Part shown: positions 1 through 38,480 of the stretch, piece by piece | Layout of the letters: every line of letters starts with the position of its first letter | How positions within the stretch are numbered: position 1 is the stretch's first letter | NCBI RefSeq assembly: GCF_030453185.1 | Contig: NZ_JAKDKW010000016.1 | Coordinates: 1-38,480, forward strand | Direction: 5' to 3' | Length of the DNA stretch: 38,480 nucleotides | Source: Yaniella sp. | GTDB taxonomy: Bacteria > Actinomycetota > Actinomycetes > Actinomycetales > Micrococcaceae | Notes under the pieces: generated by a model | The model's database searches: none | Told to the model about the DNA's origin: nothing | Seen by the model: the letters and a program-made list of their open reading frames with translations, nothing else | Position numbers and translations under genes: made by a program

Positions 1-488
1 AGTGCTACCGCCAGTGGTTCGATCAGGGCGCCCTCTTCTAGCGCCATATCACCAATAGGGTGTACCCAACGTTTTTCAACCACGATGGACTGGGCCATAC
101 CACCGCCCCGACCGGAAATGCCGATGAAGCCCATTTGCTCACACAAGTTGTACTGACCCTGCTGACAGGCCCAACATGTGCCATCGACCATGAGTGGCTC
201 TACGACCACGCGATCGCCAACCTGCACGTGATCGACGTCGTGGGCGACTTCAGTGACGACACCAGAAAACTCATGCCCAAACACCACCGGTAGTACTTCG
301 CCTGAAAGCGCGTGCGGTTCGCTATCGGTGGGAGCCGGCGGTAGCGGTCCAGAGAAAAAGAGGGAGAGGTCAGACCCACACAGACCATTGAATGCCGGCG
401 CAATTTTTACCGAGCCATCGACGAGCTCAGGCTCTGGGATATCTTCGATGCGGACATCTTCTGTTCCGTAATATCTGACTGTTTTCAA
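1..488 (-). CDS. 2,3-butanediol dehydrogenase-like zinc alcohol dehydrogenase, C-terminus outside window
   Basis: Only the first 162 codons are in the window; the gene runs off the left edge. The protein opens MKTVRYYGTEDVRIEDIPEP, which matches the (R,R)-butanediol/sorbitol dehydrogenase branch of the medium-chain zinc alcohol dehydrogenases. Visible motifs are GLCGSD with the catalytic-zinc Cys at about residue 37, GHEFSG with the zinc His-Glu pair at 72-73, and the family-typical EQMGFIGISGRGGG near 117-130. The structural-zinc loop has Cys at 105, 108 and 116, but Asp where a first Cys would be; Bacillus BdhA is remembered as lacking this site too. The start is a TTG eight bases after GAGAGG; no ATG or GTG fits the conserved N-terminus better. 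It is divergent from the propionyl-CoA synthetase gene across a gap with palindromic sites. Expected reaction: NAD-dependent interconversion of 2,3-butanediol and acetoin; the exact substrate is inferred. Confidence 0.85.
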   Translation of the reverse strand, partial: MKTVRYYGTEDVRIEDIPEPELVDGSVKIAPAFNGLCGSDLSLFFSGPLPPAPTDSEPHALSGEVLPVVFGHEFSGVVTEVAHDVDHVQVGDRVVVEPLMVDGTCWACQQGQYNLCEQMGFIGISGRGGGMAQSIVVEKRWVHPIGDMALEEGALIEPLAVA

Positions 489-619
489 TGCAACAACCTC
501 TCAAGATGCGGCCGGAAAATGCCTGTGCTCCTATTCTTTCACCAGGGCAATTGGCCTTCAAGCACGCTGATCTGCAGGCGCAATGTTGCAAGGCCAGCAA
601 ACGTCACAGTCCACCTGTC

Positions 620-629
620 ATGTATACAT
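620..629. promoter_or_regulatory. Palindrome ATGTATACAT, putative GntR/FCD-type operator (copy 1)
   Basis: A perfect 10-base palindrome about 135 bases upstream of the dehydrogenase start. An identical copy lies at 1055-1064 ahead of the opposite gene. The TGTATACA core resembles sites of FCD-type GntR regulators. No GntR gene is in the window, so the binding protein is unknown. Confidence 0.4.
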
Positions 630-780
630 ACAAGTGTTCGACGCCGGGAAAAGAATTCTTTGAACTGATCGGGACACACAGGAAATGCTAGGAGATAGAC
701 TGCGCGCTGAGCACTGAAAAAACGTCACTGCCAGCCACACGTCTTCGGTGCTGCAGTAGGAAAGTTGGGAGAAAGTGTAG

Positions 781-812
781 AGCCCTGCAAACTCCACAGA
801 GTTTGCAGGGCT
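781..812 (-). terminator. Hairpin downstream of tRNA-Ser(GCU)
   Basis: A perfect 13-base-pair inverted repeat, AGCCCTGCAAACT / AGTTTGCAGGGCT, with a 6-base loop starts five bases beyond the CCA end of the tRNA. The downstream T tract on the minus strand is weak (ctacacttt), but position and stability fit a tRNA terminator. Confidence 0.75.
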
Positions 813-816
813 ATCC

Positions 817-908
817 TGGCGGAGGCGGGGGGATTCGAACCCCCGGTCCGCGTTTAAACAGACCCTTCATTAGCAGTGAAGTCCAATCGGCCTCTCTGGC
901 ACGCCTCC
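817..908 (-). tRNA. tRNA-Ser (anticodon GCU)
   Basis: The minus strand gives a class II tRNA with acceptor GGAGGCG/CGCCTCC, anticodon stem CTTCA/TGAAG and loop CTGCTAA (anticodon GCT). It has a long variable arm with a 6-pair stem (GGTCTG/CGGACC), T arm GGGGG-TTCGAAT-CCCCC, discriminator G and an encoded CCA. It reads AGC and AGU serine codons. A hairpin terminator follows. Confidence 0.95.
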
Positions 909-1108
909 GAGTTACTTGCGCGTTTCCGCGTCTAAATAACCCTTTTACCATATCGGACGAAAACGGATAGAGCAAAACGAACCTGGCGCTCCCCTGGAAT
1001 GTCTCCCGTCAGTTTGTCATGCACATCACAGGCGACTAATGTGTGATCCACGCAATGTATACATAAATGGTCTAATGGACAACATCGCGAAGTTTGCGAA
1101 GGAGCAGC
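909..1108. other. Upstream region of the propionyl-CoA synthetase gene
   Basis: No gene. It contains ATGTATACAT at 1055-1064 and a spaced inverted repeat, ATCACA (1024-1029) with TGTGAT (1042-1047). A possible -10 TCTAAT lies near 1070-1075, but no clear -35 partner could be assigned. Confidence 0.5.
1055..1064. promoter_or_regulatory. Palindrome ATGTATACAT, putative operator (copy 2)
   Basis: Identical to 620-629 and centred about 50 bases before the ATG of the synthetase gene, where it would overlap the promoter. Two identical 10-base palindromes in one divergent gap suggest a shared regulator; this is inferred from sequence only. Confidence 0.45.
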
Positions 1109-3028
1109 ATGGGTGAAGAAAAGTCGCAACAATCAGGTACCACCTACCGTGCAGTATTTGACCGGTCGGTTCGCCAACCCGCAGATTTCTGGCTCGAACA
1201 GGCAGATCTGCTCGATTGGCATACAGCACCTACCCGAGGGCTCGACTATGACGGGGCAGAGTCGTGGAAATGGTATCCCGATGGTCACCTGAACATCACG
1301 TACCAAGCATTAGACCGGTGGGTGAAAAATGGCCGAGGTGATCAACCCGCCGTTATCTGGGATTCGGCCATGACCGACCAGAAAGTCACCTATACTTACG
1401 CCGAACTGCTGGATCAGGTTGCGAGATTGGCCGCGGCACTGCGTGCCCAAGGGATTGAACGCGGGGACCGGGTACTGATCTACATGCCCATGATCCCTGA
1501 AGCCCTGATTGCCATGTTGGCCGTTGCGCGTCTTGGCGCTATCCATGTCGTCACCTTCGGCGGGTTTGCTCCCAAAGAAGTTGCCACCCGTCTTGATGAT
1601 GCCCAAGCCAAAGCAGTCATTGCCGCCAACGGTGGTATTGAACCGTCGAGGCCTATTCGCTATCTTCCGAATGTCGCTGAAGCCATCGAAATGGCCCAGC
1701 ACAAGCCTCAGGTTGTGCTGGTCAAACAGCGTCCGCAGATTGATGACAACATTGCCGATTTTGATTCGTCCTGGCTGGACTTTGATGAACAGCTGACCAC
1801 GCACCAGCCGATCGATGCGGTACCGGTGGCAGCAACTGATCCGCTGTATTTCCTGCACACATCTGGGACAACCTCGAAGCCTAAGGCGGTGATCCGTGAC
1901 CACGGCGGGTATGCGGTGTCTTCGGCTTGGTCGGTGCCTCAGGTGTATGACGTAGCGGCGGGGGAGACCATGTTCGTGGCCTCCGATGTTGGTTGGGTTG
2001 TGGGCCACACCTACATTGTGTATGCGCCGCTGATCGCTGGTGCTACGACCGTGGTCTATGAGGGCAAGCCCGTGGGGACTCCGGATGCAGGCGCATTCTG
2101 GCGAGTAGCTTCCGAGCACCAGGCAAAGATGATTTTCTCCGCACCAACGGCATACCGTGCTATCCGTGCTGCGGATCCAGCGGGAGAGCAGTGGAAAAAA
2201 TACGATATGTCCGCGCTGGAGAATGTGTTCTCAGCCGGTGAGCGGCTCGATGAGGATACCTACCACTGGTTGGCGGAAGTCACTGGCAAGCCGGTAGTGG
2301 ACCACTGGTGGCAGACCGAAACCGGTTGGCCCATTGTGGCAAACATGCGAGGACTGGATCCGATGCCGATGAAACCTGGTTCGCCCTCGGTGCCCGTGCC
2401 CGGCTATGACGTCGGTGTGGTCAATCCGCTGGGTGAGCCTCTTGGACCGGGTAACGAAGGCAATATTGTCATCAGGCTACCTCTACCGCCCGGTGCCATG
2501 GTGGGGCTGTACGGTGAGCCGGAACGCTTCCATTCGTCGTATATGGCTGCTTTCCCGGGCTTCTACGAAACCGGTGATACCGGATATATCGACGACGACG
2601 GTTACGTTTTTGTGCTGGGCCGTTCCGACGACGTCATCAATGTCGCAGGCCACCGGCTGTCCACCGGCACGTTGGAGTCAGTCATAGCTGATCACCCGGT
2701 CGTTGCCGAAACCGCTGTCATCGGTGTGGCAGACGGTATCAAGGGGCAAAAACCTGTTGCCTATGTGGTGTTGACCGCCGGTGCAGACATCACGCCTGAA
2801 CAACTGTCGAAAGAACTGGTTGCCAAAGTACGCAAAGACTTCGGTGCAGTGGCGGCCTTCCGCGATGTCGAGGTTGTCTCGGCGCTGCCGAAGACCCGTT
2901 CAGGCAAGATTCTGCGCCGGACGATGCGCTCCATTGTCGAGGGCGAGGAGTTCTCCGCACCCGCGACCATCGATGATCCGGATGTACTGGAATCCTTTGC
3001 CGGACAAACCCGGCGCTGGGAGATCTAG
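1109..3028 (+). CDS. prpE: Propionyl-CoA synthetase-like AMP-forming acyl-CoA ligase
   Basis: A 639-residue member of the ANL adenylating superfamily in the PrpE/ACSS3 branch. It should activate propionate, or another short acid, with ATP and CoA in the cytoplasm. The phosphate loop at about 250-260 reads HTSGTTSKPKA, where the family normally has TSGTTGKPKG, so two conserved glycines are replaced. Later come WWQTETGWP, YETGDTGYIDDDGYV and the subfamily signature GRSDDVINVAGHRLSTG. The C-terminal KTRSGKILRR holds the adenylation lysine near residue 600. The ATG is chosen because GAAGGAG lies five bases before it; an upstream in-frame TTG at 1094 has no site. Its stop interlocks with that of pcaR in the four bases CTAG. 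The role beside aromatic genes is unclear; acetate or another acid could be the true substrate. Confidence 0.88.
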   Translation: MGEEKSQQSGTTYRAVFDRSVRQPADFWLEQADLLDWHTAPTRGLDYDGAESWKWYPDGHLNITYQALDRWVKNGRGDQPAVIWDSAMTDQKVTYTYAELLDQVARLAAALRAQGIERGDRVLIYMPMIPEALIAMLAVARLGAIHVVTFGGFAPKEVATRLDDAQAKAVIAANGGIEPSRPIRYLPNVAEAIEMAQHKPQVVLVKQRPQIDDNIADFDSSWLDFDEQLTTHQPIDAVPVAATDPLYFLHTSGTTSKPKAVIRDHGGYAVSSAWSVPQVYDVAAGETMFVASDVGWVVGHTYIVYAPLIAGATTVVYEGKPVGTPDAGAFWRVASEHQAKMIFSAPTAYRAIRAADPAGEQWKKYDMSALENVFSAGERLDEDTYHWLAEVTGKPVVDHWWQTETGWPIVANMRGLDPMPMKPGSPSVPVPGYDVGVVNPLGEPLGPGNEGNIVIRLPLPPGAMVGLYGEPERFHSSYMAAFPGFYETGDTGYIDDDGYVFVLGRSDDVINVAGHRLSTGTLESVIADHPVVAETAVIGVADGIKGQKPVAYVVLTAGADITPEQLSKELVAKVRKDFGAVAAFRDVEVVSALPKTRSGKILRRTMRSIVEGEEFSAPATIDDPDVLESFAGQTRRWEI

Positions 3029-3783
3029 AGGGCATTGGAGACCTCATCGGCTGCTGCTTGCAGTGCAGGCAGCAGTTCGGTGAGATCCTCGGGCGTATGC
3101 TGAGTCACCGCAATCGACGTGTTCATCGCGGCAACGGTTTTTCCGGCCCGATTGCGAATTGGGACCGCCACGGAGGCCAGGCCGACCTCGAGTTCCTCGG
3201 TAATCACAGCGAATCCTTGCGCGCGGATTTTAGAGATCTCGCTCCGCAGCCATGACGGGTCAGTCATGGTGTAGTCGGTGACCTCGGTTAGATCCGCTTG
3301 GGCGAAATACGCTTCGAGCTCGGCGTCGGATAAACCGGCTAACAGCACGCGACCCATGGAGGTGGCATAGGCGGGAAAACGAGTTCCCACCGTGATGTTG
3401 ATCCGCATGATCGAAGTGGTTTCTTGCCGGGCAATATAGACGACATCGGTGGTATCGAGCACGGATACCGAGGTGGATTGTCCCAGTTGCTTCGACAGGT
3501 TCGCCAAGACCGGATCGACCAGTTCTACCAGCGGCTGGGAAGACAAGTAAGCAAAACCCAGGTTCATCACCTTTGGGGTCAGCTGAAAACTCTTATCACC
3601 GGCCCTCATGTACCCCAGAGACACTAAGGTATGGAGGAAACGCCGCACGGTTGCACGAGAAAGGCCGGTGGCTTCTGCAGCTTCGGTGAGTGTCATCGTC
3701 GGCGTTTGCCCAAAGGCCTCGATGACCTCGAGGCCTCGGGCAAACGACTGAACGAATAAGCCCGTATTATTTGCTGGTTGCAT
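3025..3783 (-). CDS. pcaR: IclR-family regulator, PcaR-like
   Basis: A 252-residue IclR-family regulator. The winged helix-turn-helix is at about 30-60 (TLTEAAEATGLSRATVRRF). The rest is the effector-binding domain with YIARQETTSIMRINITVGTR and the family-typical YATSMGRVLLAGL. The wording is close to the PcaR/PcaU/PobR group that senses protocatechuate or 3-oxoadipate. It is the last gene of pcaF-pcaI-pcaJ-pcaR and its ATG lies inside the end of pcaJ (17-base overlap), so translation is probably coupled. A TTG one codon upstream is the only rival start. The likely operator is the tandem box at 6367-6400 before pcaF, giving self-control of the operon. IclR proteins of this group usually act as effector-dependent activators; that is family knowledge, not seen here. 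Confidence 0.88.
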   Translation of the reverse strand: MQPANNTGLFVQSFARGLEVIEAFGQTPTMTLTEAAEATGLSRATVRRFLHTLVSLGYMRAGDKSFQLTPKVMNLGFAYLSSQPLVELVDPVLANLSKQLGQSTSVSVLDTTDVVYIARQETTSIMRINITVGTRFPAYATSMGRVLLAGLSDAELEAYFAQADLTEVTDYTMTDPSWLRSEISKIRAQGFAVITEELEVGLASVAVPIRNRAGKTVAAMNTSIAVTQHTPEDLTELLPALQAAADEVSNAL

Positions 3784-4423
3784 CAACGAAGTGGATGTCG
3801 GACTTTGAGGACAGCTCCTCGAAGCTCAGACCAAACAGTGCCAGTACTTCAACGGTGCCGGAATCTGAGAGTTCGAAGATACCATGATCGGTGTACAAGC
3901 GGGAAACGCAGCCGACACCGGTCAGTGGATAGGTAGCTTCTGGTACCAGTTTGATGTCGCCGTCACGGGTAAACAGGTTCATCATCACATAGACGCGTTT
4001 GGCGCCGATGGCCAAGTCCATGGCTCCACCGACAGCCGGGATCGCGTCTTCAGCGCCCGTGTGCCAGTTCGCCAGGTCGCCGGTTGCCGAGACCTGGAAG
4101 GCTCCCAGCACACAGACATCGAGGTGGCCGCCGCGCATGATCGCAAATGAGTCGGCCTGGTGGAAGAACGCTGCACCAGGGGTTTCGGTCACCGGGACTT
4201 TGCCGGCGTTAATCAGATCGATGTCAACTTCGGACTCCTCGGCAGCCCGCCCCATGCCCAGCATGCCGTTTTCGGTGTGCAGGGTAACATCGTGTTCGGA
4301 GGTCAGGTAGTTGGATACCAGAGTTGGTTGTCCGATGCCGAGATTGACGAATGAACCGGCTTCGATGTCGTCGGCGACGAGCTGTGCCAGGGTATTACGG
4401 TCAACTTTTTCGCTACGTAGCAT
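3767..4423 (-). CDS. pcaJ: 3-oxoadipate CoA-transferase subunit B
   Basis: A 218-residue beta subunit of a family I CoA transferase. It pairs with the preceding gene product to move CoA from succinyl-CoA to 3-oxoadipate. The catalytic glutamate lies in HTENGMLGMG at about residue 51. GKVPVTETPGAAFF, HLDVCVLGAFQVS and GDLANW are typical of the PcaJ/ScoB line. Its ATG shares one base with the stop of pcaI (TAATG), and its end overlaps pcaR by 17 bases. An acetoacetate (Sco/Ato) enzyme would look much the same; the pca setting decides the name. Confidence 0.93.
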   Translation of the reverse strand: MLRSEKVDRNTLAQLVADDIEAGSFVNLGIGQPTLVSNYLTSEHDVTLHTENGMLGMGRAAEESEVDIDLINAGKVPVTETPGAAFFHQADSFAIMRGGHLDVCVLGAFQVSATGDLANWHTGAEDAIPAVGGAMDLAIGAKRVYVMMNLFTRDGDIKLVPEATYPLTGVGCVSRLYTDHGIFELSDSGTVEVLALFGLSFEELSSKSDIHFVDATSK

Positions 4424-5130
4424 TATTTCGCTCCTTGTGCACGCTCGCGTGCGGCCAGTTCAGTGGACTGGGTTTGAATGGCGACCATCACATCGGTGTA
4501 GATCGATGTGGTCACAATGTTTTCTGGATCAAGGGTTCCGGTCGGCAGAATCTCTTCGACCTGTGCAATGGTTTGCTTGGCCGCGGTAGCCATGACCGGA
4601 CCGAAGTTGCGTGCCGTCTTGCGGTACACCAGGTTGCCTTTTTCGTCGGCCTGGAACGCTTTGATCAGTGCGACGTCACCGTGGATCGGGTACTCCAGCA
4701 CATAGTTGCGACCGTTGATCTCACGAACTTCTTTGCCTTCGGCCAGTCGCGTCCCGTAACCGGTTGGTGTAAAGAAAGCGCCAATACCAGCCCCGGCGGC
4801 ACGCAGACGCTCGGCAAGGTTGCCCTGCGGTACGAGTTCTAACTCAATTTCGCCGGCACGGTAGGCCTCATCGAAATGCCAGGAGTCAGACTGGCGGGGG
4901 AAGGAGCAAATAATCTTGTTGACGCGGCGCTCTTTAATCAAGAGGGCCAGGCCGGCGTCAGCCTGGCCGGCGTTATTATTGACGACGGTTAGGTCCTTTG
5001 CGCCTGACTCCAACAGGGCTTCGATGAGTTCCATGGGCTGGCCGGCATCGCCGAAACCACCCATGAGCACCGTTGAGCCGTCAGAAATATTGGCGACCGC
5101 ATCGGCAGCGGTATCTGCAATCTTAGTCAT
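4423..5130 (-). CDS. pcaI: 3-oxoadipate CoA-transferase subunit A
   Basis: A 235-residue alpha subunit of the family I CoA transferase. It has the glycine-rich loop MGGFGDAGQP near residues 23-32, then VVNNNAG and ELVPQGNLAERLRAAGAGI. The ATG is chosen because AAAGGAAA lies just upstream and MTKIADTAADAV fits the family; a longer open frame has no site. The upstream thiolase gene ends ten bases before this start, and its TAA runs into the ribosome site (TAAAGG), so the two should be tightly coupled. It works as a complex with PcaJ. Confidence 0.93.
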   Translation of the reverse strand: MTKIADTAADAVANISDGSTVLMGGFGDAGQPMELIEALLESGAKDLTVVNNNAGQADAGLALLIKERRVNKIICSFPRQSDSWHFDEAYRAGEIELELVPQGNLAERLRAAGAGIGAFFTPTGYGTRLAEGKEVREINGRNYVLEYPIHGDVALIKAFQADEKGNLVYRKTARNFGPVMATAAKQTIAQVEEILPTGTLDPENIVTTSIYTDVMVAIQTQSTELAARERAQGAK

Positions 5131-5140
5131 ATCGTTTCCT

Positions 5141-6334
5141 TTACTCAGTGGCGTCTTCGTTTTCAACCACCATGGCAACACCCTGGCCCACACCAACGCA
5201 CAGTGCGGCCAGACCCCAACGGCGGTTTTCAGCTTTCAATCGACGTGCCAGGGTGCCCAGCACGCGGGAGCCCGAGGCACCCAGCGGGTGGCCTAGCGCA
5301 ATTGCGCCGCCCCAAGCGTTCACACGCTCATCGTCCAGGGCAATGCCCCAGGAGTCCAGGTTGACCAGCACTTGTGCGGCGAAAGCTTCGTTGAGCTCTA
5401 TGGCCCCGATCTGGTCCCAGGTAATGCCTGCGCGCTCTAGTGCCAGGTTGGCAGCTGGTACCGGTGCTTCGCCAAAGTACTGTGGTTCATTGGCTGCGAC
5501 ACCGCGGGAGACGACGCGCACCAGTGGGTCAGCGCCCAGGGTGGTGGCAGCTTGTTCGGAACCCATCAGGACTACACCGGCGCCATCGTTCATGGACGAT
5601 GCGTTGCCGGCGGTTACGGTGCCGTTCTCTTGACGGAACACCGTGCGAAGGCCAGACAGCGTGTCAACGGTGGTTTCTGGGCGAATGGTTTCGTCGCGGG
5701 TCACCTCATCGATGGGCACGACGAGGTTGTCGTAATGGCCGGCTTCCCACGCGGCATTGGCCCGCTGGTGTGACAGTGCGGCGTATTGGTCCTGGCGGTC
5801 ACGGGAGACTTCGTATTTTTCAACGAGTTGCTCGGTTGCCTCACCAAGTGAAACGGTCCATGCCTTGGGCATGTCTGGGTTGATCAGGCGCCAGCCCAGC
5901 GTGGTGGAGACCATCTGGCTGTTGCCGGCGGGGTAGGCGCGCTCTGGCTTCGGCATGACATATGGGGCACGCGACATAGATTCGGTTCCACCGGTAATCA
6001 CCAGCTGGTTGTCGCCGGATCCGATTGAATAACTACCGTGGAAGGCGGCGTCCAGGGACGAGCCGCACAGGCGGTTGACGGTCACACCTGGAATGGAGGT
6101 CGGCAGGCCGGCCAGCAGGGTGGCCATGCGGGCGACGTTGCGGTTTTCTTCACCGGCGCCGTTGGCATTACCAAAGACGACGTCGTCGATGGCGTTGCGA
6201 TCCAGGTTCGGGTAGCGCTCGAAAAGTTTAGTGATGACGGTTGCGGCGAGATCATCCGGGCGAACACCGGCGAGTCCGCCGCCGAGCCGACCAAAGGGAG
6301 TGCGTAATGCGTCGTAAATATATACCTGCTGCAT
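5141..6334 (-). CDS. pcaF: 3-oxoadipyl-CoA thiolase
   Basis: A 397-residue thiolase that would cleave 3-oxoadipyl-CoA to succinyl-CoA and acetyl-CoA, the last step of the pathway. The active-site residues are all present: Cys90 in VNRLCGSSLDA, the histidine near 349 in GGAIALGHPLGASG, and the second cysteine near 379 in LCVGVGQG. The ATG is chosen for GGAAGGAAT immediately upstream; a longer frame adds 19 residues without a site. A terminator separates it from pcaL, so pcaF heads its own unit (pcaF-I-J-R). The 180-base gap carries the tandem palindromic boxes. A general acetyl-CoA acetyltransferase is the alternative, made unlikely by the neighbours. Confidence 0.93.
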   Translation of the reverse strand: MQQVYIYDALRTPFGRLGGGLAGVRPDDLAATVITKLFERYPNLDRNAIDDVVFGNANGAGEENRNVARMATLLAGLPTSIPGVTVNRLCGSSLDAAFHGSYSIGSGDNQLVITGGTESMSRAPYVMPKPERAYPAGNSQMVSTTLGWRLINPDMPKAWTVSLGEATEQLVEKYEVSRDRQDQYAALSHQRANAAWEAGHYDNLVVPIDEVTRDETIRPETTVDTLSGLRTVFRQENGTVTAGNASSMNDGAGVVLMGSEQAATTLGADPLVRVVSRGVAANEPQYFGEAPVPAANLALERAGITWDQIGAIELNEAFAAQVLVNLDSWGIALDDERVNAWGGAIALGHPLGASGSRVLGTLARRLKAENRRWGLAALCVGVGQGVAMVVENEDATE

Positions 6335-6366
6335 GATTCCTTCCGAGCCTGAAGCAAAAACATTAT

Positions 6367-6400
6367 GTTCGCTGTGCGAACTATAGTTCACTCTGCGATA
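6367..6400 (-). promoter_or_regulatory. Tandem PcaR-type operator in front of pcaF
   Basis: Box 1 (6367-6381) is a perfect palindrome, GTTCGC-TGT-GCGAAC. Box 2 (6386-6400), GTTCACTCTGCGATA, matches it at 11 of 15 positions and starts 19 bases away, about two helical turns. On the coding strand box 1 reads GTTCGCACAGCGAAC. The Pseudomonas putida PcaR site, as I remember it, is GTTCGATAATCGCAC (11 of 15 identical). Candidate -10 hexamers, TATAGT and CATAAT, lie between and beside the boxes. Confidence 0.6.
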
Positions 6401-6464
6401 CTTTGAGTTTAGCTGATGCGACTGATGCGCGAAAGGGGTTCGTCACAAATGCGCTGAAGGTGAT

Positions 6465-6500
6465 AAAAAATCCGGCCCAATCGGATGATTGGACCGGATT
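6465..6500 (-). terminator. Rho-independent terminator after pcaL
   Basis: The inverted repeat AATCCGGCCCAATC / GATTGGACCGGATT (one C-A mismatch, loop GGAT) is followed on the minus strand by a run of six or more T. It ends the pobA-to-pcaL unit and isolates pcaF. Confidence 0.85.
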
Positions 6501-6514
6501 CATGTGGATCGAGA

Positions 6515-7714
6515 CTAGGCTTCTTCGGTGTCGTATTCCGCCAGCGCCTGTTTGGCAACCGAGAATGCCACATTAGCAGCTGGTACCGAACAGTAGATGG
6601 CTGTTTGGAGCAGGATTTCCTTGATCTCATCGACGCTGAGTCCGTTGCGACGTGCTGCCTTGACGTGCATGGCGAGTTCATCCCAATACTTTCCAGCCAC
6701 CATCGCGGTCAGCGTGACGGCCGAACGCATGCGACGGTCGAGCCCTGGGCGGGTCCAAATGGTGCCCCACGCATAGCGGGTGATCATCTCTTGGAAGTCC
6801 CTGGTGAAGTCGTCGGTATTGGCGTTGGCGCGATCAACGTGTCCATCGGACAGCACTTGGCGACGAACGGCCATGCCGGCATCATAAACTTCCGTGGTTG
6901 TTTGTTCATCGGAGGGCTGTTGTACGAGCTGGCCCGAGAAGAAGGCGTGCAAAATCTGTGCAGTGCCTTCGGGATCTTCGGTTGGTGCTTGATGCGCCAC
7001 ATTTTCCAATACGGCCATCTGACCGTGTTGAACGGTCGCGGCCACGTTTTCCGCGTGTTCCGGTGGTGACACCGGGTCTACTTCTCCGACTAGCGCCAAC
7101 AGCGGCGTCTGAATTTCGGCCAGCTGGTCGGTCATATCGAAGTGCGACAGTGCGATCGAAGCGTGCGCGTAGGAGTGACGGTCCGCATTTTGAAGCGAGT
7201 GCAATAACGCGGTGGCTTCGGTCGGATGCGCATCGATGAAGCCCTCGGCAAACCAAGTTTTTGCCGAGCGTTCAACCATGGCCGGGGTACCTGCTGTGGA
7301 TACATATTCGGCCCGCTCTTGCCACGCCTCAGGGGTGCCGAATTTTGGTGAGGAACACACCATTGCTACTCGTTCAAAAACATCGCCGTGGTTCGCTGCG
7401 ATACGCTGCGCGACTGCTCCAGATAAAGAGACGCCGGCAAAGTATGCTTTTCGATCGGTGCCGTCAATGGCCTCGGAAGCTAAACGTGCAGCGATATTGG
7501 CGAGGTCATCGAGTTCCCACTGTTCTGTAGAGGCCTCGGAGCGTCCGTGACCGGGTAGGTCGTAGCCGAGGATTTCATAGTCGTTGGCCAACAGTTGTGC
7601 AGCTTTGCCCCACAGCGGCTCCACTGCGGTCCCGATGCCGGGTCCCAGAACGAGCAGTGGCTTGGCGGGGTTGTGGTCGGTGAACTGAATACCGGCGATC
7701 TTTGGTTCGGTCAT
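6515..7714 (-). CDS. pcaL: Fused 3-oxoadipate enol-lactonase / 4-carboxymuconolactone decarboxylase
   Basis: A 399-residue bifunctional protein. Residues 1 to about 260 are an alpha/beta hydrolase (PcaD) with YDLPGHGRS, nucleophile Ser96 in AGVSLSG, acid in LVGEVDPVSP and histidine in ENVAHQAPTEDP. The nucleophile elbow is G-x-S-x-S-G where Gly-Gly is usual. Residues from about 275 are a carboxymuconolactone decarboxylase (PcaC) domain with GMAVRRQVLSDGHVDRA, FTRDFQEMITRYAWG and IYCSVPAAN. Together they take 4-carboxymuconolactone to 3-oxoadipate, so no separate pcaC or pcaD is needed; this fusion is known from actinobacteria. The ATG overlaps the pcaB stop as ATGA; an in-frame GTG at 7723 is the alternative. 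It is the last gene before the terminator. Confidence 0.94.
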   Translation of the reverse strand: MTEPKIAGIQFTDHNPAKPLLVLGPGIGTAVEPLWGKAAQLLANDYEILGYDLPGHGRSEASTEQWELDDLANIAARLASEAIDGTDRKAYFAGVSLSGAVAQRIAANHGDVFERVAMVCSSPKFGTPEAWQERAEYVSTAGTPAMVERSAKTWFAEGFIDAHPTEATALLHSLQNADRHSYAHASIALSHFDMTDQLAEIQTPLLALVGEVDPVSPPEHAENVAATVQHGQMAVLENVAHQAPTEDPEGTAQILHAFFSGQLVQQPSDEQTTTEVYDAGMAVRRQVLSDGHVDRANANTDDFTRDFQEMITRYAWGTIWTRPGLDRRMRSAVTLTAMVAGKYWDELAMHVKAARRNGLSVDEIKEILLQTAIYCSVPAANVAFSVAKQALAEYDTEEA

Positions 7715-9117
7715 GAGCTCCACTTTCTATAACGCGAATGTACTTCTGCCACGATACTCGCAGCGCCTCCCGTGTATCCGGAAGGATCCAATATTTTTTC
7801 AATAGCTTTCACGGTAACGACACCGTCTGGCAGCTGCGCCACCAGGGCCTGGGCAAGATCGTCGTCATTGGCCATGGCCGTAGTGCTGATGGACTCAACG
7901 AGTCGCTTGCCACTACCGGGTTCGGCTGCACCGTGGGCCTCAACGATGGGGGCCAACCACTGCGTGAGGCGCCCCAGGAACACGGCGTTGCCGTGAATGC
8001 CGAGGTTGTGACGCATCGCTTTGGCATGGACTTCTAGTCCGTCGGTGAGTTCAACCAGAATCTCACTGACCGCACCGGTGAGGCGCAATAGTCCACGCAG
8101 GGCCGACCACTCGGTATGCCAGCCGCCGTCGGCACGTTCGGCAGTATTCGAGATAATGCCGGTTTGTAGCGTGTTCAGCTGACCGCTGGCTTCCTGGGCC
8201 GCATGCTTGAGACGAATCGAAAGTACCGGGTTATTCTTATGCGGCATGGCCGACGATCCACCACGGCCGGGTTTGGTCGGTTCGGTCAGTTCTGCGTTCT
8301 CGGCTTGCACCGAAGTCAGCACATCGTTGGCGAGTTTAGCGGCCGCGGCCGTGACCTGGAACGCCGTCTGCCCCAGCTGGAGGACGGGGACCCGATTGGC
8401 ATGCCAGACTGGAGCCGAGAGGAGGTTTAGCTCTTGGGCTAGCAGGTCACGCTGGCGATTTACCAGTTCCATGGGGTCGGCTTCGGGCTGATCGGCTTTG
8501 AAATAGTCCACCCACCAGGTCGAGGTGCCAACTGCGCCACCCCACTGGAGCGGAAGATTGTCCACTACGGTCTCAAAATGTTGGCTGGCGCTGCCGAGCG
8601 CTTCGACCCACTGGGAAACGCGGTAGCCGAAGGTAATGGGCTGGGCATGTTGATCCAGCGAGCGCCCGATCATCACGGTGTGGGCGTGCTCGGTGGCCAT
8701 TGCAGAGAGCTGACGAACCGCAGTTTTCATATTTGTCAGAATGTGTTCGCCGGCCCGAGAAGCTACCAACATCAAAGCGGTGTCAATAATGTCTTGGGAG
8801 GTCGCCCCCCTGTGCACGTATTGGGCGGCCGCCGCCTGGTGGGTACTAACGTTGTCACGTAGTGCACTTAGCAGCGGGATGAGGGCATTGGCGCCGTCGG
8901 GGGTCTGTGCTGCGATGGCACCAAGATCATAGTCGCCGATATGACTGGCGGCGGCTACGGCGTCGTCGATGGTGGCAGGTGCGGTACCAAACCGAATTTG
9001 TGCACGGCACCAGGCCGCCTCCACATCGAGCATCGCTTGACCGAATGCGGAATCCGAGGTGAGCTCGGCGGCACGCGTACCGGCCCAAGCGGGATTGAGC
9101 AAGCCAAAATCGTCCAC
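7711..9117 (-). CDS. pcaB: 3-carboxy-cis,cis-muconate cycloisomerase
   Basis: A 468-residue member of the fumarase/aspartase superfamily that would cyclise 3-carboxy-cis,cis-muconate to 4-carboxymuconolactone. The superfamily signature GRGGSSAMPHKNNP is intact, with QYVHRGATSQDIIDTA and SLDQHAQPITFG upstream. I chose GTG at 9117 because AAAGGAAC precedes it by six bases and the protein then begins VDDFGLLNPAWAG, as the family expects; a TTG at 9168 would add 17 untypical residues across a hairpin. It follows pcaG after 74 bases that contain an inverted repeat, and overlaps pcaL by four bases. Confidence 0.93.
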   Translation of the reverse strand: MDDFGLLNPAWAGTRAAELTSDSAFGQAMLDVEAAWCRAQIRFGTAPATIDDAVAAASHIGDYDLGAIAAQTPDGANALIPLLSALRDNVSTHQAAAAQYVHRGATSQDIIDTALMLVASRAGEHILTNMKTAVRQLSAMATEHAHTVMIGRSLDQHAQPITFGYRVSQWVEALGSASQHFETVVDNLPLQWGGAVGTSTWWVDYFKADQPEADPMELVNRQRDLLAQELNLLSAPVWHANRVPVLQLGQTAFQVTAAAAKLANDVLTSVQAENAELTEPTKPGRGGSSAMPHKNNPVLSIRLKHAAQEASGQLNTLQTGIISNTAERADGGWHTEWSALRGLLRLTGAVSEILVELTDGLEVHAKAMRHNLGIHGNAVFLGRLTQWLAPIVEAHGAAEPGSGKRLVESISTTAMANDDDLAQALVAQLPDGVVTVKAIEKILDPSGYTGGAASIVAEVHSRYRKWSS

Positions 9118-9149
9118 GGGAGTGTTCCTTTGATTGGGGTTAGACACAA

Positions 9150-9181
9150 CGATACCCGCCCGAATCAACGAGCGGGTATCG
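9150..9181 (-). repeat. Intercistronic hairpin between pcaG and pcaB
   Basis: A perfect 10-base-pair inverted repeat, CGATACCCGC / GCGGGTATCG, with a 12-base loop lies in the widest gap between pcaH and pcaL. No T tract follows on the minus strand, so an attenuating or RNA-processing role is more likely than full termination. Confidence 0.6.
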
Positions 9182-9191
9182 CCAGGGAAAC

Positions 9192-9785
9192 CTATGGTTT
9201 CGGGTAGTCCATACCTGGGTAGCTGAAAAACACGGTTTCGTTGTTGCCCTGCAGATGGATGTCGAAGATCAAGCGTTTGCCATCTCGCTTGGCAATCAGC
9301 GTTTCTGCGCGATCGCCGAGCGCCGACAGAGTCGCATCGTTTTCAAGACCCTCGGTCTCTGGAATGTATGCACGGGTGTGGAGCTTATTCAGCAAGCCAC
9401 GGGCAAAGACGACGATGTGAATGAACGGGGCCTTGCCCTCATCAGTGGCGCCTGGCTGTACGGTAGTGAACCGGTACGTGCCCACGTTATCGGTGGTGCC
9501 TCGGCCCCAGCCGGTGAAAGCGAAGGGATCCCGGATCAGCGAGCCATCCTGTTTGGGGATATCGCCGTGTTCGTCGGCCTGCCAGATTTCAATCATGGCA
9601 TCTGGGATCGGAGTGCCTTCGCCGTCAAAGACGGTACCGGTCAACTGGATCGCGCGGTCATCCGCCGGCGGGACAAGATGGTCGCCATCTTCGAATGGCA
9701 GGTGGACTTGCTCGGCGGCGTTAAAGTAGCCGAAGAAGGGGCCAATGGTTTGGCCCGGTGTTGGTGTCAGGTCATGAGTGGTCAT
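9192..9785 (-). CDS. pcaG: Protocatechuate 3,4-dioxygenase alpha subunit
   Basis: A 197-residue alpha subunit of the intradiol ring-cleaving dioxygenase. It starts TPTPGQTIGPFFGY, the standard PcaG opening, and carries IEIWQADEHGDIP, FTGWGRGTTD, FIHIVVFARGLLNKLHTRAY and LIFDIHLQG. As in known alpha chains, the four iron ligands of the beta chain are not conserved. The ATG follows GGAGGAAG and lies inside pcaH (14-base overlap), which suits equal production of the two subunits. With PcaH it opens protocatechuate to 3-carboxy-cis,cis-muconate. Confidence 0.95.
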   Translation of the reverse strand: MTTHDLTPTPGQTIGPFFGYFNAAEQVHLPFEDGDHLVPPADDRAIQLTGTVFDGEGTPIPDAMIEIWQADEHGDIPKQDGSLIRDPFAFTGWGRGTTDNVGTYRFTTVQPGATDEGKAPFIHIVVFARGLLNKLHTRAYIPETEGLENDATLSALGDRAETLIAKRDGKRLIFDIHLQGNNETVFFSYPGMDYPKP

Positions 9786-10587
9786 GGTCTTCTTCCTCCA
9801 TCCAGGTTTGCTGAGAGCCGGTCAGGATAATGTCCCAGCGGTACCCGGTGTTCCATTCGTGGCTGGTGATTGAGTGGTCGTAGGTTGCAACCAGACGGTC
9901 GCGGGCTTTTTGATCGGTGATCGACTGGTAAATCGGGTCCAGTGCAAACAATGGGTCACCGGGAAAATACATCTGGGTGATCATACGCTGAGTAAAATCA
10001 GTCCCGAACAGTGAGAAGTGCACGTGTGCTGGGCGCCAGGCGTTGTGGTGGTTTTTCCACGGGTATGGCGCAGGCTTGATGGTGGTGAACTCATACGTTC
10101 CGTCGTCACCGGTGATGGCACGCCCCACACCCGAGAAGTTTGGATCGATCGGGGCCGGGTGCTGGTCACGTTTGTGAATGTAGCGACCCGAAGCGTTTGC
10201 CTGCCATACTTCAATGAGCTGATTGCGCACCGGGCGGCCATTGCCGTCGAGTACGCGTCCACGAATGACTATGCGCTCGCCGAGTGGTTCGCCATTGTGC
10301 TGAATCGTGAGGTCTGATTCCAGCTGGTGGACATCACGGTGGCCAAATGCTGGTGAGTGCAATTCGATGGTTTCGGGATCGGTGTGGTGTAGATCCTTCG
10401 TGGGGTGCCGGAGCAGTGATGACCGGTAGGGCGGGTAATTCAGCCGCGGTTGCGTCTCTTCCTGCTTCGGGTCCGCTTTAACACGCTGTTCATAGGTCGT
10501 GCTAATGTCTTGAATTTCGGAGTTCAGGGTCTCTTGAGAGTCGGCCGTGGCCAATGGATCGAGTTTCGGACTATTGGTTGAAGTCAC
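9772..10587 (-). CDS. pcaH: Protocatechuate 3,4-dioxygenase beta subunit
   Basis: A 271-residue catalytic subunit. The iron(III) ligands can be placed: Tyr136 in ASGRYIHKRD, Tyr175 in APYPWKN, and His188 and His190 in RPAHVHF. Their spacing (39, 13, 2) equals that of Tyr408, Tyr447, His460 and His462 in the Pseudomonas enzyme. Also seen are GRVLDGNGRPV, ITQMYFPGDPLF and YRWDIIL. GTG at 10587 is chosen because AAAGGA lies eight bases before it; the longer open frame would run into pobA without a site. The N-terminal 50 residues are polar and poorly conserved. It is 28 bases downstream of pobA, so the two are surely co-transcribed. Confidence 0.95.
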   Translation of the reverse strand: MTSTNSPKLDPLATADSQETLNSEIQDISTTYEQRVKADPKQEETQPRLNYPPYRSSLLRHPTKDLHHTDPETIELHSPAFGHRDVHQLESDLTIQHNGEPLGERIVIRGRVLDGNGRPVRNQLIEVWQANASGRYIHKRDQHPAPIDPNFSGVGRAITGDDGTYEFTTIKPAPYPWKNHHNAWRPAHVHFSLFGTDFTQRMITQMYFPGDPLFALDPIYQSITDQKARDRLVATYDHSITSHEWNTGYRWDIILTGSQQTWMEEEDHDHS

Positions 10588-10615
10588 TTCGACATCCTTT
10601 CGTCGTGTGGTCGGG

Positions 10616-11806
10616 TTATTCGTGCGGCCAGCCGCAGTATGATTCAGCAAGATATTGACGCCCGTATTTGGAGCCCACAACGGTGTGTAACTCACCAATG
10701 GCGCGGCGGGTCTCGAAAGAGCTGGCGTCTTTTCGGGTGTGCAGCATGCTCGTCATCCAGTACGAGAAATTCTGGGCCTTCCAAACACGCTTCAGTGCAG
10801 TCTCTGAGTAGTTGTCGATTCCGGTGGAATCACCGGTATTGAAGAATTGCTCCAGTGCGGTGAATAAGACTTTCACATCGGCGAAGGCTAAGTTGAGACC
10901 TTTAGCGCCGGTGGGCGGAACGGTATGGCCGGCGTCGCCGGCCAGGAACAGGTTGCCCCAACGCATTGGTTCTGCCACGAATGAGCGGAACTTCAGCACA
11001 GTTTTTTCAAAGATCGGGCCGCGTTTGAGCTGAAAACCGTCTGGGCCATCGACGCGGGCCTGCAGTTCTGCCCAAATTTCGTCTTCGGTCCAGTCGTCTG
11101 GGTTCTCGTTTGGATCGCACTGGAAGTAATGGCGTTGTACTGTCTCATTGCGTTGGGAGATGAGTGCAAAACCCCGCGGGGAGTTGGCGTAGATCAGCTC
11201 TTCGGCGCTCGGTGGTGCTTCGGTCAAAATGCCGAACCAAGCGAAAGGATATTCGATCTTGTGCTCAACTCGTGTTTCGGAGGGGATAGCGCGACGGCAG
11301 AATGAACGTGAACCATCGGTTCCGACAATAAGGTCTGCTTCGATGAGACCGGGCTGACCATCAGCATCGGTGTAGTGAATTTTTGGGGTATCCGATTCGA
11401 CGTCGCTCAGATCAGTGACGGTGTGTTCGTATCGAACATCGCCCTTGTCTCGGGCGCGAGCTGCCGCAAGATCGACGAATACTTCATTTTGTGGGTAGAG
11501 CCAAACGGATGCATCGATGAGCTCTTTGAAGTTAATGCGGTGTGATTCACCATCGAACCGCAGATCGATTCCGTGGTGTTCGTAGCCCATCTCTTGTACG
11601 CGAGAGTCCACACCGTAGTCGGTCAGCATTTTCACCGCACCGGTTTCAAGAATTCCGGCGCGATGAGTGTTCTTGATGGTTTCGTAGTCCCGGGATTCCA
11701 GCACAATATTGTCGATACCGGCACGTGACAGCAGATGCGATAACATCAGCCCGGCTGGTCCGCCACCGACGATACCCACCTGGGTGGATTCTGCTTGAGT
11801 GCTCAC
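10616..11806 (-). CDS. pobA: 4-hydroxybenzoate 3-monooxygenase
   Basis: A 396-residue class A flavoprotein hydroxylase that would turn 4-hydroxybenzoate into protocatechuate with NAD(P)H and oxygen. The FAD-binding GGGPAG is at 14-19. The RAGILETG segment follows. The active-site stretch GFALISQRNETVQRHYFQ contains the Ser and Arg equivalent to Ser212 and Arg214 of the Pseudomonas enzyme. The second FAD motif GDAGHTVPPTGAKGLNLA is near residue 290. The GTG start has CAGGAG seven bases upstream. It is the first enzyme gene of the pobA-pcaHGBL unit. An IclR gene lies 93 bases upstream on the same strand, with an inverted-repeat site in the gap. Confidence 0.95.
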   Translation of the reverse strand: MSTQAESTQVGIVGGGPAGLMLSHLLSRAGIDNIVLESRDYETIKNTHRAGILETGAVKMLTDYGVDSRVQEMGYEHHGIDLRFDGESHRINFKELIDASVWLYPQNEVFVDLAAARARDKGDVRYEHTVTDLSDVESDTPKIHYTDADGQPGLIEADLIVGTDGSRSFCRRAIPSETRVEHKIEYPFAWFGILTEAPPSAEELIYANSPRGFALISQRNETVQRHYFQCDPNENPDDWTEDEIWAELQARVDGPDGFQLKRGPIFEKTVLKFRSFVAEPMRWGNLFLAGDAGHTVPPTGAKGLNLAFADVKVLFTALEQFFNTGDSTGIDNYSETALKRVWKAQNFSYWMTSMLHTRKDASSFETRRAIGELHTVVGSKYGRQYLAESYCGWPHE

Positions 11807-11852
11807 GAAAACTCCTGTCGCTTCATTTGCAAGATGGTGTCTCTAACAGTGT

Positions 11853-11880
11853 GTGTCATGCATCGTGCAGTATGCCACTG
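11853..11880. promoter_or_regulatory. Putative operator upstream of pobA
   Basis: On the + strand the gap contains ATGCATCGTGCAGTAT with the inverted repeat TGCA-TCG-TGCA. On the pobA coding strand this reads ATACTGCACGATGCAT. The half-site ACTGC also occurs as ACTGCGTGCAGT upstream of the SLC13 transporter gene. The assignment to the adjacent IclR regulator is a guess. Confidence 0.3.
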
Positions 11881-11899
11881 GATTCTCAGGCAGTGAGAA

Positions 11900-12670
11900 T
11901 TATTCGGTTTCCGGGACTGGATGAAGCGCACGTGCGAGTCCGCGGGAGGCGGCCATCAAGACGGGAATTACGGCGGCGCGTTGCTCAAAATCTTCGGGGA
12001 CGACCACTGAAATGGCTGCGATTGCAGTCCGGTTTTTACCACGCAACGTGTTGAAAACCGGTACCGCTGCACCGGTGGTGCCGTCATCGAGCATGCCGTC
12101 CAGCATGGAAAACCCCTCCCGGCGAATCTGCGCCAGGGTTGTGGTGATGCTACCGGAGGATGGGTAGGTCATCTTGGCGGCATTGGCGTGGGCAAGAAAA
12201 TAATCGTCGATCACGTGAGGTGGTTGAAACGCTAACTGGACTAATCCCATCGACACTGTATGTATAGGCATCCGCGTGGCGACCGTCGCCTGATTGACCA
12301 CAGAGTTCCGTGACGAGAGGCGCTCCACTACGAGGACCTCGTTGTCATCGAGTACCGACAGCTGAGTGTGTTGGCGAAAGATGGCTTGCACGTCGTCCAA
12401 AAATGGCATCGCCGCTGTGCGCAAGCTGACCGCAGGCGAAGATCGGGCAGCTAACTCCCAGAGTCGCATACCCAACCCGATCGTGCCGTCTGGGTAGCGC
12501 GTCAAGATGTCTTCGGCCGAAAGTTTCGATACTAGGCGATAAGCCGTTGCCAACGGGATATCGGTCACGTGCGCGAGGTCAGCTACGCTGAGTTGGCGGC
12601 GGCGCGCGTCGAAAGCAGACAGGATGCGCAGCACGCGGTCCAGTACGGTATCACCGGATGATGTGGTCAT
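11900..12670 (-). CDS. IclR-family transcriptional regulator, possible PobR
   Basis: A 256-residue IclR-family protein. The N-terminal winged helix at about 8-60 contains LSVADLAHVTDIPLATAYRL. The effector domain has QLSVLDDNEVLVVERL, RMPIHTVSMGLVQLAFQ and GTTGAAVPVFN. It differs clearly from the PcaR-like protein at 3025-3783, so it is not a duplicate of it. Its place just before pobA suggests a 4-hydroxybenzoate sensor controlling pobA-pcaHGBL and perhaps the transporters. The ATG has both a possible -10 (TAGACT, nine bases upstream) and a short AAAGG close by, so leaderless and led translation are both possible. It starts 43 bases after the SLC13 gene and may be partly read from that promoter. 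Confidence 0.85.
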   Translation of the reverse strand: MTTSSGDTVLDRVLRILSAFDARRRQLSVADLAHVTDIPLATAYRLVSKLSAEDILTRYPDGTIGLGMRLWELAARSSPAVSLRTAAMPFLDDVQAIFRQHTQLSVLDDNEVLVVERLSSRNSVVNQATVATRMPIHTVSMGLVQLAFQPPHVIDDYFLAHANAAKMTYPSSGSITTTLAQIRREGFSMLDGMLDDGTTGAAVPVFNTLRGKNRTAIAAISVVVPEDFEQRAAVIPVLMAASRGLARALHPVPETE

Positions 12671-12713
12671 GACGCCTTTAGTCTATCCCGGCGACAGTTC
12701 TGTTGGGCTGGTT

Positions 12714-14378
12714 TTAATAGGCGATGCCAAAGACCCACACCAGAACGGTCATTGCGGTCAGCGTGATCAGAATAGCCGCAAGAATATTGATCAGCGCACC
12801 ACCTTTGACCATCTGACCGATGGTGACATAACCCGAGCCGTAGGCAATCGCATTTGGTGGAGTAGCGACGGGCAGCATGAACGCACAGGTTGCCGCTAGC
12901 GCTACCGGTGCGGTGAGCAAGAGTGGCTCGATGCCCGTTCCCATCGCGACACCTGAAGCCACCGGCAGGAAGGTTGCCGCAGTTGCTGTATTCGATGTCA
13001 TTTCAGTCAGAATCAGGATACCCACGGCGGCTATGGCCACCAGGAGCCAAACGGGTATACCGGCGAGACCTTCAACTTGCTGGCCAAGCCACTCTGATAG
13101 ACCTGAATCAGAAAATTGCGCTGATAACGCGAGCCCACCACCGAAGAGAAGCAGCACGCCCCAGGGTAATTTGAGCGCTGTATCCCAGTTCAAAAGTCGG
13201 ACACCTTGGTTAGCGCCGCCGGGGAGGATGAACAGTGCGAGTCCAACGATCATCGCGATACCAGCATCGGAGACGACGGCTTCTTCGAGGCCGAAAATGT
13301 ACTCTGAGATAAGTGGAACCGCAACCCATGAAGTAGCCGCAATAATAAAGACAATGAGGACCGACAGCTCACCAAGCGACATCGGTCCAAGTTTGGCCCA
13401 TTCTTTGCGAATGAGTTCCGCTCCACCTGGGATGTGCTTTGTTTCTGGCTTGAACATAACCTTCGTCAAGATGAACCAGGCACCCACCATCAGCACGATG
13501 GACAAAGGAACACCCACTAGCATCCAGCGACCGAAACCAAGATTCATATCGTGGGTCGATGCCATATGTGCCGCGAGCAACGCATTCGGGGGAGTGCCGA
13601 TAATTGTGCCTAGGGAACCGATCGATGCCGAATATGCGATAGCAAGCATCAACGCTGTGCCGAAATTCGTCTTGGAGACTTCTGAAACCTCTTCCTGAGA
13701 AGGTGAGGACTCAGATCCTTCCTCTATCACGGCGCCAGGGTCTTCTCCGTCCGTGATCTTTTTTACCAACAGCATTACGGAGATACCAATGGGAAGCATC
13801 ATGACCGCTGTTGCGGTGTTGGAGACCCACATCGAGAGAAAGCCCGTGGCAATCATGAAGCCGGCGATGAGCGCGTTTGTATTTGAACCCATCCCGCGCA
13901 GTACGAGCAAGGCGATGCGTCGGTGGAGATTCCAACGTTGCATGGTTAATGCCAAGAGAAAACCGCCCATGAACAGAAAGATGATGTCGTTGCCATAATT
14001 GGCTCCCACGTCGGAGACACTGACACCTTCCTCTGATTCGCTGGCGGGGACGAGTAGGGGAAATATAATGAGTGGCAGCAGAGCTGTCGCGGGAATGGGG
14101 ATGGCTTCGGTCATCCACCAGATGGCCATAAGCACCGCGGTGGCCGCAGTCAGTTTGGGCCAAACTTCCAGGTCCGCGGGCATGACGAAGTAGATGAGTA
14201 CCGCCGCGATGAGGCCTGCAACAAGACCAATGATTTTGCGGAACCATTCTCCGCGTTCAATAGGAGGGGCCTTCAGACCGTCTGAAGCTTCGGCTTCGGT
14301 TTCTGTTTTTGCTTGCCGGACTGGATCGTATCGTTTGAGATGTGCTGCGGTAACGCGGCTGGATGACTTATTCTCCAC
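12714..14378 (-). CDS. SLC13/DASS-family anion:sodium symporter
   Basis: A 554-residue membrane protein of the divalent anion:sodium symporter family. It has about a dozen hydrophobic segments after a polar N-terminal stretch of some 45 residues. Two diagnostic Ser-Asn-Thr motifs are visible: SNTATAVMMLPI in the first half and SNTATAATFLPV in the second; they bind sodium and carboxylate in known members. GNDIIFLFMGGFLLAL and GTPPNALLA also fit. GTG at 14378 is preferred, with GGGAGT seven bases upstream; an ATG at 14393 gives five more residues but has no site. Known members carry succinate, malate or citrate. Here import of an aromatic or pathway carboxylate is inferred from context; aromatic acids usually enter by AAHS-type MFS carriers. 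Confidence 0.85.
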   Translation of the reverse strand: MENKSSSRVTAAHLKRYDPVRQAKTETEAEASDGLKAPPIERGEWFRKIIGLVAGLIAAVLIYFVMPADLEVWPKLTAATAVLMAIWWMTEAIPIPATALLPLIIFPLLVPASESEEGVSVSDVGANYGNDIIFLFMGGFLLALTMQRWNLHRRIALLVLRGMGSNTNALIAGFMIATGFLSMWVSNTATAVMMLPIGISVMLLVKKITDGEDPGAVIEEGSESSPSQEEVSEVSKTNFGTALMLAIAYSASIGSLGTIIGTPPNALLAAHMASTHDMNLGFGRWMLVGVPLSIVLMVGAWFILTKVMFKPETKHIPGGAELIRKEWAKLGPMSLGELSVLIVFIIAATSWVAVPLISEYIFGLEEAVVSDAGIAMIVGLALFILPGGANQGVRLLNWDTALKLPWGVLLLFGGGLALSAQFSDSGLSEWLGQQVEGLAGIPVWLLVAIAAVGILILTEMTSNTATAATFLPVASGVAMGTGIEPLLLTAPVALAATCAFMLPVATPPNAIAYGSGYVTIGQMVKGGALINILAAILITLTAMTVLVWVFGIAY

Positions 14379-14452
14379 AAAAATTACTCCCATGAATATG
14401 CGCTGACCGGTAACCGCCGGTGCGTAGAGCAGCTGTACTGGATGTGAGCTCC

Positions 14453-14481
14453 AGCCTAGTCAGTCGGGTGACTCGCAACAA
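14453..14481 (-). promoter_or_regulatory. Candidate promoter of the SLC13 gene
   Basis: On the minus strand TTGTTG and TAGGCT are separated by exactly 17 bases, about 75 bases before the GTG start. The same -10 hexamer, TAGGCT, appears at the TetR promoter (19455-19460). Confidence 0.4.
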
Positions 14482-14632
14482 TACGAGTGCAACGTTGTGA
14501 AAGGGGTGTTGTAATATCCACTGCACGCAGTCGATTCGCGGTGGACTTCGGACATGACCTGCGTAGTTGGTGATGCCCTTTTGGCAGAAACTGTACGGAG
14601 TCCTTTGATTATTCAACAGACAGTCGGTATTG

Positions 14633-14684
14633 CGGGGCTTAAACCATAGGGCGTGCCCCGAAGTGTTGTTGAATCACGCCCTAT
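14633..14684 (-). terminator. Overlapping hairpins downstream of the MFS gene
   Basis: ATAGGGCGTG (14646-14655) pairs with CACGCCCTAT (14675-14684). CGGGGC (14633-14638) can instead pair with GCCCCG (14655-14660). The structures compete. The T tract on the minus strand is weak (ggttt), so termination is plausible rather than certain. Confidence 0.4.
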
Positions 14685-14702
14685 TGGCAATCTGTTGCCG
14701 AG

Positions 14703-15995
14703 TCAGGCCTGATAGCGAGAGGCAGCGGTTATTTTTGGCCTAACTGGATCGGTTACTGGTTGACCTTCGACGTGGGGAACCCTGGGTTCCCTTGCCATGT
14801 GGATGCCAAGAACACTCAATGCAGAGAGTCCCGCGATCATCCACCAGCCAAGGTCTGAGCTGCCAAGTTGGGCTCCGAGTGTGTAAACATATGGGAAAAC
14901 AACTGCTCCGAGGTTTCCGAGGGTCAATACAAGACCTAGTGCCGTGGCGAAGTCCTTGCTTGAAACTTGTTCTGGGTATTCCGAGGGGGAGACACTGGCC
15001 GGCGACAGGTACATCATGCCGAAGAGGCCAATTGCACTGAGGAGGACCCACAGCAGGATGTTGTTTGCCACTGGAATCAGTACCAATAAGACTACGATCA
15101 GGGCTGCTGGAATCCAGAGCGTGGATAAGAACTTCTTGGCGCGGTCAGCCCAAATGCCGCCCAGGATCGAGCCTGGGATACCAATCAGGAGCATCACAAG
15201 ACCCAGGAGGCTGGCGTTAGAACTACTAAAGCCATGTTCTGTTTCGGCATAACCTGGAGCAAGCTGCGACACCGTAAAGAAGGCCCCATAGGCGGCGACA
15301 CTGACGATACCGATACCCCACAGAGTCTTCGATTTTAGGAGCTTCACGGTAGAAGACCAGCTAAATTCGTCGCCCTCGAGCTCGTCCATATTCCGCGGAA
15401 TTTGAATGAGGGCAGCCCCGGCTATGGCAATAACTAGACCCACGCCGGCAGCCATCCATAAGCTGGCGCGCCAGCCGTATGACTCCATCAAGAAAGTCCA
15501 GACATATAGGCCAATGGCTGAGCCACCGGTTAACCCAAGGCCATTCAGGATGCCTGCAACAAGTTTGCCGTTTTCAGGTTTGGCCCAATACGACCCCAAT
15601 GGAAAGATGGATGCAACGATCAACGACATGCCAACCCCGCCCACGAAGCGTGCTGACAGCATCAACCCATAGCTGCTAGACAGCACGATGAGAGCGCTCG
15701 ACGCTGCCGTGATGAAGCCACCCCAGACAGCAACCTTCTTCAGTCCCCAAGCAGCTGCGGCGAAGCCCGCGGGTATATGTGCTATCGCATAACCAAGGAA
15801 CCAGAGGGAGACCATTAACCCGACTTGAGAATAACTGAGACCAAACTCGGTAGTCAGCCTCGAATAGGCAGGTACAACCGCATACATTTGTAGTCCGTAA
15901 GAGAATGCCAGCAGGGTCGAAACCGTGATGACTATCCCGCCCGTCCGCCTTTTCGGAGATGCTCCAAATACGTTTGTCGTGGTATCAGTCTTCAA
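14703..15995 (-). CDS. Major facilitator superfamily transporter
   Basis: A 430-residue MFS protein with about twelve hydrophobic segments. The loop between helices 2 and 3 is IPAGFAAAAWGLKKVAVWGG, and a further MFS-like loop, GGIWADRAKKFLS, is found in the second half. The overall look is that of the cyanate/nitrate-permease-like (CynX/NarK-type) carriers. The start is TTG at 15995, with GGAGG nine bases upstream and no better codon nearby. It is transcribed toward the catabolic genes, which suggests uptake of 4-hydroxybenzoate, protocatechuate or a related acid, but the sequence does not reveal the substrate. Palindromes upstream at 16094-16140 are candidate regulatory sites. Confidence 0.85.
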   Translation of the reverse strand: MKTDTTTNVFGASPKRRTGGIVITVSTLLAFSYGLQMYAVVPAYSRLTTEFGLSYSQVGLMVSLWFLGYAIAHIPAGFAAAAWGLKKVAVWGGFITAASSALIVLSSSYGLMLSARFVGGVGMSLIVASIFPLGSYWAKPENGKLVAGILNGLGLTGGSAIGLYVWTFLMESYGWRASLWMAAGVGLVIAIAGAALIQIPRNMDELEGDEFSWSSTVKLLKSKTLWGIGIVSVAAYGAFFTVSQLAPGYAETEHGFSSSNASLLGLVMLLIGIPGSILGGIWADRAKKFLSTLWIPAALIVVLLVLIPVANNILLWVLLSAIGLFGMMYLSPASVSPSEYPEQVSSKDFATALGLVLTLGNLGAVVFPYVYTLGAQLGSSDLGWWMIAGLSALSVLGIHMAREPRVPHVEGQPVTDPVRPKITAASRYQA

Positions 15996-16093
15996 AAAGT
16001 AATCCTCCAGGTGCTGGTGTCGATATAGCTCGAAGTCAGTGGCAGTACAGCCGCAGTAACCTCCATGTTTCCTCGTGCGGGTAAGCGCAATGG

Positions 16094-16106
16094 TTTGCAG
16101 CGCAAA
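16094..16106. promoter_or_regulatory. Palindrome TTTGC-AGC-GCAAA upstream of the MFS gene
   Basis: A perfect 5-3-5 inverted repeat about 100 bases before the MFS start. It lies next to the second repeat at 16112-16140. Confidence 0.35.
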
Positions 16107-16111
16107 ATAAA

Positions 16112-16140
16112 CTGCATCAAGGTAGTACGCCGTGATGCAG
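16112..16140. promoter_or_regulatory. Inverted repeat CTGCATCA...TGATGCAG upstream of the MFS gene
   Basis: Perfect 8-base arms separated by 13 bases (centre-to-centre about two helical turns), ahead of the MFS gene. This is a typical layout for a dimer-binding regulator. No regulator gene is adjacent upstream. Confidence 0.4.
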
Positions 16141-16813
16141 CATAAAACCTCGTTAAAATGCTCGAAACTTGGCTTCTTCCCCCATTTGTAAAGCGGGTCG
16201 TCCCAGCCAAATTCTCGTATGCCACGCTTGTACTCGCGTCGAGGCGATCCGGTGGCTTGACCTATTTCAGCCTAACGAGCCCGGGGGATTTGTACAGTCG
16301 AATTGGTGCGGTTGAGGGCTATATACCAGCTCGAAGGGTCAAGTTTCGGAGCACGCTTGCGCTCGAAAAGAGACACGATTCTTGGCGACAGTATTTGTGC
16401 TTATATCGGAAGACACGTGCCCGTACTGCCCTTGTTGGGGCTGGTTTCTTGGCGAATGCGGCTCTGAACCCGTCACAGGTTTTCCTGATCTGAGAACCAC
16501 TGGAGTAAACCCTGAAAAAATGCTTGAAAGGTCGCATGTTTTCGCCAGTAGAGAAGCCAGTTAGGGCACTCCGGAAGGCGGGCAGAGAGGCGGCGTGATT
16601 TCGGGCAGGTCTGGTGGTGAGAGTCGATGTTCGCGCGGATTTAGTGGTGAGACACCTCGTCTGAGCGAGGCCCCTAGGGTCGTGTATCGTGACGCGAACT
16701 GGAGCATGGCCCGTAAGTTGTTGAACAAGAATTTGCTATTGTTGGTGAGGGGCTCAAGCTGTGGCAACGCATGAGCAGGGGGGCGAGTCCTAATGTGATC
16801 TGCTCAGCGGTCG

Positions 16814-16830
16814 ACATCAAATGTTGATGT
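16814..16830. repeat. Palindrome ACATCAA-ATG-TTGATGT
   Basis: A perfect 7-3-7 inverted repeat just beyond the tRNA-Ser(UGA) terminator. It has no T tract and no adjacent gene start, so its role is unknown. Confidence 0.45.
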
Positions 16831-16848
16831 GGGATCTATGGTGAGACA

Positions 16849-16897
16849 GAAAAACTCGGGTGAGAACAATGCATAATGCGATGTCCTCACCCGAGTT
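16849..16897 (-). terminator. Terminator of tRNA-Ser(UGA)
   Basis: A 12-base-pair stem, AACTCGGGTGAG / CTCACCCGAGTT, with a 21-base loop begins four bases after the tRNA CCA. On the minus strand it is followed by GAGTTTTTCTG. Confidence 0.85.
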
Positions 16898-16900
16898 ATT

Positions 16901-16991
16901 TGGCGGATGGTGGGGGATTTGAACCCCCGGGACGGGGTTGCCGCCCTCTGGTTTTCAAGACCAGCTCCTTCGGCCGCTCGGACAACCATCC
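16901..16991 (-). tRNA. tRNA-Ser (anticodon UGA)
   Basis: A class II tRNA with acceptor GGATGGT/ACCATCC, anticodon stem CTGGT/ACCAG around loop CTTGAAA (anticodon TGA), a long variable arm, T arm GGGGG-TTCAAAT-CCCCC, discriminator G and an encoded CCA. It reads UCA and other UCN serine codons. It has the same orientation as the tRNA-Ser at 817-908, and the whole aromatic cluster lies between them. Confidence 0.95.
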
Positions 16992-17103
16992 AGACGAGGA
17001 TTTATTGTACCTGTTCTCATGGTCAGGTACATAATCGGGACGTCTTGGCAGTAGGTCAGCCATGTATTGACGTCCCTTGAGAGTACTAGCGAGGATAAAA
17101 GGC

Positions 17104-18120
17104 ATGTCACTACCCTCGCAAATGCAAGCAGTCCGCTTCATTCCACAGCCCGGAACAGAAGAAGCTTCCAAGGCCGAACCCGCCGATATCCATGTGGTGA
17201 GCCATGATGTGCCCCAGCCACGTTCCGGAGAAGTTCTGATCAAGGTCGAGGCCGCCGGAATAAACAATGCCGATCTCTTGCAACGAATAGGCGGCTATAA
17301 CGTTCCAGAAGGAGCGACGGAGATCCCCGGTTTGGAAATAGCAGGGACAGTTGCGGTTACTGGCGACGGTGTGACGAACTGGAGTGTGGGCGACCGGGTG
17401 TGTGCTCTCCTTGCCGGGGGAGGTTACGCCGAGTACGTAGCGGTAGACGCTCGTCAAGTAATTCCGGTGCCAGACCAGCTAGATCTGCTTGAAGCGGCTG
17501 GCATTGTCGAAACAGCAGCCACTGTGTGGTTCAACGTCTTCATGACTGCCGCTTTCCAACCGGGAGATCGAGTACTCATCCACGGCGGAGCCGGTGGGAT
17601 AGGCACGATGGCAATCCAGATGGTCAAAGCCATGGGCGGGTATCCGATTGCTACAGCCGGTTCGGAAGCCAAAGTTGAGTACACGCAATTCCTGGGGGCG
17701 CAGGGTATCAACTACCGCACCGAGGATTTCGCTGAACGAATCCAAGAAATAACCGATGGTCACGGGGTTGATATCATTCTGGATATCGTTGCAGGGCAAT
17801 ACTCAGAAGAGAATATGCGTGCCCTAGCCCAGGGCGGGCGTTGGGTGGTTATTGGCACTCAGGGCGGCATAAAGGGGCCTATTAACTTTCTACGCATGAT
17901 GGCTAAACAAGCTGTGCTGACCGGTAACCTCCTGCGCCCGCGGTCTGCCGAAGAAAAGGGCGAGATTCTCAGTGGATTGGTGGAGCATATTTGGCCGCAC
18001 TTTGTCGACGGAACGATTGACCCGTTGATTGCCCAAACTTTTCAACTCAACGAGACTGCGAAGGCATACGAACGCTTTGCCGAATCTGATCGAGTTGGGA
18101 AAATCGTTCTGACAATGTGA
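17104..18120 (+). CDS. NAD(P)H:quinone oxidoreductase, zinc-independent MDR family
   Basis: A 338-residue medium-chain reductase of the quinone-oxidoreductase (QOR/PIG3) type. It has GEVLIKVEAAGINNADLLQR and PEGATEIPGLEIAGTV in the catalytic half. The nucleotide-binding motif HGGAGGIGTMAIQ lies around 160-175, and AQGGRWVVIGTQGG and the C-terminal FAESDRVGKIVL follow. The catalytic-zinc cysteine and histidine of alcohol dehydrogenases are absent. The ATG at 17104 is chosen for GGATAAAAGG upstream; a longer frame begins 27 bases earlier without a site. It reduces quinones or other electrophiles with NADPH in the cytoplasm. It probably forms an operon with the small protein 11 bases downstream. 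Confidence 0.9.
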   Translation: MSLPSQMQAVRFIPQPGTEEASKAEPADIHVVSHDVPQPRSGEVLIKVEAAGINNADLLQRIGGYNVPEGATEIPGLEIAGTVAVTGDGVTNWSVGDRVCALLAGGGYAEYVAVDARQVIPVPDQLDLLEAAGIVETAATVWFNVFMTAAFQPGDRVLIHGGAGGIGTMAIQMVKAMGGYPIATAGSEAKVEYTQFLGAQGINYRTEDFAERIQEITDGHGVDIILDIVAGQYSEENMRALAQGGRWVVIGTQGGIKGPINFLRMMAKQAVLTGNLLRPRSAEEKGEILSGLVEHIWPHFVDGTIDPLIAQTFQLNETAKAYERFAESDRVGKIVLTM

Positions 18121-18131
18121 GACACTAATTG

Positions 18132-18581
18132 ATGATGAAACCAGGTCCGTTCGCACGCCGTCGCGAAGCAAAGAAACTCGATTCAGAGCTTGGCAACCTA
18201 TTATGGCGCCAAGCGCACGATCGTTTTGCCCGGTCGCTCGATCGGTACTGGCAAGTCGTCGAATCTGAGCGGACGAGTCCCGTTCCCAAAGAGGAATATA
18301 ACGGCCTGGTTAACGCTGGCAATGCTTTGGTCGATGCGCTCGCCACCGTGCGTTCAATTTGTGCCGAGGCCCGTGAACGTTACGGTGAGCACGAACTGAA
18401 TGTACCTGCTGGCGCCCACGAGGTTCATCGCATGATGTCACGTGCTGCGAATGACTTGGCTGCTACAGCACAAGCCGCCGCTATGTACAAGCGTGGTCAA
18501 GCCAATCTGCTTTCCGTCGGGAGACGCGCTGAAAAAGTACTGGATTCTGTCACCGCCGCCGAGGATCTCATGAAGCGTTAG
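18132..18581 (+). CDS. Small helical protein of unknown function
   Basis: A 149-residue protein that I do not recognise. It is highly charged and free of membrane segments, with a basic start (PFARRREAKKLD) and long predicted helices. Alanine- and heptad-like stretches such as AANDLAATAQAAAMYKRGQ suggest a helical bundle. It has no cysteine pair or nucleotide motif. Either of two adjacent ATG codons (18132, 18135) could start it; no clear ribosome site is seen, and coupling to the reductase stop 11 bases upstream is likely. Codon use resembles its neighbours, so it is probably a genuine gene. A role linked to the oxidoreductase is only an inference from spacing. Confidence 0.7.
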   Translation: MMKPGPFARRREAKKLDSELGNLLWRQAHDRFARSLDRYWQVVESERTSPVPKEEYNGLVNAGNALVDALATVRSICAEARERYGEHELNVPAGAHEVHRMMSRAANDLAATAQAAAMYKRGQANLLSVGRRAEKVLDSVTAAEDLMKR

Positions 18582-18648
18582 CCGTAGGACCCTAAGCCGC
18601 GTGTGACCCAAGGGTAATCGAACCGCTGAAGGGTCTGCAGTAGGGTCT

Positions 18649-19359
18649 ATGTCTCGCGAAAACCACGAATCAGCGGCAGCGCCTCAGCACGATCCTGAGC
18701 AAAACCGATTCGACTGGACGACGCTTATCCGCAACACGCTCCTCGTCGTGGTGTTGTCGGTCTTGTTGTGGCTGCTGTTTAACGTTGAATTACCGTCGGC
18801 AGAACGGCTACGCGACATAATCGATTCCTGGGGTTGGGCAGCCTGGCTGGTGTTCATTGGCATCTATGCTTTGGTCGCCATGACGCCCATCCCCGTGACG
18901 GTGATGGCTGTTACCGCCGGACTACTTTTTGGAGTAGTTGACGGCACCGTGCTGTCGGTAATAGGCGTGCTGATTGGTTGCTGGGGTGGCTACTGGCTGT
19001 CGCGAGGGCTTGGCCGTCAGGCGACGATTAAGATGCTTGGCTCACGCGCCACTTCAGTAGAGCGACATCTTGGGCAGGCAGGGCTAGAAGCAGTTGTAGT
19101 CTTGCGACTTTTGCCAGGTTTTCCGTATTGGCCGGTGAATTACGGCAGCGGGGCGTTCGGTGTAGGTCAGCGCGACTTTCTTCTTGGAAGCTTCCTAGCA
19201 GTAATCCCGGGCCAATTTTCGTTGGTGGCGATTGGCGCCTTGATATCGAATCCGAACCTTTTCACCGGCATAGTTGTCGCGGTGAGCTGGGCTATCGTGT
19301 TACTGCTTACCGTTTGGGCCTATTGGCGATGGAAGGCAGCGCGCCCCGAACACGGTTGA
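18649..19359 (+). CDS. TVP38/TMEM64 (VTT domain) membrane protein
   Basis: A 236-residue membrane protein of the TVP38/TMEM64 family, related to DedA. After a polar N-terminus of about 23 residues come five or six hydrophobic segments. The core VTT-domain pattern is present: VAMTPIPVTVMAVTAGLLFG, then GCWGGYWLSRGLGRQ, and the conserved RLLPGFPYWPVNYGSGAFGV. Members act in membrane homeostasis and possibly lipid transport; the exact activity of bacterial ones is unsettled. It follows the small protein by 67 bases and may share its transcript. Short AGGGT repeats precede the start, but no strong ribosome site is evident. Confidence 0.87.
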   Translation: MSRENHESAAAPQHDPEQNRFDWTTLIRNTLLVVVLSVLLWLLFNVELPSAERLRDIIDSWGWAAWLVFIGIYALVAMTPIPVTVMAVTAGLLFGVVDGTVLSVIGVLIGCWGGYWLSRGLGRQATIKMLGSRATSVERHLGQAGLEAVVVLRLLPGFPYWPVNYGSGAFGVGQRDFLLGSFLAVIPGQFSLVAIGALISNPNLFTGIVVAVSWAIVLLLTVWAYWRWKAARPEHG

Positions 19360-19430
19360 TCCCGGAGATAGAGCCGGAGTGTCGCTTGACACTATTGGCA
19401 TAGCGAGCACAGAAAAGGCCAACGGAAAAA

Positions 19431-19460
19431 TTGCACAGTGTGCAAGTTTTAGTTTAGGCT
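19431..19460 (+). promoter_or_regulatory. Leaderless, self-repressed promoter of the TetR gene
   Basis: -35 TTGCAC (19431-19436) and -10 TAGGCT (19455-19460) are 18 bases apart, and the ATG follows eight bases later. The -35 is half of the perfect palindrome TTGCAC-AGT-GTGCAA (19431-19445). A repressor bound there would block the promoter. Confidence 0.55.
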
Positions 19461-19468
19461 CGTCTTCT

Positions 19469-20107
19469 ATGCTTTTTGAAGACAATGCGTCCTTGGGGCG
19501 TCGCGAACAGAAAAAACTCGAAACACGACGGGCAATTCGAAATGCCGGTTTGGACCTAGCCTTGGAAAACGGGTTGGAAAGCCTCACCGTGGAGCTCATT
19601 GCACACACCGCTGGCGTCTCACCGAGAACGTTTTTCAATTACTTCGCAAGTAAAGAGGACGCGTTGGTGACGGAAGCGGCCGAGGGTGCCAACCAGGTGC
19701 GAACATTGTTGTTGGAACGACCTGCAGATGAATCGCCGATGCGAGCGCTCCATTACGCCATTATCAACAGTAATTATTACGGTTCTGTACCGCCAGACCG
19801 TGATCGGCTCCTCGCCCGCCAGCGACTCACCCAGGAGAACCCCTCCTTGATGGCTCACCAACTGGGAAAAATCTCCATTGCGGAGCGGACTATTGCGGTA
19901 GCAGTTGCTGAACGAATGGATACCGATATTGACCAAGATTTGGTGCCTGAGTTGTTAGCTGCCACGGCAGTCAGCATTATTCGAGTAGCAATGCGCCACT
20001 GGGTCGCAGAGGGCGACAGGCCGCTCCACGAGCTGATTGATATGGCGTTTGAACAATTTGAAGGTATGGATCTGTTTAACGATCACACCGTTGGGGTTAC
20101 ATCGTAG
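19469..20107 (+). CDS. TetR-family transcriptional regulator
   Basis: A 212-residue TetR-family repressor. The DNA-binding domain covers about 10-60, with RREQKKLETRRAIRNAGLDL and the helix-turn-helix VELIAHTAGVSPRTFFNYFASKEDALV. The rest is a ligand-binding helical domain. ATG at 19469 is chosen over a frame opening at 19379 because the TetR pattern starts ten residues later, and because a promoter with a palindromic operator ends eight bases upstream. The transcript would be leaderless. It lies directly before an MFS drug exporter (53 bases to its start), the classic repressor-pump pair. Confidence 0.9.
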   Translation: MLFEDNASLGRREQKKLETRRAIRNAGLDLALENGLESLTVELIAHTAGVSPRTFFNYFASKEDALVTEAAEGANQVRTLLLERPADESPMRALHYAIINSNYYGSVPPDRDRLLARQRLTQENPSLMAHQLGKISIAERTIAVAVAERMDTDIDQDLVPELLAATAVSIIRVAMRHWVAEGDRPLHELIDMAFEQFEGMDLFNDHTVGVTS

Positions 20108-20159
20108 CGCCGAAGATAAGTATTTGACAGTGGCAGAAGCGAAGGAGAGAGGACAACGA

Positions 20160-21686
20160 GTGGCAAGTGAAATTACCGGTTCGATTCCGATCGTAGAAGG
20201 TCGGTACAACGAGGCGCATTACGAACGCACGAAAGTAAAGAAGGAGGATTCGCCGCGTAAGAAGCCGGTGAATCGCAATGTGGTGCTTGCCGTATTGGTC
20301 TCCGGCGCTTTTGTGGTGATTCTCAACCAGACTCTTATGAATACTGCGCTTCCGGCACTCATGGAAGACTTCGGTATTACTGCGAATTCAGCGCAGTGGG
20401 TCACGACCATGTTCATGCTTGTCAACGGCATCATGATTCCGGTTACCGCGTTCTTGATTCAAAAATTCACGACGCGGAGTCTCTTTTTTGCTGCGATGGG
20501 TTTATTCACCATCGGAACAGTACTGGCGATGCTGGCACCGACCTATGCAGTTCTGCTAGCTGGCCGCTTCGTCCAGGCCGCAGGTGGCGGGATCATCATG
20601 CCGTTGATGCAGACCATCTTGTTCGCAATTTTCCCGATCGACAAACGTGGCCAAGCCATGGGTACTTTCGGGCTGGTCATCTCTTTTGCCCCAGCGATCG
20701 GGCCCACGCTCTCCGGGTGGATTGTAGAGCATTTCCCGTGGCAGACCCTGTTTATGATGATGTTGCCTATCGCTATCATCGACATGATTATCGCTTACTT
20801 TATTCTCGATAACGTCACCGAACGGACCAATCCACGGCTGGACTCGCTGTCGATCGTGCTGTCATCATTAGCTTTCGGTGGGATGCTCTTTGGTTTTGGA
20901 AACGCCGGCAATACCGGTTGGATTAGCTATGGAGTGCTCGTGCCGCTCAGCATTGGCTTAGTGACCTTGGGTCTCTTTATTTGGCGGCAACTGACATTGC
21001 AAGAGCCAATGTTGGAACTGCGTATTTTGAAAAACCCCATGTTTACTTTGAACACCCTGCTGGGCATGGCAGTATTTATCGCCATGATCGGCGGGATGCT
21101 GATGCTGCCGGTCTATATGCAGACCATGGCAGGGTACACCGCCACAGAATCTGGGATGATGCTGTTGCCTGGCGCTGCAATCATGGGCATTATGTCGCCA
21201 GTAACTGGCCGCATTTTTGACCGGTTTGGTGCCAAATGGCTAGCGATCACAGGCTTTGCGCTCCTGGCCGTGGGCACCCTATTCTTCACGACGCTAACAC
21301 CGACGACGTCGTTCGCCTATCTGACGATTTTCAACGCAGTTCGCATGTTCGGCACAGCCATGGTGATTATGCCGGTCACTACGGCGGCTCTCAACGAGCT
21401 ACCGCAGAGGTTGATACCACACGGTAGCGCGTTGAATAACACGATGCGTCAGGTTGCGGCCTCAGTCGGAACCGCAGTCCTGGTCACGGTGATGACCGGT
21501 GCTGCGCTCGACCCTGCCACACACGGGGCCGAAGGACTTACCCACGGCGTCAATACTGCCTTCATCGTGGCTGGGTCAGTCGCCGTCGTAGGCTTTATCG
21601 GGGCTTTCTTCATTCGTGGATCGCGTCCGGTGCCGCAGGAAAAAACCGCATCCGAAGCGCCAGAAGAAACCACCCCTGAATCTTGA
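20160..21686 (+). CDS. DHA2-family (EmrB/QacA-type) multidrug exporter
   Basis: A 508-residue MFS transporter with about fourteen hydrophobic segments. The first helix pair reads ILNQTLMNTALPALMEDF, with NSAQWVTTMFMLVNGIMIPV following, as in EmrB/QacA and LmrB-type pumps. The motif GRFVQAAGGGIIMPLMQT, and the antiporter-type GPTLSGWIVEHFPWQ around helix 5, are clear. GTG at 20160 is chosen for GAGAGGA six bases upstream; the longer frame overlaps the TetR gene with no site. The acidic, charged tail is cytoplasmic. It should export lipophilic or cationic drugs by proton antiport; substrates are unknown. It is controlled, presumably, by the upstream TetR protein. Confidence 0.9.
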   Translation: MASEITGSIPIVEGRYNEAHYERTKVKKEDSPRKKPVNRNVVLAVLVSGAFVVILNQTLMNTALPALMEDFGITANSAQWVTTMFMLVNGIMIPVTAFLIQKFTTRSLFFAAMGLFTIGTVLAMLAPTYAVLLAGRFVQAAGGGIIMPLMQTILFAIFPIDKRGQAMGTFGLVISFAPAIGPTLSGWIVEHFPWQTLFMMMLPIAIIDMIIAYFILDNVTERTNPRLDSLSIVLSSLAFGGMLFGFGNAGNTGWISYGVLVPLSIGLVTLGLFIWRQLTLQEPMLELRILKNPMFTLNTLLGMAVFIAMIGGMLMLPVYMQTMAGYTATESGMMLLPGAAIMGIMSPVTGRIFDRFGAKWLAITGFALLAVGTLFFTTLTPTTSFAYLTIFNAVRMFGTAMVIMPVTTAALNELPQRLIPHGSALNNTMRQVAASVGTAVLVTVMTGAALDPATHGAEGLTHGVNTAFIVAGSVAVVGFIGAFFIRGSRPVPQEKTASEAPEETTPES

Positions 21687-21727
21687 GAAAAAAGCCCCGG
21701 TTCGTCCAAGCTGCACAGAACCGGGGC
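21685..21727 (-). terminator. Terminator of tRNA-Thr(CGU)
   Basis: A 10-base-pair stem, GCCCCGGTTC (21694-21703) / GAACCGGGGC (21718-21727), is followed on the minus strand by six T. It also abuts the end of the drug exporter and could weakly serve that gene, though the + side lacks a good T run. Confidence 0.85.
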
Positions 21728-21745
21728 ATTCCCTCTTCAAGTGGA

Positions 21746-21821
21746 TGGAGCCGACTACCGGATTTGAACCGGTGACCTGCTCTTTACGAGGGAGCTGCTC
21801 TACCAGCTGAGCTAAGTCGGC
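21746..21821 (-). tRNA. tRNA-Thr (anticodon CGU)
   Basis: A class I tRNA with acceptor GCCGACT/AGTCGGC, D arm GCTC...GAGC, anticodon loop CTCGTAA (anticodon CGT), T arm ACCGG-TTCAAAT-CCGGT, discriminator T and an encoded CCA. It reads ACG. The anticodon stem GCTCC/AGAGC has a C-A mismatch at the loop-closing pair (31-39). Confidence 0.93.
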
Positions 21822-21898
21822 GCGAACGACATCTTACGATGTGGTCCGATAAGAGATCATAGCGAGTGTGGCATGTATTGGTCAAAAATCGCTAAAGT

Positions 21899-23434
21899 TT
21901 AGTTACAGACCATCTCATCCTCGGGGAGTTCATCGTCCAGAATGTAGCTGTCGATTGCCTCGACGATACACTCATTTTCCTTGGAGTATGCGCCGTGGCC
22001 TTCGCCCTCCACGGTGATATGCACACTGTTGTCGAGTTCATCTGCCAGTTCGTGCGAAAAATGGATGGGTGTAGCCGGATCCGACGTCAGACCGGTGACC
22101 ACGATGGTTTCAGAACCTTCAGCATCAGTTTCCTCAATTGGATCGACAGGATCAACTGGCCAACCATTACAACCCGCAGAATATGACAGATATTTGCCAA
22201 AGATGGGGGAACCTTCAGCGAGCTCATCTGCTTCTTGCTCAGCTTGTTCAAAGGTCTTGTCCTCCCCGGTGTAGTCCAGGCAGTTGATGGCGTTGAACGC
22301 CGCAGTGTCGTTGCTGTAATGCCCTGAGTCATCCCGTCCGTGATATGTATCTGCAAAGTACAGGAATAGCGGTCGGTATTCGGAGTTTGCGTAGTCATCC
22401 GCAAGGGCTTGTTCGAAAGCTAAAGCCAACACCTCCCAGCTGTCCTGCGAATACAAGGGCGTGACGATGCCGAAGAACAGATCAGACACCGGTTGGCTTC
22501 GACCACCCGGGTAGGTGAGGGGTTCTTCTTCAACCTGCGCAATGAAATCCTTGACCGTGGTCATGACTGATTCGGCATCACCGTTTTGCCCCACGTTGCA
22601 CTCTGAGCTGTCTGCACACCATTGCGCCCACGCGTGCAGGGATTGCTCAAAGCCCGCAGATTGTGCTTTGGAGACTTCAAATGTTTCGGCGCTGGGTGGC
22701 AGGACCGAGTCTAAGACAAATTTGCCGACCTGCTCCGGGAATAACTCGGCATACGTAGCGCCAAGTTTGGTGCCATAAGAGATGCCGAAATAGTCCAGTT
22801 GGGGAGCGTCCAAGGCCGCACGAATGACATCCATATCCTTGGCCGCAGAAGCGGTATCAACGAAACCTACAATGTCACCCGAGCGTTCGAGGCACTGTTG
22901 GGCATAAGCTTCGTTGTCCTCGACCGTTGCGTCCCAGCCCTCCTGTGTTGAAGGATCGTGGACTATTTCGCGGGATGCATCGAATTCTTCTGCGGTTTCA
23001 CATTGAACGGGCTCCGAGGCACCAACGCCACGAGGATCGAAACCAATGGGGGAGGTGTTTTCTAACAGGTTGTCAGAAAACACAAAACTCAGACTGTCTT
23101 GTACAAAAGCGATGCCAGATGAACCCGGACCGCCGGGGTTGACCAACATAGGTTGTTCATCTGCAGTTTTGGCGTTCCTGGTCAGATGAATATCGATGGT
23201 CTCGTCGTCTGGGTTTTCATAATCCATGGGGACTTCGACGGTGCCGCACTCGAACTCGTCGTTGTCTTCGCACGTATCCCATGCAATGGTCTGCTCATAG
23301 AATGTCTCCAACCCATCTGGTGCAGACTCTGCCTGGTTACTCGTTGATGGATCGGGATCGTCCGATGCGCAGGACGTGAGCACCAGCGCTGCAACGGCAC
23401 CAAAGGCAGCCAGAATTCGGGTAGTGGTAGGCAT
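21899..23434 (-). CDS. Secreted lipoprotein alpha/beta hydrolase, tripeptidyl-aminopeptidase (TAP) type
   Basis: A 511-residue exported hydrolase. The signal peptide ends in the lipobox LTSC with the lipidated cysteine at residue 22, so it should be anchored outside the membrane. The mature protein begins with an acidic linker. The nucleophile is in FGISYGTKLGATYA. Oxyanion-side motifs are LVNPGGPGSSGIAF and GFDPRGVG. The C-terminal TAP-like domain has VTGLTSDPATPIHFSHELAD and the catalytic-histidine motif EGEGHGAY. Several cysteines in the mature part may form disulfides. ATG at 23434 is chosen for AAAGGAA and the signal peptide. It starts 17 bases after holB, likely in the tmk-holB operon. 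Known relatives release tripeptides or hydrolyse esters. Confidence 0.9.
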   Translation of the reverse strand: MPTTTRILAAFGAVAALVLTSCASDDPDPSTSNQAESAPDGLETFYEQTIAWDTCEDNDEFECGTVEVPMDYENPDDETIDIHLTRNAKTADEQPMLVNPGGPGSSGIAFVQDSLSFVFSDNLLENTSPIGFDPRGVGASEPVQCETAEEFDASREIVHDPSTQEGWDATVEDNEAYAQQCLERSGDIVGFVDTASAAKDMDVIRAALDAPQLDYFGISYGTKLGATYAELFPEQVGKFVLDSVLPPSAETFEVSKAQSAGFEQSLHAWAQWCADSSECNVGQNGDAESVMTTVKDFIAQVEEEPLTYPGGRSQPVSDLFFGIVTPLYSQDSWEVLALAFEQALADDYANSEYRPLFLYFADTYHGRDDSGHYSNDTAAFNAINCLDYTGEDKTFEQAEQEADELAEGSPIFGKYLSYSAGCNGWPVDPVDPIEETDAEGSETIVVTGLTSDPATPIHFSHELADELDNSVHITVEGEGHGAYSKENECIVEAIDSYILDDELPEDEMVCN

Positions 23435-23451
23435 CAAATTCCTTTGCACGG

Positions 23452-24624
23452 TTATCGGGGAGCGTGTCGGCGAGTTCGAGGAATAAAGGCCAGCAACATG
23501 GCCTCTAGCGCCAACAAGGGTGGGACATTGCCTGCGAGCCGTCGGCGTGCCGTGTTGATGGATTCCAGGCTGCCCAAACAGTGTTCTGCAGTAACAATGG
23601 CACTGTACTCCGAGAGGCTGGGTCGCAGATGCTCATTAATCAGTGGAGTGTCCTGAGATAAGTGCAGGACCAGAAGGTCACGGTAGACCCCTGATAAATC
23701 GATCATGGCTCGATCCAGGGCGTCGTGAATCGCACGCCGATTTCTAGCGGTTTGATTATCTTCCATCCGGCGGAAGTGCACCCGCAGTTTCGGCGGAACC
23801 GTATCATCGTCGGCCAAACCAAGGGAACGCAACAGGTTGGTCCGCTCTGCTGCGTTGCGATCCGAGGAGGAAGCCTCGGCCTCATCTTGAACCAGCTTGT
23901 GGAGATTATTAGCCGATTCCACTGCGGCAGACGCCGAGCGCACGGTCAAGGGGAGATTCACAATCATGTCGCGGCGCTCACGAGCCTCGGGGGAGCGGGC
24001 CAACCAGCGGGCTACTCCGACGTGGGATTGCGAAGCGCGAGCACAGACGTGTGCCAGCTGGGATTCAATCCCGTCGCGGTCCACTAGGAGTTGTGCGACG
24101 TCTTCGACCGAAGGAATGACTAAGTTGATGTGCCGGGTGCGGGAGCGGATGGTTACCAACACATCGGCCGGTGACGGTGCTGAAAGCATCCAAATGGTAC
24201 GTTCTGGGGGCTCCTCGATGGCTTTCAACAGCACATTTGTGGCACGTTCAGTCATGCGATCGGCGTCTTCGATAATAATGATGCGCCAGCGCCCCGTTGA
24301 TGGCCGGTCGTGGGCGTCTGAAATGAGCTCACGGACATCATCAATTGCGTACTGAACTTTTTCGGTCGTCACAATATTGACGTCGGCGTGGGTTCCAGCG
24401 GCAATGGTGACGCAGGCCTGACAGGCACCACAACCACGCTGGGATAGCTCCGGTTGTCCACACTGCAACGTTTGAGCAAAGGCGCGGGCTGCCATGGAAC
24501 GCCCCGAACCGGGCGGCCCGGTAAATAACCACGCGTGCGTTGGGGCGGTCACCGTGTCCGGATGAGAAAGTTGTTGGATGACCGCGTGTTGGCCGGCCAA
24601 GGATTGCCAGACTGGATTCGCCAT
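23452..24624 (-). CDS. holB: DNA polymerase III subunit delta'
   Basis: A 390-residue AAA+ clamp-loader subunit. The P-loop position reads GPPGSGRS (36-43), with Arg in place of the ATP-binding lysine, as is usual for delta' subunits, which do not hydrolyse ATP. A four-cysteine zinc module follows (Cys55, 65, 68, 71). Then come IIIIEDADRMTERATNVLLKAIEEPP, which is the Walker B and sensor region, and SRTRHINL. The ATG shares one base with the tmk stop (TAATG), the usual tmk-holB coupling of actinobacteria. It acts in loading the sliding clamp during replication. Confidence 0.93.
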   Translation of the reverse strand: MANPVWQSLAGQHAVIQQLSHPDTVTAPTHAWLFTGPPGSGRSMAARAFAQTLQCGQPELSQRGCGACQACVTIAAGTHADVNIVTTEKVQYAIDDVRELISDAHDRPSTGRWRIIIIEDADRMTERATNVLLKAIEEPPERTIWMLSAPSPADVLVTIRSRTRHINLVIPSVEDVAQLLVDRDGIESQLAHVCARASQSHVGVARWLARSPEARERRDMIVNLPLTVRSASAAVESANNLHKLVQDEAEASSSDRNAAERTNLLRSLGLADDDTVPPKLRVHFRRMEDNQTARNRRAIHDALDRAMIDLSGVYRDLLVLHLSQDTPLINEHLRPSLSEYSAIVTAEHCLGSLESINTARRRLAGNVPPLLALEAMLLAFIPRTRRHAPR

Positions 24625-25253
24625 TACAGCTTCACTCCGTACGTGGTTTCAAGATGGGTCAAAATCTGTGAGGTGATAGTTTCAGGCGCTTGGGCAGCAG
24701 GCACTAGCAGATGACGGTCGGGAGCTGCCTGGACCTGGGCAAGAAATGAGCCACGCACAGTCTCCTGAAACCCATCCGGGGCCGCTTCCATCCGATCAAT
24801 CATGTCACCGCGATCATCGCGCCGCACACCGGCAACTGCCGGATCAAGGTCCAACACCACGGTGAGATCTGGGTTCAGGCCACCGGTTGCATAGTGATTG
24901 ATCTCGGCGACGGCGTCTTCACTGAGACCACGTCCAGCACTTTGATATGCGATGGATGAGCCCACGAAGCGATCCGAGAGGACCACCTTGCCGGAGTCCA
25001 GTGCAGGAACGATCGTTTTGGCCACATGATCTGCCCGAGCCGCAGCAAAGATGAGCGTTTCGGTCATATCGTCAATCTGGGTGGCCGGATCAAGCACCAG
25101 GGCGCGTAATGTCTCAGCAACATCAGAACCGCCTGGCTCTCGGGTGACCACCACTTCCTTGCCACTATGACGCAAGGCGTCGGCCACCGCGGCCACCTGG
25201 GTTGACTTGCCCGTCCCATCGGCGCCTTCAAACACGACAAATAGTCCCGTCAC
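24624..25253 (-). CDS. tmk: Thymidylate kinase
   Basis: A 209-residue dTMP kinase that makes dTDP. The P-loop EGADGTGKS is at 9-17, the TREPGGSDVAE loop follows, and SDRFVGSSIAYQSAGRGL carries the DR(Y/F) motif. Arginine-rich lid residues occur in RRDDRGDMIDRME. GTG at 25253 is chosen because GAAAGG lies about eight bases upstream and the P-loop then falls at the usual distance; the longer frame would cover the divergent promoter. It is first in the tmk-holB-hydrolase unit and divergent from the DUF2516 gene. Confidence 0.94.
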   Translation of the reverse strand: MTGLFVVFEGADGTGKSTQVAAVADALRHSGKEVVVTREPGGSDVAETLRALVLDPATQIDDMTETLIFAAARADHVAKTIVPALDSGKVVLSDRFVGSSIAYQSAGRGLSEDAVAEINHYATGGLNPDLTVVLDLDPAVAGVRRDDRGDMIDRMEAAPDGFQETVRGSFLAQVQAAPDRHLLVPAAQAPETITSQILTHLETTYGVKL

Positions 25254-25301
25254 GACACAACCTTTCTCACCGTATGCTCCCATTAGCCTAATGCCACCCA
25301 C

Positions 25302-25307
25302 TAGACT
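25302..25307 (+). promoter_or_regulatory. Candidate -10 box TAGACT of a leaderless transcript
   Basis: The hexamer ends six bases before the ATG at 25314. No Shine-Dalgarno sequence lies between them, so the transcript probably starts at or next to the start codon. Confidence 0.45.
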
Positions 25308-25313
25308 CATCTT

Positions 25314-25625
25314 ATGAATTTTCCGCGAATCGTTGTGATGATCGAATACGGGCTGCAAGCAGGCTTAGCACTGGTGGGCGCCGGCATGGTGATTTGGGCG
25401 ATGGCCGATGCTGCTCGCCGTCCTGCCGGCATCTTTGAAGCCCATACGAACCAAACCAAACCAACCTGGTTGCTCATCCTCGGGGGTGCGCTAATCTTTG
25501 GGCTAGGTTCCGCCGCGCTTACCATCTTCTTGGGTGGCCGGATGGGGCTGTTCGGGCTCGCAGCTATCGTGGCCGCCGGAGTGTACTTAGCTGGGCCGAA
25601 ACGACAATTCGAGCTGTGGGCCTAA
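25314..25625 (+). CDS. DUF2516 family membrane protein
   Basis: A 103-residue integral membrane protein with three hydrophobic segments at about 10-32, 52-71 and 76-93. The pattern ...LVGAGMVIWAMADAARRP followed by FEAHTNQTKPTWLLIL and a short tail ending VYLAGPKRQFELW is that of the actinobacterial DUF2516 proteins, whose function is unknown. The ATG has no ribosome site but sits six bases after a -10 box. It is divergent from tmk and 21 bases ahead of gpmA. Confidence 0.85.
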   Translation: MNFPRIVVMIEYGLQAGLALVGAGMVIWAMADAARRPAGIFEAHTNQTKPTWLLILGGALIFGLGSAALTIFLGGRMGLFGLAAIVAAGVYLAGPKRQFELWA

Positions 25626-25633
25626 CGACCAGG

Positions 25634-25639
25634 TAAAGT
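25634..25639 (+). promoter_or_regulatory. Candidate -10 box TAAAGT of a leaderless gpmA transcript
   Basis: The hexamer lies seven bases before the ATG at 25647, with no Shine-Dalgarno sequence. It falls just after the DUF2516 stop, so gpmA may have its own promoter as well as read-through. Confidence 0.4.
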
Positions 25640-25646
25640 TATCGAC

Positions 25647-26393
25647 ATGTCTACAACATCGAAACTGGTCTTACTGCGCCACGGACAATCCACGTGGAAT
25701 GAACTCAACCAATTCACCGGTTGGGTCGATGTCCCACTGACCGATAAGGGACGTACCGAAGCTACTCACGCGGGCCAATTGCTCACAGACGAAAATTTGC
25801 TGCCTGACGTCGTCTTCACGTCGCTGCTACGCCGCGCCATCAGTACCGCAAACCTGGCATTGGAAACCGCCGACCGCCAATGGGTCCCCACGCACCGCAG
25901 CTGGCGCCTCAACGAACGCCATTACGGTGCACTTCAGGGCATGAATAAGGCTGAAATCCGCGAGGAACACGGCGACGAAAAATTCATGACCTGGCGTCGC
26001 TCCTATGACACGCCACCACCGGCGCTGTCGGATGATCACGAATTCTCGCAGTACCGGGACGAACGCTACGCTTTACTCGGCGAAGACATCCCTCGCACCG
26101 AATGCCTCCAAGACGTGGTCACCAGGCTGGTGCCGTACTGGTACGACAACATCGTTCCACAGCTGGCAGCAGGCAAAACCGTCCTGGTAGTGGCACACGG
26201 TAACTCGCTGCGCGCACTGGTCAAACACCTCGAAGGTATCTCGGATGACGCCATTGCAGAACTCAACCTGCCAACGGGCGTGCCATTCGCCTATGAATTA
26301 GGTGCAGATATGAAGGCTGCCGGGCCAGCTCGTTTCCTTGACCCAGATGCGGCTGCAGCCGGTGCTGCTGCCGTTGCAGCGCAGGGCAAATAA
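25647..26393 (+). CDS. gpmA: 2,3-bisphosphoglycerate-dependent phosphoglycerate mutase
   Basis: A 248-residue cofactor-dependent phosphoglycerate mutase of glycolysis and gluconeogenesis. The phosphohistidine is His12 in [11 protein letters not shown] and the second active-site histidine is His184 in [24 protein letters not shown] and [12 protein letters not shown] are family hallmarks. The C-terminus is alanine-rich ([15 protein letters not shown]). The ATG lacks a Shine-Dalgarno sequence and probably begins a leaderless message. It is followed after 24 bases by the folate gene pair. Confidence 0.95.
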
Positions 26394-26406
26394 CTCCGGT
26401 GGTCGT

Positions 26407-26412
26407 GATAAA
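26407..26412 (+). promoter_or_regulatory. Candidate -10 box GATAAA of a leaderless pabAB transcript
   Basis: The hexamer lies five bases before the ATG at 26418, with no Shine-Dalgarno sequence between. Support is weaker than for the other leaderless candidates because its match to consensus is poorer. Confidence 0.3.
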
Positions 26413-26417
26413 CCTGC

Positions 26418-28391
26418 ATGATACTCGTCGTTGACAATCACGGGTTCACGACCCGCATCCTGACGCATCAGCTCGGGGCGGTACACCTTGTCACCGCTGC
26501 CGAGCTGCTTGCTGTCGATCTGGATAACTACACGCACGTAGTAATCGGCCACGGTAGCGCAGCCGTCGACTTGCAACCGCTCCACGAGGCACCGAATCTC
26601 CCAGTGCTGGCAATTGGGGCAGGCTATCAACATCTTGCCGCGCTCTACGGACACACTGAAACCACCAGCGCCAAGCCGGTCTATGGGCAGCCCGTGACGC
26701 ACCATCACTGCGGAGCCGAGCTCTTTGCGGGCCTGCCAGTCGACGTCAAGCTCATCAGCTACCATGCCTGGCGGTTGCACCGGATGGATACTGACCGTTT
26801 CGCTATTCACGCTACCGGCGCCGACGACGCCGTGCTGGCCTTTCGCGTTCAGGGCACCAACCACTGGGGGCTCCATGGGGATCCGGCCGCTCTACAATCA
26901 ATGGTGGGGAACGCCGTCATCAACAATTTCTTAGCACTGGCGCCCCTCGCACCCACGCCGCCGGAGCCCATTTCCCCGACAACTCGGCGTCGTCAGCGCT
27001 ACGAGGTTTTTACCCGGTCCATAGTCGGCGAACTCGATACATCCGCCACGTTTGCCACGTTGCAAGAGGACACTTCTGCAGCCTTCTGGTTAGATTCCGC
27101 CTCAGCTCATCGGGGTCAGGGCGACCTCACGGTCATGGGAACCAATAACGGCGAACTGTCACAAACGATTCGCTGGAACGTCACGACGAACGCGCTTGAC
27201 GTGGTCGCTGGCAGTGATGCGCACCAGCTGACCGGTGATGTGTTGGACTACCTCGAGGAACACCTGTGGGAACCAACTGCAGTGGTGGATTTTGACGGCT
27301 TCACCGGAGGCTGGGTTGGCTACCTAGGGTACGAAGCCAAACAAGCCACGGTTCCAGGGCATCAGAATCGGTGGGAAGCGACTACACCGGACGCCTACTG
27401 GATCCAACCACAAACCTTTCTGCGGTACGACCACCGCGAACGCTCCACGACCCTGTTTTCGTATCACGATCCGGCGCTGCTCGATACGTTGGAAGCCGCC
27501 CTGGTCTTCGAATCCAGCACTGTATCTGGCGTGCCAGAGCGCGCAGATATCGCTGGGCAGTGGCGTTTATCAGCAGCAGAGTACGAGGACCGGGTAGGCC
27601 GCATCCAAGAACTGTTGCATGCCGGAACCGCCGCAGGGATTTGCCTGACTGATACGTTCAGCATGGATGCTCGCGGTCTCGACGGGTTGGAGCTGTACGG
27701 TCGATTGCGGGCCAATAATCCGGCACCGTATGCCGGCTACCTGCGATTCAACACCTTCGACGACAGCCTCGAGGTACTTTCAGCGTCGCCGGAAAAATAT
27801 CTGAGCATTGACGCCGCCGGCACGGTTGAATCAAAACCGATCAAAGGTACCGTGGCCCGTAGCTCCGACCCGAAGCAGGACGCCGAAGTTGCCGCTTCTA
27901 TGGCGGCGGATACCAAAATACAATCCGAGAACCTCATGATCACTGACCTTTTACGTGACGACCTCGCAACCGTCACCGTTCCGACAACGGTGCAGGTGCC
28001 CAAACTCATGGCCGTGGAATCATTTGCGACAGTGCATCAACTCGTGACCACCGTGACCGGTCAATTGCTGCCAGGTACCTCAGCGGTCGACGCGTTGAAA
28101 GCAGTTTTTCCAGGTGGCTCCATGACCGGAGCGCCCAAGAACATTAGCTTGGAAACATTGGATGCCCTAGAAGCCGGTCCTCGAGGCATTTATTCAGGGG
28201 CCATGGGATGGCTTGGTCATCGCAATACAGCTGAACTCAACGTGGTGATCCGAACAATCATCATTGATAACGAACAGCTGAGCATCGGGGCCGGAGGCGC
28301 AGTCGTGGTGGACTCTGACCCAGTTGCAGAAGAGCAAGAAAAACATTTGAAGGCTCAAGCCCTAATGCACAGTATCGCGGAGCAGCTATGA
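26418..28391 (+). CDS. pabB: Aminodeoxychorismate synthase: PabB fused to a degenerate PabA domain
   Basis: A 657-residue fusion. Residues 1 to about 175 have the fold order of a class I glutaminase (VVDNHGFTTRILTHQLG, then LPVLAIGAGYQ and SYHAWRL). The catalytic machinery is gone, however. Where GICLGHQ is expected it has AIGAGYQ, so the cysteine is Gly67. SPGPG is replaced by GHGSA, and FHPES by LHGDP with His153 kept. Residues from about 195 are a normal PabB: GGWVGYLGYE, SASPEKYL, PIKGT with Lys476 (TrpE has Ala there), FPGGSMTGAPK, GPRGIYSGAMGWL and IGAGGAVVVDSDP. It should make 4-amino-4-deoxychorismate for folate, using ammonia or a separate PabA. Its stop overlaps pabC as ATGA. Confidence 0.9.
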   Translation: MILVVDNHGFTTRILTHQLGAVHLVTAAELLAVDLDNYTHVVIGHGSAAVDLQPLHEAPNLPVLAIGAGYQHLAALYGHTETTSAKPVYGQPVTHHHCGAELFAGLPVDVKLISYHAWRLHRMDTDRFAIHATGADDAVLAFRVQGTNHWGLHGDPAALQSMVGNAVINNFLALAPLAPTPPEPISPTTRRRQRYEVFTRSIVGELDTSATFATLQEDTSAAFWLDSASAHRGQGDLTVMGTNNGELSQTIRWNVTTNALDVVAGSDAHQLTGDVLDYLEEHLWEPTAVVDFDGFTGGWVGYLGYEAKQATVPGHQNRWEATTPDAYWIQPQTFLRYDHRERSTTLFSYHDPALLDTLEAALVFESSTVSGVPERADIAGQWRLSAAEYEDRVGRIQELLHAGTAAGICLTDTFSMDARGLDGLELYGRLRANNPAPYAGYLRFNTFDDSLEVLSASPEKYLSIDAAGTVESKPIKGTVARSSDPKQDAEVAASMAADTKIQSENLMITDLLRDDLATVTVPTTVQVPKLMAVESFATVHQLVTTVTGQLLPGTSAVDALKAVFPGGSMTGAPKNISLETLDALEAGPRGIYSGAMGWLGHRNTAELNVVIRTIIIDNEQLSIGAGGAVVVDSDPVAEEQEKHLKAQALMHSIAEQL

Positions 28392-29197
28392 AAGCGTTTC
28401 CGCAGCATTTCGGATGGCAAGACGGTAATTTTGTTGCTATAGCGCCGCCTGAATCACCCGAGATTCTAGTGGCAGATTCATGGCGGGTGCACCAGGGGAC
28501 CACCTGGGGGCTCCAGGATCATGTGCAGCGGTTCATGGAAGGCATTGAACAACAGGAGCTGGATCCCGCAGTGTCGCGAGATGTCACTGTAGAGAAATTT
28601 GAGAAAGCCTTGCAGCGAAAACTCTCGAGAATTTCGCGCGCCACCCCGGGCGTGGATCTGTTTCCACGCATCAGCGTGGAAACCCATCGTGGGTCGTGGC
28701 GTATTGTCCTGTTGGTGCGGCCGGCTCCACCACCACGAAAGACAACGAGTTTATGGCTCCCGGGCTATACCGACCCGCGCACCAAGCCCACGGTCAAAGG
28801 ACCGGACATTCACCTGATGCGTGGGCTAGTGGAGGAAGCACCCACCGATGATGTTGTCTTACATGACGGAACCAACGTGCATGAGACCACCACCGGCGCA
28901 CTGCTCCTATGGCAAACACCAGAGCACCTGGTGTTGTGCGAGGCAACGCAGCAGCTTGCTTCGATCTCCGCGCAACGCATCGCCAACCACGCGCGATCAC
29001 ACAATATCTTTGTGACCACCCGTTCGGTGACCATTCAAGAGCTGGCCTCCGGGGAGTACCCGGTGTGGTTTTCGAATACGCTGCACGGCATCTCCCCGGT
29101 GAGCAGCGTCGGCAGTGCTACCGGAGAAACACAGGTTAAAACCCACCAGGCTGCGGCACAGTGGCAGACAGCCTGGTGGGCGATGTTCGCTGTATAA
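28388..29197 (+). CDS. pabC: Aminodeoxychorismate lyase-like class IV aminotransferase
   Basis: A 269-residue fold-type IV PLP enzyme. The lysine that should hold PLP is Lys137 in PTVKGPDIHLMRGLVEEA, and the conserved glutamate is Glu166 in DGTNVHETTTGALLLW. The protein is divergent from branched-chain aminotransferases. Its gene overlaps the PabB gene by four bases, which supports the lyase role that releases 4-aminobenzoate and pyruvate. The C-terminus ends WQTAWWAMFAV. A D-amino acid or branched-chain aminotransferase is possible from motifs alone. Confidence 0.87.
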   Translation: MKAFPQHFGWQDGNFVAIAPPESPEILVADSWRVHQGTTWGLQDHVQRFMEGIEQQELDPAVSRDVTVEKFEKALQRKLSRISRATPGVDLFPRISVETHRGSWRIVLLVRPAPPPRKTTSLWLPGYTDPRTKPTVKGPDIHLMRGLVEEAPTDDVVLHDGTNVHETTTGALLLWQTPEHLVLCEATQQLASISAQRIANHARSHNIFVTTRSVTIQELASGEYPVWFSNTLHGISPVSSVGSATGETQVKTHQAAAQWQTAWWAMFAV

Positions 29198-29211
29198 CTA
29201 CGGGGCAGGGT

Positions 29212-29868
29212 TTAGGCGATAACGGGCGGTTCCCATTCACCGGTGACCAAATAGGCGATCTTGCGACTAATGGACACCGCGTGATCACCAAAGCGTTCAA
29301 GCCGCATGACCAGTAGCGTCAGATCCTGGGCCTGAGTTGCATCGATATCCCAGGTGCCGTCGGTCACCGAGGTCAGAACCTTAGAGTGCAGAATATCGAC
29401 GTCGTTGTTCAGCTTGACGATCGCCCGCCCGTGGGTCAGATCATAATCCGTCATGAGTAGTTGCAAATGTTCACCGATTTGCACGACTAGCTCAGCCATC
29501 TCCTGCATCTCGGGCTGGCTCGGTGCCGGCACGAGCGGGTGGGGGTGACGCAGCCGAGTCAAAGCGGCTGTGTGTCGTGCCAGATCGCCCATGCGTTCCA
29601 TGGACGAAGATACTCGCAGTGCCGCAATCAACAAGCGAAGGTCGGTGGCGACAGGGTTTTGCAGCAGCAGCAGTTCAATGGTTCGCTCATCGAGTGCATT
29701 TTGTAGGTAATCGATTCGAGCATCTTGGGTAATGACCGTCTCGGCTAAACCCAGGTCCTGGGATTCCATGGCTACTCGCGCTTGCTTCATAGCTCGATTG
29801 ACCAGGGTGGCCATTTCGACCAGCTGGTCACCTACGGCCTCCATCTCGGCCATAAAGAGTTTTCGCAT
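29212..29868 (-). CDS. phoU: Phosphate-signalling regulator PhoU
   Basis: A 218-residue all-helical protein of two PhoU repeats. The metal-binding signatures are MERMGDLARHTAAL in the first repeat and LERFGDHAVSISRKIAYL in the second. PhoU links the phosphate transporter to the histidine kinase and damps the phosphate-starvation response. ATG at 29868 is chosen for CGAGGAA upstream and the usual MRKLF start; a longer frame adds 14 residues. It is divergent from senX3, the common actinobacterial order. It converges with pabC, with 14 bases between the stops. Confidence 0.94.
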   Translation of the reverse strand: MRKLFMAEMEAVGDQLVEMATLVNRAMKQARVAMESQDLGLAETVITQDARIDYLQNALDERTIELLLLQNPVATDLRLLIAALRVSSSMERMGDLARHTAALTRLRHPHPLVPAPSQPEMQEMAELVVQIGEHLQLLMTDYDLTHGRAIVKLNNDVDILHSKVLTSVTDGTWDIDATQAQDLTLLVMRLERFGDHAVSISRKIAYLVTGEWEPPVIA

Positions 29869-29975
29869 AAATTTAATTCCTCGTAGATACATTGAACGAT
29901 TGCAGGCCAATTATCCTGCCCAACGGTGTCCACTGTCTCCAAACAAAGTAAACGAGTGGTGAATTCTGCCAGACA

Positions 29976-29987
29976 AATACATGTATT
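29976..29987. promoter_or_regulatory. Palindrome AATACATGTATT in the phoU-senX3 gap
   Basis: A perfect 12-base palindrome about midway in the 179-base divergent gap. RegX3/PhoP sites are normally direct repeats, so this may bind another protein or be chance in an AT-rich spot. Confidence 0.3.
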
Positions 29988-30034
29988 AGCGCCCAAATGA
30001 CGAAAAAGGGTCAACCGGATGTAAAAAGTATGGG

Positions 30035-30040
30035 TACTCT
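30035..30040 (+). promoter_or_regulatory. Candidate -10 box TACTCT of a leaderless senX3 transcript
   Basis: The hexamer ends seven bases before the GTG at 30048. No Shine-Dalgarno sequence precedes that codon. The -35 is not obvious, which would fit activator dependence. Confidence 0.4.
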
Positions 30041-30047
30041 GTGAATT

Positions 30048-31274
30048 GTGGAAAGTCTTGTTTCGGTAGCCGTTCTCTTTGGACTGGCCGGTGTGATCGT
30101 CACGGTGGGCGCTATGGTCGCCTTCCGTCTCTCCTCGCGTTCAAGAATCGAGCGACTAGCAGACCATGAGCAAACCATCCCCGAAGGGGCACTGGATGTT
30201 TTGGCCGTTGTAGGTCAAGCCTACGTGATCGTCGACGTCGCAGATACTGTCGTTCGTGCCAACCCGACCGCCTATGCTTTTGGGCTGGTCAGAGGCAATC
30301 AGCTGGGACATAAACAGCTAGCAGAACTCACCTCGAGGGTACGAACCGCAGGTCAGCTCTACGACTACCGTTTCGAACTGCCGGCCGTGGCAGCAGCCGA
30401 GGGGCACTGGTTAGTGCACCTGCGTGCAGCCGCGATCGGTGACCAATTTATTGTGATCATGGCTGAGGACCGGTCGCAGCAACACCGTACGGAAGCTATT
30501 CGGCATGACTTCGTCGCCAACGTGTCGCACGAATTGAAGACACCGGTCGGAGCCATGAGCCTGTTGGCTGAAGCCATTGAGGATGCAGCCGATGATCCTG
30601 GAGCCGTCCGACATTTTGCCAACCGACTTTCTATCGAATCAGTGCGGCTCTCTGCACTGGTCCAAGATGTGATCTCCTTGTCACGGCTGCAAGGTCGCGA
30701 CATCGTTGAGACCGCCGAGCCATTGGAAATTACCAGCCTCGTCTCCGAAGCCATCGACCGGGTGCGCACTGAAGCCTCCTCGAGGGATATTGCCATCCAC
30801 AACCGGCAGCCGGAAGCCTTATCGGTCTATGGCGATTATGACCAGTTGATGACGGCAATCCGAAACCTGATCGACAACGCCGTGACCTATTCCCCCGATG
30901 GTTCCACAGTGTGGGTCGAAGTCACCAAGGATGACGACGTCGTCCTCATTGCCGTGGGCGACCAGGGGGCAGGGATTGCTGAGGACGACACAGAGCGGAT
31001 TTTCGAACGCTTCTATCGTGTCGACTCAGCCCGCTCACGTGCCACCGGCGGCACGGGCCTGGGCCTGAGCATAGTCAAGCACACGATTTCCAACCACGGT
31101 GGCGAAATCATGGTCGAGTCGACCGTGGGGGAGGGATCGACGTTTATTATCCGATTGCCAGAACTGGATCCCCAGGCACACGAGGCGACCACCGAGGGAA
31201 CCGAACCAAATACGCAAAATGTGAAGCACGATTCACACGCACATACCCCTGAAGAAGGAAAAGGACAACACTGA
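30048..31274 (+). CDS. senX3: Sensor histidine kinase SenX3
   Basis: A 408-residue membrane kinase of the phosphate-response system. A transmembrane segment lies at about 5-28, with an arginine-rich cytoplasmic edge. A PAS-like region follows (about 48-140), then the dimerisation domain with phospho-acceptor His161 in FVANVSHELKTPVGAM. The ATPase domain has NLIDNAVTYSP, GDQGAGI, FERFYRVD and GGTGLGLSIVKH. The acidic, histidine-containing tail is variable. The start is GTG, with a -10 box seven bases upstream and no ribosome site. Its stop shares a base with regX3 (TGATG). Family knowledge: SenX3 phosphorylates RegX3 when phosphate is low. Confidence 0.94.
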   Translation: MESLVSVAVLFGLAGVIVTVGAMVAFRLSSRSRIERLADHEQTIPEGALDVLAVVGQAYVIVDVADTVVRANPTAYAFGLVRGNQLGHKQLAELTSRVRTAGQLYDYRFELPAVAAAEGHWLVHLRAAAIGDQFIVIMAEDRSQQHRTEAIRHDFVANVSHELKTPVGAMSLLAEAIEDAADDPGAVRHFANRLSIESVRLSALVQDVISLSRLQGRDIVETAEPLEITSLVSEAIDRVRTEASSRDIAIHNRQPEALSVYGDYDQLMTAIRNLIDNAVTYSPDGSTVWVEVTKDDDVVLIAVGDQGAGIAEDDTERIFERFYRVDSARSRATGGTGLGLSIVKHTISNHGGEIMVESTVGEGSTFIIRLPELDPQAHEATTEGTEPNTQNVKHDSHAHTPEEGKGQH

Positions 31275-31954
31275 TGACTCGGATTCTTGTCGTTGAAGAC
31301 GAACCGTCAATTTCTGACCCGCTCGCGTACTTGTTACAACGGGAAGGATATGAGGTTACCGTCGTTGATGATGGTTTGGAAGCCGTGGAAGAATTCGACC
31401 GCAACGGTACCGATCTGGTGCTGCTGGACTTGATGCTCCCGGGTCAGCCGGGAACAGATGTGATTCGCCAGATTCGGCAAGAATCTCAGGTGCCGGTGAT
31501 CATGCTGACCGCCAAGGACGGCGAGGTCGACAAAGTCGTGGGTCTCGAGCTCGGAGCCGACGACTACGTCACCAAGCCGTACTCAGCCCGTGAATTAATC
31601 GCCCGGATCCGTGCCGTGATGCGTCGCAATGCTGACGCCGATGAGCTGATCCCCGATACCGTTGCCGCCGGTCCGGTCCGCATGGATGTCGAACGCCACG
31701 TCGTCACCGTTGACGGCGCAGCCATCACCATGCCGCTCAAAGAATTTGACCTGTTAGAAATGCTACTGCGCAACTCGGGCCGGGTCATGACTCGAGGACA
31801 ACTGATTGATCGTGTGTGGGGCCCCGGCTATGTGGGCGATACCAAAACCTTGGACGTCCATATCAAAAGATTGCGCTCCAAGATCGAGCCTGACCCATCA
31901 TCGCCACGGTATTTGATGACCGTACGCGGACTCGGCTATAAATTCGAAGTATAG
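31274..31954 (+). CDS. regX3: Response regulator RegX3
   Basis: A 226-residue OmpR/PhoB-type regulator. The receiver domain has the acidic pocket VVEDEP, phospho-acceptor Asp52 in LLDLMLPG, the Thr in VIMLTAKD and Lys in DYVTKPYS. The C-terminal winged helix contains LKEFDLLEMLLRNSGRVMTRGQL and TLDVHIKRLRSKIE, ending in VRGLGYKFEV. It is translated in overlap with senX3. It should bind direct-repeat sites of phosphate-starvation genes. A strong bidirectional terminator follows. Confidence 0.95.
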   Translation: MTRILVVEDEPSISDPLAYLLQREGYEVTVVDDGLEAVEEFDRNGTDLVLLDLMLPGQPGTDVIRQIRQESQVPVIMLTAKDGEVDKVVGLELGADDYVTKPYSARELIARIRAVMRRNADADELIPDTVAAGPVRMDVERHVVTVDGAAITMPLKEFDLLEMLLRNSGRVMTRGQLIDRVWGPGYVGDTKTLDVHIKRLRSKIEPDPSSPRYLMTVRGLGYKFEV

Positions 31955-31964
31955 TCCTTAAGAA

Positions 31965-32007
31965 AAATTTGAGGGCCTGTCCGTTTGGACAGGCCCTCAA
32001 TTTTTTT
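31965..32007. terminator. Bidirectional terminator between regX3 and the lipoprotein gene
   Basis: A perfect 14-base-pair stem, TTGAGGGCCTGTCC / GGACAGGCCCTCAA, with loop GTTT is followed by seven T on the + strand. On the minus strand ATTTTTC follows. It can end both convergent transcripts. Confidence 0.95.
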
Positions 32008-32018
32008 AAAACGTCGTA

Positions 32019-32573
32019 TTACTCGTCGCGGTGGTACTGCCCCTGGAAATCATAGAGGTGCTCAACATGCTCGTCTTCGTTGAGATCACCGGGGTACAGT
32101 TCACGGTATTCCTCAAACGTTGGCGGCAGGATCGACACGTTGAATTCCTCATCCTGACCAAATGCGGAAGCGACACCATCGGCAAGGCTGCCTGGCTCAG
32201 TGCCTACGCCCTCGATGGTAACTTCTTCATCCTCGAGTTTGAGGATTTCGTCGGCCTCCAGCGAGAAGCTCAAAGATTCGTCATTGATTTGCAGCTCAAC
32301 ATTTTGGTTACTGTCCGACTTGTTATGGATGGTGCCCATCAGCGCACCGACGCCATCGGCTGATTCTGTGATCACGCCGATATTCAAGAAATCAACGGCG
32401 TCGGAGTTCGAATCGCTATTTTCATCGGCCATAACGGTGGTCTGAGTCCCGTCGGAGGGTGCGTACTCGAACGTGGTTGCCTGCGGGTTCACTGCAGAGC
32501 AACCGGTGGTGCCGATAAGGGCAGCCAATGCCAAGCCGGCAAATACGTTCCGGCGAGTTGTGTTGACCTTCAC
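32019..32573 (-). CDS. Acidic lipoprotein of unknown function
   Basis: A 184-residue lipoprotein. It has a twin-arginine-like basic start (TTRRN), a hydrophobic core, and a lipobox ending TTGC with the lipidated cysteine at residue 25. The mature part is very acidic (runs of Asp, Glu and Ser) and ends in His-Arg-Asp-Glu. The middle, GVGALMGTIHNKSDSNQNVELQ, looks like one beta-sandwich domain of the kind that follows NKS-type motifs. I cannot assign a function. GTG at 32573 is chosen for GAGGAGAA upstream. It shares the bidirectional terminator with regX3 and is divergent from cysS. In many relatives, as I recall, carD, ispD and ispF occupy this spot. Confidence 0.8.
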   Translation of the reverse strand: MKVNTTRRNVFAGLALAALIGTTGCSAVNPQATTFEYAPSDGTQTTVMADENSDSNSDAVDFLNIGVITESADGVGALMGTIHNKSDSNQNVELQINDESLSFSLEADEILKLEDEEVTIEGVGTEPGSLADGVASAFGQDEEFNVSILPPTFEEYRELYPGDLNEDEHVEHLYDFQGQYHRDE

Positions 32574-32802
32574 GATGGTTCTCCTCGTAAAAATAAGGTG
32601 CGCTAGAGGTGATGTACTACCTTGCACCGGGCACGTCGGTCCCGAGGACGCAAGAAGCTTTCTTCATGAGGTTATCGTATTTGACTAAATGGAGGCCACT
32701 TTACGACAAGATATCTCGCACCGTAGGCGCCGTAAAACCGGAGCCAGACTCGACACACCACCGGTGAATACCAGAAATTGCCCAGGAGCGCCTCTCCTGA
32801 GC

Positions 32803-32808
32803 TAAAAT
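32803..32808 (+). promoter_or_regulatory. Candidate -10 box TAAAAT of a leaderless cysS transcript
   Basis: The hexamer ends eight bases before the GTG at 32817, with no Shine-Dalgarno sequence between. The -35 could be TTGCCC, but the spacing is long (19). Confidence 0.5.
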
Positions 32809-32816
32809 TGGGCAAC

Positions 32817-34259
32817 GTGGGACAACAATTTTATGATACTGCCGCCGGTGCAATCCGGGACTTCACACCAATCAATGAGGGCGAGGTCTCGGTCTACTAT
32901 TGTGGCGCAACAGTGCAGGGTAGGCCACACGTCGGACATATCCGTTCCGCCGTGGTGTTCGACATCCTCGTTCGATGGCTAGAATATGCGGGCCACAAGG
33001 TCACCTTGGTGCGCAACGTGACAGATATCGACGACAAGATTCTGTCACGGTCGGACGAATCTTTTGCGCCAGACTTCGCAGCTAGCGACGATTATCCTGC
33101 GCAGGAGCAGTGGTGGGCACTTGCGTACCGTTTCGAAAATGCATTCGCTGCCGCCTATGCGTCGCTCGGCGTCCGTCGTCCTACCTATGAGCCCCGCGCC
33201 ACCGGTCACATTCCAGAAATGATCACGCTGATCCAACGCCTCATCGACGCCGGACACGCTTACCAGGCTCTGGACGGTTCCGCAGACGTCTACTTCGATG
33301 TCACTTCCTGGCCCGAATATGGCGCGCTGACGCACCAGTCGGTGAATATGATGCAGGACGCCGACGACGCTCCGGCCCGCGGCAAGAAAGATGCGCGCGA
33401 CTTCACCTTATGGAAATCGCAACTTGAGACTGACCCGCAAGGTGCGGCCTGGGCATCGCCGTGGGGACACGGTCGTCCCGGGTGGCACATCGAATGCTCG
33501 GCCATGGCTACCAAATACCTGGGCACTCACTTTGATATCCACGGCGGCGGCCTAGATTTACGGTTCCCACACCACGAAAATGAGCTGGCACAATCAAGTG
33601 CTGCCGGTCATGGTTTCGCGAATTTCTGGATGCACAACGGTTTAGTCACGGCCGAGGGCGAAAAAATGTCGAAGTCCGTGGGCAACACCGTTTCACCCGA
33701 GCAAATGTTGGCGATGTCGAGACCAGGTGCGGTTCGCTATTTCCTGGGCCAAGCGCATTACCGTTCGCAACTGGACTACCATCCCTCTGCGCTGGACGAA
33801 GCACAAACAGCTTTGGAACGGATCGAATCATTCCAGTCGCGGGCCGCCAAACTATTCGACGAGCCAATGGGGACCGATACGGTTCCCGTAGCATTTGTGA
33901 CTGCTATGGAAGACGACCTCAACGTCCCCGAAGCGTTGGCTGCACTGCACGCAACCGTGCGAGCAGGCAACTCAGCGCTTGACGCAAAAGATTTAGGCGC
34001 AGTGAAGAAATATCTGCGTGAAGTCAACACCATGGTGGAAGTTCTAGGCCTAAATTCCGCCAACGAAATGCCCGCAGGTGGTGACTCGGCTGCGTACCAG
34101 GCCCTGGCAGAGCTCGTGGAAGCTCAGATCGCGGCTCGAACACAAGCTCGCGCTGATAAAGACTGGGCAACAGCAGATGCTATACGCGATCAACTGGCTG
34201 CTGCCGGCATCGTTGTCAACGACGCAGCCGATGGTGTTACCTGGTCCATAGCGGACTAA
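32817..34259 (+). CDS. cysS: Cysteinyl-tRNA synthetase
   Basis: A 480-residue class I aminoacyl-tRNA synthetase. The zinc cysteine is Cys29 in YYCGATVQG, and the HIGH motif is HVGH at 38-41. The second zinc site includes Cys in GWHIECSAM and the His/Glu of HHENELAQ. The KMSKS loop is intact (GEKMSKSVGN). IDIHGGGLDLRFPHHENE-type context and the C-terminal helical domain are normal. GTG at 32817 gives the expected start GQQFYDTAAGAIRDF. An in-frame codon at 32778 adds 13 residues and would put the -10 box inside the gene. rlmB follows after 36 bases, a common pairing. Confidence 0.95.
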   Translation: MGQQFYDTAAGAIRDFTPINEGEVSVYYCGATVQGRPHVGHIRSAVVFDILVRWLEYAGHKVTLVRNVTDIDDKILSRSDESFAPDFAASDDYPAQEQWWALAYRFENAFAAAYASLGVRRPTYEPRATGHIPEMITLIQRLIDAGHAYQALDGSADVYFDVTSWPEYGALTHQSVNMMQDADDAPARGKKDARDFTLWKSQLETDPQGAAWASPWGHGRPGWHIECSAMATKYLGTHFDIHGGGLDLRFPHHENELAQSSAAGHGFANFWMHNGLVTAEGEKMSKSVGNTVSPEQMLAMSRPGAVRYFLGQAHYRSQLDYHPSALDEAQTALERIESFQSRAAKLFDEPMGTDTVPVAFVTAMEDDLNVPEALAALHATVRAGNSALDAKDLGAVKKYLREVNTMVEVLGLNSANEMPAGGDSAAYQALAELVEAQIAARTQARADKDWATADAIRDQLAAAGIVVNDAADGVTWSIAD

Positions 34260-34295
34260 CCGCAAAAGTTTTTTTACCAAAGAAAGGACGAGCAT

Positions 34296-35225
34296 ATGAG
34301 TCCTCGTCGTAGTGGACCTTCACGCAAGAAGGGCCCAACCAAAGGTTCCGGTGGTCAAGGTCGCCGGAAACTCTCAGGAAAGGGTCCGACACCCAAAGCG
34401 TCGGATCGTACTTGGCACAAGAGTTACCGGCCGCCTGCCAAGCAGAAAAAGCCAACTCGAACCACCGACGCGGTTGCTGGCCGGAATCCGGTAGTGGAAG
34501 CGCTCGAAGCGGAGGTTCCCGCGTCCACACTGTATGTTGCTGTTGGCGTAGAGATGGACGACCGTATTCGAAACTCCATCCGGATGGCAGCCGATCGGGG
34601 CATTCCAGTCCTGGACGCGACCGAGCCGCAGCTTGCCCGGATCACGGATAACGCACGTCACCAGGGCATTGCTCTGCAGGTGCCCCCATATGAATACGAG
34701 AATGGTGTCGAGCTCGTCGTCGAGCTGATGTCTGACTGGACGAATGGCTATCGTAAAAGTCCGCCGCTGATTGTTGCGCTGGATTCCATCACTGATCCGC
34801 ACAACCTGGGTGCCATCCTGCGCTCCGCCTCGGCGTTTAAAGCCGATGCCGTCATCATCCCATCGCGACGGGCCGTCGGCGTGAACTCGACGGTATGGAA
34901 AACATCGGCCGGTGCTGCAGCACGGGTACCGGTAGGGCAAGTGACCAACCTGAATAACGCGCTGACCGAATACAAAAAAGCCGGACTCTTCACCATCGGG
35001 CTGGACGGGGACGGTGAGCAAACCCTGCATGACCTGCCGTTAGCTACCGATCCGCTGTGTGTGGTGGTGGGGTCCGAAGGTGCTGGATTATCCCGCCTGG
35101 TTTCCGAAAATATCGACCAATTGGTGTCGATTCCGATCTCGTCAGAACTCGAATCACTCAACGCCTCACTGGCAACTGGAATTACCCTCTACGAAATTTC
35201 CAGACTTCGGCATAAGATTGACTAA
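34296..35225 (+). CDS. rlmB: 23S rRNA (guanosine-2251) 2'-O-methyltransferase RlmB
   Basis: A 309-residue SpoU-class (SPOUT knot) RNA methyltransferase. The first 55 residues are basic and glycine/lysine-rich, typical of actinobacterial forms. Then come AGRNPVVEAL and the substrate-binding L30e-like part. The SpoU motifs are DPHNLGAILRSA, VVGSEGAGLSRL and IPISSELESLNASLATGITLYE. The ATG follows AAAGGACG. It modifies a ribosomal P-loop guanosine using S-adenosylmethionine. Confidence 0.94.
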   Translation: MSPRRSGPSRKKGPTKGSGGQGRRKLSGKGPTPKASDRTWHKSYRPPAKQKKPTRTTDAVAGRNPVVEALEAEVPASTLYVAVGVEMDDRIRNSIRMAADRGIPVLDATEPQLARITDNARHQGIALQVPPYEYENGVELVVELMSDWTNGYRKSPPLIVALDSITDPHNLGAILRSASAFKADAVIIPSRRAVGVNSTVWKTSAGAAARVPVGQVTNLNNALTEYKKAGLFTIGLDGDGEQTLHDLPLATDPLCVVVGSEGAGLSRLVSENIDQLVSIPISSELESLNASLATGITLYEISRLRHKID

Positions 35226-35227
35226 GC

Positions 35228-35250
35228 TGGCCTAGGTGTAACGTAGGCCA
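35228..35250. repeat. Inverted repeat TGGCCTA...TAGGCCA after rlmB
   Basis: Perfect 7-base arms with a 9-base spacer lie between rlmB and the ABC operon. There is no T tract. It could be an operator for the ABC genes or a weak hairpin. AGGTGT inside it can also pair with ACACCT downstream. Confidence 0.4.
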
Positions 35251-35290
35251 CACAACCTGTCACTCACACCTATTTGAAGTTGGAGTCATA

Positions 35291-36337
35291 ATGAACATGA
35301 ATACTCTGCTGAAAACCTCAGCTACCGCGGCGGCATTGGGCTTGCTGCTCACGGCATGTGGTTCAGACGAAGGTGGTGCAGAAGGAAATGGCGAAGGCGG
35401 CGAGAGCTATAGCGTGGCCATCGCCCAATATGTTGCGCACCCTTCCCTGGATGCAACGGCACAGGGTATGAAGGATGTCTTCGAGGAAGCTGATGCCGAC
35501 ATCGAAGTCGAAGAGCAAAACGCACAGGCGGACCAGGCGACCATGAATAATATCGTGGGAACCTACGGTAGCGACGATAACCTTGACGCTGTCTTGCCAA
35601 TCGCAACTCCAGTGGCTATTGCAGCAGCGACCTCCATTACCGAGACGCCGATTATCTTCTCCGCCGTCACCGACCCAGTTGATGCAGGCCTTGTGCCCGA
35701 TTGGGAAACGCCAGGTGAAAATATTACCGGTGTGTCGGATATGAACCCGGTCGAAGATCAGCTCCAATTGATTCTGGACGTCGTTGAAGACGCCGAAGTC
35801 ATTGGTATCCCGTACTCTTCTGCCGAATCAAACTCTGTTGTTCAAGTTGACGCCGCCAACGAGGCCGCTGATGCTTTGGGCGTTGAGATTCAAGAAGTTG
35901 CCGTCACCAACACATCCGAAGTCGCCCAGGGTGTTGACTCCTTCTCGGATATTGACGCAATCTACGTGCCTACGGACAACACCGTGGTCTCGGGTCTGGA
36001 AACCGTAATTTCCTACGGTGTAGATAACCAGATCCCGGTATTTGCCGCAGAATCTGACTCAGTTGAACGTGGCACCGTTGGTACCTACGGCCTGAACTAC
36101 TACGAACATGGTCGTCAAGCCGGAGAAATGGCCCTGTCGGTCATGACAGGCGAAGCGGAAGTCGCCGATACACCAACGGCGTTGGCCGATGACGCCGCCA
36201 TGGAATACACCTTCAACCTTGACGCTGCCGAGCAAATGGGTGTTGAGATTCCAGAGGACCTCAGTGCCGACGCCAACATTGTAGGTGAAGATGAGGCCGC
36301 CGAAGAGGGCGACGCAGACGAAGAAACCAGCGAATAA
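35291..36337 (+). CDS. ABC importer substrate-binding lipoprotein (TrpX-like)
   Basis: A 348-residue lipoprotein with lipobox LTAC and lipidated cysteine at residue 23, followed by an acidic glycine-rich linker. The mature fold is that of the ABC_sub_bind (PF04392-type) proteins: VAIAQYVAHPSLDATAQGM, NAQADQATMNNI, IFSAVTDPVDAGLVPDW, GIPYSSAESNSVVQ, and YVPTDNTVVSG near 220. The C-terminus ends in a run of Asp and Glu. Acidity is extreme, as in salt-tolerant bacteria. The family includes TrpX of streptococci (tryptophan), but substrates vary and none is proven here. TTGGAGTC precedes the ATG. A hairpin separates it from the permease gene, which may keep its level above that of the membrane parts. 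Confidence 0.88.
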   Translation: MNMNTLLKTSATAAALGLLLTACGSDEGGAEGNGEGGESYSVAIAQYVAHPSLDATAQGMKDVFEEADADIEVEEQNAQADQATMNNIVGTYGSDDNLDAVLPIATPVAIAAATSITETPIIFSAVTDPVDAGLVPDWETPGENITGVSDMNPVEDQLQLILDVVEDAEVIGIPYSSAESNSVVQVDAANEAADALGVEIQEVAVTNTSEVAQGVDSFSDIDAIYVPTDNTVVSGLETVISYGVDNQIPVFAAESDSVERGTVGTYGLNYYEHGRQAGEMALSVMTGEAEVADTPTALADDAAMEYTFNLDAAEQMGVEIPEDLSADANIVGEDEAAEEGDADEETSE

Positions 36338-36370
36338 TCCGCACGGGCTTCTTGACCTGTAAAAAACTCT

Positions 36371-36409
36371 AAGCGGGCCTGGCTCAGCACATACTGACCA
36401 GGCCCGTTT
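36371..36409 (+). terminator. Partial terminator between the binding-protein and permease genes
   Basis: The 12-base-pair stem AAGCGGGCCTGG / CCAGGCCCGTTT (one G-U pair, loop of 15) is followed by only a short T/C stretch. It probably lets some transcripts through, as often seen after binding-protein genes. Confidence 0.65.
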
Positions 36410-36436
36410 CTCACATGAAAGGTAAGTCCGTCTTCT

Positions 36437-37417
36437 ATGACCGTGACAATAGAACTCGGTCTTATATACGCCATCATGGCACTCGGTGTATATCTGACCT
36501 TCCGCATCTTAAACTTTCCTGACCTAACGGTCGATCAGTCGTTTACGACTGGTGCGGCGACATCAGCAATTCTGATCGTCAACTATGACCTCAATCCATT
36601 GCTTGCACTAGGTGCAGCGTTTATAGCAGGAGCACTCGCTGGCGTAATCACTGGGCTGCTGCACGCAAAAGGGGGAATTAACCCCTTGCTCGCAGGCATC
36701 TTGACGATGCTCGCGCTGTACTCAATTAACCTACGCATCATGGGGGACCGGGCTAACGTCCCCTTGCTCGGCAACGACACCGTATACACCTGGTTTAGCA
36801 GCTCAGGTATCAGCGGGTGGACCCTCATTTTGGTACTCGCGGTGATCGTGCTGATCGTCAAGTTGTTGCTCGACTGGTTCCTTGGCACCGATATGGGCCT
36901 GGGACTGCAAGCGACCGGCGACAACGAAGAAATGGTGAGGTCCTTTGGAGTCTCCACCGATGCAATGAAAATCGTGGGCCTGTCGGTATCCAACGGACTC
37001 GTTGGTTTAGCAGGAGCGTTCATCGCACAAAAGCAAGGCTCCTCAGATATCTCCATGGGTATCGGGTTGATCCTCATCGGGCTGGCCTCAGTCATTCTCG
37101 GACAAGCAATCTTCAATAACCGTTTTGTCACCCGCTTTGCAGACACTCCCGTTGGTCGCCTGCTCTTTGGAACCCGAAACCGTGAAGTACTTATGGCGAC
37201 GACAGCCGTTATTCTCGGATCCATCATTTATCGTGCCGCAGTCCAGGGTGCCCTAGCCGTTGGTTTCAACCCGAACGATATGCGGCTCATTTCGGCAATC
37301 ATTGTGGTTGCTGCTTTGCTTATCCCGAGATGGCGGGTCCGGAAGAAACCTGCCAAAGCGGTTCAAGCGGCCGTTTCCAACTCGGCGTATAAGGAGACCA
37401 GCGATGTTAGAGCTTAA
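36437..37417 (+). CDS. ABC importer permease (TrpY-like)
   Basis: A 326-residue membrane protein with eight or nine hydrophobic segments, of the branched-chain-type permease family that pairs with PF04392 binding proteins. It begins IELGLIYAIMALGVYLTFRIL. NFPDLTVDQSFTTGAA and GGINPLLAGILTMLALYSINLRIMG are subfamily hallmarks. AKG and Q-rich loops would contact the ATPase. AAAGGTAAG lies about twelve bases before the ATG. It overlaps the ATPase gene by 14 bases. Confidence 0.9.
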   Translation: MTVTIELGLIYAIMALGVYLTFRILNFPDLTVDQSFTTGAATSAILIVNYDLNPLLALGAAFIAGALAGVITGLLHAKGGINPLLAGILTMLALYSINLRIMGDRANVPLLGNDTVYTWFSSSGISGWTLILVLAVIVLIVKLLLDWFLGTDMGLGLQATGDNEEMVRSFGVSTDAMKIVGLSVSNGLVGLAGAFIAQKQGSSDISMGIGLILIGLASVILGQAIFNNRFVTRFADTPVGRLLFGTRNREVLMATTAVILGSIIYRAAVQGALAVGFNPNDMRLISAIIVVAALLIPRWRVRKKPAKAVQAAVSNSAYKETSDVRA

Positions 37418-38195
37418 GAACGTTCACAAAACCTTCTTTCCAAACTCGATTAATGAGCGAGTCGCACTGTCGAACATCAACCTCGAACTCGGTGACGGCG
37501 ATTTTGTCACGGTGATTGGGTCAAATGGCGCCGGGAAGTCGACCGTGCTCAACACAGTTGCTGGAAAAATTAATCCTGATACCGGAACCGTAAATATCGC
37601 TGGCAGAAACGTCACGCGACTTAAGGATTTCAAACGCGCTAAGTACGTGGGCCGAGTATTCCAAGATCCGATGGCTGGAACTGCGCCAGATCTCACCATC
37701 GAGCAAAACATGGCGCTCGCTGAGCGACGCGGCATGACCAGGGGTTTGGCCTTCGGCATCACAAAAGCGAAACGGATCCGCTTTGCCGATGAACTCGAAT
37801 TGCTCGAACTTGGGTTAGAAACGCGCTTGAGTGCGAAAGTTGGGCTGCTATCCGGCGGTCAGCGTCAGGCGTTGTCGTTGTTGATGGCTACGTTCTCCAA
37901 GCCGAAGATTCTCTTACTCGACGAACACACGGCTGCCCTAGACCCGGAGAGAGCCAGGTTAGTTACCGAGCTGACAGAAAAAGTTGTTGCCGAACAAAAG
38001 CTGACAACGTTGATGGTCACCCACAACATGGGCCAGGCGTTAGAGGTCGGAAACCGTTTGATTATGATGCACGATGGCGAAATCATCCTCGATGTATCGG
38101 GTGAAGCGAAATCATCCATGACAGTTGAAGATCTCTTGGCGCAATTCGCGAATATCAAAAACGCTACAGTTTCGGACCGGACGCTACTGCAGTAG
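37404..38195 (+). CDS. ABC importer ATP-binding protein (TrpZ-like)
   Basis: A 263-residue ABC ATPase. Walker A is GSNGAGKST at 39-47, the Q-loop is RVFQDPMAG, the signature is LLSGGQRQALSLL, and Walker B with the D-loop is ILLLDEHTAALDP, in which the glutamate is present. The switch histidine is in MVTHNMGQA. ATG at 37404 is chosen for AAGGAGACC upstream; the longer frame starts inside the permease gene. It energises the importer formed with the two preceding genes. A hairpin closes the operon. Confidence 0.92.
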   Translation: MLELKNVHKTFFPNSINERVALSNINLELGDGDFVTVIGSNGAGKSTVLNTVAGKINPDTGTVNIAGRNVTRLKDFKRAKYVGRVFQDPMAGTAPDLTIEQNMALAERRGMTRGLAFGITKAKRIRFADELELLELGLETRLSAKVGLLSGGQRQALSLLMATFSKPKILLLDEHTAALDPERARLVTELTEKVVAEQKLTTLMVTHNMGQALEVGNRLIMMHDGEIILDVSGEAKSSMTVEDLLAQFANIKNATVSDRTLLQ

Positions 38196-38205
38196 AAGCA
38201 TTCCA

Positions 38206-38249
38206 CGACGGCGGGTGAAGTCTCCATAGAGGCTTCACCCGCTTCGTCG
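38206..38249 (+). terminator. Hairpin after the ABC operon
   Basis: GCGGGTGAAG (38211-38220) pairs with CTTCACCCGC (38233-38242), extended by CGACG / CGTCG across a two-base bulge. A short T run (GTTTAACG) follows, so termination is likely though not textbook. Confidence 0.7.
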
Positions 38250-38480
38250 TTTAACGTGTGAAAAAAGCGTCTGAAAAACAAAATTTGGACGAATTTCGGA
38301 GACCTCGCTCACAAACTGTCCAGCTTTGTGCGCCGACATCATGAACAAACAGTGAATACTATGAGATACAAAGACAGACCGACCTCTTGCTGAAGCATTC
38401 CTCCAGTTTTGTGTTCTACAAAAGTCTGTGTATAGTTATCTCTCGTGCCCAGGGCGGAACGGTGACGTGAAGCGCTGAGA
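38250..38480 (+). other. AT-rich intergenic end of the window
   Basis: No gene is seen. The stretch is AT-rich and looks like the upstream region of a gene beyond the right edge. It carries the promoter at 38409-38436. I cannot tell which gene follows. Confidence 0.5.
38409..38436 (+). promoter_or_regulatory. Candidate promoter facing out of the window
   Basis: TTGTGT and TATAGT are 16 bases apart, with an AT-rich upstream flank. The transcript would start near 38443 and run past the window end. Confidence 0.45.

Follow-up and report, generated by a model that had tools for sequence, protein, structure and literature searches.

A glutaminase domain without its catalytic triad in the PabA-PabB fusion of Yaniella, and a likely genus-wide change from glutamine to free ammonia

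INTRODUCTION

Class I amidotransferases hydrolyze glutamine by means of a Cys-His-Glu triad and pass the ammonia to a synthetase. The window analyzed here, a stretch of 38,480 nucleotides from a Yaniella sp. contig (NZ_JAKDKW010000016.1), contains an open reading frame of 657 amino acids with an ATG start (positions 26418 to 28391; all coordinates in the window are on the forward strand) in which a glutaminase-like domain (PabA) is fused to aminodeoxychorismate synthase component I (PabB) and the triad of the former is gone. This raises the question of which nitrogen donor PabB uses, and why a domain without its active center has been kept. A first-pass annotation from the sequence alone had suggested a structural or regulatory relic, with nitrogen coming either from free ammonia or from a second glutaminase. 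We addressed the question by analyzing the fusion, the other glutamine amidotransferases of the same genus (GTDB Yaniella, which includes Enteractinococcus; nine genomes), and their counterparts in other genera of the family.

RESULTS

The glutaminase domain of PabAB

Fold comparison, sequence alignment, phmmer, and a subthreshold PF00117 match all assigned residues 1 to 175 (positions 26418 to 26942) to the class I glutaminases, as initially proposed. The predicted domain matched 6qur with a VIA-align Z score of 22.0 (2.4 Å, 177 aligned residues, model residues 1 to 178), TrpG (1qdl) with 20.9, and E. coli PabA (8rp0) with 20.5 (model residues 1 to 174); the model of the full protein had a mean pLDDT of 46.0, being poor beyond the N-terminal domain, and only residues 1 to 175 were used. 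By phmmer, residues 1 to 172 aligned with E. coli PabA (E value of 1.2e-6). The PF00117 (GATase) profile gave 20.2 bits for the domain alone and 16.5 bits for the whole protein, without reaching the cutoff of 22.8, which was passed by five of the eight PabAB orthologs of the genus, the copy of this genome not being among them.

The catalytic residues of E. coli PabA are Cys79, His168, and Glu170, according to passages of PMC7617670. To read these sites, the domain was aligned with nine intact relatives from other genera of the family, three fused PabABs and six TrpGs. The nucleophile motif GVCLG[LH]Q has become AIGAGYQ, with Gly67 (codon ggg, positions 26616 to 26618) at the site of Cys79, and the SPGPG loop has been replaced by GHGSA (residues 44 to 48, positions 26547 to 26561). 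The predicted structure agrees with the alignment, placing Gly67 between a strand (63 to 66) and a helix (69 to 76), where the nucleophile elbow would be. Loss of the last motif, also recognized at first sight, holds in a different register, since the His-Pro-Glu triplet falls on Asp155-Pro156-Ala157 (positions 26880 to 26888) and not on LHG; in this ungapped alignment, His153 pairs with the Gln of VQFHPES, and both the catalytic His (now Asp155) and Glu (now Ala157) are gone. On the other hand, His116 of a YH motif is invariant in the eight fusions of the genus and aligns with the His of RYHSL in E. coli PabA, which we take to be His128. The latter is described as an active-site His in passages of PMC7617670. 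Altogether, the PabA half is very likely a pseudo-glutaminase that has kept the fold and lost glutamine hydrolysis.

The PabB half (residues 200 to 657 and the stop codon, positions 27015 to 28391) keeps its signatures, in agreement with the first-pass annotation: PF00425 (chorismate binding) and PF04715 scored 252.3 and 47.4 bits, and Lys476 of PIKGT (positions 27843 to 27845) is invariant in 8/8 genomes. The top-scoring NCBIfam model for the fusion was TIGR00553, with 287.7 bits on PabB for a curated cutoff of 328.4, and none of the 25 models listed passed its own cutoff. The next open reading frame (positions 28388 to 29197), whose start overlaps the pabAB stop by four bases, is a pabC-like class IV aminotransferase (PF01063, 59.6 bits) and a candidate aminodeoxychorismate lyase, for which the NCBIfam lyase models scored far under their cutoffs.

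Distribution of the altered fusion

A survey of relatives found the same Cys-less fusion in eight of the nine genomes of the genus, the ninth being only 71% complete. Relatives with 62 to 80% identity over nearly the whole protein were Yaniella halotolerans, two “Candidatus Yaniella” MAGs, Enteractinococcus helveticum, E. coprophilus, and a Micrococcaceae MAG. All eight fusions have Gly at position 67, encoded by all four Gly codons, and none has the HPE triplet, which excludes chance or the sequencing error that had been considered a possible explanation.

Fusions from three other genera (g2, g15, and g17) retain GVCLG[HL]Q. The one from g17, the nearest sampled genus, has intact GVCLGLQ and YHPES motifs and is 46% identical over residues 25 to 652. 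In an unrooted tree of CarA and GuaA from 16 genomes (eight of the nine from the genus plus eight others), g17 and the genus split off together with a support of 0.994, and the genus alone with 1.000, while with midpoint rooting the genus stands by itself on its long branch. As g17 keeps the Cys and groups with the genus, apart from the other seven genomes, the change would be placed on the stem of Yaniella/Enteractinococcus; this placement rests on that split in an unrooted tree.

The same loss in CarA, PurQ, and GuaA

A profile scan of the genome carrying the fusion (97.4% complete) gave four class I GATase genes, coding for CarA, a C26/PuuD-like hydrolase, HisH, and GuaA. Across the genus, CarA has Gly in place of the Cys (GIGLGHQ) and Tyr in place of the catalytic His (YYPE) in 8/8 copies, the SxGPG loop and the rest of GLGHQ being retained, so that CarA might still bind glutamine. 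In PurQ (with the register taken from T. maritima PurQ), GLGNGFQ or GVGNGFQ replaces GxCNGFQ in the nine copies, one of which ends at a contig edge, and HPE has changed to SPE in seven and to NPE in one of the eight full-length copies. GuaA has Gly (7/9) or Ser (2/9) at the nucleophile site and lacks HPE in all nine; the copy of this genome reads AVGGGFL and WNPG, and the SGGPSS loop of GuaA is rewritten in the alignment, like the SPGPG loop of PabA. As controls, we used eight genomes from eight other genera of the family. GxCxGxQ was kept at 30 out of 30 GATase loci read (a count that leaves out 25 further listed rows), and CarA and GuaA, aligned site by site, have the Cys in 8/8 genomes each.

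Not all amidotransferases are affected. HisH retains Cys and HPE in the eight copies of the genus, and PurF its N-terminal Cys in the eight copies found, with an altered residue preceding the conserved Asn-Gly. Genes of the glutamine synthetase family appeared in 9/9 genomes, with three to five matches each. Glutamine use has therefore not been abolished; glutamine is still made, and used in places. The synthetase partners CarB, PurL, and the synthetase domain of GuaA are full length and above the curated cutoffs (one copy of each), and no internal stop codon interrupts the genes for PabAB, CarA, and GuaA. TrpE (one copy) is also full length, with 617.7 bits for its best model and a curated cutoff of 693 that was not reached, and by inspection its gene lies beside trpC, trpB, and trpA.

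The NCBIfam “glutamine-hydrolyzing” models pass their curated cutoffs on CarA (L001) and GuaA (L004) despite the absent catalytic Cys, an annotation trap by which automatic annotation can hide the loss. Among class II enzymes, six AsnB-like proteins from four genomes have, at the N-terminal Cys site (register by eye), Cys (L125 and L127), Ser (L126, L134, and L150), or Thr (L128), and glutaminase centers of this class may be eroding too. A blocked ammonia tunnel in CarA was considered and rejected: the genus has Pro at the position that we take to be Gly293 of E. coli, but this Pro is not diagnostic, as the residue is Pro or Ile in the other genera as well. Gly293 of E. coli CarA is replaced by Gln318 in CPS1, according to passages of PMC4655335.

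Two other kinds of nitrogen-related loci were seen. At G000:C56:6692-13439, and at like loci of other genomes, a GlxB-like class II amidotransferase that has kept its Cys lies between two glutamine-synthetase-like genes, an arrangement that may belong to a methylamine or ethanolamine nitrogen pathway. G006:C1:1306986-1319729 and G007:C117:15045-28102 each have three C26/PuuD-like hydrolases near a glutamine-synthetase-like gene, resembling the gamma-glutamyl polyamine pathway.

Partner genes that were not found

A separate, active PabA or TrpG, which the dead domain had been suspected to hold, was absent from this genome in the profile scan for class I GATases. Nor was there any TrpG among the 47 PF00117 matches of the nine genomes of the genus, assigned by length, motif, and neighbors to CarA (nine, one of them a fragment), GuaA (nine), HisH (eight), PabAB (five), and stand-alone hydrolase-like proteins or fragments (16), although this profile missed three of the eight dead PabA domains (G000, G002, and G005) and could miss an equally degenerate TrpG. 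No trpG was seen beside trpE, and seven proteins from the pknB-trpG neighborhood of g17 (L196) had no match with an E value of <1e-3 in the 80 kb at the start and end of the G005 contig.

GlmS was not found in the nine genomes either. There were six SIS-domain matches in four of them, in open reading frames of only 297 to 308 amino acids, and the four that were read are all RpiR-like. Of the 26 PF13522 matches, the 19 read were by inspection PurF, GlxB-like, AsnB-like, or EgtC-like proteins. Eight genomes, all but the 71% complete one, have a NagB-like gene that carries the LDEY and NGHIGFNE motifs; glucosamine-6-phosphate deaminase models were the best for the copy scored, under their curated cutoffs. 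In three species read (L177, L178, and L180), nagB adjoins what by inspection are energy-coupling-factor-like transporter genes (ATPase and transmembrane). The profiles for PF00117, SIS, PF13522, and PF06418 matched in 14/14 named control genomes and PF01182 in 9/14.

CTP synthase (PyrG, PF06418) was undetected in all nine genomes of the genus (G000 to G008), and we considered it as a further part of the pattern. It was also undetected, however, in eight further genomes from five other genera, including the one g17 genome and 4/4 of g12, which brings the family draw to 14 of 120 genomes, six of them from the Yaniella genus. The idea was therefore rejected, and we regard the absence as an older or separate event that does not count as support.

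Selection on the silenced domains

Median dN/dS values (Nei-Gojobori) were 0.147 for the PabA domain versus 0.098 for PabB, 0.119 for the GATase domain of GuaA versus 0.032 for its synthetase, 0.110 for CarA (the whole protein and not the GATase domain alone), and 0.093 for PurQ (eight of nine sequences), with dS saturated in many pairs of these genes. The value for HisH was 0.058, from six of eight sequences with finite dS in four of 15 pairs. The dead domains are thus clearly maintained under purifying selection, with a dN/dS of about 0.1, even if those of PabA and GuaA change faster than their own synthetase halves. Structural support of the synthetase would be the simplest reason for their upkeep.

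DISCUSSION

Free ammonia as the probable nitrogen donor

Since CarA, PurQ, and GuaA have lost the same Cys and neither TrpG nor GlmS was found, the explanation should be lineage-wide rather than specific to pABA synthesis. In general, PabB and TrpE enzymes accept ammonia. GMP synthetases take it from outside in vitro (passages of PMC10526850). Without the Cys there is no known glutamine route, and with GMP synthetases and CPS1 taking ammonia, ammonia-dependent synthesis is the best explanation; judging from the residues lost, free ammonia is likely the donor of the affected enzymes. We put at roughly 0.78 the probability that the PabA half is a pseudo-glutaminase and PabB works with free ammonia, as one case of a glutamine-to-ammonia switch on the stem of the genus. 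Of the original interpretation, the dead center, the intact synthase half, and the likely use of free ammonia have stood, whereas the separate PabA has found no support and the view of one odd enzyme has to be widened.

Under this explanation, PabB would make aminodeoxychorismate from cytosolic free ammonia, and the synthesis of pyrimidines, purines, GMP, pABA, tryptophan, and perhaps amino sugars would run on the same donor. CarA, PurQ, GuaA, and PabA would have been silenced by the loss of the nucleophile and kept, probably, for their structural contacts with the synthetase, while partners that were dispensable or replaceable would have gone altogether: TrpG, and GlmS, for which a NagB-like enzyme working in the aminating direction could substitute. 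We lean, with less assurance, toward the broad version in which Yaniella and Enteractinococcus, free-living bacteria, largely gave up glutamine as the source of nitrogen in making nucleotides, folate, tryptophan, and amino sugars, the dead subunits serving as scaffolds and NagB standing in for GlmS.

The replacement of GlmS by NagB is the weakest step of the ammonia explanation. Akkermansia muciniphila likewise lacks GlmS and has NagB, but in passages of PMC5902328 its enzyme, with a Km for NH4 of about 41 mM, does not carry out the amination under physiological conditions. It does not take over from GlmS in vivo, and GlcNAc is required. Given this precedent, the amino-sugar step may be an auxotrophy instead.

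A likely setting would be a high intracellular ammonia concentration derived from life in alkaline, ammonia-rich material. Enteractinococcus grows from pH 7 to 11, and alkaline pH shifts more ammonia to the permeant NH3 form. One member of Enteractinococcus was obtained by selecting for tolerance to ammonia, an ammonia-rich habitat being documented for this one species only. Such a habitat is a plausible cause, one that fits the pattern without proving it.

Alternative explanations

The alternative raised by the first-pass annotation, a separate active glutaminase feeding ammonia in trans to the silenced complexes, could draw on HisH and on several C26/PuuD-like hydrolases with an intact Cys in the genus, as well as on the glutamine-synthetase-family genes. 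We find it quite unlikely, because no PabA/TrpG-like subunit turned up in this genome or in the genus, because the dead domain would still fill the place of the partner in each complex, and because one loose enzyme serving at least four unrelated synthetases would in effect be a supply of free ammonia. A regulatory role for the dead domains, for example as glutamine-binding sensors gating the synthetase, with ammonia as the donor, would agree with the purifying selection (dN/dS medians of 0.093 to 0.147), the retention of most glutamine-site loops in CarA, and the invariant His116 of PabA. However, the rewritten loops of PabA and GuaA argue against glutamine binding in those two proteins, and structural contacts alone can account for the selection, so that we consider regulation unlikely as well.

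Loss of the same residue from several Cys enzymes could also reflect resistance to glutamine-analogue antibiotics (DON, azaserine, or acivicin) that alkylate the catalytic Cys, and acivicin and DON do irreversibly inhibit the GATase of GMP synthetase (passages of PMC10526850). Yet HisH and PurF, which are Cys amidotransferases, have kept theirs, and no gene for TrpG or GlmS was found, which makes resistance very unlikely as the cause. It is hardly credible that the pathways are simply decaying in a genus that scavenges pABA, bases, and tryptophan: although GlmS was not found and PyrG was undetected, the synthetase halves are strongly conserved (mean identity of 0.90 in the genus for that of GuaA), the CarB and PurL tested are complete and score above their cutoffs, trpE sits with trpC, trpB, and trpA, and the open reading frames for PabAB, CarA, and GuaA are uninterrupted.

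Comparison with known systems

The closest parallel to the ammonia switch is the vertebrate mitochondrial CPS1, in which the glutaminase fold is also kept and the nucleophile Cys replaced (Ser294 in the human enzyme, which takes free ammonia from the environment according to passages of PMC4655335) and which the CarA of this genome matches in a PDB sequence search. CPS1 is known to use free ammonia, which for the Yaniella enzymes is our reading of the residues. CPS1 is also one enzyme of the urea cycle, whereas the Yaniella genus has at least four biosynthetic enzymes changed, mostly to Gly, and two further partner genes not found. Aminodeoxychorismate synthase of Streptomyces venezuelae (8hx6 to 8hx9) has the same domain order and N-terminal fold as the fusion, with an intact GVCLG[HL]Q where the Yaniella protein lacks the triad. 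Single-domain NAD synthetases are bacterial amidating enzymes that work with free ammonia in vivo, as those of Yaniella would; they are, however, likely an ancestral form without glutaminase (both points from passages of PMC3376133), while in Yaniella the glutaminase is present and its center lost. Each enzyme taken alone is thus CPS1-like, and the concerted pattern in four enzymes is the new part. Within the PMC literature, outside of which most subscription papers lie, we found no paper on such losses in Yaniella or on a multienzyme loss of this kind.

The usual explanation for glutaminase subunits and ammonia tunnels is that cells contain little free ammonia. If the switch proposed here is true, at least four enzymes of this genus would have abandoned the hydrolysis of glutamine in parallel, and related genera could serve as controls. 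It would then become testable which level of ammonia makes glutamine dispensable and what roles glutaminase subunits have beyond ammonia supply.
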